From Candidatus Binatia bacterium (lineage in GTDB: Bacteria; Desulfobacterota; Binatia; UBA9968; JAJDTQ01), in assembly GCA_951813575.1 (NCBI GenBank), contig OX638375.1:2123042-2187041 (forward strand): DNA of 64,000 nt, in the 5' to 3' direction. A model generated the notes under the pieces. It saw nothing but the letters and a program-made list of their open reading frames with translations. It did not search any database and had not been told where the DNA came from. Shown in pieces: positions 1 through 64,000 of this stretch. Both the position numbers and the translations under genes were made by a program. Numbering within the stretch: the stretch's first letter is position 1; the number at the start of each line of letters is the position of its first letter.

Positions 1-626
1 AAGAAGCCCCTGGAGGTGGCGGCAAAAAAGGTACCCTGGTCGGCGGGCGAGCGGACGATCATGTGCACGTCCGGGTACTCGATGCCCTCGCTCACGTCCT
101 CCCAGGTCTTGCCCCGGTCAAAGCTGCGCACGATGCCGCCGTGCTCCAGGGCGAGATAGAGAGTGTCGGTGTTGTCCGGGTCGATGTAGATATGGCGCAC
201 GTGGCCGTGGTGCGGCGGATACGGGAACCACCAGTGGTGCTGGACCTCGGGCGGGAGCGCCCGTAGCCCGTCCAGCTCTTCCCACGAATCGCCGCCGTCC
301 TCGCTGCGGAAGAGCATCACCGGCTCGGTGCCGGCGTACACCACCCGGTCTTCGGCCGGGTCCACGGTCACCCAGCGGATGTCGCCTTCGAGCACCCGCT
401 GCCAGTGGCGCCCCTGGTCGCGGGTGCGGTAGAGGCCGTCCTGGGTCACCCCCGCGTAGACCACCTCGGGGGTGGTGCGGCATCCCCAGACCGAGTCCAC
501 CACCTGGTCCGGGAAGAAGCTCTGGTACTCCCTCGACCCGCGCATGGAGGTCCAGATGTCCCCGACCCCGCGCAGGATCACCATGCCGGCCTGGGTGCCG
601 GCGTAGAGTCTGAGAGCCTCGGCCAT
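1..626 (-). CDS. BNR/sialidase-like beta-propeller repeat protein (3' end outside window)
   Basis: Reverse-strand reading from the ATG at 626 is open to the window edge, giving 208 residues with no stop; the C-terminus is missing. The protein begins MAEALRLYAGTQAG and contains repeated blades with Asp-box-like motifs (TRDQGRHWQ, SEDGGDSWEE, SFDRGKTWED), the signature of BNR/Asp-box beta-propellers related to sialidases and photosystem II stability factor Ycf48. No signal peptide is visible, so a cytoplasmic location is likely. Enzymatic activity cannot be inferred; many such propellers are binding scaffolds. It lies 28 bp downstream of the isochorismatase gene on the same strand and is probably co-transcribed with it. 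Confidence 0.75.
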   Translation of the reverse strand, partial: MAEALRLYAGTQAGMVILRGVGDIWTSMRGSREYQSFFPDQVVDSVWGCRTTPEVVYAGVTQDGLYRTRDQGRHWQRVLEGDIRWVTVDPAEDRVVYAGTEPVMLFRSEDGGDSWEELDGLRALPPEVQHHWWFPYPPHHGHVRHIYIDPDNTDTLYLALEHGGIVRSFDRGKTWEDVSEGIEYPDVHMIVRSPADQGTFFAATSRGF

Positions 627-654
627 GTGCCGTCCCCTCCGGAACCGCGGCCTG

Positions 655-1281
655 TCAGGCCTGCTGGAGCTTCTCCACGAAGGTCGCGGAGTCCATCACC
701 ACGCCGAAGTGCTTGTCGAAGTTCTCGAGGGTGGCCGCCTGTTCCTCGTCGGAGAAGCAGGCGTTGCTGTCCGAGAGGAAGAGCACCTTGAAGTCGCGCA
801 TGGCGCCGTCCCGGGCGGTGCTGTCGCAACACACGTTGGTGGCCACGCCGGTGATGGCGATGGTGTCCCGTCCCAGGCGCCGCAGCACGTTCTCCAGGTT
901 GGTGCCGTAGAACCCGCTGTAGCGGAACTTCTTGATGGTGATTTCGTCCTCCCCGGGCTTCACGCTCTCCAGGATCTCCGCGCCGGGCGCCCCCTCGATG
1001 TTGGTCCAGGGATCGTCCGTGTGGTGGGTCACGGGCTTGAGATCGGCGAACACCCCCACGTCCGCCAGGTCCTTCCGCTTGGTGGTGTAGAGGTAGATGA
1101 CCGGCACCTCCGACGAGCGGCACACCGTCAGGAGCTCCTGGATCCTGGGGATGATGTCCTCGGACGACGGCAGGTAGCGGGTCCCCCTGGGGTCCACCCA
1201 CATGTTCTGCATGTCCACCACGATCAGGGCCGTGTTGTCCTTGCCGATTCGCCAGTGGTCCGCGGGGCGTGTCTCGTCCAT
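655..1281 (-). CDS. Isochorismatase-family cysteine hydrolase
   Basis: A 208-aa protein of typical family length. The catalytic triad is visible: Asp23 in VVDMQN, Lys118 in KKFRYSGF and Cys151 in TNVCCDSTARDG, with the preceding cis-peptide GVAT motif. Family members hydrolyse amide or vinyl-ether bonds in compounds such as nicotinamide, N-carbamoyl amines or isochorismate; the substrate here is unknown. I chose the ATG at 1281 because AGGAGGT lies 6 nt upstream; the reading frame continues far upstream, but antisense to the TAXI gene. It is divergent from the TAXI/TRAP genes and followed by the BNR-repeat gene, which suggests a catabolic accessory role. Confidence 0.85.
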   Translation of the reverse strand: MDETRPADHWRIGKDNTALIVVDMQNMWVDPRGTRYLPSSEDIIPRIQELLTVCRSSEVPVIYLYTTKRKDLADVGVFADLKPVTHHTDDPWTNIEGAPGAEILESVKPGEDEITIKKFRYSGFYGTNLENVLRRLGRDTIAITGVATNVCCDSTARDGAMRDFKVLFLSDSNACFSDEEQAATLENFDKHFGVVMDSATFVEKLQQA

Positions 1282-1449
1282 GTTCCACCTCCTGTGGGAT
1301 CGAATCCACGGCGGGCGCCGGAACTCCCGTCTAACACAGACGAAACCGCGGTCACAAGCCGACCTCCGCGTCTTGTGCCGGTTGACAAAGCCCCGCCCTT
1401 CCACGAGAAAGGGGGTCCACTTCGGGCGCTTCAGGAACAGGAGGACTGC

Positions 1450-2391
1450 ATGACACGGATCGTAATCGGAATACTGGCGCTGATATTCGCGGCGCAGGGC
1501 GTTCACGCGCAGACCGTGAGCATCGGCACCAACCCCCAGGGTTCGCTGGCGTACGCCACCGGAGCCGGCGTGGCCAAGGTGGCCATCGAGGCGGGGGGCG
1601 TGAACATGCGCGTGGTGCCTCAGGGCGGGCCGGTGGTGACCCTGCCTCTGGCCAACAACGCCGAGCTGGACTTCACCATATCCAACGTCGCCGCCAGCTC
1701 GTTCGCCGTACTGGGCAAGGAAATGTTCAAGGGCCGGAAGCAGGAAAACATACGGCTCGTGGCCGTGCTGTTCCCGCTGTACGGCGGCTTCTACGTGCGC
1801 AACGACTCGGACATCAAGACCCTGAGCGATCTCAAGGGCAAGCGGATTCCCAGCAAGTACACCAAGCAGAAGATCGTCGGCCTCAACTCGCTGTCGGTCC
1901 TCAACACCGTGGGGCTGGGCTACAAGGACGTCGTCGGCGTACCGGTGCCCAACGGGGTGCGCGGCATGCGCGACTTCATGGAAGGGAAGAACGACGCAGC
2001 CTACTTCTCCCTGACCTCGGGCATCACCCGGCAGGCCCACGCCGCGGTGGGCGGAATCCGGGTCCTGTCCATGGAGAACACGCCGGAGGCGCTCGCCGCG
2101 TTGCGGAGCATTGTCCCGGCCGGCAGCATCGCGACCCTGCAACCGGCCAAGCTCTATCCCGGCGTCATGAAGCCCACCCACGTGTTCCAGGCGTCCTTCG
2201 TCGTCAACGCCAGCACCAAGACCCCGGACGACGTCGTATACAAGGTGGTGAAGGCGCTGCACGCCAACAAGCAGAAGCTGATCGGCTCCCACGGCATGTT
2301 CAAGCAGTTCAATCCCGGCAAGATGCACGTCGACCTGGGGGTGCCGTACCATCCCGGGGCCGCGAAGTTCTACAAGGAAAAGGGTCTCTAA
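1450..2391 (+). CDS. TAXI-family TRAP transporter solute-binding protein
   Basis: A 313-aa protein with a cleavable signal peptide (about residues 1-20, hydrophobic core then VHAQ). The mature start TVSIGTNPQGS and the later YATGAGVAKV are characteristic of TAXI (TRAP-associated extracytoplasmic immunogenic) binding proteins. It should capture a small carboxylate-type solute in the periplasm and deliver it to the fused membrane component encoded 32 bp downstream. The start is set by AGGAGG just upstream and by the signal peptide; longer in-frame extensions run antisense to the isochorismatase gene. The ligand cannot be predicted. Confidence 0.88.
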   Translation: MTRIVIGILALIFAAQGVHAQTVSIGTNPQGSLAYATGAGVAKVAIEAGGVNMRVVPQGGPVVTLPLANNAELDFTISNVAASSFAVLGKEMFKGRKQENIRLVAVLFPLYGGFYVRNDSDIKTLSDLKGKRIPSKYTKQKIVGLNSLSVLNTVGLGYKDVVGVPVPNGVRGMRDFMEGKNDAAYFSLTSGITRQAHAAVGGIRVLSMENTPEALAALRSIVPAGSIATLQPAKLYPGVMKPTHVFQASFVVNASTKTPDDVVYKVVKALHANKQKLIGSHGMFKQFNPGKMHVDLGVPYHPGAAKFYKEKGL

Positions 2392-2423
2392 CAGGGTCGA
2401 CGACAACGCATTGAACCCTCGCC

Positions 2424-4346
2424 ATGACCGGCGGTGACGGAGACACCGTCCAGGCGCCCTTCGCGTCCTGGACGGTGCGGATCGCGGGACGCCTGCTGGC
2501 GGGCCTGCTCACGGCCGCGGCCCTGGCCGAGGCCGCCGACCTCTACCGGGCCGTCGGTATCGTGGTGTTCGCCGAGCAGCGCCTGCTGGCGTTGCTTGGC
2601 CTCGCCCTCGGGACCCTCTACATCCTCAAGGGAGCCGGGCCGGGGCCGCGCCTTCGCGTGCCCTGGTACGACGCGCTGGCGGCGGTGGCCGGCGTGCTCG
2701 TGTGTTTCTACCTGAGCTGGCACTACGAACGGATCTTCGAGGAGCTCTACTCACGCCCGCGCGATGCCCTGCTGGGCGGCATGGTCATCCTGGTGCTGGT
2801 GGCGGAGGGGGTGCGCCGCTCCGCCGGCCCCGTGCTGTTCATTTTCCTGCTCTCGTTCTTCGTCCTGGGCCTCGTGAGCCATTTCATCCCCGGCCAGTTC
2901 CAGGGGCGGGACGTGGACTTCGACCGGCTGGTGATCTACCTGAGCCTCGACTCCAACTCGCTGGTGGGGATTCCCCTCACGGTGGCCACCACCATCGTCA
3001 TCGCCTTCATCTACTTCGGCAACCTGCTGGACCTGTCCGGCGGCTCCCGGTTCTTCACCGACAGCTCCACTGCGCTCATGGGCCGGTACCGCGGCGGCTC
3101 CGCCAAGATCGCGGTCACCGCGTCGTCACTCTTCGGCTCCATCTCGGGCAGCGCCACCTCCAACGTCGTCTCCACCGGCGTCATCACCATTCCGCTGATG
3201 AAGAAGGGGGGCTACCCGGCCCATACCGCCGGGGCCATCGAGGCCGTCGCCTCCACCGGCGGCCAGCTGATGCCGCCCATGATGGGCGCCGCCGCGTTCG
3301 TCATGGCCGAGTTCCTGCAGATCTCCTACCAGGAGGTGGTGCTGGCGGCGCTGATCCCGGCGGTCCTCTACTACGTGGCGCTGTTCATCCAGGCCGATCT
3401 CTTTGCCGCGCGGGAACGCATCACGCGGGTCGACGAAGCCTCCATCCCGCCCCGCTGGCCCGTGTTCCGGGCCGGCTGGCCCTACGCGGTGCCGTTCGCC
3501 GTGGTGATCCTGTGCCTCTTCTACCTCAACCTCAGGCCCGAGACCTCGGCCCTGTGGGCCGCCGGGAGCCTGGTCCCCATCGGGCTGTTCATCGGCTACC
3601 AGGGCGAGAAGATGCGCTGGTGGGTCATCCTCACCGTCCTGGCCAAGACCGGCGCCCTGTGTGTGCAGGTGTTGATGATCAGTTGCATGGCCGGGATCAT
3701 TATCGGCGTCCTCAACATCACCGGCCTCGGCTTCGCGCTGACCCAGGCCATCATCCACCTGGCCGGCGGAAATACCGCCATGATCCTGCTGCTGGCCGCG
3801 CTGATCTCCATCGTGCTCGGCATGGGCATGCCCACCCTGGGCGTCTACCTGCTGCTGGCGACCCTGGTGACCCCCTCCATGGTGGAGGTGGGCATCCCGC
3901 CCATGGCGGCGCACCTGTTCGCGCTCTACTTCGGCATGCTGTCCCTGATCACGCCGCCGGTGGCGGTGGCGGCCTTCACCGCCGCCACGGTGGCCGAGTC
4001 CGATTTCCTGCGCACCGGCTTCGCCGCGGTCCACTTCGGCTGGACCGCCTACGTCGTCCCGTTCCTGTTCGTGCTGGCGCCGGAGCTGCTCATGGAGGGT
4101 TCCGCGCTGGAGATCGTTCACACCTCGGCCACCGCCGTCATCGGCGTCTGGCTCGTCTCCGCGGGTTTCATGGGCTATTTCGCGAGACCGTTGGGCGCCG
4201 GCCACCGGGTTCTGTTCATGGCCGCCGGGTTGCTGTTGTTCTTTCCGGCCAGCGGCGTGAGTCACGGCATCTGGACGGACGTGGCCGGGGCCTGCCTGGC
4301 CGGGGTTCTGGCCGTCACCGGGGGTTTCCGGGGCGAGAGGCGCTGA
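2424..4346 (+). CDS. TRAP transporter, fused 4TM/12TM permease (DctQM type)
   Basis: A 640-aa polytopic inner-membrane protein. The N-terminal ~180 residues hold the small-subunit-like helices. The remainder is the large DctM-type unit, with conserved glycine-rich segments GSISGSATSNVVSTG, GGQLMPPMMGAAAF and LGMGMPTLGVYLLL, and LITPPVAVAAFTAA near the end. Fused TRAP permeases of this type usually partner TAXI binding proteins, as here, and use an ion gradient for solute uptake. The stop codon is immediately next to the stop of the convergent decarboxylase gene (4346/4347), leaving no intergenic DNA. Confidence 0.9.
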   Translation: MTGGDGDTVQAPFASWTVRIAGRLLAGLLTAAALAEAADLYRAVGIVVFAEQRLLALLGLALGTLYILKGAGPGPRLRVPWYDALAAVAGVLVCFYLSWHYERIFEELYSRPRDALLGGMVILVLVAEGVRRSAGPVLFIFLLSFFVLGLVSHFIPGQFQGRDVDFDRLVIYLSLDSNSLVGIPLTVATTIVIAFIYFGNLLDLSGGSRFFTDSSTALMGRYRGGSAKIAVTASSLFGSISGSATSNVVSTGVITIPLMKKGGYPAHTAGAIEAVASTGGQLMPPMMGAAAFVMAEFLQISYQEVVLAALIPAVLYYVALFIQADLFAARERITRVDEASIPPRWPVFRAGWPYAVPFAVVILCLFYLNLRPETSALWAAGSLVPIGLFIGYQGEKMRWWVILTVLAKTGALCVQVLMISCMAGIIIGVLNITGLGFALTQAIIHLAGGNTAMILLLAALISIVLGMGMPTLGVYLLLATLVTPSMVEVGIPPMAAHLFALYFGMLSLITPPVAVAAFTAATVAESDFLRTGFAAVHFGWTAYVVPFLFVLAPELLMEGSALEIVHTSATAVIGVWLVSAGFMGYFARPLGAGHRVLFMAAGLLLFFPASGVSHGIWTDVAGACLAGVLAVTGGFRGERR

Positions 4347-5813
4347 CTACAACGCCTCGGCCCCGAACCGTTCGATGACCTCCAGGGTCTCGCGGACGTC
4401 GTCCCAGGTGGTGTGGTGGTTGATGATGCACAGCCTGAGGGAAAACTTCCCGGCAAGGGTCGTCGATGAGATGAGCGCGCGGTCCTCCCAGAAGACGCGC
4501 GCGAGCACGTTCCGGTTGACCTTTTCCAGCCTCTCCTCGTCGAGGTCCCGGCCGGCGGGGTTCATCCGGAAGCACACGATCCCCAGCGATGCGGGGTTCA
4601 GCGTCTCGAGCATGGGACTCTCCCGCACGTACTCGTCGGCCCGGGCCGCCAGCTCCATCCCCCGAGACACCGCCTGCCGGAACGCGGCCATGCCGAAGGT
4701 CTGCACCGACATCCAGATCTTCAATGCCCGCGCCGAGCGGCTCAACTGCAGGCCGCGGTCCGAGAAGTTCGGATGGTTGGCGCCCCAGATGGTGTCCTGG
4801 AGCACGTCGTGGTGCACCTCGAACGCCTTTTCGAGCGTGGCGGCGTCCTTCACCAGCAGGCCGCCCACCTCGTAGGGCTGGAAGAACCACTTGTGGCCGT
4901 CCAGGTTCACCGAGTCGGCGCGCTCTATGCCGCGCAGGAGCTCCTTGCCCCGCTCCGTCACCACCGCGAAACCGCCGTAGGCGCCGTCGACGTGCAGCCA
5001 GATGCCCTCCGCCTCGCAGAAGTCGGCGATTTCCCCGAGCGGGTCGATGGCCCCGGTGCTGCTGGCTCCGGCGTTGGCGCACACCGTGACGGGATTCAAA
5101 CCGGCGGCGCGGTCTTCGGCCACGGCGCGAGCCAGGGCATCCACATCGAGGCGGAAACGTTCGTCCGTCGGCAGCAGCCGCGTGTGCTCCCGCCTGACGC
5201 CCGTGATCCTGGCGGCGCGGACCTGGGCGCTGTGGCTCTGGTCGCTCATGTACACGGTGGCGCCGTCGGGGTTGCCGGCGGCTTCCCGAGCCGCGACGAA
5301 GGCGTCCACGCTGGCCGCCGAGCCTCCGCTGGTCAGAATCCCTCCGGCGCTGTCCGGGTAGCCGATCCAGCGCTTCAACCAGTCGATGACCACCAGCTCG
5401 ATCTCGCTGGGACCGCTCGCCACCAGCCAGGTGCATTGGTTGAAGTTGTAGCCGGCGGCCATGAAGTCGGCCAGCACACCCGGCCACGTCGGCGAAGACG
5501 GGATGAACGCGAAGCAACGCGGGTGATCCAGGCGCGTGGCGAACGGGAGCACCTCGCGCGCGGCCCATTCGATAACCTCCGCGCCCGGCCGGCCGTCCTC
5601 CGGCGGATCCTCCTTGAGCTTGGCGTCGAGCGCCTGCTGGAAATCCCCTTCCCAGGCGTTGTCCCCGGGCAGACCCTTGATCCGCTCCACCAGGATCTCC
5701 GCCGCCTTGCGCGCGAGCTCCAGCATGGCCTCGGGCGCCATCTCGAGGGGGCCGTGACCGGGCGTGTCCACTGCCGACCCTTTGCCATCCTTGCCCTTGT
5801 TCGAATGTTCCAT
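4347..5813 (-). CDS. Pyridoxal-phosphate-dependent group II decarboxylase
   Basis: A 488-aa fold-type I PLP enzyme of the aromatic-L-amino-acid/glutamate decarboxylase family. Visible features are GGSAASVDAFVAARE (phosphate-binding loop region), HVDGAYGGFAV (Asp contacting the PLP pyridine nitrogen) and NLDGHKWFFQPYEVG, whose Lys is the expected Schiff-base residue. The product would be an amine plus CO2; the amino-acid substrate is not determinable. The ATG at 5813 follows GGAGGTGGA closely. An in-frame ATG at 5846 would add 11 residues but lacks a comparable ribosome-binding site. It lies between a TRAP system and an IS remnant. Confidence 0.87.
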   Translation of the reverse strand: MEHSNKGKDGKGSAVDTPGHGPLEMAPEAMLELARKAAEILVERIKGLPGDNAWEGDFQQALDAKLKEDPPEDGRPGAEVIEWAAREVLPFATRLDHPRCFAFIPSSPTWPGVLADFMAAGYNFNQCTWLVASGPSEIELVVIDWLKRWIGYPDSAGGILTSGGSAASVDAFVAAREAAGNPDGATVYMSDQSHSAQVRAARITGVRREHTRLLPTDERFRLDVDALARAVAEDRAAGLNPVTVCANAGASSTGAIDPLGEIADFCEAEGIWLHVDGAYGGFAVVTERGKELLRGIERADSVNLDGHKWFFQPYEVGGLLVKDAATLEKAFEVHHDVLQDTIWGANHPNFSDRGLQLSRSARALKIWMSVQTFGMAAFRQAVSRGMELAARADEYVRESPMLETLNPASLGIVCFRMNPAGRDLDEERLEKVNRNVLARVFWEDRALISSTTLAGKFSLRLCIINHHTTWDDVRETLEVIERFGAEAL

Positions 5814-5867
5814 TCCACCTCCGATAGCACATGTTGCCAGTGTCAACGAATCTCTGTTCGGGTAACG

Positions 5868-6662
5868 TCAAAAGGATTGTGTCAGGGAGAAGAGTGAGGG
5901 GACTCCCTGGGACCTGTTTTCGTGAGTGAAGACGGCGAACAAGATACGGTCCATGGAGGTACGATCCTGGAAGACGCCCATGGGACGGGTACGTCTTCGG
6001 ACTTCACGGAACCTGCGTTCGATGGCATTGGTGGTTCGCACGGCCTTTCGTTGTTCCAAGGTGGGATAGCGGAAACAGGAGAGCAGATCGTCGAGGTCTG
6101 TGCGCAGGGAGTTGACGACGTTGGGGTAGGCCACCGACCAGCGTTGAGCGAGGCGGCGGGCCTGGGAGCGGGCCTTGCGCAGGTTCGAAGCATTCATGAT
6201 GTTGTGCAGGGCTTTTTTGACCGCGGGTTGGTCGACCTTTTTGACCCGGTCGAGGAGATTGCGGATCTTGTGCGCCCAGCAGCGCTGAACCGCCACGTTG
6301 GGGTAGACCGTGGGGAGGGCCGCGAGAAGACCCTTGCCGCCGTCGGTACAGATCATCTCAAGGGTCTTGCCTTCGAGGCCGCGGCGGTAGAGGTCTGTGA
6401 GGAACAGCTCCCACTGGGCGGCGCTCTCGGCCGTGGCCAGGCGGTAGTCCAAGACCTCCTTTTTGCCGTCCGGATGGAGCCCCAGAGCCACCAGCACCGG
6501 ACGACGGAGTGCGCCCAGGCCGGTCTTGCGCGCCAGCACCACGCCGTCGAGCTCTCGATCGTTGCCCTCTGTGGCATCGGGGGTGCTCCTTCCTATGTGG
6601 ATCTTGGTTAACCCACTGGAGTACCCCCTCCTCTCCCCCTGACACAAACTCTCATACATCAC
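5868..6662 (-). pseudogene. IS256-family transposase, N-terminal domain deleted
   Basis: The open frame translates to 264 aa against about 400 for intact family members. Residues ~38-264 match the Mutator transposase core: Asp39 in ELDGVVL, Asp107 in CTDGGKG and Glu215 in NAIERRFRE form the DDE triad, with QRCWAHKIRN between them. Residues 1-37 do not look like transposase; they read through the right inverted repeat and leader. The N-terminal DNA-binding region is therefore missing and the break falls just before the first catalytic Asp. The stop lies about 10 bp outside the left inverted repeat. It is unlikely to be autonomous, although the catalytic core is intact. Confidence 0.8.
5878..6646 (-). 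mobile_element. Internally deleted IS256-family (Mutator) insertion element
   Basis: About 769 bp bounded by terminal inverted repeats. The left end at 5878 reads TGTGTCAGGG followed by a purine-rich tract. The reverse complement of the right end (to 6646) also reads TGTGTCAGGG followed by a purine-rich tract, with roughly 17-18 of 25 positions matching. Inside is only the C-terminal two thirds of a Mutator-type transposase. Full-length relatives are about 1.3 kb, so roughly half a kilobase has been lost internally while both ends survive. Flanking bases show no obvious 8-9 bp target duplication, so the insertion is probably old or rearranged. Confidence 0.72.
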
Positions 6663-6748
6663 CCTGTTCGCATACCGTTGAGACGAGTCCTTGAACCGCC
6701 GCCGACGGGCGGGATAGACTGGCCGCCGACCCGTGGGGAGGATCTGTC

Positions 6749-7570
6749 ATGACCGAGGTCATCATGATCGGGACGGGAGTCCCGGAGCCCAACCCGAACC
6801 GGCAGGGATCCTGCGTCGCCATCATCATCGACGGCAAGCCCATGCTGCTCGACTGCGGCCGGGGCGCGCTTACGCAACTCGTGCGCGCGGGCATCGACCC
6901 GGCACAGGTGGAGCAGGTGTTTCTCAGCCATCTCCACTACGACCACATCATCGGGCTTCCGGATCTCCTGCTGGGGAGCTGGATGGTGGGACGCAGCACC
7001 GGCGTCGAAGTGTTCGGACCGGCAGGGACCACGGCGTTCGTGGAAGGGCTCCTGGAAGCCTTCAAGATCGATATCCAGGGCCGCAAGGCCACCGGCACCA
7101 ACTCGAAGTTCGAGGTCTCCACCCGCGAGATCGACGAGGGGCAGGTGTGGAAGACGCCGGAATGGAAGCTCGACGCGGTGCGCGTGGTGCACATACCCGG
7201 CAGCCTCGGCTTCCGCGTGGACACGCAAGACCGGTCCATCGTGTTCTCCGGCGACACCCGGCCGTGCCCGGCCCTGGTGGAGCTGGCCAGGGACTGCGAC
7301 CTGCTTGTTCACGAGGTCCTGTTCTCGCCGGAGCTGGAGCAGAACGGCGCCCCCGCCGGCCGGCACCCGGAATTCATTCATCCCGAGTGGGCCAACCGCG
7401 TGCGCCATACCAAGCCGAATCAGGTGGGCAAGATCGCGGCCGAGGCCAATGCCAAGAAGCTGGTGCTCACCCACCTGTGGTCCGAGAGGGAAGAGGACCG
7501 GCTCAAGGCGGAGGTGGCGGCGCACTATTCCGGAGAGATCGTCGTGGCCCGTGACCTTATGCGGGTCTGA
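6749..7570 (+). CDS. MBL-fold metallo-hydrolase (ribonuclease Z/arylsulfatase-like)
   Basis: A 273-aa metallo-beta-lactamase-fold protein. The metal motif SHLHYDH supplies His61, His63, Asp65 and His66. Further conserved elements are SGDTRPCPAL (bridging Asp), HEVLF, HTKPNQVGKIA and LTHLW (C-terminal His). The order and spacing match the RNase Z/atsA-like branch, not beta-lactamases. The substrate is unknown; such proteins next to catabolic genes often act as esterases, lactonases or phosphodiesterases. GGAGGAT precedes the ATG. The hydratase-aldolase gene begins 32 bp downstream on the same strand, so an operon is likely. Confidence 0.85.
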   Translation: MTEVIMIGTGVPEPNPNRQGSCVAIIIDGKPMLLDCGRGALTQLVRAGIDPAQVEQVFLSHLHYDHIIGLPDLLLGSWMVGRSTGVEVFGPAGTTAFVEGLLEAFKIDIQGRKATGTNSKFEVSTREIDEGQVWKTPEWKLDAVRVVHIPGSLGFRVDTQDRSIVFSGDTRPCPALVELARDCDLLVHEVLFSPELEQNGAPAGRHPEFIHPEWANRVRHTKPNQVGKIAAEANAKKLVLTHLWSEREEDRLKAEVAAHYSGEIVVARDLMRV

Positions 7571-7602
7571 CCAGGGCACGCCTACGGGCCCAAGGAGGAA
7601 CC

Positions 7603-8571
7603 ATGCTCGAAGCCAAGGACGTGCAAGGGGTGCTGGCGATCATGCCGACGCCGGCCAAGGACGGCGCCGACAGCCTGGAGGCCGTGGACACCGTGGACCT
7701 GGACGAAACCGCCCGTCTGGCCGAGAGTCTGGTGCGCGACGGCGTCTCCGGCATCATGGTGCTGGGGACCATGGGAGAATGCGCCACCGTGTCCCGGAGC
7801 GACTACGAGGCCTACGTCACCTGCCTGCTGGAGACCGTGCGCGGGCGCGTGCCCACCTTCGTCGGCACCACCGCCCTGGGCGGACACGAGATCGCCCAAC
7901 GCATCCGCTTCGTCAAGGAACGGGGCGCCACCGGGACGCTCCTGGGCATCCCCATGTGGCAGCCGGCGACCCCGGACATGGCGGTGCGTTTCTATGCCAC
8001 CGTGGCGGAGGCATTCCCCGACTTCCCCATCATGGTCTACGCCAACGCCCGGGCGTTCCGGTTCGCCTTCGACACGGACTTCTGGCGGCGGGTGGTGAAC
8101 GTGGCGCCGACGGTGATGTCGGCCAAGTTCTCCAACCGGGGCATCCTCCGGGACGTGGTGGCGGCCACCGCGGGGCGGGTGAACTTCGTCCCCCCCATCG
8201 GGCTGGCCTACGAGTTCGCGCAACTCTCGCCGCGGACCGCCAACACCTGCTGGACTCCCTCGGTGGGGCCGCAGCCGGCGCTGGCGCTGATGAAGGCCCT
8301 GGCGGCCGGCGAGGCGGACCGGGCCAAGGCCGTGGCCGACGACATCGCCTGGGCCGCCGAGCCCCACCACGCCATCACCGGCTCCCAGGAGGTCTTCGCC
8401 TCCTACAACATCCAGATGGAGAAGGTCCTCATGGGCGCCTCCGGCTACTGCAAGCCCGGCCCCATCCGGCCGCCCTACGACGTCATGCCCGAGGACTTCG
8501 CGGAGGGGTGCCGGGAGGCCGGCCGGCGTTTCGCGGAACTGAGGACCAAGTACGCACAACCCTCGGGTTGA
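7603..8571 (+). CDS. DHDPS-superfamily hydratase-aldolase, NahE-like
   Basis: A 322-aa TIM-barrel class I aldolase. It resembles trans-o-hydroxybenzylidenepyruvate hydratase-aldolase (NahE) more than dihydrodipicolinate synthase: the segments IMPTPA, TVDLDETARL, GTMGECAT, GTTALGG and GPIRPPYDVMPEDF follow the NahE pattern. The Schiff-base Lys is expected in MSAKFSNRG. NahE cleaves an aryl-alkenyl pyruvate into an aromatic aldehyde and pyruvate, so this enzyme probably acts on a 2-oxo acid made by ring cleavage. No ring-cleaving dioxygenase is present nearby, so the exact substrate is open. A strong AAGGAGG site precedes the ATG. Confidence 0.82.
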   Translation: MLEAKDVQGVLAIMPTPAKDGADSLEAVDTVDLDETARLAESLVRDGVSGIMVLGTMGECATVSRSDYEAYVTCLLETVRGRVPTFVGTTALGGHEIAQRIRFVKERGATGTLLGIPMWQPATPDMAVRFYATVAEAFPDFPIMVYANARAFRFAFDTDFWRRVVNVAPTVMSAKFSNRGILRDVVAATAGRVNFVPPIGLAYEFAQLSPRTANTCWTPSVGPQPALALMKALAAGEADRAKAVADDIAWAAEPHHAITGSQEVFASYNIQMEKVLMGASGYCKPGPIRPPYDVMPEDFAEGCREAGRRFAELRTKYAQPSG

Positions 8572-8604
8572 CCCCCATCCGGGGGGCGCCTAAACACGGG
8601 CACG

Positions 8605-9690
8605 ATGACGCTCATCCTCACCAACGAGGAGATCGAGAGCTGCTTCACCCTGCAGGAGTGCTTCGAGGTGATGGAGCCGGCGTTCATCGACCTGGGCAAC
8701 GGCGCGGCGGCCAACCTGCCGCGGCAGGACCTGCTGGTGCCCGGTCCCCTGGAGGGCAGCTATCACGGCCTCAAGTCCGCCGGCGGCTCCATGCCGCGGT
8801 TCGGCGTGACCGCGGCGCGGCTGACCTCCGATATCGTCACCTGGCCGGAAGTGGACGGCCGAAGGCGCCGGGTCAAGGTGCCGCTGGCCATGGACGGCAA
8901 GTACGTGGGCCTGGTGTTCCTGTTCAGCACCGCCACCGGCGAGTTGCTGGCCATATTCCCCGACGGCCTGGTCCAGGCCATCCGGGTGGGCGTCACCAAC
9001 GCGCTATCCGCCAAGTACATGGCGCGGCCGGAGTCGTCGGTGCTGGCACTCTACGGCTCCGGATGGCAGGCCCGTTCCGGCCTGCTGGCCATGTGCTCGG
9101 CCATGCCCATCCGCGCGGTGCGGGTCTTCAGCCCGACGGAGGGGCATCGCCGGGGTTTTGCCGACGAAATGAATGGCCTCGTGGAGGCCGAAGTGCGGGC
9201 GGTGGACGTTCCCGAGGACGCCGCCCGCGGTGCCGACATCGTCCTCCTCACCACCAACGCGCTGGTGCCCTTCTTCCCCGCCGCGTGGATCGGAAACGGT
9301 ATGCACATCGCCACCGTGCGCTCCAGCGAGATGACCGTGGACGCGCTGCTTCGCTGCGACCGGGTGGTGGTGTCGAGCCGGGAGGCGGCCCGGCTGGTGA
9401 CGCTGCCCGGCGAAGAAGAGCGTATCCCCGAGGCCGGCGAGGGCGATTACCGCCGGGTGGAGCTAAGCGGCACCGAAGCCGACTGGAGCCTCAAGCCGGA
9501 GCTGGGAGAGCTCATGGCCGGGAAGGCGGCGTCGCGAGAGCGCCCGTCCGAAGTGACCTGCATGCTCAACTACGTGGGGCTGGGGCTCCAGTTCGCCGCC
9601 GCCGGCGCTCGGATCTATGAGTTGGCGAAGGAGCGGAGCCTGGGGAGAGAACTGCCCACCGAATGGTTCTCGCAGGACCTGCATTCGTAG
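8605..9690 (+). CDS. Ornithine cyclodeaminase/mu-crystallin family protein
   Basis: A 361-aa protein of normal family length. The N-terminal substrate half includes the Lys-containing GLKSAGGS. The central Rossmann segment reads ALYGSGWQARSGLLAM, and ADIVLLTTNALVPFF and MHIATVRSSEMT follow in the usual order. Family members reduce imines or deaminate amino acids with NAD(P)H; true ornithine cyclodeaminase activity cannot be assumed. It follows the NahE-like gene by 33 bp and probably shares its transcript. The gene ends 77 bp before a convergent quinone oxidoreductase gene. Confidence 0.83.
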   Translation: MTLILTNEEIESCFTLQECFEVMEPAFIDLGNGAAANLPRQDLLVPGPLEGSYHGLKSAGGSMPRFGVTAARLTSDIVTWPEVDGRRRRVKVPLAMDGKYVGLVFLFSTATGELLAIFPDGLVQAIRVGVTNALSAKYMARPESSVLALYGSGWQARSGLLAMCSAMPIRAVRVFSPTEGHRRGFADEMNGLVEAEVRAVDVPEDAARGADIVLLTTNALVPFFPAAWIGNGMHIATVRSSEMTVDALLRCDRVVVSSREAARLVTLPGEEERIPEAGEGDYRRVELSGTEADWSLKPELGELMAGKAASRERPSEVTCMLNYVGLGLQFAAAGARIYELAKERSLGRELPTEWFSQDLHS

Positions 9691-9767
9691 GCGTGCCCAC
9701 TGCCGCCTCGACTCGTCATCATCCCCGACGCTCACGAGTCACCCCCGACTTCCGGGGCAAGCGACGA

Positions 9768-10757
9768 CTACGTGACCAGCAGGATCTTGCCGGTAGTCTC
9801 TCGGGAGGCCAGCAAGCGGTGGGCCTCGGCAGCCTGGGACAGAGGGAGCGTGGCGCCGATGCGTACGGCGAGCCTTCCGGACTCGATCCATCCGAGCACC
9901 TCGCCGGCCCGGGCCAGGATCTCGGCGCGGTCGGTGGTGTGATGGGTCAGGCTCGGGCGGCTGAGGGAGAGCGATCCCTTGGCGTTGAGGACCGCGGTGT
10001 CGAAGGGCGGCACGGCGCCGCTGGACTGGCCGAAGATCACCATGCGGCCGCGCGGCGCCAACGCGTCGAGGCTCTGCTCGAAGGTGCTCTTTCCCACCGA
10101 GTCATAGACCACGTTGACACCGTGGCCGCCAGTGAGCCGGCGCGCCTCGGCGGCGAAGTCCTGCGCGGTGTAGTCGATGACCGCGTCGGCGCCGGCGTCC
10201 CGGGCGATGCGTGCCTTCTCGGGCGTCGACACGGTGCCGAACACCCGCGCGCCACGCATCTTCGCCATCTGCACCAGCAGCAGCCCCGTGCCGCCGGCGG
10301 CGGCGTGGACGAGCACGGCGTCGTCCCGCGCCACATGGTAGGTGTCGCGGGTGAGGTAGTGGGCGGTCATGCCCTGGAGCATGGCCGCGGCCGCGGTCCG
10401 GAGGTCCGCGGCCGCGGGTACCCGGACAAGGTGCCTCTCGGGCACCGCGGCGAGTTCCGCATAGGACCCGTGGCCGTTGGAGATGCCGTAGGCGACCCGG
10501 TCGCCGACCCGGACCTCGGAGACGCCGCTCCCCACCGCGCGCACCGTGCCGGCGCCCTCCGCGCCGGGGATGTAGGGGAGCTGACGCCCGTGATGTCCGC
10601 CCCAGTGGAAACCCGAGCGGTAGTAGATATCCAGGTAGTTGACCCCGGCAGCGGCCACCTCCACCAGCGCCTCGTCCGTCCGGGGCTCGGGCGCCTCCAC
10701 CTCCTCGTAGCGGAGCACCTCCGGACCGCCCAGCTCGTGCACCCGGACGGCCTTCAT
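9768..10757 (-). CDS. Zinc-independent quinone oxidoreductase (MDR superfamily)
   Basis: A 329-aa medium-chain dehydrogenase/reductase. The N-terminal GroES-like domain has GVNYLDIYYRSG and PYIPGAEGAGTV; the nucleotide-binding motif is AAAGGTGLLLVQMA. The catalytic-zinc ligands of alcohol dehydrogenases are absent, which places it with NADPH:quinone reductases (QOR/crystallin zeta type). It probably reduces quinones or enones in the cytoplasm. I use the ATG at 10757; an in-frame TTG two codons earlier is less convincing. It is followed upstream on the same strand by the cyclase gene (stop at 10795, 37 bp away), so the two are probably co-transcribed. Confidence 0.88.
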   Translation of the reverse strand: MKAVRVHELGGPEVLRYEEVEAPEPRTDEALVEVAAAGVNYLDIYYRSGFHWGGHHGRQLPYIPGAEGAGTVRAVGSGVSEVRVGDRVAYGISNGHGSYAELAAVPERHLVRVPAAADLRTAAAAMLQGMTAHYLTRDTYHVARDDAVLVHAAAGGTGLLLVQMAKMRGARVFGTVSTPEKARIARDAGADAVIDYTAQDFAAEARRLTGGHGVNVVYDSVGKSTFEQSLDALAPRGRMVIFGQSSGAVPPFDTAVLNAKGSLSLSRPSLTHHTTDRAEILARAGEVLGWIESGRLAVRIGATLPLSQAAEAHRLLASRETTGKILLVT

Positions 10758-10794
10758 CGCCAACGTCCCAATGCCCGCGCGACGACTCCCGGCA

Positions 10795-11493
10795 TCAGTC
10801 CAGCAACGCCACCACCCTGGCCGGGGCGGACTCCGTCTTCCACTTAGCCGGAAGTGCGATGATCTTCGCGGTGGCGCCGATCTGGTCCAGGTTGATGAGG
10901 TTCTCGATCTGGCAGGTGACCCTGGGCAGGATGATGCGGTGGACCGTCATGCCGCTGGTGAGAATCTCGTCGGCGTGCTGATAGTCCGCGCCCTTCTCTT
11001 CCTGGGCGAAGTCGTAGCCGATGACGGCGGGCTGCTTGTCCACGACCCACTGGGCCGCCTCCCGGGAAAGGTACGGCGAGTCGTTCCACCAGGACGGGTC
11101 GGTGGTCGCGTGCCCCTTGGGCCAGTCGGTGCGGAGCAGCAGGATGCCGCCGGGCTCGATCTTCACCCCCTGCTCCGCCAGCGCCGCCTCCGCCCGCTCC
11201 ATGTCCTCGGGCGTGATGCGCGCACCGGGCTGGCACCGGAAGGACAGGTCCAGCACCACCGCCGTGCCAATGAGGGGTTCCAGCGGAAGCTGCTCCACCG
11301 AAGGCTTGTCGCGGAAGAAGTGGTGCGGGGAGTCGATGTGGGTGCCCGCGTGAACGGTCAGCTCCACCAGGTTGGAGACGAACCCTTTCTCCTCCCAGTT
11401 GATGATGGGCTTTATCTTGAAGTAGGTCTCGTCGGGCGCGAACGGAGCCGAGTCGCACTCCTCTACGGTCATGCTGAGATCGACGATGCGCAT
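10795..11493 (-). CDS. Cyclase-family (kynurenine-formamidase-like) metal hydrolase
   Basis: A 232-aa protein with the family metal-binding signature HAGTHIDSPHHF, matching the HxGTHxDxPxH pattern of PF04199. These enzymes use divalent metals to hydrolyse amides, lactones or cyclic ketones; N-formylkynurenine is the best-known substrate. The ATG at 11493 has AAGGAG 8 nt upstream; a TTG seven codons earlier (11514) lies upstream of that site and is rejected. With the quinone oxidoreductase it forms a minus-strand pair opposite the ABM gene. A role in degrading a cyclic compound is inferred from the neighbours only. Confidence 0.85.
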   Translation of the reverse strand: MRIVDLSMTVEECDSAPFAPDETYFKIKPIINWEEKGFVSNLVELTVHAGTHIDSPHHFFRDKPSVEQLPLEPLIGTAVVLDLSFRCQPGARITPEDMERAEAALAEQGVKIEPGGILLLRTDWPKGHATTDPSWWNDSPYLSREAAQWVVDKQPAVIGYDFAQEEKGADYQHADEILTSGMTVHRIILPRVTCQIENLINLDQIGATAKIIALPAKWKTESAPARVVALLD

Positions 11494-11629
11494 GGAAAAG
11501 GCTCCTTTCCGCAAGACAAACGGTCCGCGTCCTTATATCATTGCACCGCGTCTGAAAGCCAACGTGGCGCCGACGGTCTGGAACCCCATCGGCCGGACGC
11601 CCGGCAACACCATCGAAGGAGGCGACACC

Positions 11630-11917
11630 ATGATCTACGAAGTGAGGATTCAGACGGTGGATCCCGAAAAGCGAGGCGAGTACGTGAAGGCCTACAAGGA
11701 CGCCATCCAGTCCAGCAAGGAGGCCGGATGCCACGGAGGGTTCATCATGTGCAGCGACGACGATCCTTCGAGGGTCATGGTCCTGCTCCACTGGCCGACC
11801 CGCGAGCACCACGAGCGCTGGCGCGGCACGCCGACCCACGTGAAGTTCCGCCAGACCATCGACCCCTGGCAGACGGAGCCCAGCATCGGCGACTACTACG
11901 TCGCCGAGACCATCTGA
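11630..11917 (+). CDS. Antibiotic biosynthesis monooxygenase (ABM)-like ferredoxin-fold protein
   Basis: A 95-aa protein starting MIYEVRIQTV, with HWPTREHHERWR and a C-terminal YYVAETI strand. The length and beta-alpha-beta layout fit the dimeric alpha/beta-barrel ABM family (PF03992). Family members include cofactor-free quinol monooxygenases and haem-degrading enzymes, so the activity here is uncertain. The start follows GAAGGAGGCG, which rules out the longer in-frame reading that extends antisense into the cyclase gene. It sits 21 bp ahead of the HyuB fusion gene and is probably in the same operon. Confidence 0.75.
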   Translation: MIYEVRIQTVDPEKRGEYVKAYKDAIQSSKEAGCHGGFIMCSDDDPSRVMVLLHWPTREHHERWRGTPTHVKFRQTIDPWQTEPSIGDYYVAETI

Positions 11918-11938
11918 CGGTTGCCGCCGAGGTTCGCC

Positions 11939-14188
11939 ATGGACGTGGATCCGATCCGCTACGAGATGTTTCTCCATCGCCTGTGGGCGGTGGGCGAGGA
12001 GGGGCGCTCCACCCTCCAGCGCGTCACCGCCTCGCCCATCGTGGCCCAGGGCGGCGAGGTCATGAGCTCGTTCTACGACGCCGAGGGCACCATGGTGCTG
12101 GCCTGCTCCGGCCACCTGCGGTTCGCGGCCGCCACCTCGGACGCCATCAAGTACCTGATCGAATGGTACGGCGAGTCGCCGGGTTTCCACGACGGCGACC
12201 AGCTCTTCTTCAACGATCCCTACGTGGCCGGGTCCCACACCTACGACATGATGGTGATCAAGCCCATCTTCCTGGAAGGGCGCCTCATCGCCTGGATCGC
12301 CACCAGCACCCACACCGCCGACACGGGCGGCGTGCTGCGGGGCGCGGCCCTGGAGATCTTCCACGAGGGCATCCGCATCCTGGGGGTCAAGGTCGTGGAG
12401 CGGGGCGAGTTCCGCGAGGACGTGTTCCGCACCCTGACCGAGCAGTGCCGGGACCCCCAGTACGTGGGGCTGGACATCAAGGCCATGATCGCCGGCAACA
12501 ACGTATGCTCTTCCCGCTACCTGAGCCTGGTGGAGAAGTTCGGCCTCGAGTTCATCGAGGCGGCGGGCGAGAAGACGCTGGCGGACGCCGAGGAGATGGC
12601 CCGGGCCAAGCTGCGCTCGCTGCCGGACGGGGTGTGGCGCTCCCGGGTCTACTACTCCGCGCGGGAGGCCGACCAGTCCGACGCCGACATCATCGCCGTG
12701 ATCTGCGCCGTCACCAAGGAGGGCGACAGCCTGGACATCGACCTGGACGGCACCAGCCCCCAGACCTCCGGAGACACCAACTCGACCCTTCCGAGCACGG
12801 TGGCGCACCTCAACATCGCGCTCACCAACCAGCTCTTCTGGGACATTCCGTGGAACGACGGCAAGCTGGCGCCGATCCGCATGAGGGTGCCCGAGGGGTC
12901 GGTGCTGAACTGCACCTTCCCGGCGGCCTGCGGGCTGGCGCCCATGATCGGCGGCATGTTCGTGGCCGCGGTCAGCGAATGCCTGGCCAAGATGCTCTAC
13001 GCCGCCGGCCGCCGCGAGGACGTCAACGCCGGCTGGTTCGGCGCCTGGTACTCCGGCGGCCCGGGGTTCATGTACGGCGGCCACAACCGGGAGGGGCTGG
13101 CCAACGCCCAGGGGCTCTACGACGTGCACGGCGGCGGCCTCGGCGCCAGGCCGGACCGGGACGGCGTGAACACCGGGGGCCACATGAACATCCCCTCCGG
13201 AGGCATCTCGGACATCGAGCGCATCGAGATGCAGTACCCGTTCATCTACCTGGCGCGAAGGCACGTGAAGGACGGCTCCGGCTTCGGCAAGCATCGCGGC
13301 GGATACGGCAGCGAGCGCCTGCTGTTCGTCTACGGCTCCACCGACGTGACCGCCAACTACCGCCCCTACGGCGCGGTGCCCAACGGCTTCGGCCTGTTCG
13401 GCGGCTATCCCGCGGGCTTCGGCGGCAACCGGGCGCTCTATCGCACCGAGGACCTGTTGCAACGCCTGCGCGAGGGCGCCTACCCCACCGGCGCCGACGA
13501 GCTGGAGGGCCTCGACTGGTGCCGGCTGGACCTGCCCGAGGGCTTCCGGCCGCGGGTGCCCATCCCCGAGCTGTCGTTCATCACCGACGTCACCCAGAGC
13601 GGCGGCGGCTTCGGCGACCCGCTGGAGCGGAACCCCGCGCACGTGGAGCGGGACGTCCGGACCGGCCGCACCAGTCCCGACGTGGCCGACCGGATCTTCG
13701 GCGTGAAGCTCGACGGCGCCGGCGGCGTGGACGACGCCGCCACCGCCGGGCGGCGCGAGGAGCTTCGTACGGCGCGTCTGGAACGGGGGTCCCGGCCCGA
13801 CGGGCCCCGAAACGGGGGCAACCGCGGCTCCGACGGCCCCGCCGCCGCGGCAGGCGCCAACGCCGCCGACGGCGAGGTCCTGCTGCACCTCCACGAGTAC
13901 CTCGATCTCGTCCGCACCGCCGGCCGCCTGGTGGTGCGATGCCGGAAGTGCGCCCACGCGTTCTGCGACGGGGGCGAGAACTACAAGAACGCCGCCGTCG
14001 AGATCACCATGGACCTCGAAGAGGTGGCGGGCGGACGCGTCCCTTCGGGGGAGCCCTACCGCGGCGTGCTGCTGGGCTACGTCTGCCCCGGATGCGCCAC
14101 CCTGCTCCAGGTCGACGTCTTCTGCCCGACACGGGACGACCAACGACCCCTCTGGGACATCCAGCTCGACTGCTCGGGACTCGACTGA
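11939..14188 (+). CDS. HyuB/oxoprolinase-beta domain fused to acetone-carboxylase-gamma-like zinc domain
   Basis: A 749-aa fusion. Residues ~1-560 are a hydantoinase B/oxoprolinase domain, starting DPIRYEMFLHRLW and carrying GDQLFFNDPYVAGSHTYD, STLPSTVAHLN and SGGGGF-type glycine-rich segments. An Arg/Gly/Ala-rich linker (~575-645) follows. Residues ~650-749 resemble the acetone carboxylase gamma subunit, with Cys668-x2-Cys671 and Cys716-x2-Cys719 as probable zinc ligands and the tail PLWDIQLD. In acetone and acetophenone carboxylases these parts are separate subunits alongside a HyuA-type ATPase. No HyuA gene is in the window. The ATG at 11939 is preferred over a TTG at 11921, because HyuB proteins normally begin just before DPIR. 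Confidence 0.82.
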   Translation: MDVDPIRYEMFLHRLWAVGEEGRSTLQRVTASPIVAQGGEVMSSFYDAEGTMVLACSGHLRFAAATSDAIKYLIEWYGESPGFHDGDQLFFNDPYVAGSHTYDMMVIKPIFLEGRLIAWIATSTHTADTGGVLRGAALEIFHEGIRILGVKVVERGEFREDVFRTLTEQCRDPQYVGLDIKAMIAGNNVCSSRYLSLVEKFGLEFIEAAGEKTLADAEEMARAKLRSLPDGVWRSRVYYSAREADQSDADIIAVICAVTKEGDSLDIDLDGTSPQTSGDTNSTLPSTVAHLNIALTNQLFWDIPWNDGKLAPIRMRVPEGSVLNCTFPAACGLAPMIGGMFVAAVSECLAKMLYAAGRREDVNAGWFGAWYSGGPGFMYGGHNREGLANAQGLYDVHGGGLGARPDRDGVNTGGHMNIPSGGISDIERIEMQYPFIYLARRHVKDGSGFGKHRGGYGSERLLFVYGSTDVTANYRPYGAVPNGFGLFGGYPAGFGGNRALYRTEDLLQRLREGAYPTGADELEGLDWCRLDLPEGFRPRVPIPELSFITDVTQSGGGFGDPLERNPAHVERDVRTGRTSPDVADRIFGVKLDGAGGVDDAATAGRREELRTARLERGSRPDGPRNGGNRGSDGPAAAAGANAADGEVLLHLHEYLDLVRTAGRLVVRCRKCAHAFCDGGENYKNAAVEITMDLEEVAGGRVPSGEPYRGVLLGYVCPGCATLLQVDVFCPTRDDQRPLWDIQLDCSGLD

Positions 14189-14328
14189 GCTCAAATTGCA
14201 AACCACCGCGTTCCTGTGATAACCCCGCGGGTGTGCATGGACAGGAATGTGAGACGCGCGTATCGCGCACGGCCGAGTGACACGGGTTTGGCAACCCGGG
14301 TTTGGCAAGTTTGCCACGGAGGTGAGCC

Positions 14329-15342
14329 ATGCGGAGAAGAACGAGTTTGCCGAAGTCTTTCAGGTTGTTGGTCGCGGGTGCGGCCGCAATGCTCCTGTGC
14401 CTGGTGGTGGGCTCCAACGCCGGCGCCCAGAAGCTGCCGGCCAAGATCACCTGGATCGTCCCCTTCGGACTCGGGGGCGGCACCGGCACGTCGGCGCTGC
14501 TGCTGGCGCCGAAGCTGCAGAAGAAGCTGGAAGGCAACGGCGTCAAGGAAGTCAAGGTGGTGAGCCTGCCTGGGGCCGGCGGCACCGTGGGGACGAAAAA
14601 GCTGTTCACCTCGCCGCCCGACGGGAGCGTCATCGGCAGCATGCTGCCGGCCGGCGGGCTGGCGCAGTCCGCCACCCGGGACGTGGGCTTCGACCTTTCC
14701 AAGTTCACGTACCTGGCCAAGATCACCACGGCGCCCCGGTTCCTGTTCGTGCAGGGCGACTCCCCCATCAAATCGCTCGACGCCCTGATCGCGGAAGGCA
14801 AGAAGCGTCCGCTGAAGGTCTCGTCGGTGGGTCCCGCCTCGGCCGGCTCCTTCGTGCTGGCCAACATCATCGACAAGACGGGCATCCAGGTGAAGGACGT
14901 CACCGGGTACAAGAGCGGGCGTTCGCTGGTGGTGGCGGTAGCCCGCGGCGACGTGGACACCACCATCAAGACCACCGGAGGCGTGATCACCTTCATCAAG
15001 TCCGGAGAGGTCCGGGGCCTGGTGCAGCTCTCCTCCGAGAAGGACAAGGATCCGTTCTTCCCGGACGTGCCATCGGCGGAGAGCCTCGGCCGCAAGGACC
15101 TCATGGCAGGCGGCATCCTGTACATCCTGGTGGCCGCGCCGCCCAAGGTGCCGCAGGCTGTCGCGGACGTGTTGAGCAACGCCGTGCACCAGGTCATCAC
15201 CGAGTCCAAGGCGGAGCTCGAGAGCAAGGCCCAGGTCATCCACTCTCCCGCCACCGGCAAGGAGACGGCCATGCTCGTGAACAACCTGATCAAGGACTAC
15301 GCGAACCTGATCGCTCTCTACAAAGCGCAGCAGAAGAAGTAG
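14329..15342 (+). CDS. tctC: Tripartite tricarboxylate transporter binding protein (Bug/TctC family)
   Basis: A 337-aa periplasmic binding protein. The signal peptide spans about residues 1-33 (RRR start, hydrophobic core, NAGAQ). The mature part shows the Bug signature ITWIVPFGLGGGTGTSA near its start and PGAGGTVGTKKL for the carboxylate-binding loop. It should bind an organic (di/tri)carboxylate and deliver it to the TctA permease encoded 101 bp downstream. A clear GGAGGTGAGCC site precedes the ATG. The upstream 140 bp carries TGGCAA-GT-TTGCCA at 14303-14316, a possible operator. Confidence 0.88.
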   Translation: MRRRTSLPKSFRLLVAGAAAMLLCLVVGSNAGAQKLPAKITWIVPFGLGGGTGTSALLLAPKLQKKLEGNGVKEVKVVSLPGAGGTVGTKKLFTSPPDGSVIGSMLPAGGLAQSATRDVGFDLSKFTYLAKITTAPRFLFVQGDSPIKSLDALIAEGKKRPLKVSSVGPASAGSFVLANIIDKTGIQVKDVTGYKSGRSLVVAVARGDVDTTIKTTGGVITFIKSGEVRGLVQLSSEKDKDPFFPDVPSAESLGRKDLMAGGILYILVAAPPKVPQAVADVLSNAVHQVITESKAELESKAQVIHSPATGKETAMLVNNLIKDYANLIALYKAQQKK

Positions 15343-15366
15343 GCCCACGGCCTGCCAACGCACCGT

Positions 15367-15416
15367 CCGGCCCGGATTGATCCGCGGAATCTCCCTTCCC
15401 CGGTCAACCGGGCCGG
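15367..15416. repeat. Inverted repeat between tctC and tctA
   Basis: CCGGCCCGG at 15367-15375 and CCGGGCCGG at 15408-15416 are perfect 9-bp inverted copies separated by 32 bases. The structure lies between the binding-protein stop and the permease start. There is no T-tract, so it is more likely an mRNA-stabilising or partial-termination hairpin than a full terminator. Confidence 0.45.
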
Positions 15417-15443
15417 CCCTTTGCGCACCGGAAGAAACGACCC

Positions 15444-16958
15444 GTGATTGAGGCCATCGGTGTAGCGCTCGTCAACGTTTTCGGGTTTCCCAACGTCCTC
15501 GTGGTGCTGTTCGGCACCACGGTGAGCATGCTATTCGGAGCGCTCCCCGGGCTGGGCGGCATCGTCATCCTGACGCTGTCGCTGCCCATCATCATGGCCC
15601 TGGAGCCGGCGCTGGCCATGATGGTCTTCGCCGCCTCCATCGGCGGCATCACCTTCGGCGGGTCCGTCTCCGCCATCCTTCTCAACGTTCCCGGCACCGT
15701 GGCCAACATCGCCACGGTCTTCGACGGTCACCCGCTGGCGCGGCAGGGACGCGCCGGGTACGCCCTGGCCATCTCGGCGACGGCGTCGGCCCTGGGCTCG
15801 GTGTTCGGCTACCTGATCTTTCTGCTGCTGCTGCCCGTGGTGCGCTCCGTCGTGTTCTCCTTCGGTCCCCCGGAGTTCTTTCTCATGGCGCTCCTGGGCA
15901 TCAGCCTGATCGCGTCGCTGACCCAGAAGGAGCCGGTCAAGGGACTCATCTCCGCGGGGCTGGGGTTCCTGGTGGCCTTCATCGGGTACTCTCCCATCAC
16001 CGGTGACGAGAGGTTCACCTTCGGCTACCTGTACCTCTGGGACGGGGTCCACACCGGGGTCATCGCCATCGGCATCTTCGCGGTCTCCGAGATGTTCTTC
16101 CTGGCGGTCAAGGGCGAGGAGCTGGTGCAGCAGACCGAGGTGGTCCGTCCCACGGCCCGGGACGTGTTCGACGGCATCCGCTTCGTATTGGCCAACTCGT
16201 TCCTGCTGCTCCGGAGCGCGGTCATCGGCTGCGTCGTGGGCATCATCCCCGGCGTCGGCGCCAACGTGGCGGCCTTCCTGGCCTATGCCTCGGCCCAGGC
16301 CACCTCCCCCAACCGCGCCAACTTCGGCCAGGGGGCTCCCGAGGGCGTGCTCGCGCCGGAGGCGTCCAACGACGCCAAGGACGGCGGCGCGCTGCTGCCC
16401 ACCGTGGCCTTCGGCATCCCCGGCAGCGCCCCCCACGCCATCCTGCTGGTGGGGCTGCTGCTGCTCGGGCTGAACCCGGGGAAGGAGTTGCTCACCACCC
16501 ACCAGGCCACGGTGTTCACCCTGGTGCTGGCGCTGATCGCCGCCAACGTGTGGACCTCCATCCTGGGCCTGATCTTCGCCAACCACCTGGTGAAGATCAC
16601 GCGGATCCGGGTGTCGCTGATCATTCCCATCGTCCTCGTCATCAGCTTCGTGGGCGCCTTCGTGCTGCGGAACAACCTCGTGGATGCGTTCGCGGTGCTG
16701 GTGTTCGGGTTCATCGGCTACGGCATGAAGAAGTACAGCTACTCCTTCATCACCTTCATCCTCGCCTACGTCCTGGGGGAGATCGCCGAGGTCTCGTTGT
16801 TCCAGACGCTGCTGATCTCGGACACGGGCTTCCTGATCTTCGTCACCCGTCCCATCTCGCTGGTGCTCACCCTGCTCATCCTGGCGGCCCTGGGCCTGCC
16901 GCTGGTGACGCCGATCAAGCGGGCGTGGCAGGGGCGGCGGCTGCCCGACGCGCCGTAG
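15444..16958 (+). CDS. tctA: Tripartite tricarboxylate transporter permease, large subunit (TctA)
   Basis: A 504-aa protein with about 12 hydrophobic segments. The family motifs are present: ALPGLGGIVILTLSLPI, GGSVSAILLNVPGT and TVAFGIPGSAPHAILLVGLL. It would form the main channel of a cation-driven carboxylate symporter with the TctC protein upstream. A GTG start at 15444 with GGAAGAAA upstream fits the homologous N-terminus. The small subunit gene tctB, usually between tctC and tctA, is absent here and no candidate short ORF fits the gap. The helicase-fusion gene starts only 6 bp after the stop. Confidence 0.9.
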   Translation: MIEAIGVALVNVFGFPNVLVVLFGTTVSMLFGALPGLGGIVILTLSLPIIMALEPALAMMVFAASIGGITFGGSVSAILLNVPGTVANIATVFDGHPLARQGRAGYALAISATASALGSVFGYLIFLLLLPVVRSVVFSFGPPEFFLMALLGISLIASLTQKEPVKGLISAGLGFLVAFIGYSPITGDERFTFGYLYLWDGVHTGVIAIGIFAVSEMFFLAVKGEELVQQTEVVRPTARDVFDGIRFVLANSFLLLRSAVIGCVVGIIPGVGANVAAFLAYASAQATSPNRANFGQGAPEGVLAPEASNDAKDGGALLPTVAFGIPGSAPHAILLVGLLLLGLNPGKELLTTHQATVFTLVLALIAANVWTSILGLIFANHLVKITRIRVSLIIPIVLVISFVGAFVLRNNLVDAFAVLVFGFIGYGMKKYSYSFITFILAYVLGEIAEVSLFQTLLISDTGFLIFVTRPISLVLTLLILAALGLPLVTPIKRAWQGRRLPDAP

Positions 16959-16964
16959 CCGCCC

Positions 16965-19900
16965 ATGACCTTCTACGCCGACCTGCACGTCCACTCCCGG
17001 TTCTCCCGCGCCACCAGCCGGAACTGTGACCTGGAGCACCTGGCCATCTGGGCGCGCAAGAAGGGCATCGGCGTCGTCGGCACCGGCGATTTCACCCATC
17101 CGGCGTGGCGCGCCGAGTTGAAGGAGCAGCTCGTGGCGGCGGAGCCCGGGCTGTTCCGGCTGCGCCCGGACCTCGAGCGGGCCGTCGAGGGACAGCTCCC
17201 GCCGGCCTGCGCCGGCAGCCTCGCGCCGGTGCGGTTCATGCTGTCGGTGGAGATCTCCACGATCTACAAGAAGGGCGAGAAGACCCGGAAGATACACCAC
17301 CTGGTCTACTGCCCGGACTTCGATTCGGCGGACCGGCTAGTGGCCGGCCTGTCCAGGATCGGCAACCTGCACTCCGACGGACGGCCGATCCTGGGGCTGG
17401 ACTCCCGGCATCTGCTGGAGATGACGCTGGAGTCGGGGCCGGGCTCCTACCTCGTGCCGGCTCACGTGTGGACCCCGTGGTTCGCCGCGTTGGGCTCCAA
17501 GTCCGGCTTCGACGCCGTGGACCACTGCTACGGGCACCTGGCGCCGCACATCTTCGCGGTGGAGACCGGTCTCTCGTCGGACCCCCCCATGAACTGGCGG
17601 GTATCGTCCCTGGACCGTTACCGGCTCATGTCCAACTCCGATGCCCACTCGCCGGAGAAGCTCGGCCGCGAGGTGTGCGTCTTCCACACCGACATGGACT
17701 ACTTCGCCCTCCGCCGGGCGCTGGAGACGGGCGAAGGCTACGGCGGGACCCTGGAGTTCTTCCCGGAGGAGGGCAAGTACCACCTGGACGGCCACCGCAA
17801 CTGCAACGTGCGCCTGGAGCCGGACGAGACCCGCAGGCGCGACGGCCGCTGCCCGTCGTGCGGCAAGCCCCTGACCGTCGGGGTCATGCACCGGGTCGAG
17901 GACCTGGCCGACCGTGGGCTGGACGCGGCGCCGCCGCACACGGCGGGGGACACCCAAGGGCTGATCCCGCTGCCGGAGATCCTGGGCGAGATCCACCGGG
18001 TCGGCCCAAAGAGCAAGCGGGTGGCCCAGGACTACGAAGGGTTGCTGGCCCGGCTGGGGCCCGAGCTCCAGCTTCTGAACGCCCTGCCGCTGGAGGACAT
18101 CGAGCCGGCGGCGCCGTCCCTGGTGGCGGAGGCGGTGGGGCGTCTGCGCCGGAGGGAGGTGATCCGGGAAGCCGGCTACGACGGCGTCTACGGCACCATC
18201 CGCCTGTTCCGGGACGGAGAGCTCGATGGCCGGAGCCGCGGGGCCTCGCTCTTCGGAGACGCAACCGCGACAGGCGGGGCGGTTCAGTCCCCGCCGGCCG
18301 GACCACGCCCCGGCCAGGCGCGCGCCCCTCGGGAAGAGTCCGGCCCGGAACCGGCGCCGCCGGATCCCGCGCCTGCGCCCCACCCCGCGCGGGAAGAAGA
18401 ACCGTCGGAGCAACTGTCGCTGCCGGTAGCGCTCTCGCGCGATCTCCTGGCCGGACTCGACGGCGACCAGCGCCGGGCCGCGGAGATCGTGGACGGCCCG
18501 TTGCTCATCGTGGCCGGACCGGGCTCGGGGAAGACCCGGACCCTCACCCACCGCCTCGCCCATCTGATCGCGAGCCGCCATGCCGAAGCGGCGGGCTGCC
18601 TGGCCGTGACCTTCACCCGCCGGGCGGCGGACGAGATGCGGGACCGTCTGCGGGCGCTGTTGCCGGACGCATGGGCGGACATCCCGCTGCACACCTTCCA
18701 TTCCCTGGGGCTGAGCATCCTCCGGGAGTACTGGAACGCCGCCGGGCTGCAGCGCGGCTTCCGGGTGGCGTCGGAGGCCGAGCGGCTCCGGTTGTTGCGG
18801 GACGCCCTCAAGATCTCCGAGCGGCAGGCCCATGCCGGCCTGTCGGCCATCTCCCATGCCAAAAGGACCGGCGCGCCGCCGAGCGAAGAAAAGCTCGGCC
18901 GGGCATGGGAAGCCTACCGGCACGAGATGGAAGCCCGCAACGGGTGCGACTTCGACGACCTCGTCATCCGGGCCGCGGACGCCCTGGAAGCGGACCCCGG
19001 GGTCCGCGACGCGGTGCGGCGGCGGTATCCCCAAGTGTGCATCGACGAGTACCAGGACGTGGACGGGCAGCAGATGCGGCTGATCCGGCTGCTGGCGCCC
19101 GCCGACGGCAACATCTGCGCCATCGGCGATCCCGACCAGGCCATCTACGGGTTCCGGGGCGCCGACCCGCGTTTCTTCGCCGGCTTCACGGAGGACTTTC
19201 CCAGCGCCCGGGTAGTACGGCTCGGCCGCAACTACCGTTCCGGCGCCAACATCGTCACCCTTTCGTCCCAGGTCATCGGGCCGTCCACGATTACCGGATT
19301 GCCGATCCCCGTTCTCGACGATGCCCCCAACCGGGTCACCCTCCACGAGGCCCCGAGCGAGAAGGCCGAGGCGGAATTCATCGTCCAGTCGCTGGAGGAA
19401 GCCCTGGGCGGCCACAGCTTCTTCTCCATCGACAGCGGCCGCACGGCCGCGGGGCAGGGACACGACCTCTCATTCTCGGACTTCGCCGTGCTCTACCGCA
19501 CGGAAGCCCAGGCCGCCCCCGTGGTGGAGGCGCTGCAGCGCTCCGGCATGCCCTTCCAGCAGCGCTCCCACGACCCCCTGCTGGCCCATCCCGGCGTGGC
19601 CGCGCTGGTGGAAGCCCTGGGACGCACCCCGGGCACGGGCGCCGTGCGGCAACGGCTGGAAGCCGCCTGCCGCGGCGACGCGTCCCCGGCGCGGGAAACG
19701 GCCGAGGCCCTGGAGCTCCTGAAACCTCTGGCCGCCGCCTGCGGCGACGACCTGGAACGGTTCCTGTCCGAGTTGTCCCTGGGTAGCCAGGTGGACACCT
19801 GGGACCCCCGCGCCGACCGCATCTCGCTGCTGACCCTCCACGCCGCCAAGGGCCTCGAGTTCCCGTTGGTCTTCATCGTCGGCTGCGAGGACGGCCTGCT

Positions 19901-20156
19901 GCCCCTGAGCTGGGGAGGAACCGGCCCCGAAGACCCGGACGAGGAACGGCGGCTCTTCTACGTCGGCGTCACCCGCGCCCGGACGAAGCTCTACCTGTGC
20001 CGAGCCCGCAAGCGCCGCTGGCGCGGAAAGGTCCGCGAGATGGCGCCCTCCCCCTACCTCGCCGACATCGAAGAGCGGCTGCTGGAGCAGAGCCGGGCGA
20101 GGCGCCCCGGGCGGCGGGACCGGAAGCCGGACAGCCAGTTGGACTTGTTTTCGTAG
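16965..20156 (+). CDS. PHP phosphoesterase domain fused to UvrD/Rep-type helicase
   Basis: A 1063-aa fusion. Residues 1-~270 form a PHP domain (TIGR00375-like) beginning with H8-V-H10 and including NSDAHSPEKLG. A zinc-knuckle-like insert follows (Cys280, Cys296-x2-Cys299). A Pro/Ala-rich linker (~420-480) leads to a superfamily 1A helicase with Walker A GPGSGKT near 518, DEYQDV (Walker B/motif II) near 693, GDPDQAIYGFRGAD (motif III) and LTLHAAKGLEFPLVF (motif V). PHP domains hydrolyse phosphoesters, including exonuclease-type reactions, so the protein may couple unwinding to end processing in DNA repair. Its 6-bp spacing from tctA is probably incidental packing. Confidence 0.88.
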   Translation: MTFYADLHVHSRFSRATSRNCDLEHLAIWARKKGIGVVGTGDFTHPAWRAELKEQLVAAEPGLFRLRPDLERAVEGQLPPACAGSLAPVRFMLSVEISTIYKKGEKTRKIHHLVYCPDFDSADRLVAGLSRIGNLHSDGRPILGLDSRHLLEMTLESGPGSYLVPAHVWTPWFAALGSKSGFDAVDHCYGHLAPHIFAVETGLSSDPPMNWRVSSLDRYRLMSNSDAHSPEKLGREVCVFHTDMDYFALRRALETGEGYGGTLEFFPEEGKYHLDGHRNCNVRLEPDETRRRDGRCPSCGKPLTVGVMHRVEDLADRGLDAAPPHTAGDTQGLIPLPEILGEIHRVGPKSKRVAQDYEGLLARLGPELQLLNALPLEDIEPAAPSLVAEAVGRLRRREVIREAGYDGVYGTIRLFRDGELDGRSRGASLFGDATATGGAVQSPPAGPRPGQARAPREESGPEPAPPDPAPAPHPAREEEPSEQLSLPVALSRDLLAGLDGDQRRAAEIVDGPLLIVAGPGSGKTRTLTHRLAHLIASRHAEAAGCLAVTFTRRAADEMRDRLRALLPDAWADIPLHTFHSLGLSILREYWNAAGLQRGFRVASEAERLRLLRDALKISERQAHAGLSAISHAKRTGAPPSEEKLGRAWEAYRHEMEARNGCDFDDLVIRAADALEADPGVRDAVRRRYPQVCIDEYQDVDGQQMRLIRLLAPADGNICAIGDPDQAIYGFRGADPRFFAGFTEDFPSARVVRLGRNYRSGANIVTLSSQVIGPSTITGLPIPVLDDAPNRVTLHEAPSEKAEAEFIVQSLEEALGGHSFFSIDSGRTAAGQGHDLSFSDFAVLYRTEAQAAPVVEALQRSGMPFQQRSHDPLLAHPGVAALVEALGRTPGTGAVRQRLEAACRGDASPARETAEALELLKPLAAACGDDLERFLSELSLGSQVDTWDPRADRISLLTLHAAKGLEFPLVFIVGCEDGLLPLSWGGTGPEDPDEERRLFYVGVTRARTKLYLCRARKRRWRGKVREMAPSPYLADIEERLLEQSRARRPGRRDRKPDSQLDLFS

Positions 20157-20190
20157 GCACCCAACCACAGGTTCGCGAGGGGGACTCTGC

Positions 20191-20220
20191 TTGACACTAC
20201 GTTCCGCCTTGCGTTACGCT
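20191..20220 (+). promoter_or_regulatory. Probable higBA promoter with overlapping inverted repeat
   Basis: TTGACA at 20191-20196 is a perfect -35 hexamer. A weak -10 (TACGCT, 20215-20220) follows with 18-bp spacing. The -10 lies in GCGT-T-ACGC (20211-20219), a short inverted repeat suited to HigA autorepression. Transcription would begin essentially at the higB ATG (20226), implying a leaderless or near-leaderless message. Confidence 0.45.
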
Positions 20221-20225
20221 TGAAG

Positions 20226-20507
20226 ATGATCAAGAGCTTCGCCGACAAGCGGACCGCGGCTGTGTTCGCAGGTTATGCCGTCCGCAACCTGCCCATGCAA
20301 ATCCAGCGGCGAGCGCGGGCGAAGCTGCTGTTGATCGACGCGGCTGGCAGGCTGGATGACTTGCGCTCGCCTCCGGGTAACCGCCTTGAAGTGCTGCACG
20401 GTGATCGAAGAGGTCAGCATAGCGTGCGCGTCAACGATCAATGGCGCATCTGCTTCATCTGGCGACGTGGACAGGCGATGGCCGTGGAGATTACCGATTA
20501 CCACTGA
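20226..20507 (+). CDS. higB: HigB-type (RelE-superfamily) mRNA interferase toxin
   Basis: A 93-aa protein with the HigB pattern: MIKSF start, LDDLRSPPGNRLEVLHGDR in the middle, SVRVNDQWRICFIW, and the C-terminal VEITDYH. HigB toxins cleave mRNA on the ribosome and are neutralised by HigA. The ATG at 20226 fits the family N-terminus; a TTG two codons earlier is in frame but less likely. Order toxin-then-antitoxin is the reverse of most TA pairs and normal for higBA. Codon use looks less GC-biased than the flanking helicase gene, in keeping with mobile TA modules. Confidence 0.9.
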   Translation: MIKSFADKRTAAVFAGYAVRNLPMQIQRRARAKLLLIDAAGRLDDLRSPPGNRLEVLHGDRRGQHSVRVNDQWRICFIWRRGQAMAVEITDYH

Positions 20508-20521
20508 CGGGGGCAGCGAGC

Positions 20522-20914
20522 ATGACCATCAAGCGCGAAGACGTCGATCGGCAAATGGTCGATTTCTCGGATGTGGCTACCGGGCGGCGGTTGCCGCCAG
20601 TCCATCCGGGCGAGGTTCTGCGGGAAGAGTACCTGAAGCCGCTGGCGCTCAGCGTATACCGGCTCGCCCAGGAGCTAAAAATTTCCCGACCTCGGCTGAA
20701 CGATATCGTTCTCGGACGGCGCGCCGTCACCATCGATACCGCCCTGCGTCTCGGACGCTATTTCGGCACCACTCCGGAGTTCTGGATCAATCTTCAGACC
20801 CGGCACGATCTGGATACCGCGGAGGCCACGTTGCGCCTTAAAGTCGAACGGGAGATAACACCGCGTGCCGCGGGCACGGACGCCGTGCCCATCAGCCACG
20901 CAGGGCCAGTATGA
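20522..20914 (+). CDS. higA: HigA-type HTH antitoxin
   Basis: A 130-aa XRE-family protein starting 14 bp after higB. After an unusual ~25-residue leader comes PPVHPGEVLREEYLKPL, the standard HigA N-terminus, followed by the helix-turn-helix SVYRLAQELKISRPRLNDIV and TTPEFWINLQTRHDL. It should bind HigB and repress the operon, probably through the inverted repeat at the -10 region. It is the only recognisable DNA-binding regulator in the window. The C-terminal ~20 residues (ITPRAAGTDAV) look poorly conserved. Confidence 0.9.
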   Translation: MTIKREDVDRQMVDFSDVATGRRLPPVHPGEVLREEYLKPLALSVYRLAQELKISRPRLNDIVLGRRAVTIDTALRLGRYFGTTPEFWINLQTRHDLDTAEATLRLKVEREITPRAAGTDAVPISHAGPV

Positions 20915-21008
20915 ATTCAGCCTTCATTTCCAGTTCATTTCTGATCCGCTGCCTGTAGCCCACCGTTTTTCGTTTCCGCTTCAACTCCAGTCGTTTCGCG
21001 TCCGGTGG

Positions 21009-21041
21009 ATCATGATCCCCTCAGGTGAGGGGGATCATGAT
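21009..21041. repeat. Inverted repeat overlapping the 3' end of the GST gene
   Basis: ATCATGATCCCC-TCA at 21009-21023 pairs with TGA-GGGGGATCATGAT at 21026-21041, with one unpaired base and a 2-nt loop. It covers the last codons and stop of the minus-strand GST gene and faces the convergent higBA operon. No T-tract follows on either strand, so a role as a transcription terminator is uncertain; it may block readthrough or protect the 3' end. Confidence 0.5.
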
Positions 21042-21641
21042 GTGCTCCCGGTAGGGGGGGCGTTCGCACAGGCGCGCGTACCAGGCCTCCACGTTGGGCA
21101 TGGAGGGGCGGTCGATGGGCATCGTGAACCAGCGGTAGGCCCAGATGCCGACAGGGATGTCGCCGATGCTGAAGGAATCGCCGGCGAGATAGCTCTGGCC
21201 TTCGAGGTAGCGCTCGACGATCTGCCACTTGGGCACGGCCGCGGCCACCGCCTTCTCGATGGCGGCGGGGTCGCGCTCGGCCTCGGGGGTGCGGACGATG
21301 CCGAAGAAGATCGGCACCAGGAACGCGTTCAGGGTGGTCAACTGCCAGTCCATCCAGCGGTTGGCGTTACCCCGCCCCTCGGGGGTGCCGGGCAGGAGCC
21401 GGCCGCCGTTGTACTTGTTGACCAGGTACCGGACGATGCTGTTGGACTCCCACAGGACGAAATCGCCGTCTTCGATGGTGGGGACCACGCCGTTGGGGTT
21501 CAGGCTCAGGTAGGGCTCCTCCCTGTTCCCGCCGAACTCTCCCGCCAGATCGATCCGCTCGAACGGGATCTCCAGCTCTCCGCAGCACCACAGGACCTTC
21601 TGCACGTTGGATGAAGTCTTCCTTCCCCAGATTTTCAACAA
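21021..21641 (-). CDS. Glutathione S-transferase family protein
   Basis: A 206-aa protein with a thioredoxin-like N-terminal domain (IWGRKTSSNVQKVLWCCGE, then NPNGVVPTIEDGDFVLWESNSI) and an all-helical C-terminal domain (SYLAGDSFSIGDIPVG). The cis-Pro VVPTI and the E-S pair after it bind glutathione. I place the start at the TTG at 21641: GGAGGT (21654-21649) lies 7 nt upstream and the resulting M-L-K-I-W-G-R matches GST N-termini. The in-frame ATG at 21656 overlaps that site and has no site of its own. It is transcribed away from groES. Confidence 0.85.
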   Translation of the reverse strand: MLKIWGRKTSSNVQKVLWCCGELEIPFERIDLAGEFGGNREEPYLSLNPNGVVPTIEDGDFVLWESNSIVRYLVNKYNGGRLLPGTPEGRGNANRWMDWQLTTLNAFLVPIFFGIVRTPEAERDPAAIEKAVAAAVPKWQIVERYLEGQSYLAGDSFSIGDIPVGIWAYRWFTMPIDRPSMPNVEAWYARLCERPPYREHIMIPLT

Positions 21642-21753
21642 CTTGCACACCTCCATGACAAATTTGGATCCAACCGGGCCGCGCAGAGCAGGCAACCCGC
21701 CGGACTTGGACCGAAATCTACTACGAAACAGGTAAAAGGGTCCAGACACCCCC

Positions 21754-21781
21754 TTGACTGTGGCCAAATCGTGCTTAGATT
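21754..21781 (+). promoter_or_regulatory. Sigma-70-type promoter for groESL
   Basis: TTGACT (21754-21759) and TAGATT (21776-21781) are separated by 16 bp, about 42 bp ahead of the groES ATG. I found no CIRCE inverted repeat (the HrcA operator) and no convincing sigma-32 hexamers, so heat control, if any, must be by another mechanism. Confidence 0.55.
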
Positions 21782-21823
21782 CGCGCTCAAATCCTATCAC
21801 TTCACTCTTAAAGGGAGGTTCTT

Positions 21824-22114
21824 ATGGCGGCAAAAGTGAAGCCTTTGCACGACAGGATTATCGTCAAGAGGCTCGAAGAGGAAGAGAAGACGGCGGGCGG
21901 CATCATCATCCCCGACGCGGCGAAGGAAAAGCCGCAGGAGGGCATGGTCGTCGCGGTCGGCTCAGGCAGGCGCGAGGACGGCAAGGTGTTGGCTCTCGAC
22001 GTCAAGACCGGCGACAAGGTCCTGTTCGGGAAGTATTCCGGCACCGAGATCGAGCTGGACGGAGAAGAGCATCTCATCATGCGGGAAGACGATATCCTGG
22101 GAATCGTCGAATAA
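21824..22114 (+). CDS. groES: Co-chaperonin GroES
   Basis: A 96-aa GroES of canonical length. [25 protein letters not shown] contains the mobile loop with its GGIII binding tripeptide. [13 protein letters not shown] and the C-terminal EDDILGIVE complete the beta-barrel subunit. Seven copies form the lid of the GroEL folding chamber in the cytoplasm. A strong GGGAGGTTCTT site precedes the ATG. groEL follows 15 bp downstream in the conserved operon. Confidence 0.98.
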
Positions 22115-23746
<1,632 letters not shown>

Positions 23747-23781
23747 GATCGGCGGGGCTCCGCTCGGAGCCCATGCCAAAC

Positions 23782-23814
23782 AAAAGGGGGAGGACATGCG
23801 TCCTCCCCCTTTTT
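23782..23814. terminator. Bidirectional intrinsic terminator between groEL and aroE
   Basis: AAAAGGGGGAGGA (23782-23794) pairs with TCCTCCCCCTTTT starting at 23801, a 13-bp stem with a 6-nt loop. Runs of T on the plus strand and of T on the minus strand flank the stem, so it can stop transcription from both converging operons. Confidence 0.85.
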
Positions 23815-23846
23815 CGTTCCGAAAAACGAACCCGCCGGCGGCGTCA

Positions 23847-24737
23847 TCACCCGTAGCCAAACGCCCGGAGCGATTCGAACATGACGTCCGTGTCCGGCTC
23901 GCGGCCGAACCAGGTGCGGAAGGATGCGGCGCCCTGGTGCACCAGCATGCCGATGCCCTCCACCGTCCGGCACCCCCGCCGCCTTGCCTCCTTGAGCAGC
24001 ACGGTCTCCCGGGGCTGGTAGACGATGTCGCAGACGTCGTGGCGCGGACCGAGGAGCGTGGGGTCGATGGGACATCCGCGCACGTCCGGGGTCATGCCGA
24101 CCGAGGTGCAGTTGATGACGAGGTCGGCCCCGCTTCCGAGAGTAGCGAACTCCGCCAGCGGGCCGGAGCGCACCGCCGTGTCCGCCGCGCTTCCCGCCGC
24201 GATGTCGTGCGACAGCCTTTCGGCCTTGTCCGGATCCCGGCCCAGCAGGGTGAGCTCGGGCAGCCGGAACGTTTCTCTTTGGCCGCCCGCGCCGAGGCAA
24301 TGGCCCCGGGCCAGCACGAAGGCCAGCGCACGGGCCGCGCCGCCGGTTCCCAGAATCGTGACTCGCTTGCCGTCGAGCTTGATGCCCGCCTGACGGAGGT
24401 TCAGCACGGCGCCCGGGGCGTCGGTGCTGGTCCCCATCAGCCGGCCCCCCTCCCAGTAGAGGGTGTTGACGCTTCCGGTGAAGCGGGATTCCTCGCTCAA
24501 CCCGTCGAGATGCTCGATGACCGCCTGCTTGTGCGGGATGGTGACGTTGGCGCCGAGGAAGCCCATGCCGCGGAGGCCGGCTATAACCTCGCCCAAGGCC
24601 TCGGGCGGGCACGGCAGCGGCACGTAGCAGGCGTTCAGGCCCGCCGCCTGGATGGCGGCGTTGTGCATCACCGGCGACATGGAATGCTCCACGGGCCAGC
24701 CCAGCACCCCCAGAAGTCTTGTCGATCCGTCGATCAT
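23847..24737 (-). CDS. aroE: Shikimate dehydrogenase
   Basis: A 296-aa enzyme that reduces 3-dehydroshikimate with NADPH in the shikimate pathway. Substrate-site motifs are GWPVEHSMSPVMHN, GANVTIPHK (catalytic Lys) and TSTDAPG (catalytic Asp). The NADPH site is LGTGGAARALAF. VEGIGMLVHQGAASF near the C-terminus is also conserved. Its ATG overlaps the tatD stop by 4 nt, indicating translational coupling within a minus-strand operon. The gene ends at the shared groEL terminator. Confidence 0.95.
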   Translation of the reverse strand: MIDGSTRLLGVLGWPVEHSMSPVMHNAAIQAAGLNACYVPLPCPPEALGEVIAGLRGMGFLGANVTIPHKQAVIEHLDGLSEESRFTGSVNTLYWEGGRLMGTSTDAPGAVLNLRQAGIKLDGKRVTILGTGGAARALAFVLARGHCLGAGGQRETFRLPELTLLGRDPDKAERLSHDIAAGSAADTAVRSGPLAEFATLGSGADLVINCTSVGMTPDVRGCPIDPTLLGPRHDVCDIVYQPRETVLLKEARRRGCRTVEGIGMLVHQGAASFRTWFGREPDTDVMFESLRAFGYG

Positions 24738-25549
24738 GATGCCCGTGCGGTCTCCTCGGCCGGCAGCCCGAACAGCGTCCGGGCATTGTGGCTGGACGCG
24801 GCGGCGACCTCGTCGACCTCGACCCCCCGGACCCGGGCCACGGCATCGGCCACGAAACGGACGTAGGCGGGCTCGTTGCGCCGGCCCCGCTTGGGAACGG
24901 GCGCCAGGAACGGCGCGTCGGTCTCGATGAGCAGCCGATCCAGAGGCACCCGGCGGGCGACGTCCCGCAGCCCCTCGGCGTTCTTGAAGGTGACGATGCC
25001 CGAGAACGACAGGTAGAAGCCGAGGTCGAGGAACGAGCGGGCGGCCGCCTGGTCGCTGGTGAAACAGTGGATCACACCTCGTAGCGTTCCGCCGCCGCGG
25101 CCTCGGATGGTCTCCGCCACCTCGCGGTCGGACTCCCGGTTGTGCACCACGATGGGTAGTCGCGTCTCAACGGCCAGGCCGGCGAAACGGTCGAACATTT
25201 CCCTTTGGACGTCCCGGGGCGAGTTGTCGTAGTGGAAATCGAGGCCGGTCTCGCCGATGGCCACGACCTTGGGATGGCCGGCGAGGCGGCGCAGCCGGTC
25301 CATGTCTTCCGTGGCCACGTCCTTGGCGTCGTGCGGGTGCATGCCCACCGTGGCGTAGAGACCCGGGTGGGCTTCCGCCAGGCGCACGGCCGCGTCGTTG
25401 GTGGAGAGGTCCCCGGCTCCTCCGACGACGATCAGGGTGTCGACGCCGGCTTCCCTGGCGCGTGCCAGCACCTCGTGGCGGTCCTCGTCGAACTCCTCGG
25501 TCTGGATATGGCAGTGGGTGTCGATGAGGGGTGCGAGATTGGGATTCAT
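24734..25549 (-). CDS. TatD-family metal-dependent DNase
   Basis: A 271-aa TIM-barrel hydrolase. Metal ligands are visible in IDTHCHI, GETGLDF, VVHNRES, HCFTS and LIETDAPFLAP, all in the family order. TatD proteins are magnesium-dependent 3'-5' exonucleases or deoxyribonucleases; the physiological role may be DNA repair or quality control. The start at 25549 is the first ATG after the intergenic repeat region. Conserved clustering of metG, holB, tmk and tatD in many bacteria supports the assignment. Confidence 0.92.
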   Translation of the reverse strand: MNPNLAPLIDTHCHIQTEEFDEDRHEVLARAREAGVDTLIVVGGAGDLSTNDAAVRLAEAHPGLYATVGMHPHDAKDVATEDMDRLRRLAGHPKVVAIGETGLDFHYDNSPRDVQREMFDRFAGLAVETRLPIVVHNRESDREVAETIRGRGGGTLRGVIHCFTSDQAAARSFLDLGFYLSFSGIVTFKNAEGLRDVARRVPLDRLLIETDAPFLAPVPKRGRRNEPAYVRFVADAVARVRGVEVDEVAAASSHNARTLFGLPAEETARAS

Positions 25550-26162
25550 GGCACCCCTCCGTCAGGGGTGCGGCGATACCGCTGAGGTCCGGCATCCGTC
25601 ATTCCCGCGAAAGCATGCCCTCGACCACGATCGGGGGCGGGGATCCAGGAGGGGGCGGGGTGAGGAAGCGGAATGCCGCACCCCCCGTCCCCGCCTCTGG
25701 ACCCCGGGTCAAGCCCGGGGTGACGGTGCGGGGGCCCGGGGTGACGGTGCGGGGGCCCGGGGTGACGGTGCGGGGGCCCGGGGTGACGGTGCGGGGGCCC
25801 GGGGTGACGGTGCGGGGGCCCGGGGTGACGGTGCGGGGGCCCGGGGTGACGGTGCGGAGACCGGGGGTGACGGTGCGGGGGCCCGGGGTGACGGTGCGGG
25901 GACCCGGGTTGACGGTGCGGGGACCCGGAGTGACGGTGCGGGGACCCGGGGTGACGGTGCGGGGACCCGGGGTGACGGTGCGGGGGCCCGGGGTGACGGT
26001 GCGGGGGCCCGGAGTGACGGTGCGGGGGCCCGGGGTGACGGTGCGGGGGCCTGGGGTGACGGTGCGAAGGCCTGGGGTGACCGTGCGAAGGCCTGGGGTG
26101 ACCGTGCGGGGGCCGGGGTGACGGTGCGGGGGTCGGTGCCATTCCAGTACCCGAGCGGGATT
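25550..26162. other. 613-bp intergenic region between metG and tatD
   Basis: This is the longest gap without a gene. It contains a dispersed-repeat-like segment at about 25590-25660 (starting GTCATTCCCGCGAAAGC), the palindrome CCCCGGGTCAAGCCCGGGG at 25702-25720, and then a 20-copy tandem array to about 26138. Long ORFs through it exist only because the repeat unit is a multiple of three and stop-free. I see no gene or RNA in it. The metG transcript must cross it if tatD and aroE are co-transcribed. Confidence 0.7.
25720..26138. repeat. Tandem array of about 20 copies of a 21-bp GC-rich unit
   Basis: Units begin GTGACGG and end CCCGGG. Copies start at 25720, 25741, 25762 and then every 21 bp to 26098; the last step is 20 bp. 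Variation is concentrated at a few positions (GGAGACCGG, GGGACCCGG, GAAGGCCTGG variants) in neighbouring blocks, which indicates local duplication. Read forward in one frame the unit would encode VTVRGPG, but there is no plausible gene start and the array interrupts an intergenic space. The array is directly attached to an upstream palindrome that also precedes a second array at 33089. Confidence 0.95.
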
Positions 26163-27716
26163 CTACGATGGGCTCCCGTCGCCGTCGTCCGCGATCTCTT
26201 CGATCCGGGGGAAGAGAATTTCCGGCGGTTGGACCTGGTGCCCTTCGGCGAAGGAACCGCCCCACTCGGGACGGAGCGTGTCGGTGGCCGGAAGACCCAG
26301 CAGGTTCCGCACTGCGGTTCCCGTCTCCGGGAGGAAGGGCGCCAGCAGGTCGCCGGTGAGACGCACGCTCTCCAGCACGTGGTGCAGGATCTCGCCCACC
26401 CGTGGCTTCTGGTCCGGGTCCTTCACGAGGGTGAACGGCGCGGTCTGCACGATGTACTGGTTGGTCTTGTCCAGTGCCACGAAGATCGATTCCAGCGCGC
26501 GGTGGAGGGCCATCTCCTCCATGTGACGGTCCACGTTTTCCGCCGCCGCCATGAAGGCTTCCTTCAGTTCCCGGTCCTCGGGCCGGGCGCCGTCGCCCAT
26601 GGGCTGCACCACGCCGCCGAAGTACCGCTTCTGCATGGCGAGGACCCGGCTCACCAGGTTGCCGAAGTTGTTGGCCAGGTCGGCGTTGACCCGGTTCACG
26701 AACGCTTCCATGGAGAAGGTCGCGTCCTGGCCGAACACCATCTCCCGCAGCAGGTAGTAGCGGAACGCGTCCATGCCGTAGCGTTCCTTCATGTCCAGGG
26801 GGCGGATGACGTTGCCCAGGCTCTTGGACATCTTGCCCTTGTCCATGATCCAGTAGCCGTGGACGTTGAGCCGGTGGTACAGCGGCAACCCCGCGGCCAT
26901 GAGCATGGTGGGCCAGAACACGGCGTGGGGCTTGAGGATGTCCTTGGCGATGAGGTGGTTGCAGCAGGGCCAGTAGGCGTCGAAGAAATCCGCGCCCTTG
27001 TGCTCCAGCGCGCTCACGTAGTTGATCAGCGCGTCGAACCACACGTAGGTGACGTAGTCCTCGTCGAAGGGCAACGGAATGCCCCATTGCAGCCGGCTCT
27101 TGGGCCGGGAGATGCACAGGTCTTCCAGCGGCTCGCGCAGGAGCGCCAGCACCTCCGCGCGATACCGCTGCGGCGTAACGAAATCGGGGTTCTCGTTGAG
27201 GTGCTCGATGAGGCGGTCCTGGTACTTGCCCATGCGGAAGAAGTAGTTCTTCTCCTCGATGTAGGCGGCTTCGGTCTGGTGGTCCGGGCACTTGCCGTCC
27301 TGCAGCTCCTTCTCGGTATAGAAGCGCTCGCAGCCGTAGCAGTAGAACCCGCCGTACTCGCCGAAGTAGATGTCGCCGGCGTCGTGGATGTGCTGCAGGA
27401 TCCGGCTCACCGTCGCCTTGTGGTAGTCGTCGGTGGTGCGGATGAAGTGGTCGTAGGCGATGCCGCAGGTGTCCCAGGTGGAGCGGAACAGCCCGCTGAT
27501 CCGGTCCGCGTAGGCCTTGGGGTCGATGTTGTCGGCGGCCGCCGCCTGGGCGATCTTGTCGCCGTGCTCGTCGGTGCCCGTGAGAAAATACGCGTCCCGG
27601 CCGCGCATGCGGTGGTAGCGCTTCAGCGTGTCCGCGATGATGGTCGTGTAGGTGTGCCCGAGGTGCGGCTGGGCGTTCACGTAGTAGATGGGCGTGGTGA
27701 AGTATATGCGGTCCAT
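26163..27716 (-). CDS. metG: Methionyl-tRNA synthetase
   Basis: A 517-aa class I synthetase charging tRNA-Met. The HIGH motif appears as PHLGHTY, KMSKS as DKGKMSKSLGN, and a single zinc knuckle as CYGCERF...CPDH, as in the Thermus/Bacillus-type enzymes. The C-terminal tRNA-binding (Arc1p-like) extension of longer MetRS forms is absent. The ATG at 27716 has only a weak ribosome-binding site. holB lies 19 bp upstream, so translation may be coupled through the shared transcript. Confidence 0.96.
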   Translation of the reverse strand: MDRIYFTTPIYYVNAQPHLGHTYTTIIADTLKRYHRMRGRDAYFLTGTDEHGDKIAQAAAADNIDPKAYADRISGLFRSTWDTCGIAYDHFIRTTDDYHKATVSRILQHIHDAGDIYFGEYGGFYCYGCERFYTEKELQDGKCPDHQTEAAYIEEKNYFFRMGKYQDRLIEHLNENPDFVTPQRYRAEVLALLREPLEDLCISRPKSRLQWGIPLPFDEDYVTYVWFDALINYVSALEHKGADFFDAYWPCCNHLIAKDILKPHAVFWPTMLMAAGLPLYHRLNVHGYWIMDKGKMSKSLGNVIRPLDMKERYGMDAFRYYLLREMVFGQDATFSMEAFVNRVNADLANNFGNLVSRVLAMQKRYFGGVVQPMGDGARPEDRELKEAFMAAAENVDRHMEEMALHRALESIFVALDKTNQYIVQTAPFTLVKDPDQKPRVGEILHHVLESVRLTGDLLAPFLPETGTAVRNLLGLPATDTLRPEWGGSFAEGHQVQPPEILFPRIEEIADDGDGSPS

Positions 27717-27735
27717 GGCGGTCTGACGATCCTTT

Positions 27736-28719
27736 TCAAGCGAGTAGTCTCGGAATGAAGCCTTCCAGGACCATGCGCCGGTTGAAATTCCGGTGAATGG
27801 CACGGGTGGCGTTGTCGATCTCGGCCAGGGCTTCCGTGGACTGCGACACCCGCCGTTCCGCGGCCGCGCGCCCGAGCGGCTCCAGCAGGTCCCGGTTGTA
27901 GATCGCCGACGGGGAGCCCGTGACCTGGAGCACCATGATATCGCGCAGCCACCCCTTGACCCATTCCAGGAATCGCAGCGTCTTCTCGCGGTCGGCGCCC
28001 ATCTCCTCGGCCAGCGCCGTGATCCCGCGCATGTCGTCGACCGCAAGACCGGCCAGCCGGCGGAAGCATTCCCGCCGCTCCTCCAGCACCCCTTCGTCGT
28101 TGCCGGCCAAGGCCCTGCCGAGGCTGCCGTAGCCCAGCGCCGCCAGCAGCAGCGCCCGGTCTTCGGGAACTTCCTTGCGCCTCGCCACCACCGCCGCCGC
28201 CTGCTCCACCGTCAGCGGGGAGAACCGGAGCCGGAGACAGCGGGACAGCACCGTGGGCAGGACCCCGCCGGTGCTGTCGGCGACGAGGATCAGCAAGGAC
28301 TCGCCGGGGGGCTCCTCCAGCGTCTTGAGCAGTGCGTTCTGGGCATGGAGGTTCATGAGCGTCAACGGGTCGACGATGGCGATCTTCTTCTTCCCGCTGA
28401 AACGGTGCAGGGCCAGGTCCCGCTGCAGCCCCCTCACCTGCTCGATGGCGATGTCCCGCTTGCCCTTGCGCTGTTCCAGCCAGTGCACGTCCGGGTGGTT
28501 GCGGTCGTCGATGCAACGGCAGCTCGCGCACTCGCCGCAGGCGTCTCCCGCGCCGTCCGGGCATTGGACCGCCGCCGCCAGCGCGGTGGCCACGGTGCGC
28601 TTGCCGGTTCCTTCCGGGCCCACGAAGAGATAGGCGTGATGCAGCCGGTCGCGCTGGACGGCCCGCCGCAGCAGCTCGATCTGGCCCTGGTGGCCGACGA
28701 TGTCCCGGAACCTCAGCAT
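27736..28719 (-). CDS. holB: DNA polymerase III delta-prime subunit
   Basis: A 327-aa clamp-loader subunit. The N-terminal AAA+ module has GHQGQIELL, Walker A GPEGTGKRT, a zinc-binding cluster CGECASC with the preceding Cys, and KKIAIVDPLTLMNLHAQNALLKTLEEPP. It works with gamma/tau and delta to load the sliding clamp during replication. The ATG at 28719 is 13 bp after the tmk stop. The tmk-holB-metG-tatD order is widely conserved. Confidence 0.92.
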   Translation of the reverse strand: MLRFRDIVGHQGQIELLRRAVQRDRLHHAYLFVGPEGTGKRTVATALAAAVQCPDGAGDACGECASCRCIDDRNHPDVHWLEQRKGKRDIAIEQVRGLQRDLALHRFSGKKKIAIVDPLTLMNLHAQNALLKTLEEPPGESLLILVADSTGGVLPTVLSRCLRLRFSPLTVEQAAAVVARRKEVPEDRALLLAALGYGSLGRALAGNDEGVLEERRECFRRLAGLAVDDMRGITALAEEMGADREKTLRFLEWVKGWLRDIMVLQVTGSPSAIYNRDLLEPLGRAAAERRVSQSTEALAEIDNATRAIHRNFNRRMVLEGFIPRLLA

Positions 28720-28732
28720 CGTGCTCTTGGAC

Positions 28733-29383
28733 TCATGCCCCGTCGGCCCCCGCGCCCATCCGCTCGGCGACGACCCGCCTGACCTGCTCCTGGGTGGCCT
28801 CCACCGGGCCGTCGGAGCGGACCACCACGCAACGTGAAGGCTCGGCCGCCGCCAGCTCCAGGAAGCCCTCCCGCACCCGGCTGTGGAACGCCACGCCCTC
28901 GGCCTCGAACCGGTCTTCCCGCACCGCCTGCCGGTCCAGCCGCTCGGCGGCCCGGGCCAGCGCCGCCTCCACCGGACAGTCCAGGATGACGGTGAGATCC
29001 GGCATGGTGCCGCCCGTCGCCACGAGGTTCAGACGGCGCAACAACTCCAGGTCCATGCCGCGCCCGTAACCCTGGTACGCCAGCGTCGAGTCGGCGTAGC
29101 GGTCGGACATCACGAGCCGGCCCTGCTCGAAGGCCGGTTGGACCACCTCGCGCACGTGCTGGGCCCGGTCCGCCAGGACCAGGAAGAGCTCGGTCTCGTC
29201 GGACAGGGAGTCGGGGCCGCCCTCCACCAGCAGCCGTCTGAGCTCCTTGCCCATAGGGGTGTCGCCCGGCTCCCGGGTAATCAGGGGAGATACCCCGCGG
29301 GTATCCAGATACTCGCCGAGCAACCTGATGTGCCGGGTCTTTCCCGACCCGTCACCTCCCTCGATGGTCACGAAACGCAACAT
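28733..29383 (-). CDS. tmk: Thymidylate kinase
   Basis: A 216-aa kinase that phosphorylates dTMP to dTDP. The P-loop GGDGSGKTRH, TREPG (DR(E)-type substrate motif), VMSDRYADSTLAYQGYGRG and the lid region are in the expected order. It heads the minus-strand housekeeping operon; its ATG at 29383 lies opposite the divergent Fe-S protein gene, and the 214 bp between must hold both promoters, although none is clear. Confidence 0.95.
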   Translation of the reverse strand: MLRFVTIEGGDGSGKTRHIRLLGEYLDTRGVSPLITREPGDTPMGKELRRLLVEGGPDSLSDETELFLVLADRAQHVREVVQPAFEQGRLVMSDRYADSTLAYQGYGRGMDLELLRRLNLVATGGTMPDLTVILDCPVEAALARAAERLDRQAVREDRFEAEGVAFHSRVREGFLELAAAEPSRCVVVRSDGPVEATQEQVRRVVAERMGAGADGA

Positions 29384-29597
29384 TCGAACCCGCCGTGGTC
29401 AACGGCCCACCGCCGACCGAGGCGGGCTCCCACGCATGGACAGGATATTACACGAGAATGGGAGCGCTGCCCAACCGCGGCCTCCCCCGGGAGGGGCTCG
29501 TATTGCAACGCGGGCCTTGGTTCTGGTACGGCTGGTCCGGGCGGCAGCGTAGAGGCGACGCTCCCACCAGGGGCGTCCTCAAACACGGGAGCTCTTC

Positions 29598-30500
29598 ATG
29601 CGCGGAACCACGCCGAGACGAATGCAGGGAATGGCCGACCCCGTTCTGGCCTCCATGGTCCATGACCTGGGAATGGAGGAGGTGCCCCACTACGCCAGCC
29701 GTACCGGGACGGTGGTGGGCTACACTCAACGCTGGGTGGAGAACGCCAAGTTCCGGGACGGTCCGGTGAACCCGCAACGGGTGGAAGTAACGGACCGGTC
29801 CGCCATGACCGCGCGGATCAAGGCCAAGGCGCGGGAGCTGGGCGCCGACCTGGTGGGGATCTGCCGGCTCACTCCCACCATGATCGACCTGGGGAAGGAG
29901 GTCCCCCACGAGTTCGTGATCGCCGCCTGCGTCACCGAGGACTACCACAAGGTGCTGGAGGGAGCGGACGCGGTGGAGGAGGAGGCCATGCGGGTCTACG
30001 CGGCGTGCGCCGACCTGTCCACCGAGCTGGCGGCCTACATCCGCGACCTGGGGTATCCCGCCTGGGCCCACCACAACGGCGTCCGGGAAGTGCAGGCCAT
30101 CCCGGTCTTCTACCAGGTGGGGTTCGGCGAGCTGGGCCGGCACGGCAGCCTCATCAACGAGAAGTACGGCGCAGACTTCAGGCCCGGGATGGTCACCACC
30201 GACCTGCCGCTGGACGTGGACGAGCCGCGGGAATTCGGCGTCCAGGACTTCTGCATGAACTGCAACGTCTGCATGCAGAACTGCCCGGGTGACGCCATCC
30301 CCGAGGACTACGTGGTCACCGACGGCATCAAGCGCTGGTTGATCGACCTGGAGAAGTGCTACCCCTACTCCCGCCTGCGCGACGAGTACTGCCACCTGTG
30401 CGTGGACGTGTGCCCCTACAACGTCCGCAGCCACCGCACCACCTTCAAGACCTTCATGAAGGAACGCAAGCGGATCGGCTACAAGACCCCCAAGTACTGA
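29598..30500 (+). CDS. Reductive-dehalogenase-like/QueG-like 4Fe-4S protein
   Basis: A 300-aa protein with two ferredoxin-type clusters: Cys219-x2-Cys222-x2-Cys225-x3-Cys229P, and Cys254 with Cys265-x2-Cys268-x3-Cys272P. The N-terminal part (ADLVGICRLTP, YPAWAHHNGVREVQ) resembles the cobalamin-binding region of reductive dehalogenases and epoxyqueuosine reductase. There is no Tat signal and no RdhB membrane anchor gene, so it is probably a soluble cytoplasmic relative. The substrate is unknown. The start follows GGGAG. A 52-aa ORF begins 9 bp after the stop. Confidence 0.75.
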   Translation: MRGTTPRRMQGMADPVLASMVHDLGMEEVPHYASRTGTVVGYTQRWVENAKFRDGPVNPQRVEVTDRSAMTARIKAKARELGADLVGICRLTPTMIDLGKEVPHEFVIAACVTEDYHKVLEGADAVEEEAMRVYAACADLSTELAAYIRDLGYPAWAHHNGVREVQAIPVFYQVGFGELGRHGSLINEKYGADFRPGMVTTDLPLDVDEPREFGVQDFCMNCNVCMQNCPGDAIPEDYVVTDGIKRWLIDLEKCYPYSRLRDEYCHLCVDVCPYNVRSHRTTFKTFMKERKRIGYKTPKY

Positions 30501-30509
30501 GGCGGTTCC

Positions 30510-30668
30510 GTGGACAAGTTCTACCTTCAGGAGCGCAGGCCCGACGGCGAGGTCAGCACGGTGGGGCTGTTCTACTCCCGCGAGGAAGCGGAGGAGGTCA
30601 TCGCCGAGCTCCGGGAGTTGCCGGACAAGCAGGGTTGCGAATACGTCCTGGTCCGACCCCCCGAGTAG
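30510..30668 (+). CDS. Small acidic protein of unknown function (52 aa)
   Basis: A GTG-initiated ORF of 52 codons, starting MDKFYLQERRPDGEV and ending YVLVRPPE. It starts 9 bp after the Fe-S protein stop. It has a predicted helical middle rich in Glu (SREEAEEVIAELREL) and no membrane segment or Cys pair. Its tight spacing and coding-like amino-acid composition support a real gene. It may be a small partner of the Fe-S protein. I do not recognise a family. Confidence 0.55.
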   Translation: MDKFYLQERRPDGEVSTVGLFYSREEAEEVIAELRELPDKQGCEYVLVRPPE

Positions 30669-30741
30669 TCCGGAAGGCCCTGATTCCGGGAGTCTTCCGA
30701 CCGCCGGGACGGTCTCGTGGCCGCCATCGCCGGCGGCGGCG

Positions 30742-31332
30742 TCACAACCCCAGGTTGGCGGGGGTCACCACCGAGCGGAGCGTGTGGGTGCGGTAGCCGC
30801 CGTTCAACGGGTAGCGCGGGTCCCGCTTGCCCGTCCTCGCCGTCACGGTGATGCGGACCCGCCGTATCTCGGCGGCAACCGTGGTGGCGTTGCCGGCGGC
30901 GTCGAGGTACTCCACCGTGAAGTCCTGCACGTCTTCCGCCACCGGCTGGCCGCCGCCCCCGGTGTCGCGCTTGAGCCGCAGACGGCCGGGGTCGTGGAAG
31001 TAGACCACCCTTTCGTTGGCGTCGGACACGTCCCCGTCGCCGTTGTGGTCGGCCACGATGCTCAGCCGGGCGGGATGGTAGGAGAGTCCCGCGGACCCTG
31101 ATCGCGCCGGGTCGTACCCCGCCGTGCGCGCCTCCCGGATCACCAGGCTCATGGCCGCGCGCGCGGTCTGCTGCATGCCGTTGAGTTGTTCCTGGAGATC
31201 GTAGGCGGTGATCTGGCCGGTAACGCTCGTCACCACCGCGGCCAGCAGGATTCCCTGGATCGACAGCACCACCAGCAGCTCGATCAGCGTGAACCCCCAA
31301 TCCCGGCGCTTGTGCGTCTTGCGCGAAATCAC
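30742..31332 (-). CDS. pilW: Type IV pilus minor pilin, PilW-like
   Basis: A 196-aa prepilin. After a short basic leader comes the class III signal WGFTLIELLVVLSIQGILLAAV with the expected Glu at position +5 of the mature protein. The C-terminal region contains NGDGDVSDANERVVYF, PilW/PulJ-like in style. The protein should be processed by PilD and prime pilus assembly in the inner membrane. The GTG start at 31332 overlaps the pilV stop by 4 nt. It is the last gene of the operon; PilX and PilY1 genes do not follow. Confidence 0.8.
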   Translation of the reverse strand: MISRKTHKRRDWGFTLIELLVVLSIQGILLAAVVTSVTGQITAYDLQEQLNGMQQTARAAMSLVIREARTAGYDPARSGSAGLSYHPARLSIVADHNGDGDVSDANERVVYFHDPGRLRLKRDTGGGGQPVAEDVQDFTVEYLDAAGNATTVAAEIRRVRITVTARTGKRDPRYPLNGGYRTHTLRSVVTPANLGL

Positions 31333-31736
31333 CGGGCCAGAATCGTCCGCAGGACCGCCGAGCGCGCGTCCCGGCGCCAGTGCACCGTAACGGTGACGGT
31401 GCTCAAGCCGGCCTCGGGGGTATCCGGCCGGACATCGGTGACCCGCCGGTAGGGGGGGAAGCCGGGTATCGTCCCGTAGTCTTCGGTGGCCGTGACCGGG
31501 CTTCCTCCGGCAAGGCCCTTGAGGCTTTCGATTCGGTCCTGCGCCAGCAGCGTGGCCACCCCGTGGTGCCGGCTGGCGCGGTTCCCCTCCATGACCCCGA
31601 CCGTGAGGCGAGCGACCCCCAGGAGGGCCGTGGACAGGATCAACATCGCCACCAGCAACTCGATCATGGAAAAGCCCGCGGGCGCCGGACCGGGGGCGCG
31701 GCGCCGGACCGGCAACGTCACGCCGTGTGCCGTCAC
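31329..31736 (-). CDS. pilV: Type IV pilus modification protein, PilV-like minor pilin
   Basis: A 135-aa prepilin. The cleavage motif is AGFSMIELLVAMLILSTALLG with Glu at +5. The mature part includes RLTVGVMEGN and the end strand VTVTVHWRRD, as in PilV/PulI minor pilins. The GTG at 31736 overlaps the preceding stop as GTGA, which gives a 23-residue leader before the cleavage site. It is part of a chain of 4-nt overlaps from pilD to pilW. Confidence 0.8.
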   Translation of the reverse strand: MTAHGVTLPVRRRAPGPAPAGFSMIELLVAMLILSTALLGVARLTVGVMEGNRASRHHGVATLLAQDRIESLKGLAGGSPVTATEDYGTIPGFPPYRRVTDVRPDTPEAGLSTVTVTVHWRRDARSAVLRTILAR

Positions 31737-32200
31737 CGGACCCGCACCCGGCCGGCGATGCTGATGCTGACCCGCTTCGAGCCGGCGGCGTTGGCGAGCG
31801 TTATGGTGGCCAGGCTGCTGGCCGTGCCCCTGGGGCTGAAGACCGGATTGTTGTTGGAACGCATCTCCACTCCCTCGTAGTCCGCCCTCAGGTCCCGGGT
31901 GAGGGTCCATTCCCCAGGGTCCACGGCGCCGTCGTTGTCGGCATCGTCGAGGATCCGGTACTCGTGACCGCTCACGAAGAACACGCGGTAGCGGTTGTTC
32001 CTCTGAATCGCCCGCATGCGCGCCCACATGAGGTCGCCGGTGAGCTGGCGCACGGCGCCGTTCAGGCGGTGCCTCGGCACGACCTTCAAGTACCCCGGAA
32101 CGGCAATGGCCATCATGATGCCGGCCAGGGCCAGGGTGACGACCTGGCCCAGGAGCGAGAATCCCTCGGTCCGCCGGAGCGCGGGCGGGACCATCCTCAT
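31733..32200 (-). CDS. FimT/GspH-like minor pilin with no Glu at +5
   Basis: A 155-aa pseudopilin. The signal is EGFSLLGQVVTLALAGIMM; counted from the Phe after the Gly, position +5 is Gly, not the near-universal Glu. The remainder matches GspH/FimT: AIAVPGYL, RLNGAVRQLTGDLMWARMRAIQRNN, and VDPGEWTLTRDL. The Glu is normally required for N-methylation partner contacts and insertion into the filament, so this subunit may have a tip or priming role. Its ATG overlaps the pilD stop by 4 nt (ATGA). Confidence 0.8.
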   Translation of the reverse strand: MRMVPPALRRTEGFSLLGQVVTLALAGIMMAIAVPGYLKVVPRHRLNGAVRQLTGDLMWARMRAIQRNNRYRVFFVSGHEYRILDDADNDGAVDPGEWTLTRDLRADYEGVEMRSNNNPVFSPRGTASSLATITLANAAGSKRVSISIAGRVRVR

Positions 32201-32982
32201 TGTCCTCGGAACACACGCAGAAGCGCGGCCAGACAGAGGAACGGCCCGAACGGCAAGGGTGTCGTCAACGAGACATCCCTTCGGGCAGCCAATAACCCCA
32301 TACCCCACAGCGACCCCGCCAAGGCACTCAGGAAGAGAACCTCGGGGACACCGTGCCAGCCCACGAAGGAACCGATCATCGCCAGCAGCTTCACGTCCCC
32401 GCCTCCCAAGCCGTCTCTGCCGGTAACAGCGCGGTAGCCGCGCGCCGTTGCCAGCAGCACGCCGCCGCCCGACAGCACACCTGCGAGCGAGGCGGGAGGG
32501 GACGGCAGATCCCGGATCGAGAGGGCCGGGGCGCACCACGACAGAACGAACGCCCAGGCCGTTCCGTAGACGGTGATGACGTCCGGGATGATCCCCGTTT
32601 CGAAGTCGATGACGGCCGCCACCAGCAAGGCCCAGGCGAAAGAGAGCTGCACCATGAAGCCCGTGCCGGGCCCGAACCGGCGGTACCAGGCCACCGTCAT
32701 AACCGCAGCGCACAACTCGACCAGGAAATAGCGCGGGGAGATGCGGACGCCGCAGCCGGCGCACTGTCCGCCCAACAGAGCATAGCTGATCAGGGGAACC
32801 TTGGCCTGGACCGGCAGCGCCTTCCTGCACGCACGACAATGCGACGCGGGGAAGAGGATCGACTCGCCCGCAGGGAGCCGCGTGATGCAAAGGTTCAGGA
32901 AGCTGCCCACGCACGCTCCGAGAACGAAAAGCACGAGCTCCCACGCCTGTTCCAGTGGCGCTATCGCCGTGGTTTCCGCCAT
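32197..32982 (-). CDS. pilD: Prepilin peptidase/N-methyltransferase
   Basis: A 261-aa polytopic membrane protease. The N-terminal part has GSFLNLCITRLP and the zinc-binding pairs Cys49-x2-Cys52 and Cys74-x2-Cys77 of full-length PilD. The two catalytic aspartates are Asp126 (VIDFETGIIPD) and Asp196 (GGGDVKLL). It cleaves and methylates type IV prepilins such as those encoded downstream. I prefer the ATG at 32982; a GTG at 33036 would add 18 residues with no better site. It heads the pilin operon. Confidence 0.87.
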   Translation of the reverse strand: MAETTAIAPLEQAWELVLFVLGACVGSFLNLCITRLPAGESILFPASHCRACRKALPVQAKVPLISYALLGGQCAGCGVRISPRYFLVELCAAVMTVAWYRRFGPGTGFMVQLSFAWALLVAAVIDFETGIIPDVITVYGTAWAFVLSWCAPALSIRDLPSPPASLAGVLSGGGVLLATARGYRAVTGRDGLGGGDVKLLAMIGSFVGWHGVPEVLFLSALAGSLWGMGLLAARRDVSLTTPLPFGPFLCLAALLRVFRGQ

Positions 32983-33088
32983 GAAGGAATAGTCGGCGGA
33001 AGCCGACGGAACTTTAGGCCCCGGAACGCCCGCCACCCGGAAACCGCCTCCGTCACCCCGGACGGTTCAACCCCGGGTCAAGCCCGGG

Positions 33089-33180
33089 GTGACGGAGGCG
33101 GGTTTCGGGGTGACGGAGGTGGGTTTCGGGGTGGCGGAGGTGGGTTTCGGGGTGGCGGAGGCGGAATCCGGGGTGTCGGG
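33089..33180. repeat. Second 21-bp tandem array, about 4.4 copies
   Basis: Units start GTGACGG or GTGGCGG and end TTTCGGG, at 33089, 33110, 33131 and 33152, with a partial copy at 33173. The array is preceded by the palindrome CCCCGGGTCAAGCCCGGGG (33071-33089), the same sequence that precedes the 20-copy array at 25720. The unit length is the same but the inner sequence differs. It lies between a hydrolase gene and pilD, both minus strand. Confidence 0.9.
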
Positions 33181-33189
33181 ATCTTCAGG

Positions 33190-34272
33190 TCAACGGTTCC
33201 TGGCTTCCAGCCATCGCCGGACCAGGGGGAAAACCTCGGTCCTGGCCTTCTTGCCGAGGATCAGGTCGAAGTGGCCGTAGCTGACGTCCTCGTCGGGGTC
33301 CGACCAGAAGATCATGAGGTCGCGGTCCTCCGAGGCCAGTTCCTGGTAGACCTTCTTCAGCGCGTCCGGCGGCGCGATGGGGTCCACGCCGCCGCCCACG
33401 ATGAGGGCCGGCACGCGAATCCTGGATAGTGTGTCACGGTAGCTGATTTCGCCGTCGGCGGAGACGAACTCATCCTTTTCCACCATGGTGATCAACTGCT
33501 TCAGGACTCCGGGGTTGACCGGTATCAACAACTCTTCCAGCAGCACCTGCGCGACCCGCGGCTCGAGGTTCCCGGGATTGTAGAACACGTCCCTGAACCC
33601 GGGGAGGCTGAACAGGATGCGGTTGAAACCGGACGCGTTCCAGGAGAGAAGCGCGTCCCGCACCACCGGACGACGGTCAAGCTTGAGCAGGATGTCCAGC
33701 CCGTCCTGCTCGGGGCTGTCGAAGGACATGGGCGCGGCGATGCTGACGATGCCGGCGACGCCGTGCTCCCGCATCCTGCCGGCATGGGCGAGGGCCAGGG
33801 CTCCGCCCAGCTCGTAGCCCACCACGAACACCTCGGGGCTGCCGGTCGTCTTCCGCACGTAGTCCATGACCGCGGGAAGATCGTCCCGGAGGATGTCGTC
33901 CAGGGTCCAGGGTTTCTTGCCCCATCGCAGGGGGTTGAGGCTCCGGCCGGTGCCGCGGAGCGAAAGGTTCCAGACGTCGAAGCCGGCCGCGGCCAGATAG
34001 GGAGCCAGGCCGTCGCGGCCGAAGTCGAGGAAACGGCTGTCCACCAACAGGCCGTGGATGAGGATGACGGGCCGCGGGTACCGTACGTTCTTGTTGAGAC
34101 GATGGCGCTTGAAGGAAATCTCGAACTTCTTCTCGGTGACCGCCCAGTGACGCTTCCAGGTTACGTACTCGTCGTCCAGGGAGGCCGCCTTGACCGGTCC
34201 CGGCAAGAGACACCACAGGACTGTTGCCAGGCAGCAGAAGTAAAACCGGTATGTGATGGAAACTCGTGTCAT
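33190..34272 (-). CDS. Exported alpha/beta-hydrolase-fold protein with Glu in the nucleophile elbow
   Basis: A 360-aa protein with a signal peptide (about residues 1-31, ending VKAA). The fold is clear: VILIHGLLVDSRF (oxyanion region), FDVWNLSLRGTGRS, IVGGGVDPIAPP (acid Asp) and SYGHFDLILG (His). The nucleophile elbow, normally G-x-S-x-G, reads VGYELGG with Glu154 in place of Ser. The gene may encode a non-hydrolytic or altered-mechanism member related to PHA-synthase/lipase-like exported proteins. The ATG at 34272 is chosen because it directly precedes the signal peptide; longer in-frame starts lack one. Confidence 0.75.
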   Translation of the reverse strand: MTRVSITYRFYFCCLATVLWCLLPGPVKAASLDDEYVTWKRHWAVTEKKFEISFKRHRLNKNVRYPRPVILIHGLLVDSRFLDFGRDGLAPYLAAAGFDVWNLSLRGTGRSLNPLRWGKKPWTLDDILRDDLPAVMDYVRKTTGSPEVFVVGYELGGALALAHAGRMREHGVAGIVSIAAPMSFDSPEQDGLDILLKLDRRPVVRDALLSWNASGFNRILFSLPGFRDVFYNPGNLEPRVAQVLLEELLIPVNPGVLKQLITMVEKDEFVSADGEISYRDTLSRIRVPALIVGGGVDPIAPPDALKKVYQELASEDRDLMIFWSDPDEDVSYGHFDLILGKKARTEVFPLVRRWLEARNR

Positions 34273-34322
34273 GACCGCACGGTTTGCATGATAGTCACTG
34301 CCCGGAAACCTGACCGGAAGTG

Positions 34323-34955
34323 TTATGCGGGCCTGTAGCGGACCACCCGTAGCGGCTTCAAGTTCCCGGAATTGCATGGATTGAGCACCTGAGGACAATT
34401 CGACCCGGCCACCAGGACATCCATGTCGGCGCGGAAGTCGATGTAATCGCCCGCCTTGGATTTCGGTGGTTCGATGGAGAACGTCCCGTCAGCCTGGATG
34501 GGGCAATTCATGAAGACGTTCATGTTGTAGGGGATGTCTTTCCATGCAAGTCCCCACGGCCCGAGAGCGGCGACGAAGTTGTCCCGGCAATTGGCAGCGC
34601 CCGGAACACCGTAGCGGTATTCGTTGGTGTAGCGGGAACAGGCCCCCGCGAGCATGTCGTGAGTGCCGCAAGTATCCGCCACGATCGTCATGAGCTTGCC
34701 GGCCTTGTCCGAGAGCAGGGTGTAGCCGACCGTCGGATAAATCTGCTTGTTGAGGTTCAGCGTGTTCTCCGGGGCGAGCTTCTCTTCCGGATCATGAAGA
34801 TTGAAAGCCAGGAAATCCATCACCTGCTGCCCCTCGATATCGACGATCCGGAACACCTCTCCTTCCCGCACTTCCCCGGCATAATGCCCCGCCGGTTCGA
34901 TGATTCGGTCGTCGATGATTTCTCCGGAAATCTTGTCTGCATCGCTGCTCATCAT
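34323..34955 (-). CDS. DUF1989 (urea-carboxylase-associated) family protein
   Basis: A 210-aa protein of standard family length. Conserved segments are IIEPAGHYAGEV, IVDIEGQQVMDFLAFN, DTCGTHDMLAGACS and MDVLVAGSNCPQ. The Cys and His residues in CGTHD and SNCPQ may bind a metal. The family often accompanies urea-carboxylase and amide-degradation genes but has no firmly established reaction. A GGAGGGCCG site precedes the first of two tandem ATGs. It lies 43 bp downstream of ferritin-like protein A in the same direction, so they are probably co-expressed. Confidence 0.82.
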   Translation of the reverse strand: MMSSDADKISGEIIDDRIIEPAGHYAGEVREGEVFRIVDIEGQQVMDFLAFNLHDPEEKLAPENTLNLNKQIYPTVGYTLLSDKAGKLMTIVADTCGTHDMLAGACSRYTNEYRYGVPGAANCRDNFVAALGPWGLAWKDIPYNMNVFMNCPIQADGTFSIEPPKSKAGDYIDFRADMDVLVAGSNCPQVLNPCNSGNLKPLRVVRYRPA

Positions 34956-34998
34956 CGGCCCTCCTTGAGTCGGACGGTGATCGCGCCGCCCGAGATAC

Positions 34999-35850
34999 TC
35001 ACGCCGAGTACGGCGAAACGGGCGTGATGTTCCTGTAGTCCACCGGCAGGGGCTCGACCCGGACGCCGGCGTCGATCTCGGCCATGCGCACTTCGGTCAA
35101 CGGATAGCCGAAGGTTTCGTTGCGGAGCCTAAGGTGGACCATGGCCTTCTCGGTGATGATGCGGCGCGCCGTTTCGAGGTCGTCGTCGTCGCGGATGGCC
35201 TCGGCGATGCGGGGAATGTGGACGGGCCCGTGGCGCATTTCGTCATGGAAGATGATGCCCATGGCTTCGGCGATGGCCCTCTCGACGGCACCGCCGGAGT
35301 AGGAGGTGTAGGGGAGCTCGAGGATCCGGTTGCCGACGTAGAAGATGGCCGCGCCGGCGCCCTCCGAGAAACCGAGGGCCACCTCCGCAAGCTCCCCGTA
35401 GGTCTCCTGCAGCCGCCGGGTGGCCTCCACCTCGGCGGTCATGGCGGGCAGGTCGGGATGCCCCCTGCGTTCGCGCTGGCAGCCCGACAGGGCCATGAGC
35501 TCCCGGGGATCCGGTCTCTCCCCGGCGATCCGCTCCATGATGTCCGCCAAGAGCCGGTAATGCCGCGCTTCCTCGTAGACCGACCGCGCCGAGGCCTCGA
35601 AGGATCCCCGGCTCACCGCCGCCTCGATACCCGCGAGGTCGCCAGGCAGGGCCTGGAGCAGCCGTTCGACGGTGCCGAGCTCCCGCGCCGCCTGCAGCTT
35701 GAGCCAGTGCAGGTCGTCCTCCCGGGTCCGGGGATTCGAGAAATAGGTCCGCACCACTTCGGCCTCCCCGGCCCACCAGCGCAAAGGAGCGGCTTCGAGC
35801 ACGGCGATGCGCTCATCGAGTTGTCTTGCGTCCGGTCCGGCCTTTGCCAT
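34999..35850 (-). CDS. Ferritin-like di-iron protein A (unknown function)
   Basis: A 283-aa helical protein. It carries a complete four-helix di-iron pattern: Glu57; Glu94-x2-His97 (EEARHY); Glu163 (FSEGAG); Glu204-x2-His207 (DEMRHG). The same pattern, spacing and surrounding sequence occur in protein B at 46446. Ferritin-like proteins with this motif include oxygenases such as the PaaA/BoxB group, desaturases and rubrerythrins. I cannot place it in one of these. It precedes the DUF1989 gene on the same strand. No signal peptide or membrane segment is visible, so it is cytoplasmic. Confidence 0.7.
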   Translation of the reverse strand: MAKAGPDARQLDERIAVLEAAPLRWWAGEAEVVRTYFSNPRTREDDLHWLKLQAARELGTVERLLQALPGDLAGIEAAVSRGSFEASARSVYEEARHYRLLADIMERIAGERPDPRELMALSGCQRERRGHPDLPAMTAEVEATRRLQETYGELAEVALGFSEGAGAAIFYVGNRILELPYTSYSGGAVERAIAEAMGIIFHDEMRHGPVHIPRIAEAIRDDDDLETARRIITEKAMVHLRLRNETFGYPLTEVRMAEIDAGVRVEPLPVDYRNITPVSPYSA

Positions 35851-36017
35851 GGTACCCTCGCTCGGAAGCCGCCGCCGGCCCCCTTCCCTCCGGGACGTTG
35901 ATTACGGCGGGGGCGATTGTATATAGACCTGAACGGAAGGGTCAAGGACCGTGGGGCGGAAGACGCCACGGCTCGGCCGACGGCCTCATTCCGATTCGGC
36001 GAGAGGGGAACACAATC

Positions 36018-37229
36018 ATGCGCGCGAGCACCGAGAGAAAGATGAAACGCTGGCAGGAGCAGCGCTGGATACTGGACCAGGTCATCAAGGTGAGCGGCCT
36101 CGACTTCGATCAGGGCCGCTCGGGCAAGATGCTGCGGAACTGCGGCCCCGGCATCGCCGGGGAGCTCCGGGGGATCGGGCAGCGGGTGCAGAAGTTCACG
36201 GACTTCCCGCGGGAGTTCTCCCACGCCGCCGAGCGGCGGGAGCAGCGGGGGCGGGCCGCGGAGGCGCTGGGGCACACGGTGGAGGCGCGCGAGCACTACT
36301 ACGTGGCGGCCACCTACTACACCGCGGCCCAGTGGGGCATCTTCGAGGACGGCAACCCGCGGCGGATGGCTTGGGCGGAGAGCAAGCGGGACTGCTACGA
36401 CCGCTACATCGGGTTCGCCGACCATCCCATCGAGCGGGTGGACCTTTCCGTGCCGGGCGGCAAGCAGGCAGCCTTGCTGCATTTGCCGCACAAGCCGGCG
36501 CCGGGGGAACGGTTCCCGTGCATCCTCTATCAGCCGGGCATGGACGGAGTGAAGGAAGACAACCCCTTGACCGGCGATCCGCTGCTGCAGCGGGGGCTGG
36601 CGATCCTGTCCATCGACGGTCCCGGACAGGGCGAGACCCGGGAACGCGGCATCACCGTCACCGCGTCCAACTGCGAGGACGGCGCCAGGGCGGGCTACGC
36701 CTTTCTCAAGACCCGCCCCGATATCGACGGCGACCGGGTGGCGGTCTACGGCTCCAGCATGGGCTCCTACTGGGGCACGCGCATGGCGGCGGCGGTGCCC
36801 GAGTTCAAGGCCTGCGCGGTGGTGGGCGTGTGCATGGAGCCCAGCCAGTACACCATCTTCAATACCGCCGCGCCGACCTTCAAGCTCAACTACATGTACA
36901 TGTCCGGCTACGACGACGAGGCGGAGTTCGACGAGTCTTGCAAGACCCTGACCCTGGAGGGGGTCGCGGCGAGAATCCGCTGCCCCTACATGGTCGTGGC
37001 GGGAGAGGACGACGAGCTCTGTCCCATCGAGTTCGCCTACGAGGTCGTGGACGAGGCCACCTGCCCCAAGGTGCTCTACGTCTACCAGGGCGAGCGCCAC
37101 TCGCTCCGCAACCCGGCGGCCCGCACCATCGTCGTGGACTGGCTCAAGGACTGCCTGGACGGCAAGCCGGTGAGGTCGGAGAAGGTCTACGTCGAAATGA
37201 GCGGCAAGGAGACCCGGACACCGTTCTGA
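36018..37229 (+). CDS. FrsA/DHPON-hydrolase-like alpha/beta hydrolase
   Basis: A 403-aa hydrolase with a helical N-terminal domain (~1-140) and a C-terminal alpha/beta-hydrolase domain. The nucleophile motif is YGSSMGSYWG, with a probable acid in AGEDDELCP and His in GERHSLRNP. The layout matches the DUF1100/FrsA group, which includes 2,6-dihydroxypseudooxynicotine hydrolase, a C-C bond hydrolase. The precise substrate is unknown. The ATG at 36018 is chosen because the longer frame runs antisense through the ferritin-like gene. It is divergent from ferritin-like protein A. Confidence 0.8.
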   Translation: MRASTERKMKRWQEQRWILDQVIKVSGLDFDQGRSGKMLRNCGPGIAGELRGIGQRVQKFTDFPREFSHAAERREQRGRAAEALGHTVEAREHYYVAATYYTAAQWGIFEDGNPRRMAWAESKRDCYDRYIGFADHPIERVDLSVPGGKQAALLHLPHKPAPGERFPCILYQPGMDGVKEDNPLTGDPLLQRGLAILSIDGPGQGETRERGITVTASNCEDGARAGYAFLKTRPDIDGDRVAVYGSSMGSYWGTRMAAAVPEFKACAVVGVCMEPSQYTIFNTAAPTFKLNYMYMSGYDDEAEFDESCKTLTLEGVAARIRCPYMVVAGEDDELCPIEFAYEVVDEATCPKVLYVYQGERHSLRNPAARTIVVDWLKDCLDGKPVRSEKVYVEMSGKETRTPF

Positions 37230-37263
37230 CGCGTTCCGGTTCCGTTGCGGACGAGGTTCGCTC

Positions 37264-37572
37264 TTATGCCCCGGCCGCCTGGGTCGTGCGCTCTCGGAGA
37301 GCCCCCATTTCTTCCCGCAAGGTGGTTACGTCCCGCCGAAGCTCGCGTACGTCCTCACGCACTTCGGCGATGCTCTGTTCCACTTGAACAAAGCGTTGTT
37401 CCACCTGAACAAAGCGTTGGTCCACATGATCGAAGCGTTGGTCCACATGACCGAAACGCAGGTCCATTTCCCGGTGCATGTCCGCGCGCAGGGCATGGAT
37501 CATGCGACCCAATGCTATGCCCACGCCGATGACCGACAAGATGATGGCGATTGCCGAAATATCGACGTTCAT
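37264..37572 (-). CDS. Small membrane-anchored coiled-coil protein with heptad repeats
   Basis: A 102-aa protein. Residues ~5-22 form one transmembrane segment (ISAIAIILSVIGVGIALG). The rest is a long amphipathic helix with four near-identical 7-residue repeats of the type RFxHVDQ/RFVQVEQ (about residues 39-66), then a charged heptad helix rich in Arg and Glu. Such proteins are common, unannotated small coiled coils. The repeats are 21 bp long at DNA level. It may organise oligomers at the membrane; no function can be assigned. It is convergent with the hydrolase gene upstream. Confidence 0.65.
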   Translation of the reverse strand: MNVDISAIAIILSVIGVGIALGRMIHALRADMHREMDLRFGHVDQRFDHVDQRFVQVEQRFVQVEQSIAEVREDVRELRRDVTTLREEMGALRERTTQAAGA

Positions 37573-37784
37573 TCGAACGACCCCTTACCCGACTTTTTGA
37601 TACAGAATTCCCCTGAGTCGGTCAACACAGTTCCTTGACAGGCCTGCGCTGACATGGTTCATTCTGCTTCAGCCTTCGACTGACGCAGATTCGCCGAAAC
37701 CGACCCCTACACCGGTTACGACGCAAGATCCCGGCCAAGTCCCGCGGGCTGCAAATTTATTCATTCACGAGGAGAGTTCGTCCC

Positions 37785-39242
37785 ATGCAGATGTTCATTG
37801 CAGGCGAGTACACCGATACCGCAAGCGGAGAGACCACCACCATTTACGATCCCGCCACCGGCGAGGTGGTGGACACCGTTCCCAAGGGCACGGCCGAGGA
37901 CGTGAAGCGGGCCGTGGCGGCCGCGGCAGAAGCGGCGGTGGAATGGGGCAAGTTCGCCCCGTCCAAGCGCGGCGAGTGCCTGTCCGAGGCCGCGCGTCTC
38001 GTGCTGGAGAACGAGAAGGAGCTCACGCAGCTCCTCACCAAGGAGCAGGGCAAGGCGCTGCGCGAGTCGGTGCTGGAGATCCGCCGCTTCGCCCACACCC
38101 TGGAGCACTACGCCGGCATGGCCAAGACCCTGCGCGGCGGCTACGTCAAGCTCGCCGACGGGCGCTACGGTCTCATCATGCACAAGCCCATGGGCGTGGT
38201 GGGCTCCATCGTGCCGTGGAACTTCCCGGTGTCGCTGATGGGCAACAAGGTGGGGCCGGCGCTGCTGGCCGGCAACGCCATGGTCATCAAGCCCGCCAGC
38301 ACCACGCCGCTGACCGCCACCCGGTGCGTCGAGCTGGTGCAGAAGGCGGGGCTTCCCAAGGGCACCATCAACATGGTCACCGGACCGGGCGGCGCCGTGG
38401 GCGAGGAGATCCTCCGCAACCCGGTCATCCGCAAGGTGGGCTTCACCGGCGCCACCGACACCGGCAAGCGGATCATGGAGGTGGCGGCCCAGGAGGTCAA
38501 GCGGGTCACCCTGGAGCTTGGCGGCAGCGACCCCATGATCGTGTGCAGCGACGCCAACATCGACCGGGCCGTGAGCGCGGCCTCGGTGGGCCGTTTCTTC
38601 AACTGCGGCCAGGCCTGCCTGGCGGTGAAGCGGCTCTACCTCTACGACGAGATCTACGACGAGTTCGTCGGCAAGCTGGTGGAGAAGGTACGCAAGCTCC
38701 GGGTGGGCAACGGCCTCACCAAGGGCACCATGCTCGGACCGCTGCACACCAAGGGGCAGCGCGAGGAGGTGGAGGAGCAGGTGGAGGACGCGGTGCAGAA
38801 GGGCGCCAAGGTGCTGGTGGGCGGCGACCGCCCCAAGGGCGACGACTTCGACAAGGGCAACTTCCTGAATCCGTCCGTGGTTGTGGACGTCGATCCCGCC
38901 TCCAAGCTGCTGTCGGACGAGGTGTTCGGCCCGGCCCTGCCGGTGGTGCGGATCAAGAACCTCGAGGAGGGCTTGACGCTGGCCAACGACTCCATCTTCG
39001 GACTGGGCTCCTCGGTGTGGACCCAGGACGTCGACAAGGCCATGTACGCGGCCGAGAAGCTGGACGCGGGCTACACCTGGGTCAACTCCGCGCAGATCAT
39101 CTACGACGAGCTGCCCTTCGGCGGCGTCAAGCAGAGCGGCGTGGGCAAGGAGCACGGCAACGAGGCCGTCGAGCACTACAGCGAGGTCAAGTCCGTGGTC
39201 ATGGCCACGGAGCAAACTTCCGAGATGGTGGGAGGCGAATAG
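37785..39242 (+). CDS. NAD(P)-dependent aldehyde dehydrogenase
   Basis: A 485-aa ALDH-superfamily enzyme. The catalytic Cys278 is in NCGQACLAV and the general-base Glu244 in VTLELGGSDP; GFTGATDTGK and SIVPWNFPVSL bind the nucleotide. It oxidises an aldehyde to the acid in the cytoplasm. The next gene encodes an acyl-CoA ligase, so an aromatic or heteroaromatic aldehyde is an attractive but unproven substrate. The start follows GAGGAGAG at good spacing. Confidence 0.9.
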   Translation: MQMFIAGEYTDTASGETTTIYDPATGEVVDTVPKGTAEDVKRAVAAAAEAAVEWGKFAPSKRGECLSEAARLVLENEKELTQLLTKEQGKALRESVLEIRRFAHTLEHYAGMAKTLRGGYVKLADGRYGLIMHKPMGVVGSIVPWNFPVSLMGNKVGPALLAGNAMVIKPASTTPLTATRCVELVQKAGLPKGTINMVTGPGGAVGEEILRNPVIRKVGFTGATDTGKRIMEVAAQEVKRVTLELGGSDPMIVCSDANIDRAVSAASVGRFFNCGQACLAVKRLYLYDEIYDEFVGKLVEKVRKLRVGNGLTKGTMLGPLHTKGQREEVEEQVEDAVQKGAKVLVGGDRPKGDDFDKGNFLNPSVVVDVDPASKLLSDEVFGPALPVVRIKNLEEGLTLANDSIFGLGSSVWTQDVDKAMYAAEKLDAGYTWVNSAQIIYDELPFGGVKQSGVGKEHGNEAVEHYSEVKSVVMATEQTSEMVGGE

Positions 39243-39311
39243 GCCGAACCCGTACCGGTACCCGCTGCCGAGGTCCGGCAGCGGCCCGGGTTCGCGCGAC
39301 TCGGGAGAAGA

Positions 39312-40865
39312 ATGAGCGCTCCGCGACTCGAACTGCCGGCTCCCTACAACGCGGCCACCACGTTCGTCGACGACAACGTCGCCGCCGGCCGCGGCGAGCG
39401 TACCGCGATCCTGTACCAGGACCGGCGGTTCAGCTACCGGCAGGTCCAGGAAGCGGTCAACCGGGCCGGAAACGCCTTCCGTGCCCTCGGCTTGGACACC
39501 GAGCAGCGTGTCCTGCTGGTGCTTCCCGACTCCCCGGAATTCGCCTTCAGCTTCTTCGGCGCCATCAAGATCGGCGCCGTCCCCATCCCCGTGAATCCCT
39601 GGATGAAGGCCGGGGACTACGAATATCTCCTCAACGACAGCCGGGCCCGCATCGTGGTGGTGCACGAGTCCGCGCTGCCGGAGATCGAGGCCATCCGGGA
39701 ACGGCCGCGCTACCTGCAACACGTCATCGTGGTGGGAGCCGCGGCAGGTGACGCCGCCGCGTGGGACGCCCTGCTGGAGGGCCAGTCCACGGAGCTCGAC
39801 GCCGAGCCCACCGGACGCGACGACGTGGTCATGTGGAACTACACGTCGGGCAGCACCGGCAACCCCAAGGGCGCCGTCCACCTCCACCACGACATGGTCA
39901 CCATCACGGACCTGTTCGTGAAGCCCGTGCTCGGCATGACCGAGGACGACGTCTGTTTCTCGGCATCCAAGCTGTTCTTCTCCTACGGTTTGGGCAACTC
40001 CCTCTACTTCCCTTTCCGCTTCGGCGCCGCCGGCGTGCTGTGGCCGGAAAAGCCGGATCCCGAAGGGATCCTCAGGACCATCGAACGGTACCGTCCCACC
40101 TTCTTCTTCTCGGTGCCCACCCTCTACGCGCGCATGTTGCGTGTGGAAAAGGAGTACGACCTCAGCTCGCTCCGGATCTGCCTGTCGTCCGGCGAACCGC
40201 TGCCGCCCGCCCTGTTCCACCAGTGGCGGGACAAGGTCGGCGTGGAACTGCTGGACGTGGTGGGCTCCACCGAGGCGACCCACGACTTCCTGGCCAACCG
40301 CCCGGGACGGGCCAAGGCCGGAAGCAGCGGCGAGGTCACGCCGGCCTTCGTCGCCAAGGTGGTGGACGACGAGGGACGGGAGGTACCCAACGGCGAGGTG
40401 GGAAACCTCTACGTCAGCGGCGACGCCACCGCGCCCTACTACTGGAACAAGCACGAGCAGACCCAGCGCACCATGCTCGGGGAGTGGCTCAAGACCGGCG
40501 ACACCTACTACCGCGACGACGACGGCTACTTCTGGTACTGCGGCCGCTCCGACGACATGCTCAAGGTGGGAGGGCTCTGGGTCTCGCCCATCGAGGTGGA
40601 GAACGCGCTGATGGAGCACCCGGCGGTGCTCGAGACGGCGGTGACCGGAGAGGCCGACGGCGACGGGCTCATCAAACCCAAGGCCTGGGTCATCCTCAAG
40701 ACCGAGCACCAGGGCGCCGACGGGTTGGCCCAGGAGCTGCAGGACTTCGTCAAGGGCAGCCTGGAGCCGTACAAGTACCCGCGCTGGGTGGAGTTCGTGG
40801 ACGACCTGCCCAAGACCGTCACCGGCAAGATCCAGCGGTTCAGGCTCAGGCAAGCGAACGGGTGA
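39312..40865 (+). CDS. Benzoate-CoA-ligase-family acyl-CoA synthetase
   Basis: A 517-aa adenylate-forming enzyme. The AMP-binding P-loop is YTSGSTGNPKGAVH, followed by FSASKLFFSYGLGN and ILSSGE-type SSGEPLPP, GSTEATHDF and WLKTGDTYYRDDDG. The C-terminal catalytic Lys lies in PKTVTGKIQRF. These features match the benzoate-CoA ligase branch, which activates aromatic or heteroaromatic acids to CoA thioesters with ATP. It follows the aldehyde dehydrogenase by 69 bp and precedes the class II aldolase by 19 bp, which suggests one operon. Confidence 0.9.
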   Translation: MSAPRLELPAPYNAATTFVDDNVAAGRGERTAILYQDRRFSYRQVQEAVNRAGNAFRALGLDTEQRVLLVLPDSPEFAFSFFGAIKIGAVPIPVNPWMKAGDYEYLLNDSRARIVVVHESALPEIEAIRERPRYLQHVIVVGAAAGDAAAWDALLEGQSTELDAEPTGRDDVVMWNYTSGSTGNPKGAVHLHHDMVTITDLFVKPVLGMTEDDVCFSASKLFFSYGLGNSLYFPFRFGAAGVLWPEKPDPEGILRTIERYRPTFFFSVPTLYARMLRVEKEYDLSSLRICLSSGEPLPPALFHQWRDKVGVELLDVVGSTEATHDFLANRPGRAKAGSSGEVTPAFVAKVVDDEGREVPNGEVGNLYVSGDATAPYYWNKHEQTQRTMLGEWLKTGDTYYRDDDGYFWYCGRSDDMLKVGGLWVSPIEVENALMEHPAVLETAVTGEADGDGLIKPKAWVILKTEHQGADGLAQELQDFVKGSLEPYKYPRWVEFVDDLPKTVTGKIQRFRLRQANG

Positions 40866-40884
40866 ACGCCCGTACGGGGGTTTC

Positions 40885-41586
40885 ATGGACGACTTGGTAG
40901 CGTTACGGGACAAGGTGGCCATCTCGTGCAACATCCTGGCCATCGACGGACACTGGGACAACATCCTGGGGCACGTATCGGCCCGGGTGCCGGGCGAGAA
41001 CGCGATGTTGATGAAGCCCCACAGCTACGGCTTCGAGGAGATCCGGCCGTACCACATCATCAAGGTGGACTTCGACGGCAACAAGATCGAGGGCGACTAC
41101 GAGCGCCACTCCGAGGTGTTCATCCACACCGAGATCTACAAGGCGCGCCCGGACGTGAACTGCGTCATCCACAGCCATCCGCCCTACGCCACGGCCTTCG
41201 GCGCCCTGAGGCAGCCGCTGCGTCCCGTGAGCCACGAGGGCTCCATCTTCCACGACGGGCTGCCGCTCTTCGACTACACCACGGTCCTTGTCCGGAGCCC
41301 GGAGCTGGGAGTGAAGGTGGCGGAGAAGCTGGCCCAGGCCCGGGCGGTGCTGATGAAGAACCACGGCACCACCGTCGTGGCCGAATCGGTGGAGACCGCC
41401 ACCCTGTACGCGATCTTTCTGGAGAAGGCGTGCCGCATCCAGCTCCTGGCCAGCGCATCGGGCGACCCCACCTGGAGCAGCGACGAGGAGGCGCGCGAGA
41501 AGTACGACCAGATCTACACGCCGCACCGACTGGGCAGCATGTGGGACTACTTCGTGCGGCGGGCGAAGCGGCTCGCCATCGACTGA
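40885..41586 (+). CDS. Class II aldolase/adducin-family protein
   Basis: A 233-aa protein. The zinc ligands are visible in CVIHSHPPYATAF (two His) and MKNHGTTVVAES (one His); DNILGHVSARVP is the N-terminal signature. Family members perform retro-aldol cleavage, epimerisation or decarboxylation of hydroxy acids. Its position 19 bp after an acyl-CoA ligase and 64 bp before a Pht5-like gene suggests a step in a ring-acid catabolic pathway, possibly decarboxylation as in 3,4-dihydroxyphthalate decarboxylases of this family. Confidence 0.88.
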   Translation: MDDLVALRDKVAISCNILAIDGHWDNILGHVSARVPGENAMLMKPHSYGFEEIRPYHIIKVDFDGNKIEGDYERHSEVFIHTEIYKARPDVNCVIHSHPPYATAFGALRQPLRPVSHEGSIFHDGLPLFDYTTVLVRSPELGVKVAEKLAQARAVLMKNHGTTVVAESVETATLYAIFLEKACRIQLLASASGDPTWSSDEEAREKYDQIYTPHRLGSMWDYFVRRAKRLAID

Positions 41587-41650
41587 ACCGACACCCCGCG
41601 TCGCCGGGAGCTCCGGTTTCCCCGACCGCGCGAGATTGGGAGGAAAAAGA

Positions 41651-42649
41651 ATGGCCGAGAAACTCCATCTGACACTCGCCTGCGGCGACTACGAGAGCAT
41701 CCGCGCCCTCAAGGAAGGCGTGATCCAGCCCGACGGCATCGAGCTCACGGTGCTTACCGACATGGACTCGTCCACGCGGCACTGGCGCATCGCCCGGTTC
41801 CGCGAGTTCGACGTGGGCGAGCATTCCGGCTCGTCCTACCTGCTGGCCAAGGACCGCGGCGAAGCGGACGACCTGACCGCCATCCCGGTGTTCCTGCACC
41901 GCCGGTTCCGCCACGGCTTCATCTTCGTCAACGCGGACAAGGGCATCCAGTCGCCCAAGGACCTCATCGGCAAGACCGTGGGGCTCAAGAACTGGCAGGC
42001 CACCGCGCTCCTGTGGATCCGCGGCACCCTGCAGGACGAGTACGGCGTCTCGTTCACGGACCTGGAATGGCGCGCCGAGAGGGAGGAGGACGTGCCGTTC
42101 GATCCGCCGGAGGGGCTCCGGATGGAGCGCCTGCCCAAGGGCAAGCGGGTCGAGGAGATGCTCGCCGAGGGCGAGCTGGACGCGGTCATCCACCCCGACA
42201 TCCTCGCGCCCATGCTGGAAGGCGACACCCGGGTCAGGCGCCTCTTCGACGATCCCAAGCAGGTGGAGATGGACTACTTCCAGCGCACCGGCATCTTTCC
42301 CATCATGCACACGACGGTCATCAAGCGGGAGATCGTGGAAAAGCACCCCTGGGTGCCCATGAACCTGATGGTGGCGTTCGAGAAGGCCAAGCAGTGGACC
42401 TACAACCGCATGAACAACCCCCGGATCGTGCCGCTGGCGTTCTTCCGGGACGCCTGGGAGGAGCAGTTGGAGCAGATGGGCGAGGACCCGTGGGTCTACG
42501 GGCTCAACGACACCAACCGCAACAACTTCGGCACGCTGGCGCGCTACTCCCGCGAGCAGGGCATGTGCAGGAACGAAGCCGACGTGGACGAGCTCTTCCA
42601 CGAGTCGGTCCGCGGCGAGGAGTGGAAGCTGGCGCGCTCGCGTGGCTGA
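41651..42649 (+). CDS. 4,5-dihydroxyphthalate decarboxylase (Pht5)-like protein
   Basis: A 332-aa protein with the type II periplasmic-binding-protein fold but no signal peptide. It opens LHLTLACGDYESIRALKEG, the characteristic start of Pht5-type proteins. Further in are VGEHSGSSYLLAK and IPVFLHRRFRHGFIF. Some members decarboxylate 4,5-dihydroxyphthalate; others are annotated as transporter binding proteins. The cytoplasmic location and catabolic neighbours favour an enzyme. GGGAGG precedes the ATG at 41651; an earlier in-frame start overlaps that site. Confidence 0.8.
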   Translation: MAEKLHLTLACGDYESIRALKEGVIQPDGIELTVLTDMDSSTRHWRIARFREFDVGEHSGSSYLLAKDRGEADDLTAIPVFLHRRFRHGFIFVNADKGIQSPKDLIGKTVGLKNWQATALLWIRGTLQDEYGVSFTDLEWRAEREEDVPFDPPEGLRMERLPKGKRVEEMLAEGELDAVIHPDILAPMLEGDTRVRRLFDDPKQVEMDYFQRTGIFPIMHTTVIKREIVEKHPWVPMNLMVAFEKAKQWTYNRMNNPRIVPLAFFRDAWEEQLEQMGEDPWVYGLNDTNRNNFGTLARYSREQGMCRNEADVDELFHESVRGEEWKLARSRG

Positions 42650-42664
42650 CGCGCGCCCTTTGAA

Positions 42665-43552
42665 ATGATCCCTCCCCCCTTCGAGTACCGGGCGCCGGAA
42701 TCGCTTCCGGAGACGCTCGCGCTGCTCCGCGAGCACGGGGACGAGGCGCGCCTGATGGCGGGAGGGCAATCACTCCTGCCCATGCTCAAGCTGCGGCTGG
42801 TCCGTCCGGCGGTCATCGTCGATATCGGGCGGCTCCAGGAGTTGGACGGCATCCGGGAAGAAGCGAATACGGTGCGCCTGGGCGCCCTGGTGACGGAGCG
42901 CACCCTCGAACGCAAGCTGGAACAGCGCCTGCCGCTCCTTTCGGAGGCCGCCGCGAGCATCGGCGACATTCACATCCGCAACCTCGGCACCCTCGGCGGC
43001 ACCCTGTGCCAGGCGGACCCCTCGGGCGACCTCGCCCCCGCGGCGCTGGCGCTGGAGGCCACCCTGACGGCGCAATCCACGGATGGAAGCCGCGCCATTG
43101 CGGCCCATGAGTTCTTTTCCGGTCCGTTCGACACCTGTCTGGCCGACGACGAGATGGTGACGGGGGTCGAGGTGCCGGCGGCAGATCCGGAGAGTGTCCG
43201 CGGGCATGGCTACATCAAGCTCGCCCGCCGGGCCGGCGACTACGCGGTGGTAGGAGCCGCGGCGCTGGTGAGCCTGGGGCCGGACGGGTCCTGCAGGGAT
43301 GGACGCGTCGCCCTGTGCGCGGTGGGTCCCACGGCGTTCCTGTGCGAAGCCGCGGGCCGGTCACTCCAGGGCACCCGACTGACCGACGCCGATCTCGCGG
43401 AAGCCGCCGACCTGGCCGGGAACGAAGCGGACCCGGTGAGCGACGTCCACGCGTCGGCGGAGTACCGGAGGGCCATGACCCCGGTGGTGGTGAACCGGGC
43501 CCTGACCAGGGCGCGGGAAAGGGCGCGGGCGAGTCACGCGCAAAGACCGTAA
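42665..43552 (+). CDS. Molybdenum hydroxylase, FAD-binding medium subunit (CoxM type)
   Basis: A 295-aa subunit. The FAD-binding motifs are AGGQSLLPMLKLRL and IRNLGTLGGTLCQADPSGD, both typical of CoxM/CutM. It passes electrons from the FeS clusters of the small subunit to FAD and an external acceptor. It starts 15 bp after the Pht5-like gene and 10 bp before the FeS subunit, so the three hydroxylase genes are one operon with the upstream genes. Confidence 0.93.
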   Translation: MIPPPFEYRAPESLPETLALLREHGDEARLMAGGQSLLPMLKLRLVRPAVIVDIGRLQELDGIREEANTVRLGALVTERTLERKLEQRLPLLSEAAASIGDIHIRNLGTLGGTLCQADPSGDLAPAALALEATLTAQSTDGSRAIAAHEFFSGPFDTCLADDEMVTGVEVPAADPESVRGHGYIKLARRAGDYAVVGAAALVSLGPDGSCRDGRVALCAVGPTAFLCEAAGRSLQGTRLTDADLAEAADLAGNEADPVSDVHASAEYRRAMTPVVVNRALTRARERARASHAQRP

Positions 43553-43562
43553 CCGCGGAATC

Positions 43563-44033
43563 ATGCAACGGATCACCCTCCACACCACCATCAACGGCAA
43601 GGAGTTCTCGTTCGAGGTGGAGCCGCGGCTGCTGCTGGTGGACCTCATCCGCGACAAGGCCGGCCTCAAGGGCACCCACGTGGGCTGCGACACCGGCAAC
43701 TGCGGCGCCTGCACGGTGGTCATGAACGGCGTGACCGTGAAGTCGTGCCAGGTGCTGGCGCCCCGAGCCGGAGGGGCGGACATCCGCACGGTGGAAGGGC
43801 TGGCCCGGGACGGAACGCTGCATCCGATCCAGGAAGCCTTCTGGGAGTGCGACGGGCTGGAGTGCGGCTTCTGCACCCCCGGCATGCTCATGACCACAGC
43901 GGCGTTCCTCGAAGAGAATCCCCATCCGTCGGACCAGGAGATCCGCCGTGCCTATTCCGGCAACCTGTGCCGCTGCACCGGTTACCTGAACATCATCAAG
44001 GCGGTGAAACGGGCGGCGGAGACGACAGGCTGA
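43563..44033 (+). CDS. Molybdenum hydroxylase, [2Fe-2S] small subunit (CoxS type)
   Basis: A 156-aa protein with two [2Fe-2S] clusters: the plant-ferredoxin type uses Cys42, Cys47, Cys50 and Cys62 (GCDTGNCGAC...C), and the second uses Cys101, Cys104, Cys136 and Cys138 (ECGFCTPGM...CRCTGY). Both are complete. It links the molybdenum site of the large subunit to FAD in the medium subunit. It starts 10 bp after the medium-subunit stop. Confidence 0.95.
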   Translation: MQRITLHTTINGKEFSFEVEPRLLLVDLIRDKAGLKGTHVGCDTGNCGACTVVMNGVTVKSCQVLAPRAGGADIRTVEGLARDGTLHPIQEAFWECDGLECGFCTPGMLMTTAAFLEENPHPSDQEIRRAYSGNLCRCTGYLNIIKAVKRAAETTG

Positions 44034-44043
44034 TCGGACGACC

Positions 44044-46449
44044 ATGGCGACCTACGTCGGCAAGAGCATCAAGCGCAAGGAGTCCTTCGACTCCATCCAG
44101 GGGAAGAACACCTACATCGGCGACGTCGAGGTCCCCGGCATGCTCCATGCCGCCATCCACCGAAGTCCCCACGCCCACGCCCGCGTGACGCGGGTGGACC
44201 TGTCCGAAGCGCTGGCGCAGCCCGGCGTCGTGGCGGCCATGAGCGGTCAGGACGTCCGGCGGCTGTCCCGGCCCCTGGCGCCCTTCCCCTTCACCCGGAC
44301 CAAGCCGTACACCAGCGACTATCCCCGGGTGCGGTTCGCCGACCACTACGGCCTGGCGGTGGACCGGGTGCGTCACGTGGGCGAGGCGGTGGCGGTGGTG
44401 GTGTCGGAGGACCGCTACGCGGCGGCGGACGCGGCGGAGGCGGTGCGGGTGGAATACGAGCCGCTGCCGCCGGTGGTGGACGTGGAGGCCGCGCTGGAGC
44501 GGGGGACCGTCCGGCTCTACGAGGAGTGGCCCGACAACATCCAGTACGAGTTCCGTTTCAGCGAGGGGCCGGTGGAGGAACTGCTGGAGGAGGCCCCGGT
44601 GGTGATCCGGGAGCGCATCGTGCAACACCGGTACACCGGAACGCCCATGGAGCCCCGGGGAGTCATCGCCAGCGTCGACCAGCGGGACAACCTGCTGACG
44701 CTGTGGTCGTCCACCCAGGTGCCGCACGCGCTTCCCAACCTGGTGCTGGAAACCCTCGGCCGCGCGGACCTCAAGATCCGGGTGATCTCGCCCACCATGG
44801 GAGGCGGCTTCGGCATCAAGTGGGCATTCTATCCCGAAGAGGTGCTGATGCCGCTCTTGTCGCTCCAGCTCAACCGGCCGGTGGGCTGGCGGGAGAGCCG
44901 CAGCGAGCACATGGTGGCCTCACACCATTCCCGGGCGCAAGTGGACCATGTGGAGGCGGGCTTCGACCGGGCCGGCCGCATCACGGCCCTCAAGACCCAT
45001 GTGATCGTGGACCTGGGCGCCGCCTACCCCAGCGGCGGCACCTCCCTGGCCTTCGTCACCGCCAACTTCATTCCCGGGCCCTACCGGGTCGACAACTACG
45101 CCACCACGTCCTTCGGCGTGGTCACCAACAAGACCGCCGCGGGCCCCCACCGGGCCAACGGCAAGGCCGAGTCCAACTTCATCATGGAGCGGGTGATGGA
45201 CCGGGCCGCGCTGGAGCTGGGCCTGGGCAAGGACGAGATCCGGCGCCGCAACCTGATCCAGCCCCACGAGTTCCCCTACACCTGCGTCACCGGGTCCACC
45301 TACGACAGCGGCGATTACCCCGCGTGCCTGCGGAAGGCGCTGGCGGAGGCGGACTACGCCGGCCTGCTCGCGGACCGGGACCGGTGCCGCCTGGAAGGGC
45401 GCTACCGGGGCGTCGGGCTGGCGTTCCTGCTGGAGCCCCTCAGCTCGCTCCGGCCCAATGCCTACAACGCGGGCTACGAGACCGTGACGGTGCGGGTGGA
45501 CCCGGTGGGCAAGGCCTGGGTGTTCTCGGGCGACGTGAACATGAGCATGAGCCACATGACCACCCTGTCCCAGGTGGTGGCGGACGAGCTGGGCGTACGC
45601 TTCGAGGACGTGCAGGTGTTCGAGGGCGACAGCGCCCTGGTCTCGGCGTCCAGCGGATCCTACGCCAGCCGGTTCTCGACGGTGACGATTTCGGCGGCCA
45701 TCAAGGCCAGCCGCGCGGTGCGGACGAAGATACTGGCCATCGCCGCGCACTCGCTCCGGACCCATCCCGAGGCCCTCGAATGCACCGGCGGCATGATTCT
45801 GGGCCGGGACAAGCCGGGCGTCGCCCTCACGGTCAAGGAAGTGGCCAACATCGCCTACTACTCCATCAACCAACTGCCGGGGAACATGGATCCGGGCCTG
45901 CACGACACCCACTATTTCATCAATCCCAACACCAGCTTCGAGCCGGACGCCAAGGGGCGGACGTCGAACTTCTCGACCTTTCCCTACGCCGTAAACTTGG
46001 CTTACGTGGAAGTCGACGTGGCCACCGGCGACACCCAGATCCTGAAGTATCTCACCGTGGACGACTCCGGCAACCTGTTGAACCCGATGATCGTCGACAC
46101 CCAGATCACCGGGGCCATCTCCCACGGCATCGGGGGCGCGTTTCTCGAAGAGCTGGTGTATGACGAGCAGGGACAGCTCCTGTCCGGCACCTTCGCCGAC
46201 TACCTGATCCCGTCCATGGCGGAGATGCCGGACCTGGAGATCCATCACATGGTGACGCCCATGCCCTTCACCCCGGGCGGGTTCAAGGGGGTTGGGGAGA
46301 TCGGCGCCATCGGCCCGCCGGTGGTGCTGGCCAGCGCCATCGAGGATGCGCTGGCGCCGCTGGGGGTCAAGATCATGAGTCTGCCGCTCAAGCCGGAGAA
46401 CATCTGGCGGGCGATACACGAAAAACGAGGAACAGGAGACAAGCGATGA
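44044..46449 (+). CDS. Molybdenum hydroxylase, molybdopterin-binding large subunit
   Basis: An 801-aa xanthine-oxidase-family subunit. MGGGFGIK, AGPHRANGKAESNF and GGFKGVGEIGAIG bind the molybdopterin cofactor; the Glu in VGEIG is the expected catalytic base. The form I CO-dehydrogenase loop with a Cys (VAYRCSFR) is not present, so it is not a CO dehydrogenase. Substrates of the family are N-heterocycles, aldehydes and aryl-CoA thioesters, such as 2-furoyl-CoA. The adjacent CoA ligase makes an acyl-CoA substrate plausible. Its stop overlaps the ferritin-like start by 4 nt. Confidence 0.9.
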   Translation: MATYVGKSIKRKESFDSIQGKNTYIGDVEVPGMLHAAIHRSPHAHARVTRVDLSEALAQPGVVAAMSGQDVRRLSRPLAPFPFTRTKPYTSDYPRVRFADHYGLAVDRVRHVGEAVAVVVSEDRYAAADAAEAVRVEYEPLPPVVDVEAALERGTVRLYEEWPDNIQYEFRFSEGPVEELLEEAPVVIRERIVQHRYTGTPMEPRGVIASVDQRDNLLTLWSSTQVPHALPNLVLETLGRADLKIRVISPTMGGGFGIKWAFYPEEVLMPLLSLQLNRPVGWRESRSEHMVASHHSRAQVDHVEAGFDRAGRITALKTHVIVDLGAAYPSGGTSLAFVTANFIPGPYRVDNYATTSFGVVTNKTAAGPHRANGKAESNFIMERVMDRAALELGLGKDEIRRRNLIQPHEFPYTCVTGSTYDSGDYPACLRKALAEADYAGLLADRDRCRLEGRYRGVGLAFLLEPLSSLRPNAYNAGYETVTVRVDPVGKAWVFSGDVNMSMSHMTTLSQVVADELGVRFEDVQVFEGDSALVSASSGSYASRFSTVTISAAIKASRAVRTKILAIAAHSLRTHPEALECTGGMILGRDKPGVALTVKEVANIAYYSINQLPGNMDPGLHDTHYFINPNTSFEPDAKGRTSNFSTFPYAVNLAYVEVDVATGDTQILKYLTVDDSGNLLNPMIVDTQITGAISHGIGGAFLEELVYDEQGQLLSGTFADYLIPSMAEMPDLEIHHMVTPMPFTPGGFKGVGEIGAIGPPVVLASAIEDALAPLGVKIMSLPLKPENIWRAIHEKRGTGDKR

Positions 46450-47309
46450 GCGAGGCAGGAAACGGTTTCACGGAACGGGCGACGCGGGAGCTGGCGCGGG
46501 TGGCGGCGGTCTTCGCCGCGGGCGAGGCGGAGATCGCCGACACCTACTTCAACTGGGACCAGCGGGACCGGGAAAAGGAGGTCCTCTGGCTCACCAAGCA
46601 GGCGGGCCGGGAAATCGAAAGCACCTTCACGGGCCTCAAGGAGGTCGTCGAGAAGGTGGGCGGCGACTTCATGAAGTCGGACCAGTACTGGGTCGACCGG
46701 TGGGGCGGCGACGTGGACCGGAACTGGCTGGAGGAGAACCTCTGGCGCACCAAGCAGGAGCTCAACCACGGCAACCGGTGCGTGGATATCATCGAATGGC
46801 TCACGGGCGAGCCCGTGGACATCAAGGAAGTGGTGCGCCGCTACAACCGCTGGACCCCGGATCCGTCGCTGCCGGACATGAAGGAATGGGTGCGGCTGGC
46901 GGAGGTGTTCAAGGAGCAGGAGGCCCGCCAGGAACCTTGGGCGCGGCTCATCAACTCCCAGGGATTGCTCGAGGGCGGCAGTTGCGGCCTGTTCTACGCG
47001 GCATCCCAATTGAGCGGCAGCGAGCTCAACGACCGCCTTTCCGAGGCCTTCACCGTGGTGCTCGACGACGAGCGCGGCCACGGGCCGGCCAACATCTACC
47101 AGATCGCCGACGCCTTCACCGCGCGAGAGGCGGTGGACGGCGCCAGAGGACTCATGGTGGAGCGCGGCATCCAGAGGCTGCGCATGCGCAACGAACAGTT
47201 CAGCTTTCCCATCGACGAAGCCCGCATCCAGGACATCGCGGCGGGCAACATCGGCCTCGACGTGACCAAGGCCATCTGGGGCGAGACCCTGGCGAAGTTC
47301 ATCGACTGA
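46446..47309 (+). CDS. Ferritin-like di-iron protein B (unknown function)
   Basis: A 287-aa helical protein, paralogous to protein A at 34999. Its di-iron residues are Glu56, Glu105-x2-His108 (QELNHG), Glu176 (LEGGSC) and Glu209-x2-His212 (DERGHG), spaced as in protein A. The region LRMRNEQFSFPIDEARIQDIAAG also matches protein A closely (RLRNETFGYPLTEVRMAEIDAG). The ATG overlaps the hydroxylase stop (ATGA), so translation is coupled. It is likely to act in the same pathway, as a monooxygenase-like or oxygen-handling component; this is inference. Confidence 0.72.
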   Translation: MSEAGNGFTERATRELARVAAVFAAGEAEIADTYFNWDQRDREKEVLWLTKQAGREIESTFTGLKEVVEKVGGDFMKSDQYWVDRWGGDVDRNWLEENLWRTKQELNHGNRCVDIIEWLTGEPVDIKEVVRRYNRWTPDPSLPDMKEWVRLAEVFKEQEARQEPWARLINSQGLLEGGSCGLFYAASQLSGSELNDRLSEAFTVVLDDERGHGPANIYQIADAFTAREAVDGARGLMVERGIQRLRMRNEQFSFPIDEARIQDIAAGNIGLDVTKAIWGETLAKFID

Positions 47310-47337
47310 ACGCCGTCAGGCCGAGGAAAACCGGATA

Positions 47338-48120
47338 GTGGCCTCCTGCATCGATCTAGACGCCAAAGACGGCGTTGCCTTCATCACGCTGAACCGGCCC
47401 GAGCGGCTCAACGCCATGAACGAGGCGATGTGGGCGGATCTGGGCCGGGTATGGGACGCGTTCGCGGCGGACCCGGCGCTTCGGGTGGCGGTGGTGAGCG
47501 GCGCCGGTGAGCGGGCGTTCTCCACCGGAATGGACCTGAAGGAGCGGGCGGTGGCGGGTGATCCACGGGCGAGGGAGTTCTGGACCTCGGCCCTGGCCCG
47601 GGACCCGGGGCGCCGGGAGCCCGTGTGGAAGCCCATGATCGCCGCGGTGCACGGGTACTGCCTGGCCGGGGGCTTCGAGATCGCCCTTTCCTGCGACATC
47701 CGCATCTGCAGCGAAGACGCCACCTTCGGCCTGCCGGAGATCAAGCGGGGGTTCTTTCCCGGCAGCTCGGGGACCGTGCGGCTGCCGCGCATCGTGCCGT
47801 TGGGGATGGCCCTGGAGATGCTCTATACCGGCGAGTCCATCTCCGCGGACGAAGCCTTCCGCTGCGGCCTGGTGAACCGGGTGGTGCCGCGGGACGAGCT
47901 GTTGCCGGCGGCGGAGAAGCTGGCCCGGTCCATCGCCGACGGGCCGCCGCTGGCCCTGCAGGCGGTCAAGGAGGTGGTGCTCCGCAGCCTCGACCTGCCG
48001 CTGGCCGACGCCGTCCGTTTCGAGGCCGGGTTCCGCGCCATGGTGGGCGGCACCGAGGACGCCGGCGAAGGCCCACGGGCCTTCAGCGAGAAGCGGAAGC
48101 CGCGGTACAAGGGGCGCTAG
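47338..48120 (+). CDS. Enoyl-CoA hydratase/isomerase-family (crotonase) protein
   Basis: A 260-aa crotonase-fold protein. VAFITLNRPERLNAMNEAM, the oxyanion segment AFSTGMDLKE and AAVHGYCLAGGFEIALSCDI are present; GLPEIKRGFFPGSSG aligns with the second catalytic region, where Glu and Gly positions vary among functions. Members hydrate enoyl-CoA, isomerise, or hydrolyse CoA thioesters. In furoate degradation the corresponding enzyme (HmfE) belongs to this family. The GTG start follows CCGAGGAAAACC. Confidence 0.88.
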   Translation: MASCIDLDAKDGVAFITLNRPERLNAMNEAMWADLGRVWDAFAADPALRVAVVSGAGERAFSTGMDLKERAVAGDPRAREFWTSALARDPGRREPVWKPMIAAVHGYCLAGGFEIALSCDIRICSEDATFGLPEIKRGFFPGSSGTVRLPRIVPLGMALEMLYTGESISADEAFRCGLVNRVVPRDELLPAAEKLARSIADGPPLALQAVKEVVLRSLDLPLADAVRFEAGFRAMVGGTEDAGEGPRAFSEKRKPRYKGR

Positions 48121-48169
48121 CGCGCGGCGCCGACGGATCCGCGACGCGGCGACACGGGAGAGGACCCAC

Positions 48170-49801
48170 ATGTACCAGGATCTCCGGGAATACCTCGAAC
48201 TGCTTGACCGGCAAGGGCTGTTGCTGCGGGTGGCCGCTCCGGTGGACAAGGACACCGAGCTGCATCCACTGGTGCGCTGGCAGTTCCTGGGACTGCCGGA
48301 TCACCAGCGCAAGGCGTTCCTGTTCGACAACGTGACGGATGCCAAGGGCCGGCGCTACGAGACCCCTGTGGTGGTGGGTGCGCTGGCGTCCAACGAGGCC
48401 ATCTACGCCCTGGGCATGGGCTGCGAGCCCGGCAAGAGCTTCGAGAAGTGGTCCGCGGCGGTGGCCGCGCCGCTGGCGCCGGAGCTGGTGGACACGGGCC
48501 CGGTCAAGGAGGAGATCCACGTCGGCGACGGCCTCCTGGAGCACGGCGGCCTGGACGAGTTCCCGGTGCCCATCTCGACGCCGGGGTTCGACAACGGTCC
48601 CTACTTCACCGCCTGCCACTGGATCACCAAGGACCCGGACACCGGCATCCGCAACGTCGGCAACTACCGCGGCCAGATCAAGTCTCCCACCAAGACCGGC
48701 GTCTACCTCATCAGCGCCCAGCAGGACCTGGCCATCCACTGGAACAAGGCCAGCGCCCTGGGCCGGCCCCTGCCCGCGGCGGGCGTCATCGGCGCGGTGC
48801 CGTGCCTGTCGTATGTGGCGGTGCAGAAGATCGCCTACGGGGTGGACGAGCTGGGCGTGGCCGGCGCCATCCTGGGCCGGCCCATGCCGCTGGTGAAGTG
48901 CGAGACCGTGGACCTGGAGGTGCCGGCCGACGCGGAGATCGTCATCGAGGGCTACATCCGCACGGATCGGCTCGAGCCCGAGGGCCCCTTCGGGGAGTCC
49001 CACGGCTACATGGACCCGCGCAGCCTGAGCCCGGTGTTCGAGGTGACCTGCATCACCCACCGGAGGAACCCGCACTACGTGGGCGTGCTGAGCCAGGTGA
49101 CGCCCAGCGAGAGCAGCAAGATCAAGCACCGGGGCTGGGAGTCGCTGGTGCTGGACCACCTGCGCAACCATTGCAGCCTCAAGAGCGTGGTCCGGGTGGG
49201 CATGCACGAGCCTTTGGTGAACCTGCGCCAGTTCGTGGTGGTGCAGATGCGCAAGACCCACAAGCTCGAGCCCTGGCAGGCCATGATGGCGGTGCTGGGC
49301 TTCCGCTACGACCTCGGCAAGGTGGTGATCGCCGTGGACGACGACATCGACCCCGAGAACCTCGCAGCGGTCAACTGGGCCATCTGCCATCGCTCGCAGC
49401 CGCACAAGGACGTGCGCATCATCGAGGGCCGCCAGACCGTGCACTCGCCCATCAACCTGGTGCGCATGCACGGCCACGCCGGCGACTACGACAGCGAGGA
49501 CTCGTCGCTGCTCATCGACGCCACCAAGAAGGCCGAGTTCCCGCCGGTGTCGCTGCCCACCCGGGAGTACATGGAACGGGCGCGGAAACTGTGGGAGGAG
49601 CTCGGGATGCCGGAGCTCAAGTACGGCAACCCGTGGCACGGCTATTCCCTGGGCCTGTGGCCGTCGGAGCTCGACGAGGAGGCGGCGCTGGCGGTCCAGG
49701 GGGAGCACCACCGCATCGGCGCCAAGCTCGACGAGCGCGCCGTGCCCGTAGAGCGCGGCGAGCGGCTGCAGGACGTGCAGAAGCGATGGAAGCCCGAGTG
49801 A
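48170..49801 (+). CDS. UbiD-family prenylated-FMN decarboxylase
   Basis: A 543-aa enzyme. The expected prFMN/active-site segments are IRNVGNYRGQIKSPTKTG (Arg) and LEPEGPFGESHGYMDP (catalytic Glu pair). UbiD enzymes (de)carboxylate aromatic and heteroaromatic acids, such as 4-hydroxybenzoate derivatives and 2,5-furandicarboxylate (HmfF). They need prenylated FMN from UbiX, whose gene is not in the window. It follows the crotonase gene by 49 bp and the permease gene starts 15 bp after it. Confidence 0.9.
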   Translation: MYQDLREYLELLDRQGLLLRVAAPVDKDTELHPLVRWQFLGLPDHQRKAFLFDNVTDAKGRRYETPVVVGALASNEAIYALGMGCEPGKSFEKWSAAVAAPLAPELVDTGPVKEEIHVGDGLLEHGGLDEFPVPISTPGFDNGPYFTACHWITKDPDTGIRNVGNYRGQIKSPTKTGVYLISAQQDLAIHWNKASALGRPLPAAGVIGAVPCLSYVAVQKIAYGVDELGVAGAILGRPMPLVKCETVDLEVPADAEIVIEGYIRTDRLEPEGPFGESHGYMDPRSLSPVFEVTCITHRRNPHYVGVLSQVTPSESSKIKHRGWESLVLDHLRNHCSLKSVVRVGMHEPLVNLRQFVVVQMRKTHKLEPWQAMMAVLGFRYDLGKVVIAVDDDIDPENLAAVNWAICHRSQPHKDVRIIEGRQTVHSPINLVRMHGHAGDYDSEDSSLLIDATKKAEFPPVSLPTREYMERARKLWEELGMPELKYGNPWHGYSLGLWPSELDEEAALAVQGEHHRIGAKLDERAVPVERGERLQDVQKRWKPE

Positions 49802-49816
49802 CGGGCACTCTCCGCC

Positions 49817-50566
49817 ATGGAGCTTGACGGCACCCTGGTCCTGGTTGCCGCGGCCATCTTCTTCGCGGGCTTCGTCAAGGGCGCCGCCGGCATGGGCTTC
49901 CCGCTCATCGCCACCCCCATGCTGACGCTGCTGCTCGACATCCGCATGGCCATCGTCGTGCTGGTGCTGCCCAGCGTCGTGATGGACCTGAGCCAGATCT
50001 TTCGCCACGGCGTCCCCACCGCCACCTTCCGGCGCTTCTCGTCCATGTTCCTGTTCGCGTTGGCGGGCGTGTTCCTCGGCACCTGGGAGCTGACCCAGCT
50101 CCCTCTGTGGGTGTTGAACCTGATCCTGGGAACGGTGGTGATCCTCTTCGCGGGGTCCGGGCTGTTCTCGTTCACCCTTACCACCTCGCCCCGGGCGGAG
50201 CCGGTGATGTCCCCGGTCATGGGATTCGCCGGCGGCTTCTTCCTGGGCCTGACCAACACCATGGGGCCGGTCATGGCCCTCTATCTGCACGGCTTGAGGC
50301 TCGACAAGGCCGACTTCGTGAAGGCCATCTCCACCGCCTTCATCATGGCCAAGTTCTGGCAGATCGTGGCCATCTCCACGTGGGGCTTGTTCACCATCGA
50401 GGCCATGAAACTCTCGCTGTTCGTCACCGCGTTCATTCTCGTGAGCTTCTACCTGGGCCTGAAGGCGCAGGACCGGATCCGCCAGCAGACGTTCAACCGG
50501 GGCATCCTGTTGCTGCTGATCTGCACCGGGCTGATGCTGGTCTACCGCGCCCTGAACGCGGCTTAG
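49817..50566 (+). CDS. TauE/SafE-family membrane permease
   Basis: A 249-aa protein with about 8 hydrophobic segments. The family pattern FAGFVKGAAGMGFPLIATPMLTLLLD lies in the first helix pair and GFAGGFFLGLTNTMGPVMALYLHG in the second half. Members export sulfite, sulfoacetate and related organic acids. At the end of a ring-acid operon it may move a substrate or organic acid product. It starts 15 bp after the UbiD stop. Confidence 0.87.
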   Translation: MELDGTLVLVAAAIFFAGFVKGAAGMGFPLIATPMLTLLLDIRMAIVVLVLPSVVMDLSQIFRHGVPTATFRRFSSMFLFALAGVFLGTWELTQLPLWVLNLILGTVVILFAGSGLFSFTLTTSPRAEPVMSPVMGFAGGFFLGLTNTMGPVMALYLHGLRLDKADFVKAISTAFIMAKFWQIVAISTWGLFTIEAMKLSLFVTAFILVSFYLGLKAQDRIRQQTFNRGILLLLICTGLMLVYRALNAA

Positions 50567-50706
50567 CGCCCGACCCGGCTGCAGGTTTGTCCGCCCGCAA
50601 TGCGCCCGCCGGTGACATCTTTGCCCGCTATCTGCTATTGAGATTCTGCGAAGACTGGCGTCCCAAGCGATCCGGAGCTGAACCGACTGCGACGGACACA
50701 CAACTC

Positions 50707-52140
50707 ATGCAGGCTTTCGACTACGACGTCATCGTCATCGGCAGCGGCCCCGCGGGCTACACCGCCGCCGTTCAGGCGTGCGAGCTCGGCGCCAGGGTCG
50801 CCGTCCTCGAGCGGCAGGAGACCCTGGGCGGCATCACGCTGCTTTCGGGCACCATCCCCAGCAAGACCTTGCGCGAGGCCATCATCTACCTTCGCGGGGT
50901 CCGCCAGCGCCCCTTCTACGGAACCGATTTCACCGAAAAGAAAGACATTACCCTCTCGGACCTGTTCATCCGGGTTCGGAAAGTGGTGGAACGGCGGGTG
51001 GGGACCATGGAGGACCAACTGCAGGTCTACCGCGACCGGAACCGGATCGACGTCTTCCGCGGCTACCATGCGACCCTGGACGGTCCCAACTCGGTGCACG
51101 CCTGGGTACTCAAGAACCCCATGGAGGCCATCACCCTGAAGGCGGAGAAGATCATCATCGCCGCGGGCTCGAGGCCTCGCTTCGTGCCCGACATACCCAT
51201 CGACAACGAAGTCATTTTCGACTCCGACTCCGTGTTCACCCTGGAGTTCAAGCGCAAGTCCCTGCCGGAATCCCTGATCGTCGTCGGCGCGGGGGTCATC
51301 GGAGCGGAGTACGGCTCGGCGTTCGCGGTTGTGGGCTGCAAGGTATCGCTGATCCAGCGTGACCACACTTTCCTGACGTTCGCCGAGCGTTCCATCGTCG
51401 ATTTGCTGATCCGGCGCATGGAGGACTACGGCGTGGAGTTCGTCTGGGGTGCCTGGTACGACAAGATCGAGCGGATGTCCGGTTGGGAGGAGAAGGCCCG
51501 GGTCTCGCTGGCCGACGGCCGGGTGCTGGAGGCGGACGCAGTGATCGTGGCCAGCGGACGCGAGGTGGCGGTCAAGGTCCTGGGGCTGGAGGACGTGGGG
51601 GTGGAGACCACCGAGCACGGGCTGATCAAGGTCAACGAGCTGTTCCAGACATCGGTGCCGAGCATCTATGCCGCCGGCGACGTGGTGGGCTTCCCGGCCC
51701 TGGCCTCCACCAGCAGCGAGCAGGGCCGCATGGCCGCCAACTACGCGCTGGGACGCCGGGCGGGCGGGCGCAGGACGCTGTTCCCCATGTGCGTCTACAC
51801 CATCCCCGAGATCGCCATGGTGGGCTATACCCAGCAGGAGCTGGAAGCCAAGGGCATCCCTTACGCCAAGGGCGTGGCCGCCTACGACGAGATCACCAAG
51901 GCCGGCATCATCGGCGACTCGCACGGTATGCTCACCATGCTGTTCGAGCCCAACGGCGGGCACTTGCTCGGTGTGCACATCATCGGCGACCAGGCCTGCG
52001 AGCTGATTCACATCGGGCAGGCGGTGCTGAGCTACAACGGCACCATCGACTACTTCATCGACAATGTGTTCAACTTCCCGACCATGGGGGAGGCCTACAA
52101 GATCGCGGCCCTGAACGGGGTCAAGGGACTCGGCGCCTGA
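50707..52140 (+). CDS. Soluble transhydrogenase/dihydrolipoamide dehydrogenase-like flavoprotein
   Basis: A 477-aa pyridine nucleotide-disulfide oxidoreductase-family protein. The FAD site is IVIGSGPAGYTAAVQA, the NAD(P) site IVVGAGVIGAEYGSAFA, and the second FAD motif IYAAGDVVG. Where disulfide reductases have CxxxxC, it reads GGITLLSGTIPSKTL with no Cys, so it cannot have a redox disulfide. The SGTIPSK context is like the soluble transhydrogenase SthA. The likely role is NADPH/NADH balancing. The C-terminal interface HIGQAVL is of SthA type. Confidence 0.82.
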   Translation: MQAFDYDVIVIGSGPAGYTAAVQACELGARVAVLERQETLGGITLLSGTIPSKTLREAIIYLRGVRQRPFYGTDFTEKKDITLSDLFIRVRKVVERRVGTMEDQLQVYRDRNRIDVFRGYHATLDGPNSVHAWVLKNPMEAITLKAEKIIIAAGSRPRFVPDIPIDNEVIFDSDSVFTLEFKRKSLPESLIVVGAGVIGAEYGSAFAVVGCKVSLIQRDHTFLTFAERSIVDLLIRRMEDYGVEFVWGAWYDKIERMSGWEEKARVSLADGRVLEADAVIVASGREVAVKVLGLEDVGVETTEHGLIKVNELFQTSVPSIYAAGDVVGFPALASTSSEQGRMAANYALGRRAGGRRTLFPMCVYTIPEIAMVGYTQQELEAKGIPYAKGVAAYDEITKAGIIGDSHGMLTMLFEPNGGHLLGVHIIGDQACELIHIGQAVLSYNGTIDYFIDNVFNFPTMGEAYKIAALNGVKGLGA

Positions 52141-52179
52141 ACAGGCCCATGGCGGCAATGGAGTCGCGTTCAGGAACCT

Positions 52180-52208
52180 TTGATTCGAAATGTGAACAAG
52201 CATACGAT
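52180..52208 (+). promoter_or_regulatory. Sigma-70-type promoter for the first Liv-type operon
   Basis: TTGATT (52180-52185) and TACGAT (52203-52208) are separated by 17 bp, about 55 bp before the binding-protein ATG. Each hexamer matches the consensus at 4 of 6 positions. The ribosome-binding site GAGAGGAGCG is downstream. Confidence 0.5.
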
Positions 52209-52263
52209 CGGACCGGTCTTTGCCAGCTGACCCGGAATACAACGAACTCGAGAGGAGCGAACC

Positions 52264-53454
52264 ATGAAAAAGCTGATTCCTGTTATCCTGTTTGTCTTCG
52301 TTTCCATGTATGCGACCGCAGCCCTTGGAGCCGACGTCAAGCTGGGCGTGGTGTTCGGTTATACCGGACCCATCGAGTCGCTGACCCCCCAGATGGCGGC
52401 CGGCGCCGAGCTTGCGATGAAGGAAGTCAGTGACAGCGGCGCGTTGCTCGGCGGCGCGAAGGTCGTCTCCGTGCGAGCCGACTCCACCTGCGGCGACTCC
52501 GCCGCCGGGTCCGCGGCCACCGAGCGGATCGTGACCTCGGACAAGGTGAACGCCATCGTCGGCGGCGACTGTTCGGGTGTTACCACCGCCATGCTCAAGA
52601 ACGTGGCCAAGCCCAACGGCATCGTGATGATCTCGCCGTCGGCCACTTCTCCCTCCCTTTCCACCGTCGAGGACGACGGCCTCTTCTTCCGGACCGCTCC
52701 GTCCGACGCCCGCCAGGGGGCAATCATTGCGGACATCCTGAAGGAGATGGGGGTCAAGGAGGCCGCGCTGACCTACACCAACAACGACTACGGCAAGGGG
52801 CTGGCGGACAGCATCGCCGCGAATGTGAAAAAGGGCGGCGGCAAGATCACGATCTCGGCGCCCCATGAAGACGGCAAGGGCGACTACAGCGCCGAGGTGG
52901 CGGCGCTGGCCGCGGCGGGCGGCGACATTCTGATCGTGGCCGGCTACGCCGACCAGGGCGGCAAGGGTATCATCCAGGGCGCCCTCGACACCGGCGCCTT
53001 CGACAAGTTCTATCTGCCCGACGGCATGATCAGCGATTCCCTGGTCAAGGCCATCGGCAAGGGCCTTGAAGGTGCCATTGGCGCCCACCCGGGCACCGAC
53101 AGTCCGGGAACGGCCAAGCTCGGCGAGATCGCCAAGGCGGCGAACGTCAAGTCGGACAGCCCGTTCGTACCCGAATCCTATGACGCGGCCGCCCTGATCA
53201 TGCTCGCCATGCAGGCGGCGAAGTCAGCCGAGAGCGGCAAGCTCAAGGACAAGGTCATGATGGTGGCCAACGCGCCGGGCGAGAAGATCTATCCGGGCGA
53301 ACTGGCCAAGGGACTCGAAATCCTCGCGGGCGGCGGCGACGTGGACTATGTCGGGGCCTCGGCGGTGGAGCTGATCGGGCCGGGCGAGAGCGCCGGCAAC
53401 TACCGCCAGATCGTGGTCAAGGGCGGCAAGATCACGACCGTCAAGTACCGGTAG
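52264..53454 (+). CDS. Branched-chain amino-acid-type ABC transporter binding protein
   Basis: A 396-aa periplasmic binding protein (Peripla_BP_6 type). The signal peptide covers about residues 1-22 (KK start, hydrophobic core, ALGAD). The mature start VKLGVVFGYTGPIESLTPQMAAGAELA is the classic LivJ-like first lobe. It feeds the two ATPases and two permeases that follow. The ligand could be an amino acid, amide or aromatic acid; family sequence alone cannot tell. GAGAGGAGCG precedes the ATG. Confidence 0.92.
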   Translation: MKKLIPVILFVFVSMYATAALGADVKLGVVFGYTGPIESLTPQMAAGAELAMKEVSDSGALLGGAKVVSVRADSTCGDSAAGSAATERIVTSDKVNAIVGGDCSGVTTAMLKNVAKPNGIVMISPSATSPSLSTVEDDGLFFRTAPSDARQGAIIADILKEMGVKEAALTYTNNDYGKGLADSIAANVKKGGGKITISAPHEDGKGDYSAEVAALAAAGGDILIVAGYADQGGKGIIQGALDTGAFDKFYLPDGMISDSLVKAIGKGLEGAIGAHPGTDSPGTAKLGEIAKAANVKSDSPFVPESYDAAALIMLAMQAAKSAESGKLKDKVMMVANAPGEKIYPGELAKGLEILAGGGDVDYVGASAVELIGPGESAGNYRQIVVKGGKITTVKYR

Positions 53455-53523
53455 CCTCGTGAGCGGACGGGCGGGAAGGGTTCTTCCTTTCCCGCCCCGG
53501 GTGCACCCTGACGGTCAGGGGGT

Positions 53524-53620
53524 CCTTCGACTTCGCTCGGCTGTGCCTCGCTACGGTCAGGACCAACGGCCGAGCGTCCGAAGTGCGTCGGTCCTGAGCG
53601 TAGCGAAGCGGAGTCGAAGG
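53524..53620. repeat. Dispersed palindromic repeat abutting livG
   Basis: CCTTCGACTTCGCT at 53524 and the complementary AGCGAAGCGGAGTCGAAGG ending at 53620 form the arms, with further matching blocks CTCGCTACGGTCAGGACC and GGTCCTGAGCGTAGCG inside. It ends exactly at the base before the livG ATG, so the livG ribosome-binding site (GAAGG) lies in the repeat. The sequence style is that of a widespread intergenic repeat family. Confidence 0.8.
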
Positions 53621-54403
53621 ATGATCTCCGTAGAAGACCTGCACATGAACTTCGGCGGCATCCGGGCCGTCGACGGCGCGTCCCTCACCATCGAGCGCGG
53701 CAGCATCACCGGGCTCATCGGCCCCAACGGGGCCGGCAAGACCACCCTCTTCAACGTCATCGCCGGAGTCCACAAGCCCACCGCCGGAACGGTCTACCTC
53801 GAAGGCGAGGACGTCACCGGGCTCACGCCTCACGAGCTCTTCTCGAAGGGGGTGCTCCGCACCTTTCAGATCGCCCACGAATTCTCCACGCTGACGGTCC
53901 GCGAAAACCTCATGACCGTGCCGGCGGGGCAATCGGGCGAAAGCCTCCTCGACGTGTGGTTCCGGCCCGGGAAGATCCGCGCGCAGGAAGAGGCCATCCG
54001 CACCCGGGCCGACGAGGTCATCGACTTCCTGAAGCTGGAGCCGGTGGCGGGGGAGCTGGCCGGAAACCTCTCGGGCGGGCAGAAGAAGCTGCTGGAGCTG
54101 GGCCGCACCATGATGGCCGAACCCCGTGTGGTGCTGCTCGACGAGGTGGGCGCGGGGGTCAACCGGACGCTGTTGAAGGACATCGCCGGCGCCATCCTGC
54201 GCCTCAACCTCCACCACGGCTACACCTTCTGCATCATCGAGCACGACATGGAGCTGATATCGCTCCTGTGCGATCCGGTCATCGTCATGGCCGAGGGGAA
54301 AGTGCTGATGCAGGGCTCTCCGCCCGAGGTGCGCTCCGACGAGCGCGTCATCGAGGCCTATCTGGGCCGGGGGCTGGTGACCCGGGAGGAGCGGACTCCA
54401 TGA
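53621..54403 (+). CDS. livG: Liv-type ABC transporter ATPase, LivG
   Basis: A 260-aa ABC ATPase. Walker A is GPNGAGKTT, the signature LSGGQKKLLELG, Walker B VVLLDEVGAGV and the H-loop IIEHDMELI. The LivG branch is recognisable from IAHEFSTLTVRENLM. It energises the permease pair encoded downstream. Translation depends on a weak GAAGG in the palindrome directly upstream. Its stop overlaps livF by 4 nt. Confidence 0.93.
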   Translation: MISVEDLHMNFGGIRAVDGASLTIERGSITGLIGPNGAGKTTLFNVIAGVHKPTAGTVYLEGEDVTGLTPHELFSKGVLRTFQIAHEFSTLTVRENLMTVPAGQSGESLLDVWFRPGKIRAQEEAIRTRADEVIDFLKLEPVAGELAGNLSGGQKKLLELGRTMMAEPRVVLLDEVGAGVNRTLLKDIAGAILRLNLHHGYTFCIIEHDMELISLLCDPVIVMAEGKVLMQGSPPEVRSDERVIEAYLGRGLVTREERTP

Positions 54404-55104
54404 GCTTCCTGGTGGGCGAGGAGCTGACCGGGGGCTACGGCGGCCCGGACATCCTGCAAGGCTGCGCCATCGCCGCGGAGCGTGGCGAGATCACCGTGGT
54501 GGTGGGCCCCAACGGCGCCGGCAAGTCGACGGCCATGAGGGCGCTCTTCGGCATGTTGAACCTTCGTTCGGGCACGGTGCACCTGGACGGCGAGGACATC
54601 ACCGCGCTGGCGCCCCAGGCGCGGGCCCACAAGGGCATGGGCTTCGTGCCGCAGACGGACAACGTGTTCCGCTCCATGACCGTCCAGGAAAACCTGGAGA
54701 TGGGCGCGTTCGTCCGGGACGACGACATCTCGGAAACCCTGGACGAGGTCTACGGCCTGTTCCCGGCCCTCAAGGACAAGCGCCGCCAGCCCGCCGGCGA
54801 GCTGTCCGGCGGCCAGCGCCAGCAGGTGGCCATCGGCCGGGCGCTGATGAACCGGCCCCGGGCGCTCATGCTCGACGAGCCCAGCGCCGGCGTGTCGCCC
54901 ATCGTCACCCGCGAGCTGTTCGAGCGCATCGTCGACATCGCCCGGAGCGGCGTCGCCGTCCTCATCGTGGAGCAAAACGCACGCCAGGCCCTGGAGCTGG
55001 CGGACAAAGGCTACGTGCTGGTGCAGGGCCGCAACCGCTTTACCGGGACCGGCGAGACGCTGCTGGGCAATCCGGAGGTCCGGAAGTCGTTTCTCGGGGG
55101 ATGA
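54400..55104 (+). CDS. livF: Liv-type ABC transporter ATPase, LivF
   Basis: A 234-aa ABC ATPase with Walker A GPNGAGKST, signature LSGGQRQQVAIGR, Walker B ALMLDEPSAGV and H-loop-region LIVEQNARQAL. The QNARQAL ending marks LivF. It pairs with LivG to power the LivH/LivM channel. The ATG overlaps livG (ATGA) and livH begins 3 bp after the stop, giving a tightly coupled operon. Confidence 0.93.
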   Translation: MSFLVGEELTGGYGGPDILQGCAIAAERGEITVVVGPNGAGKSTAMRALFGMLNLRSGTVHLDGEDITALAPQARAHKGMGFVPQTDNVFRSMTVQENLEMGAFVRDDDISETLDEVYGLFPALKDKRRQPAGELSGGQRQQVAIGRALMNRPRALMLDEPSAGVSPIVTRELFERIVDIARSGVAVLIVEQNARQALELADKGYVLVQGRNRFTGTGETLLGNPEVRKSFLGG

Positions 55105-55107
55105 CCG

Positions 55108-56121
55108 TTGGAGGATGTCGTCAACGCGGTCGTGCTCGTCACCAATTTCCTGGTGGTCCCCGCCACCGCCTACGGCTGCCAGCTCGCCCTGGGCGCCCTG
55201 GGCGTCACCCTGGTGTACGGCGTCCTGCGCTTCTCCAATTTCGCCCACGGCGAGATCATGGCGTTCGGCGCCATGGTCACCATCCTGGTCACTTGGCTGC
55301 TGCAGTCCTGGGGCGTGGGCTTCGGGCCGCTGCCCACCGCGCTGCTGGCGCTGCCCGCGGGGATGGCGGTCACCGCCGGTCTGTGCCTGCTGATGGACCG
55401 CTGGGTGTTCCGGTTCTACCGGCGGTCCAAGGCGCCGCCGGTGATGCTGCTGGTGGTGTCGGTGGGGTTGATGTTCGTCATCAACGGACTGATACGCTTC
55501 GTCATCGGTCCGGCGGACCGGGTGTTCACCGACGGCACCCGCTTCCTGCTCACCGTGCGGGAGTTCAAGGCCCTGACCGGACTGTCCGAGGGGCTGGCCA
55601 TCAAGACGACCCAGACCCTCAGCGTGGTGGTGGCGGTGGTGCTGGTGGCGGCGTTGTTCTGGTTCCTCGAACGGACGCGCACCGGCAAGTCCATGCGCGC
55701 ATTCTCCGACAATGAAGATCTCGCGCTGCTGTCCGGGGTGAGCCCGGAGAAGGTGGTGGCGGTCACCTGGCTGATCGTGGGCGCCCTGGCGGCGGTGGCG
55801 GGCACGCTCTACGGCCTGGACAAGAGTTTCAAGCCCTTCACCTTTCTGTCGCTGCTGCTGCCCATCTTCGCCGCCGCCATCGTCGGCGGCCTGGGCAATC
55901 CGCTGGGCGCCATCGTCGGCGGCTTCGTGGTGGCCTTCTCCGAGGTGTTTCTCACCTATCCTTACCGGAAGTTCCTGGCGTATCTCGGGCCCGAGGACTG
56001 GCGGCCGGACGGTCTGGTGCAGTTCCTTTCCACCGACTACAAGTTCGCCGTGTCGTTCGTCATCCTGGTGGTGGTGCTGCTGGTGAAGCCCACCGGGGTC
56101 TTCAGCGGGAAGTCGTCATGA
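55108..56121 (+). CDS. livH: Liv-type ABC transporter permease, LivH
   Basis: A 337-aa inner-membrane permease with the LivH signatures LALGALGVTLVYGVLRFSNFAHGE and ALAAVAGTLYGLD, and AAIVGGLGNPLGAIVGG near the end. The start is a TTG at 55108, with GGGGGA upstream; no ATG in this frame fits the conserved N-terminus. Its stop overlaps livM by 4 nt. Confidence 0.9.
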   Translation: MEDVVNAVVLVTNFLVVPATAYGCQLALGALGVTLVYGVLRFSNFAHGEIMAFGAMVTILVTWLLQSWGVGFGPLPTALLALPAGMAVTAGLCLLMDRWVFRFYRRSKAPPVMLLVVSVGLMFVINGLIRFVIGPADRVFTDGTRFLLTVREFKALTGLSEGLAIKTTQTLSVVVAVVLVAALFWFLERTRTGKSMRAFSDNEDLALLSGVSPEKVVAVTWLIVGALAAVAGTLYGLDKSFKPFTFLSLLLPIFAAAIVGGLGNPLGAIVGGFVVAFSEVFLTYPYRKFLAYLGPEDWRPDGLVQFLSTDYKFAVSFVILVVVLLVKPTGVFSGKSS

Positions 56122-57470
56122 GCGACTTCCCCGCGACCCTGTCCGCGCGCGCCGGCGGGATGTTGCGGGCTCCCCGCAAGTCCGCGCTGTTCGCCGCCAT
56201 GGCGGCGCTGATCTGCCTCGTCGGCGTGGCGCAGAGCTGGTCGCTGGCGCTGGCGATCCTGAACCTGTGCCTCATTTCGGCCATCATGACCCTGGGGGTG
56301 AACATCCAGTGGGGCTACGCCGGCCTGTTCAACGCCGGGGTCATGGGCTTCGCCGCCCTGGGCGGGCTGGCGGGGGTGCTGGTCTCCATGCCTCCGGTGA
56401 GACCCGCCTGGCAGGCCGGGGGCGCCGGCGTGGTGCTGGCGCTGGCGGCGGCGCTGGTCACCATCGTGGCGGCGGTGCTGGTCCACCGCCGGATCCGCCA
56501 ACGGGGCTACCGGAAGCTGGCGGTGGCGTTGGTCGTCGTCGCCGGCTGCTTCGCCGCCCGGGCACTGTTCGATCCCGCGGTGCGCGCCATCGAGGCGGTG
56601 GACCCGTCCGTAACCGGCTACCTCGGCGGGTTCGGCCTTCCGATTGTCTTTTCGTGGTTCGTGGGCGGCGCGCTGGCGGCAGGCGCGGCCTGGGGCGCCG
56701 GCAAGATCAGTCTCGGCCTTCGCGCCGACTATCTTGCCATCGCCACCCTGGGCATCTCCGAAATCATCGTCGCCTTTCTGAAGTACGAGGAGTGGCTCTC
56801 CCGGGGGGTCAAGAACGTCTTCGGCCTGCCGCGTCCGGTCCCTTATGAAGTGGACCTGCAGAACGCCGTGTGGTTCCAGGAGTGGGCGGCGACCCTCGGG
56901 GTGTCGCAGGTGGACCTGTCTTCCATCGTCGTGAAGCTGTGCTACGCGGCGCTCTTCGCCCTAGTGCTGGTGGTGCTGATGTGGCTCTCCGAAGCGGCGC
57001 TCCGGGCACCGTGGGGCCGGATGATGCGTGCCATCCGGGACAACGAGACCGCGGCCGAGGCCATGGGCAAGGACGTCACCGCCCGTCACCTGCAGGTCTT
57101 CGTGCTGGGCTCGGCGGTGATCGGCATCGCCGGAGCCATGCTGGCGACCCTGGACGGGCAGTTCACGCCCACCACGTACCACCCGTTGCGCTTCACCTTC
57201 CTTATCTGGGTCATGGTCATCGTCGGCGGCTCCGGCAACAACTGGGGCGCGGTGCTGGGCGGTTTCGTGGTGTGGTACTTCTGGGTGGAGGCGGAGCCCA
57301 TGGGCCTGTGGCTGATGGATTTCATCACTTCCCCGCTTGCCCCGGACAACCCCGTCAGGAGCCATCTGATGGAGAGCGCGGCCCACATGCGCCTGGTGGT
57401 CATGGGGCTGGTGCTCCTGCTGGTCCTGCGCTTCGCGCCACGCGGTCTGATACCGGAGGAGCGGCGTTAG
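56118..57470 (+). CDS. livM: Liv-type ABC transporter permease, LivM
   Basis: A 450-aa permease. The LivM core includes LGVNIQWGYAGLFNAGVMGFAALGG, LRADYLAIATLGISEI (EAA-like coupling region), RAIRDNETAAEAMG and GGSGNNWGAVLGG. It is longer than typical LivM (~300-350 aa) because of extra loop segments in the middle (~110-170 and ~225-265). It completes the first transporter (order: binding protein, G, F, H, M). Confidence 0.9.
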   Translation: MSDFPATLSARAGGMLRAPRKSALFAAMAALICLVGVAQSWSLALAILNLCLISAIMTLGVNIQWGYAGLFNAGVMGFAALGGLAGVLVSMPPVRPAWQAGGAGVVLALAAALVTIVAAVLVHRRIRQRGYRKLAVALVVVAGCFAARALFDPAVRAIEAVDPSVTGYLGGFGLPIVFSWFVGGALAAGAAWGAGKISLGLRADYLAIATLGISEIIVAFLKYEEWLSRGVKNVFGLPRPVPYEVDLQNAVWFQEWAATLGVSQVDLSSIVVKLCYAALFALVLVVLMWLSEAALRAPWGRMMRAIRDNETAAEAMGKDVTARHLQVFVLGSAVIGIAGAMLATLDGQFTPTTYHPLRFTFLIWVMVIVGGSGNNWGAVLGGFVVWYFWVEAEPMGLWLMDFITSPLAPDNPVRSHLMESAAHMRLVVMGLVLLLVLRFAPRGLIPEERR

Positions 57471-57585
57471 CCCGCATATTTCCGAAACCGCGCTTCGACA
57501 CAACAGTCCTTGACCACATGGGTCGGTGTCCTGTTCAGAATAGGGGAGTACCAGAGCTATAAACTTAGTTATCAAGAAGGAAAAC

Positions 57586-57614
57586 TTGTGCCGACGGTTT
57601 AACAGTGTTAGGAT
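57586..57614 (+). promoter_or_regulatory. Possible extended -10 promoter for the second Liv-type operon
   Basis: TTGTGC (57586-57591) and TAGGAT (57609-57614) are separated by 17 bp; the bases TGT just before the -10 make it an extended -10. It lies about 35 bp ahead of the next binding-protein ATG. The match is moderate. Confidence 0.4.
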
Positions 57615-57648
57615 TTCCCAATCTCAGAACCAGCGGAAGGAGGCAGAC

Positions 57649-58818
57649 ATGAAACTGAAGGCTCTTATACCCGTGACGATGGTGGTTGCAGCCATGTTCG
57701 CGCTGGCAACGAGCGTTTCGGCACAGACCATCAAGATCGGCCTCAACATCCCGCTGACCGGCGACATTCCAAAGGTCGGCGAGGGTTCGAAGTTCGCGGC
57801 CGAGATGTGGCTATCCGACGTCAACGGCGCCGGCGGCCTCGAAGCCGGGAAGAAGAAGCACAAGGTGGAGCTGGTCATCGAGGACAACGAGTCCAAGGCC
57901 GAATCCGCGGTGAAGGCCGCCACCAAGCTCATCACCGAGGACGAAGTGCTGGTCATCGTCGGCCCGCAGTCGTCCAAGCAGGCGGTTCCCGCGGGCGGCG
58001 TGTCCCAGGACCGGGCGACGCCGATGATCAGTCCGTGGTCCACCAACCCCAACACCACCAAGGACCGTCCGTACGTCTTCCGCGCGCCGTTCCTGGACCC
58101 GTTCCAGGGGCCGGTGCTGGCGAACTTCATCACCAACGAGTTCAAGTTCACCAAGGCGGCGGTTCTCTACGACCAGGCCAGCGACTATCCTAAGGGACTG
58201 GCGGAGTTCTTCAAGGGCGCCTGGGAGAAGCTCCACGGCAAGGGCTCGGTGGTGGCCTACGAGAGCTTCACCACCAAGGACACCGACTTCAGCTCCCAGC
58301 TCACCAATATCCGCAATTCGGGCGCCCAGGTGCTGTTCACGCCCCAGTACTACAACGAGGTGGCGTTGATCGTGCAGCAGTCGCGCCAGCTTGGCTTGAA
58401 GAGCCCCATCGTCGGCAGCGACAGTTGGGGTTCGGCGGAGACGGTGGAGCTCTGCGGCAAGGACTGCCACGGGGCTTTCTTCAGCAGCCACTACGCGGCC
58501 GCGGGGGCCACCGGCGCCACCAAGGCGTTCATCGACCGCTACAACAAGACCCACGGCTACGTGCCCGACGACGTCGCCGCCCTGACCTGGGACTCGTTGC
58601 GCATCGTGGCGACGGCCATCAATGCCACCGGCGGGCTCACCGGCGACATCAAGAAGGACCGTGCGAACGTCGCCAAGGCCATGGCCGGGATCAAGAAGTT
58701 CGCCGGCATCACCGGGAACATGACCTTCACCCCGGAAGGCGACCCCATCAAGTGCGCGGTCATCGTCCGCATCAGCGACAAGGGACAGTTCGAGTTCTAC
58801 AAATCCGTATGCCCGTAG
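57649..58818 (+). CDS. Second branched-chain amino-acid-type ABC transporter binding protein
   Basis: A 389-aa periplasmic binding protein. The signal peptide covers about residues 1-24 (ends VSAQ), followed by TIKIGLNIPLTGDIPKVGEGSK. It has a Cys pair, LCGKDCHG, that could form a disulfide in the periplasm. It differs clearly from the first binding protein in the window. GGAAGGAGG precedes the ATG. A strong hairpin lies 18 bp after the stop, before the permease genes. Confidence 0.92.
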   Translation: MKLKALIPVTMVVAAMFALATSVSAQTIKIGLNIPLTGDIPKVGEGSKFAAEMWLSDVNGAGGLEAGKKKHKVELVIEDNESKAESAVKAATKLITEDEVLVIVGPQSSKQAVPAGGVSQDRATPMISPWSTNPNTTKDRPYVFRAPFLDPFQGPVLANFITNEFKFTKAAVLYDQASDYPKGLAEFFKGAWEKLHGKGSVVAYESFTTKDTDFSSQLTNIRNSGAQVLFTPQYYNEVALIVQQSRQLGLKSPIVGSDSWGSAETVELCGKDCHGAFFSSHYAAAGATGATKAFIDRYNKTHGYVPDDVAALTWDSLRIVATAINATGGLTGDIKKDRANVAKAMAGIKKFAGITGNMTFTPEGDPIKCAVIVRISDKGQFEFYKSVCP

Positions 58819-58835
58819 GCCCGGCCTCGATATTT

Positions 58836-58874
58836 ATGGAGCTACCGGACCGCGTTGCGGTCCGGTAGCTCCAT
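58836..58874. repeat. Perfect 18-bp stem hairpin between binding-protein and permease genes
   Basis: ATGGAGCTACCGGACCGC (58836-58853) pairs perfectly with 58857-58874 across a 3-nt GTT loop. No T-tract follows (AGCGGCC), so it is not a standard intrinsic terminator. Hairpins at this position in binding-protein operons are known to protect the upstream mRNA and reduce downstream expression, giving excess binding protein over permease. Confidence 0.85.
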
Positions 58875-58960
58875 AGCGGCCGGGTTTCAACACAAGGCGG
58901 GCCGGGATGAGGGTCCCGGTTCGCCCTTCTCGAACTTGCCGGGGCACGTATAACGACGGG

Positions 58961-59884
58961 ATGGCGCTGTTTCTCCAAAACTTGGTAAACGCCCTGCAGT
59001 GGGGGAGCTTCTACGCCCTCATCGCGCTGGGCTACTCCATGGTCTACAGCATCCTGATGCTGTTCAACTTCGCGCATGGCGACATCTTCATGGTGGGCGC
59101 CTATATCGGCGTCGGGGTCGCCTTCGTGCTGATCGCCATGGCCTCGCAAGGAGCTCTGGCCCTTCCGCCCTGGGCGATACTGATCCTCACCATCCTGTTC
59201 GCCATGATACTGACGTCGTTCGTCGGAATGCTCGTCGAGCGCATCGGCTACCGGCCCCTGCGGGCCGCGCCGCGGGCCTCCGCGGCCATCACCGGGCTGA
59301 TGATCGGCATCATCCTGGAGACCGGCAACCTGGCCCTGCTCGGCGCCCGGCGGATACGGTTTCCGTCCCTCATCGATACCACGGTCTACGAGGTGGGCGG
59401 CGTGTTCATCACCAACACCAAGATCATCATCGTGGTGGTGGCCTTGTTGCTGGCAACGGCGATGCACCTGTTCGTCCGCAAGACCAAGTGGGGCCTGGCC
59501 ATGCGGGCCATGGCCTTCGACTACGTGGCGGTGCCGCTGATGGGAGTCTCCGTCAACGCCATTGCGGCGCTGACCTTTGCCCTGGGCTCGGCCCTGGCGG
59601 CCGCCGCGGGGATACTCTACGCCCTCGCCTATCCGGTGCTGGACCCCTACATGGGCATCCTGTTCGGCTGGAAGGCGTTCGTGGCGGCGATCCTCGGCGG
59701 CCGGGGCTCGGTCATGGGGGCCACCCTGGCGGGCTTCCTGCTGGGGTTCATCGAGATCTTCGCGGCCATGATCTTCCCTTCCAGCCTGCGCGACCTGATC
59801 GCCTACTCCATCGTGCTGCTGATTCTGATCGTCCGGCCGCACGGCTTCTTCGGCGAGCCCTACAGCGCGCGCCTGAGGCTCTGA
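58961..59884 (+). CDS. livH: Second Liv-type ABC transporter permease, LivH
   Basis: A 307-aa permease. LQWGSFYALIALGYSMVYSILMLFNFAHGDIFM is the LivH N-terminal signature, with LGSALAAAAGILYAL and GRGSVMGATLAGFLLG near the C-terminus. I use the ATG at 58961, which begins the conserved region; an earlier in-frame start adds 18 residues with no match to permeases. The livM gene follows by 21 bp. Confidence 0.92.
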   Translation: MALFLQNLVNALQWGSFYALIALGYSMVYSILMLFNFAHGDIFMVGAYIGVGVAFVLIAMASQGALALPPWAILILTILFAMILTSFVGMLVERIGYRPLRAAPRASAAITGLMIGIILETGNLALLGARRIRFPSLIDTTVYEVGGVFITNTKIIIVVVALLLATAMHLFVRKTKWGLAMRAMAFDYVAVPLMGVSVNAIAALTFALGSALAAAAGILYALAYPVLDPYMGILFGWKAFVAAILGGRGSVMGATLAGFLLGFIEIFAAMIFPSSLRDLIAYSIVLLILIVRPHGFFGEPYSARLRL

Positions 59885-59905
59885 GATTTCGGCGGCGCCC
59901 TGACC

Positions 59906-61192
59906 ATGGAACTGCGCGGGACGATACGCGGATTCTCACGGGTTCCCCTCCTGGGGTGGCTGGTGGCGGCGTTTGTCGCGGTGTTGCTGGAGATCGCGGT
60001 GGGGACTCCCCTGGCCCTCTCGCTGGGCCTGCCCAAGATCCCGGTGCTCTTCGGCGTGATCCTGGCGCTCAAGAAGCCGTTGTTGTTCCCCGGCGCCGCG
60101 GTCTACGTGCTGCTGATCTACGCCCTGCCCATCGCGCTCATCGCCCGGCTCGGCGCCGGTCTCGCTAACCGGGCCGCGGGCCGGCTGCTCGCCTTTCCGC
60201 TGCTGGTGTCCGTGGCCGTGCATCTCGGCGTCTTCTACATCACCCTCGAGCTGTGGTCCGGCCTGAGCGACTACCGCGACCTGGTGCTGCGCTTCACCCT
60301 GATCGCGGTGATGGTCACCCTGAGCCTCAACGTGATCAACGGCTACATGGGGGAGTTTTCGTGCTCCCATCCCGGCTTCATGGCGGTGGGAGCCTACGTC
60401 GCGTCGGTGCTGACCATCGACCTGTTCACCAACCACAGGGTGTTCGGCTCGGCGCTCCTGCCCGCCGCCCTGGGTCCGCTGACGTTTCCGCTGATCCTGA
60501 TCATCGGCGGCCTGGTTTCGGCGATGAGCGCCCTGGTGGTGGCGATTCCCTCGTTCCGGACCCGGGGCGACTACCTCGCCATCATCTCATTGGCGTTCAT
60601 GTTCATCGTCAAGAGCCTGATCGAGAACCTGGACATCGTCGGCGGCGCCCGCGGCCTGGGCGGACAGCCGGACTGGGCCGGCCTGCCCACGGTGTTCCTG
60701 TGGACGGTGGTGTGCGTCTGGGTCATCAACAACTTCGTCCGCTCGACCCTGGGCAAGGCGCTCAACGCCGTGCGCGACAACGAGATGGCGGCCACCGCCA
60801 TGACCGTCGACACGCGCTACACCAAGATGGTGGGCTTCCTGTTCGCCGCCTTCTGGGCCGGGGTGGCCGGCGGCCTGTTCGCCCACGTGCTGCGATACGT
60901 GAACCCGGGCACCTTCGGCATCCAGAAGCTGGCCGAGGTGCTGGCCATGGTCTACTTCGGCGGGCTGAACTCGGTCTACGGCTCCATCGTCGGCGCCGTC
61001 GGCATCAGTCTGCTTGGAGAGGCCCTGCGGCCACTGGAGATCTTCAAGTGGATCATCATCCCGTTGCTGCTGATCCTGGTGATGATCTACCGGCCCACCG
61101 GCCTGGTGGCCTTCAAGGAGTTCGACCCCGAGGCCATCCTCAAGCCGAAGACGGACCCGGAAAGGGAGCGTGATGCCCTTCCTCAAGGTTGA
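59906..61192 (+). CDS. livM: Second Liv-type ABC transporter permease, LivM
   Basis: A 428-aa permease. The N-terminal ~115 residues hold three to four extra hydrophobic segments before the LivM core, which begins VTLSLNVINGYMGEFSCSHPGFMAVGAYVA. RTRGDYLAIISLAFMFI and ALNAVRDNEMAATAM are conserved. The 3' end extends past the livG start (overlap of about 20 bp). Confidence 0.9.
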   Translation: MELRGTIRGFSRVPLLGWLVAAFVAVLLEIAVGTPLALSLGLPKIPVLFGVILALKKPLLFPGAAVYVLLIYALPIALIARLGAGLANRAAGRLLAFPLLVSVAVHLGVFYITLELWSGLSDYRDLVLRFTLIAVMVTLSLNVINGYMGEFSCSHPGFMAVGAYVASVLTIDLFTNHRVFGSALLPAALGPLTFPLILIIGGLVSAMSALVVAIPSFRTRGDYLAIISLAFMFIVKSLIENLDIVGGARGLGGQPDWAGLPTVFLWTVVCVWVINNFVRSTLGKALNAVRDNEMAATAMTVDTRYTKMVGFLFAAFWAGVAGGLFAHVLRYVNPGTFGIQKLAEVLAMVYFGGLNSVYGSIVGAVGISLLGEALRPLEIFKWIIIPLLLILVMIYRPTGLVAFKEFDPEAILKPKTDPERERDALPQG

Positions 61193-61940
61193 CAACATCA
61201 CCCACCAATTCGGCGGCCTGCGGGCCGTGCACGACTACGAGCTGTCCGTCGAGCCCGGGCAGATCCGCGGCCTCATCGGGCCCAACGGCGCCGGCAAGAC
61301 CACGATCTTCAACCTGATCACCGGCATCTACAACCCGACCCACGGACACATCTATCTGGACGGCGAGAGGATCAGCGGCCTGCCGCCTCACCGCATCGCC
61401 TCCATGGGCATCGGCAGGACCTTCCAGAACCTGCTGCTGTGGCGCCACATGAACGTCCTGGAACACGTGAAGATGGCCCGTTTCTCGAGGATCGGCTACG
61501 GCCTGCTCGGGGCTTGCTTCGGCACGCCGCGCCGCCACCGGGAAGAGCGGGAGATCGAGGAGAAGGCGTATGACCTGCTGGAGATGCTGGACATCCGCCA
61601 CCTGGCCGGCCAGGCCGTGCCCAACCTGCCGTACGGCGCCCAGCGGAGGGTGGAGATGGCCCGGGCCCTGGCCACCGAGCCCAAGCTGCTGTTGCTGGAC
61701 GAGCCCACCGCCGGCATGAACCCCGACGAGCTGGTGCAGATCATGGAGATCATCCGGCGGGTGCACCGGGAACTGAACCTGGCGATCTTCCTCATCGAGC
61801 ACCGGATGCGGTTCGTCATGGAACTGTGCGACAGGATCCAGACGCTGGACTTCGGCGAGGTGATCGCCGAAGGGACGCCGGAGGAGATCCAGAACAATCC
61901 CAGGGTCATCGAGGCCTACCTGGGAGCCACCGAAACGTAA
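61173..61940 (+). CDS. livG: Second Liv-type ABC transporter ATPase, LivG
   Basis: A 255-aa ABC ATPase with Walker A GPNGAGKTT, signature-like LPYGAQRRVEMARAL, Walker B LLLLDEPTAGMNPDE and H-loop LIEHRMRFV. The signature starts LPYG, not LSGG, as in many LivG proteins of amino-acid and amide systems. The ATG at 61173 is preceded by AAAGGGAG; a GTG one codon earlier is also possible. Confidence 0.92.
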   Translation: MPFLKVDNITHQFGGLRAVHDYELSVEPGQIRGLIGPNGAGKTTIFNLITGIYNPTHGHIYLDGERISGLPPHRIASMGIGRTFQNLLLWRHMNVLEHVKMARFSRIGYGLLGACFGTPRRHREEREIEEKAYDLLEMLDIRHLAGQAVPNLPYGAQRRVEMARALATEPKLLLLDEPTAGMNPDELVQIMEIIRRVHRELNLAIFLIEHRMRFVMELCDRIQTLDFGEVIAEGTPEEIQNNPRVIEAYLGATET

Positions 61941-61945
61941 CGGCG

Positions 61946-62656
61946 ATGTTGTTGTCCGTCGAAAATCTACGGGTCTCCTACGACCGTATCCGCGCCCTCC
62001 AGGGGATCGGCTTCGAGATCGACGAGGGCGAGATCGTCTGCATCATCGGCGCCAACGGCGCCGGCAAGAGCACCACGCTGCTGGCGATCTCGCGCATGGT
62101 GGCGGTGGAAGCGGGGACCCGCATGCGGTACAGGGACAAGGACCTGCTGCAATACTCCGCCGACAAGGTGGTGAGCCAGCTTGCCATCTCCCACGTGCCC
62201 GAGGGCAGGCGCCTGTTCGACAACCTCACGGTGATGGAGAACCTCAGGCTGGCGTGTTTCGCCAGAAGGGATGCCGGCATCAAACCGGACATCGACCGGG
62301 TCCTTGCCATCTTTCCGCGGCTGGCGGAACGGGAACACCAGAAGGCCGGCACCCTGAGCGGCGGCGAGCAGCAGATGCTGGCCGTGGGCCGGGCGTTCGT
62401 GAGCGGCCGCGAGCTCATGCTGCTGGACGAACCCTCCATGGGACTGGCGCCGCTCATGATGAAGACCGTGTTCGACGCCCTACGGGAGATCAACCAGGAA
62501 GGTACCACCATCCTGCTGGTGGAGCAGAACGCGCAACTGGCGCTCCAGTTCGCCGGACGGGGCTATGTGCTGGAGAACGGCAATCTCGTGCTGGAAGGAA
62601 AGTCGGCGGACCTTCTCGCCGACCCCGCCGTCAAGCAGGCCTACCTGGGCGGCTGA
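61946..62656 (+). CDS. livF: Second Liv-type ABC transporter ATPase, LivF
   Basis: A 236-aa ABC ATPase. Walker A is GANGAGKST, the signature LSGGEQQMLAVGRA, Walker B ELMLLDEPSMGLAP and the C-terminal LLVEQNAQLALQFA that marks LivF. It starts 5 bp after the livG stop. It completes the second transporter, with order binding protein, H, M, G, F. Confidence 0.93.
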   Translation: MLLSVENLRVSYDRIRALQGIGFEIDEGEIVCIIGANGAGKSTTLLAISRMVAVEAGTRMRYRDKDLLQYSADKVVSQLAISHVPEGRRLFDNLTVMENLRLACFARRDAGIKPDIDRVLAIFPRLAEREHQKAGTLSGGEQQMLAVGRAFVSGRELMLLDEPSMGLAPLMMKTVFDALREINQEGTTILLVEQNAQLALQFAGRGYVLENGNLVLEGKSADLLADPAVKQAYLGG

Positions 62657-62688
62657 CACTACGAGGCACCAGTCCGACCCCGATTTCA

Positions 62689-62733
62689 TTCGGATATCCG
62701 AACGGGTATTTTTCTTTCCGTTTGTGTTATGAT
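62689..62733 (+). promoter_or_regulatory. Palindrome and extended -10 promoter ahead of aapJ
   Basis: TTCGGATATCCGAA (62689-62702) is a perfect 14-bp palindrome. Downstream, TGT-TATGAT (62725-62733) fits an extended -10 element with an AT-rich upstream tract. The palindrome would lie around the -35 region, a normal place for a repressor or activator site. The regulator is not in the window. Confidence 0.45.
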
Positions 62734-62813
62734 TGACTCCCTCAGTAGTTGGGACGCTTATCCGGTTACCGGGCCAAAGGGTTAATTTGGGCAAAATTTT
62801 GAAGGAGGTACTG

Positions 62814-63845
62814 ATGAAGAGTTCGATACGTGCGTTTTCGGTGGGTCTGGCGGCCATGGTGCTGCTGGCGGCGTCATTGGCGTCAGCGGGGACTCTGGAC
62901 GACGTCCGCAAGCGAGGACACTTGATTTGCGGAATCAACACCGGCCTGGTGGGCTTCGCCGCGCCGGACGACAAGGGCGTGTGGAAGGGCTTCGACGTCG
63001 ACGTGTGCCGGGCGGTGGCCGCCGCGGTATTCGGCGACGCCAACAAGCTCAAGTACAAGCACCTCACCGGCAAGACGCGTTTCACTGCGCTGCGTTCGGC
63101 CGAGATCGACATGCTGTCGCGCAACACCACCTGGACCTTCAGCCGGGATGTCGACCTGCAGCTCACCTTCGTGGGCGTGAACTACTACGACGGGCAGGGC
63201 TTCATGGCTCCCAAAAAGCTCGGCGTCAAGTCCGCCAAGGACCTCGCCGGCGCTTCGGTCTGCATCCAGACCGGCACCACCACCGAGTTGAACCTCGCGG
63301 ACTTCTTCCGCGCCAACAACATGAAGTATGAGCCGGTGCCCATCGAGACCAACACCGAGGCGCGCACCAACTACCTGGCCGGCCGTTGCGACGTGTACAC
63401 CACGGACCGCTCCGGTCTGGCGGCGACCCGTGCGGCCACCGACAACCCGGACGCTCACGTGGTGCTGCCCGAGATTATCTCCAAGGAGCCGCTGGGACCG
63501 CTGGTTCGCCACGGCGACGATCAGTGGGCGGACATCGTGCGCTGGTCCCTCAACGCCATGATCGCGGCCGAGGAGATGGGCGTGACCTCCAAGAACGTGA
63601 AGGCGATGGCGTCCAAGGAAAACAAGAACAAGGAGATCAACCGTCTGCTCGGAGTCGAGGAACTGCAGGGCCGCGAGCGGCTGGGGTTGTCCAAGGACTG
63701 GGCGGTCAACCTCATCGCGCAGGTGGGCAACTACGGTGAGGTTTTCGAGACCCATCTCGGCACGAAGACGCCCATCGGCCTCGCCCGGGGCCTCAACGCG
63801 CAGTGGACGGACGGCGGACTGCTCTACGCCCCGCCCTTCCGGTAG
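62814..63845 (+). CDS. aapJ: General L-amino-acid ABC transporter binding protein (AapJ/BztA type)
   Basis: A 343-aa periplasmic binding protein. The signal peptide covers about residues 1-25 (ends LASAG). The AapJ/BztA pattern is evident: GTLDDVRKRGHLICGINTGLVGFA, then DVDVCRAVAAAVFGD, and SRNTTWTFSRDVDLQLTFVGVNYYDGQGFM. In this family the ligands are polar L-amino acids such as glutamate, glutamine and aspartate. GAAGGAGGTACTG precedes the ATG. The remaining genes (aapQMP type) would lie beyond the window. Confidence 0.93.
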   Translation: MKSSIRAFSVGLAAMVLLAASLASAGTLDDVRKRGHLICGINTGLVGFAAPDDKGVWKGFDVDVCRAVAAAVFGDANKLKYKHLTGKTRFTALRSAEIDMLSRNTTWTFSRDVDLQLTFVGVNYYDGQGFMAPKKLGVKSAKDLAGASVCIQTGTTTELNLADFFRANNMKYEPVPIETNTEARTNYLAGRCDVYTTDRSGLAATRAATDNPDAHVVLPEIISKEPLGPLVRHGDDQWADIVRWSLNAMIAAEEMGVTSKNVKAMASKENKNKEINRLLGVEELQGRERLGLSKDWAVNLIAQVGNYGEVFETHLGTKTPIGLARGLNAQWTDGGLLYAPPFR

Positions 63846-63865
63846 ACCGGACGGGTTTCACACCC

Positions 63866-63932
63866 CATGAGTCGTGTGGATCCAGTGTCGCGCCGCCATT
63901 GCGCGTGACACTGGTAATCCATACGGCTCATG
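63866..63932. repeat. Long imperfect hairpin after aapJ
   Basis: CATGAGTCGTGTGGAT (63866-63881) pairs with the reverse complement of ATCCATACGGCTCATG (63917-63932) at 14 of 16 positions. An inner AGTGTCGCGC/GCGCGTGACACT stem surrounds a short loop. No T-tract follows. It lies 21 bp after the binding-protein stop, the same position as the hairpin at 58836. The last ~70 bp of the window show no gene start. Confidence 0.8.
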
Positions 63933-64000
63933 TCGTATGACTACCGGGCGTGGCGCAACCTAACGACAGACCCGGTCCGCCTCCAGGTCCCGCCTTCAGC

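What the first reader, a model, noticed from the sequence alone, without database searches (positions are those of the whole stretch)
44044..47309. Di-iron protein translationally coupled to a molybdenum hydroxylase
The ferritin-like gene B starts inside the stop region of the large hydroxylase subunit (ATGA at 46446-46449). Such overlaps usually indicate partners in one pathway or complex. A di-iron protein as a fourth component of a xanthine-oxidase-type operon is not an arrangement I know.
Basis: partly seen in the sequence, partly recalled or inferred. Interest (0 to 1): 0.6.

Follow-up and report, generated by a model that had tools for sequence, protein, structure and literature searches.

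The report
Di-iron protein added to hydroxylase operon
In one genus of uncultured, partly sponge-associated Binatia-type bacteria, a gene for an unclassified ferritin-like protein, probably holding two iron atoms, sits directly after a molybdenum hydroxylase in a catabolic operon; relatives of the operon without it and relatives of the protein elsewhere indicate a separately recruited pathway enzyme, probably an oxygenase, and not a fourth hydroxylase subunit.

Summary
B (46446-47309) starts inside the coxL stop (ATGA, 46446-46449), has its own Shine-Dalgarno, is under purifying selection and keeps a complete ferritin-type ligand set (E56, E105xxH108, E176, E209xxH212). It matches no Pfam, NCBIfam or solved sequence; a few family members match DUF455 or rubrerythrin weakly. 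Adjacency holds in 9/9 genomes of the genus (overlap in 8/9). It stops at the genus: the nearest outside orthologue of the operon (coxL 69%, UbiD 76%) lacks B, a 49% paralogous operon in the same genome runs coxMSL-ECH without B, and none of 21 coxL loci fetched outside the genus has B beside it. B's relatives form clades, each with another conserved partner: a 3-hydroxyanthranilate-dioxygenase-like cupin (11 genera), an Amidohydro_2 decarboxylase-like protein, UbiD/SDR, or a thiolase plus PF14518 protein. The operon looks composite: ALDH-ligase-aldolase-Pht5-like and coxMSL-UbiD exist apart in other families. Best reading: B is a free-standing di-iron oxygenase-type enzyme recruited into an aromatic or furan-acid pathway, not a hydroxylase subunit. 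The substrate is unknown. Geobacillus plasmid pHTA426 shows a parallel: an R2lox in a similar cluster.

The parts
46446..47309 (+). B: 287-aa ferritin-like, probably di-iron protein; putative ligands E56, E105xxH108, E176, E209xxH212, plus invariant E27, Q52, R248, N249
44044..46449 (+). coxL-type molybdenum-binding large subunit (801 aa); GxGE catalytic glutamate E752; GPHRANG at 367-373 in place of the CO dehydrogenase Cys loop
43563..44033 (+). coxS-type subunit with two [2Fe-2S] domains
42665..43552 (+). coxM-type FAD subunit (295 aa)
46434..46438 (+). Shine-Dalgarno-like AGGAG of B, inside coxL, 7 nt before the ATG
   Evidence: sequence; similar site in all nine orthologues
47338..48120 (+). 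enoyl-CoA hydratase/isomerase family (crotonase) protein
48170..49801 (+). UbiD-family decarboxylase; nearest solved sequences are 6h6x/6h6v
49817..50566 (+). TauE/SafE-type permease
50707..52140 (+). Si-specific NAD(P)+ transhydrogenase-like flavoprotein (above the NCBIfam cut-off)
37785..39242 (+). aldehyde dehydrogenase, first gene of the co-directional run
39312..40865 (+). benzoate-CoA ligase family protein (TIGR02262, 600 bits against a cut-off of 375)
40885..41586 (+). class II aldolase/adducin family protein; weak similarity to 3,4-dihydroxyphthalate decarboxylase PhtC, below cut-off
41651..42649 (+). NMT1-like protein of the 4,5-dihydroxyphthalate decarboxylase family (9jp7, E 1.8e-54), more likely an enzyme than a transport protein
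34999..35850 (-). gene A: paralogue of B (31% identity), 11 kb upstream, opposite strand

Best explanation
B is a ferritin-like dinuclear-iron enzyme that was recruited into a composite aromatic- or furan-acid catabolic operon in the ancestor of this genus. It most likely activates O2 on a (hetero)aromatic or aryl-CoA intermediate of the pathway (hydroxylation, epoxidation or oxidative decarboxylation). It works beside the molybdenum hydroxylase, which takes its oxygen from water, and the UbiD decarboxylase; it is not a subunit of the hydroxylase. The overlap keeps its expression tied to the operon. Shown: gene structure, conservation, ligand pattern, limits of the adjacency, existence of the operon's two halves as separate operons elsewhere. 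Inferred: metal content, O2 activation, substrate, position in the pathway.
For: Complete ferritin-type ligand set conserved across 42 divergent relatives, with an all-helical model at mean pLDDT 84 that aligns to di-iron oxygenases and R2-type proteins. Some relatives hit DUF455 (best 4.1e-7) and rubrerythrin (2.7e-4). Relatives sit beside catabolic enzymes in clade-specific sets: 3-HAO-like cupin in 11 genera, Amidohydro_2 decarboxylase-like proteins, UbiD, a Pht5-like protein. The operon order is conserved in the genus. Operons without B exist. The ALDH-ligase-aldolase-Pht5-like module stands alone in families f2 and f3.
Against: No family hit for B itself, and no biochemistry. No dedicated reductase or ferredoxin was recognised in the operon; only a transhydrogenase-like flavoprotein is near. 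Structural Z-scores of 10-13 are within the range that unrelated helical bundles can reach (note). In clade C (L005, L033, L060) E176 is replaced by R, so part of the family may have another function. Two clades (the CinA neighbours and an f3 group) have no catabolic neighbour among the markers tested.
Confidence: 0.55

Rival explanations
1. B is a fourth, integral component of the molybdenum hydroxylase: a subunit or a dedicated electron-transfer partner.
For: ATGA overlap in 8 of 9 genomes, strict adjacency in 9 of 9 within the genus.
Against: The 69% orthologous operon of G132 has coxM, coxS and coxL without B, and that genome has no family member even at E 0.1. A 49% paralogue in the same genome is coxMSL-ECH without B. 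None of the 21 coxL loci fetched outside the genus has a B-family gene beside it. The three usual subunits are complete.
Confidence: 0.1
2. B is a protective, rubrerythrin-like peroxidase or iron-handling protein that removes peroxide made by the hydroxylase or guards an iron enzyme; this would also suit the pairing of relatives with 3-HAO-like iron dioxygenases.
For: Weak rubrerythrin and DUF455 hits in relatives, borderline symerythrin match; frequent pairing with oxygen-handling enzymes.
Against: No rubredoxin domain in the 287-aa sequence. Clade-specific partner sets and six diverged paralogues in one genome suggest substrate specialisation more than a housekeeping role.
Confidence: 0.2
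3. B helps the neighbouring UbiD decarboxylase, for example by oxidative maturation of its prenylated flavin.
For: B, clade C and the HAO clade of this genus have UbiD genes within a few kb. Maturation helpers of other types exist (LpdD, PMC10865409; PhdC, PMC13040415; abstracts).
Against: The f4, f16 and f17 clades and most HAO-clade members have no UbiD marker nearby. The UbiD of G132 lies in a genome without a B-family gene.
Confidence: 0.05
4. The adjacency is a neutral co-transcription accident: B serves an unrelated function and simply shares the transcript.
For: The genome has many coxL-like and six B-family genes, so a chance neighbour is not very improbable. The whole region is syntenic in the genus, so adjacency of one pair adds little.
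Against: Overlap kept in 8 of 9 genomes and tight packing of the operon. Relatives repeatedly lie in catabolic gene sets.
Confidence: 0.1

Closest known systems
DUF455 (PF04305) and rubrerythrin (PF02915) families of the ferritin-like superfamily
   Same: Eight and five members of the B family, respectively, match weakly; ferritin-type E / ExxH / E / ExxH ligand pattern
   Different: B itself matches neither; longer N-terminal helix with invariant E27; conserved RNE motif (248-250) after the last ligand helix
R2lox (R2-like ligand-binding oxidase), GKP26 of Geobacillus kaustophilus plasmid pHTA426
   Same: Ferritin-like dinuclear oxidase family encoded in a cluster with a CoxL-type hydroxylase, CoA ligases, crotonase, UbiD and ALDH; similar ligand spacing around ExxH-E-ExxH (from memory)
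   Different: No significant sequence similarity (E 0.30 for a single comparison); located several genes from the hydroxylase; partner proteins only 28-39% identical
hmf (furfural/furoate/HMF) degradation clusters
   Same: CoA ligase, three-subunit molybdenum hydroxylase and UbiD decarboxylase are shared logic (PMC6678421, PMC12064950); an ALDH and a crotonase are also present
   Different: Window operon adds a class II aldolase-like protein, a Pht5-like protein, B and a transhydrogenase; true Hmf sequences could not be compared; the two halves are separate operons in other families
Box and Paa aerobic CoA-thioester epoxidation pathways
   Same: Aryl-CoA ligase + ferritin-like di-iron enzyme + crotonase + ALDH (from memory)
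   Different: No PaaA/BoxB family match; no reductase component recognised; contains a molybdenum hydroxylase

Membership tests
Xanthine oxidase family (CoxL-type molybdenum hydroxylase) | MoCoBD_1/2 and a/b hammerhead domains; two [2Fe-2S] domains; FAD_binding_5 and CO_deh_flav_C subunit | tested here: met
Xanthine oxidase family (CoxL-type molybdenum hydroxylase) | catalytic glutamate in GxGE | tested here: met
   KGVGE (E752) aligns with KGIGE, KGLGE and KGMGE of 8uem, 7dqx and 1t3q
Aerobic CO dehydrogenase | TIGR02416 equivalog score and Cys-containing active-site loop | tested here: not met
   468 bits against 991; GPHRANG in place of the Cys loop
4-hydroxybenzoyl-CoA reductase | TIGR03193/03194/03195 equivalog scores | tested here: not met
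   176/391/104 bits against cut-offs 258/995/405
Ferritin-like di-iron carboxylate superfamily | E / ExxH / E / ExxH ligand pattern | tested here: met
   E56, E105xxH108, E176, E209xxH212; E176 replaced by R in one clade
Ferritin-like di-iron carboxylate superfamily | four-helix-bundle fold | tested here: inconclusive
   model pLDDT 84; best Z 12.8 TenA, 12.0 MiaE and CADD, 11.0 R2, within the range for helical bundles; no Foldseek hit below 0.001
Ferritin-like di-iron carboxylate superfamily | binds a dinuclear metal site | not testable with these tools
   needs purified protein
Any Pfam or NCBIfam family for B | match to a curated model | tested here: not met
   no match up to E 10 in Pfam or up to 0.001 in NCBIfam
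R2lox | sequence or fold homology to R2lox | tested here: inconclusive
   BLASTP E 0.30; 4ac8 at Z 10.3
hmf furoate/HMF cluster | CoA ligase, molybdenum hydroxylase, HmfE-type protein and UbiD together | tested here: inconclusive
   gene types present; the identity of HmfE as a crotonase is from memory; orthology to true Hmf proteins not testable here

The most novel reading that the evidence does not exclude
B belongs to an undescribed family of dinuclear-iron aromatic oxygenases that has spread through catabolic operons of Binatia, and in this operon the molybdenum hydroxylase donates the two electrons it gains from water-based hydroxylation to O2 activation at B. That would be a redox-neutral hydroxylase-oxygenase pair that spends no NADH.
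Probability: 0.05. Interest if true: 0.8.

Novelty: new variant of a known kind. Interest (0 to 1): 0.42.

Why it matters
The gene pair itself is a lineage-specific arrangement. The protein family behind it may matter more: up to six diverged copies per genome, no database family for B, a near-invariant di-iron ligand set, and conserved pairing with different aromatic-catabolism enzymes, most strikingly a 3-hydroxyanthranilate-dioxygenase-like cupin in 11 genera. If these are oxygenases, they add a route of O2-dependent aromatic attack in an uncultured class. The pHTA426 parallel also gives a hint for the open question of what R2lox oxidises.

Tried and rejected
Pfam, NCBIfam and PDB sequence searches of B: no credible match (the two PDB rows are a designed protein and a short chance stretch). 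Plasmid collection with B and two relatives: no match. A profile of the family over 395 genomes of the phylum: only G181 outside the own genome; by its own list the search reached few of the class members found, because genomes were drawn evenly from the phylum, so the true spread is not established. R2lox outside pHTA426 next to a hydroxylase: the other plasmid hits are distant R2-like proteins of haloarchaea whose surroundings I did not examine. First considered that the NMT1 protein was a transporter part: rejected by the 4,5-dihydroxyphthalate decarboxylase match. CO dehydrogenase and 4-hydroxybenzoyl-CoA reductase identities rejected by score and loop. A heme-oxygenase-like (HDO) fold for B was considered because TenA, CADD and UndA rank high, but B has ExxH twice and lacks the HxxxDxxH pattern of HDO proteins (pattern from memory). 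A paper search for a ferritin-like and molybdenum-hydroxylase pairing gave nothing relevant.

Full report
WHAT IS THERE. The coordinates are right. coxL (44044-46449) ends in TGA inside the ATG of B (46446-47309). B has an AGGAG seven bases before its start, so re-initiation is possible but not needed. The genes form a co-directional run from 37785 to 52140: ALDH, benzoate-CoA-ligase family protein, class II aldolase family protein, NMT1-like protein, coxM, coxS, coxL, B, crotonase (ECH), UbiD, TauE/SafE permease, Si-specific NAD(P) transhydrogenase-like flavoprotein, followed by branched-chain-type ABC transport genes. The NMT1-like protein is best matched by a solved 4,5-dihydroxyphthalate decarboxylase (9jp7, E 1.8e-54) and is therefore more likely an enzyme than a transport protein. 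The UbiD is nearest to 6h6x/6h6v, which from memory is the furandicarboxylate decarboxylase HmfF. The hydroxylase is CoxL-like but fails the CO dehydrogenase and 4-hydroxybenzoyl-CoA reductase cut-offs and carries the catalytic glutamate at E752.

IS B A DI-IRON PROTEIN? No Pfam, NCBIfam or PDB sequence family recognises B. An alignment of 42 relatives has twelve invariant columns, among them E27, E56, E105, H108, D208, E209, H212, R248 and N249; E176 is kept in 39 of 42. E56, E105xxH108, E176 and E209xxH212 form the classical ferritin-like pattern. From memory, the spacings 105-176-209 resemble those of R2 and R2lox. Eight relatives match DUF455 (best 4.1e-7) and five match rubrerythrin. The AlphaFold model (mean pLDDT 84, pTM 0.85) is all-helical and aligns to TenA, CADD, MiaE, R2 and R2lox at Z 10-13. 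That is compatible with the assignment but no proof for helical bundles, and Foldseek has no significant hit. I have no coordinates, so the geometry of the site is untested. dN/dS of 0.08-0.20 shows purifying selection.

HOW FAR DOES THE ADJACENCY GO? Nine of nine genomes of the genus hold the orthologue (87-100% identity), always directly after coxL and, where the contig continues, before ECH. The ATGA overlap is present in eight. The whole block is syntenic in the genus, so this is one conserved block, not many independent observations. Outside the genus it is absent. The closest hydroxylase operon elsewhere, in G132 (another family of the same order), has coxL 69%, coxS 78%, coxM 51% and UbiD 76%, with a cyclase, a TPP enzyme and an IclR regulator, but no B, no CoA ligase and no ALDH in the 20-kb stretch read. 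That genome shows no family member up to E 0.1. A paralogous operon in the same genome (coxL 49%) has coxMSL followed at once by an ECH gene and no B. Of the thirty coxL loci fetched, the nine of the genus have B and the other 21 do not (flanks of at most 1.5 kb, some cut by contig ends).

WHERE ARE B'S RELATIVES? The genome has six family members. A tree of 74 members (quick method, several long branches) separates clades that each keep their own neighbours. The HAO clade lies directly downstream of a cupin close to 3-hydroxyanthranilate 3,4-dioxygenase (122-132 bits, below the cut-offs of 146 and 220). This holds in 10 genera of families f2 and f3 and in the present genus, same strand, with gaps of up to about 210 bases. 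In the present genus that set also holds an Amidohydro_2 protein whose nearest solved relatives are gamma-resorcylate, 5-carboxyvanillate and aminocarboxymuconate-semialdehyde decarboxylases, an SDR and a UbiD. The sister clade of B lies between an Amidohydro_2 protein and a glycine C-acetyltransferase-like protein. Clade C lies near SDR, DUF1932 and UbiD. Gene A's clade lies near a Pht5-like protein in G133 (L045). The f4 clade lies with a PF14518 iron-containing redox protein, a thiolase and, in most, a sodium symporter. The clade beside CinA and an f3 group have no catabolic marker. So the family is repeatedly associated with catabolism of (hetero)aromatic acids, but with the hydroxylase in one clade only.

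THE OPERON IS COMPOSITE. ALDH, ligase, aldolase-like and Pht5-like genes occur as a separate module at 60-77% identity in families f2 and f3, followed in most by an SDR and an isocitrate-lyase-like gene near dnaA/dnaN (the last three read by eye), without hydroxylase or B in the stretches read. coxMSL-UbiD-TauE has its counterpart in G132. The window operon looks like a fusion of the two, with B, ECH and the transhydrogenase added. This is an inference from gene content and identity; I did not reconstruct it on a tree.

HOW IT MOST LIKELY WORKS. The ligase activates an aromatic or furan acid; the hydroxylase adds a hydroxyl group from water; decarboxylases (UbiD, perhaps the Pht5-like and aldolase-like proteins) trim the ring acid; B activates O2 on an intermediate; the crotonase and ALDH process the opened product. 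Every step here is an inference from family membership. The order is not known, and in G132 the hydroxylase-UbiD pair has no ligase beside it, so the CoA-thioester assumption is not secure. Confidence that B is a separate pathway enzyme of oxygenase type is 0.55.

WHAT IS KNOWN. A ferritin-like dinuclear protein in a cluster with this kind of hydroxylase is not unique: plasmid pHTA426 of Geobacillus kaustophilus has an R2lox (GKP26) in a cluster with ALDH, UbiD, CoA ligases, CoxL-type subunits and a crotonase. The authors of PMC10867098 note GKP26 and ask whether it hydroxylates aromatics. B and GKP26 are not detectably similar in sequence, so if real this is a parallel solution. hmf clusters share the ligase, hydroxylase and UbiD logic.

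VERDICT. Moderate interest, mainly for the family.

Noticed in passing
L050, L051, L052, L059, L084-L086, L096, L097, L101, L103, L104, L106, L107, L110: A 3-hydroxyanthranilate-dioxygenase-like cupin gene lies directly upstream of a B-family gene in 11 genera of three families; this pairing is far wider than the hydroxylase one.
   Followed up: partly
L042, L043, L044, L049, L055, L068, L069, L112, L113: In family f4 the B-family gene follows a PF14518 iron-containing redox protein and a thiolase-like gene, with a sodium symporter downstream in most: two putative iron-oxygen proteins side by side.
   Followed up: partly
L072 (NC_006509.1): R2lox GKP26 of Geobacillus kaustophilus lies in a plasmid cluster with UbiD, CoA ligases, CoxL-type hydroxylase, crotonase and molybdenum cofactor genes, a hint about its unknown substrate.
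   Followed up: partly
window 37785-52140; L182-L186; L164: The window operon appears to be a fusion of two modules that stand apart in other families (ALDH-ligase-aldolase-Pht5-like; coxMSL-UbiD-TauE).
   Followed up: yes
window 34999-35850: Gene A, a 31% paralogue of B on the minus strand 11 kb upstream; its orthologue in G133 (L045) lies near a Pht5-like protein gene.
   Followed up: partly
L005, L033, L060: One clade of the family has R in place of the near-invariant E176, a presumed metal ligand, so its site may be changed or lost.
   Followed up: no
whole genome G000: Large expansion of coxL-like genes (43 first-look candidates), at least 9 Pht5-like and at least 5 UbiD genes in a 4.2-Mb genome.
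   Followed up: no
L071 and L164: UbiD plus CoxL-type hydroxylase with a thiamine-pyrophosphate enzyme in both Neorhizobium and G132, a possible pathway of its own.
   Followed up: no
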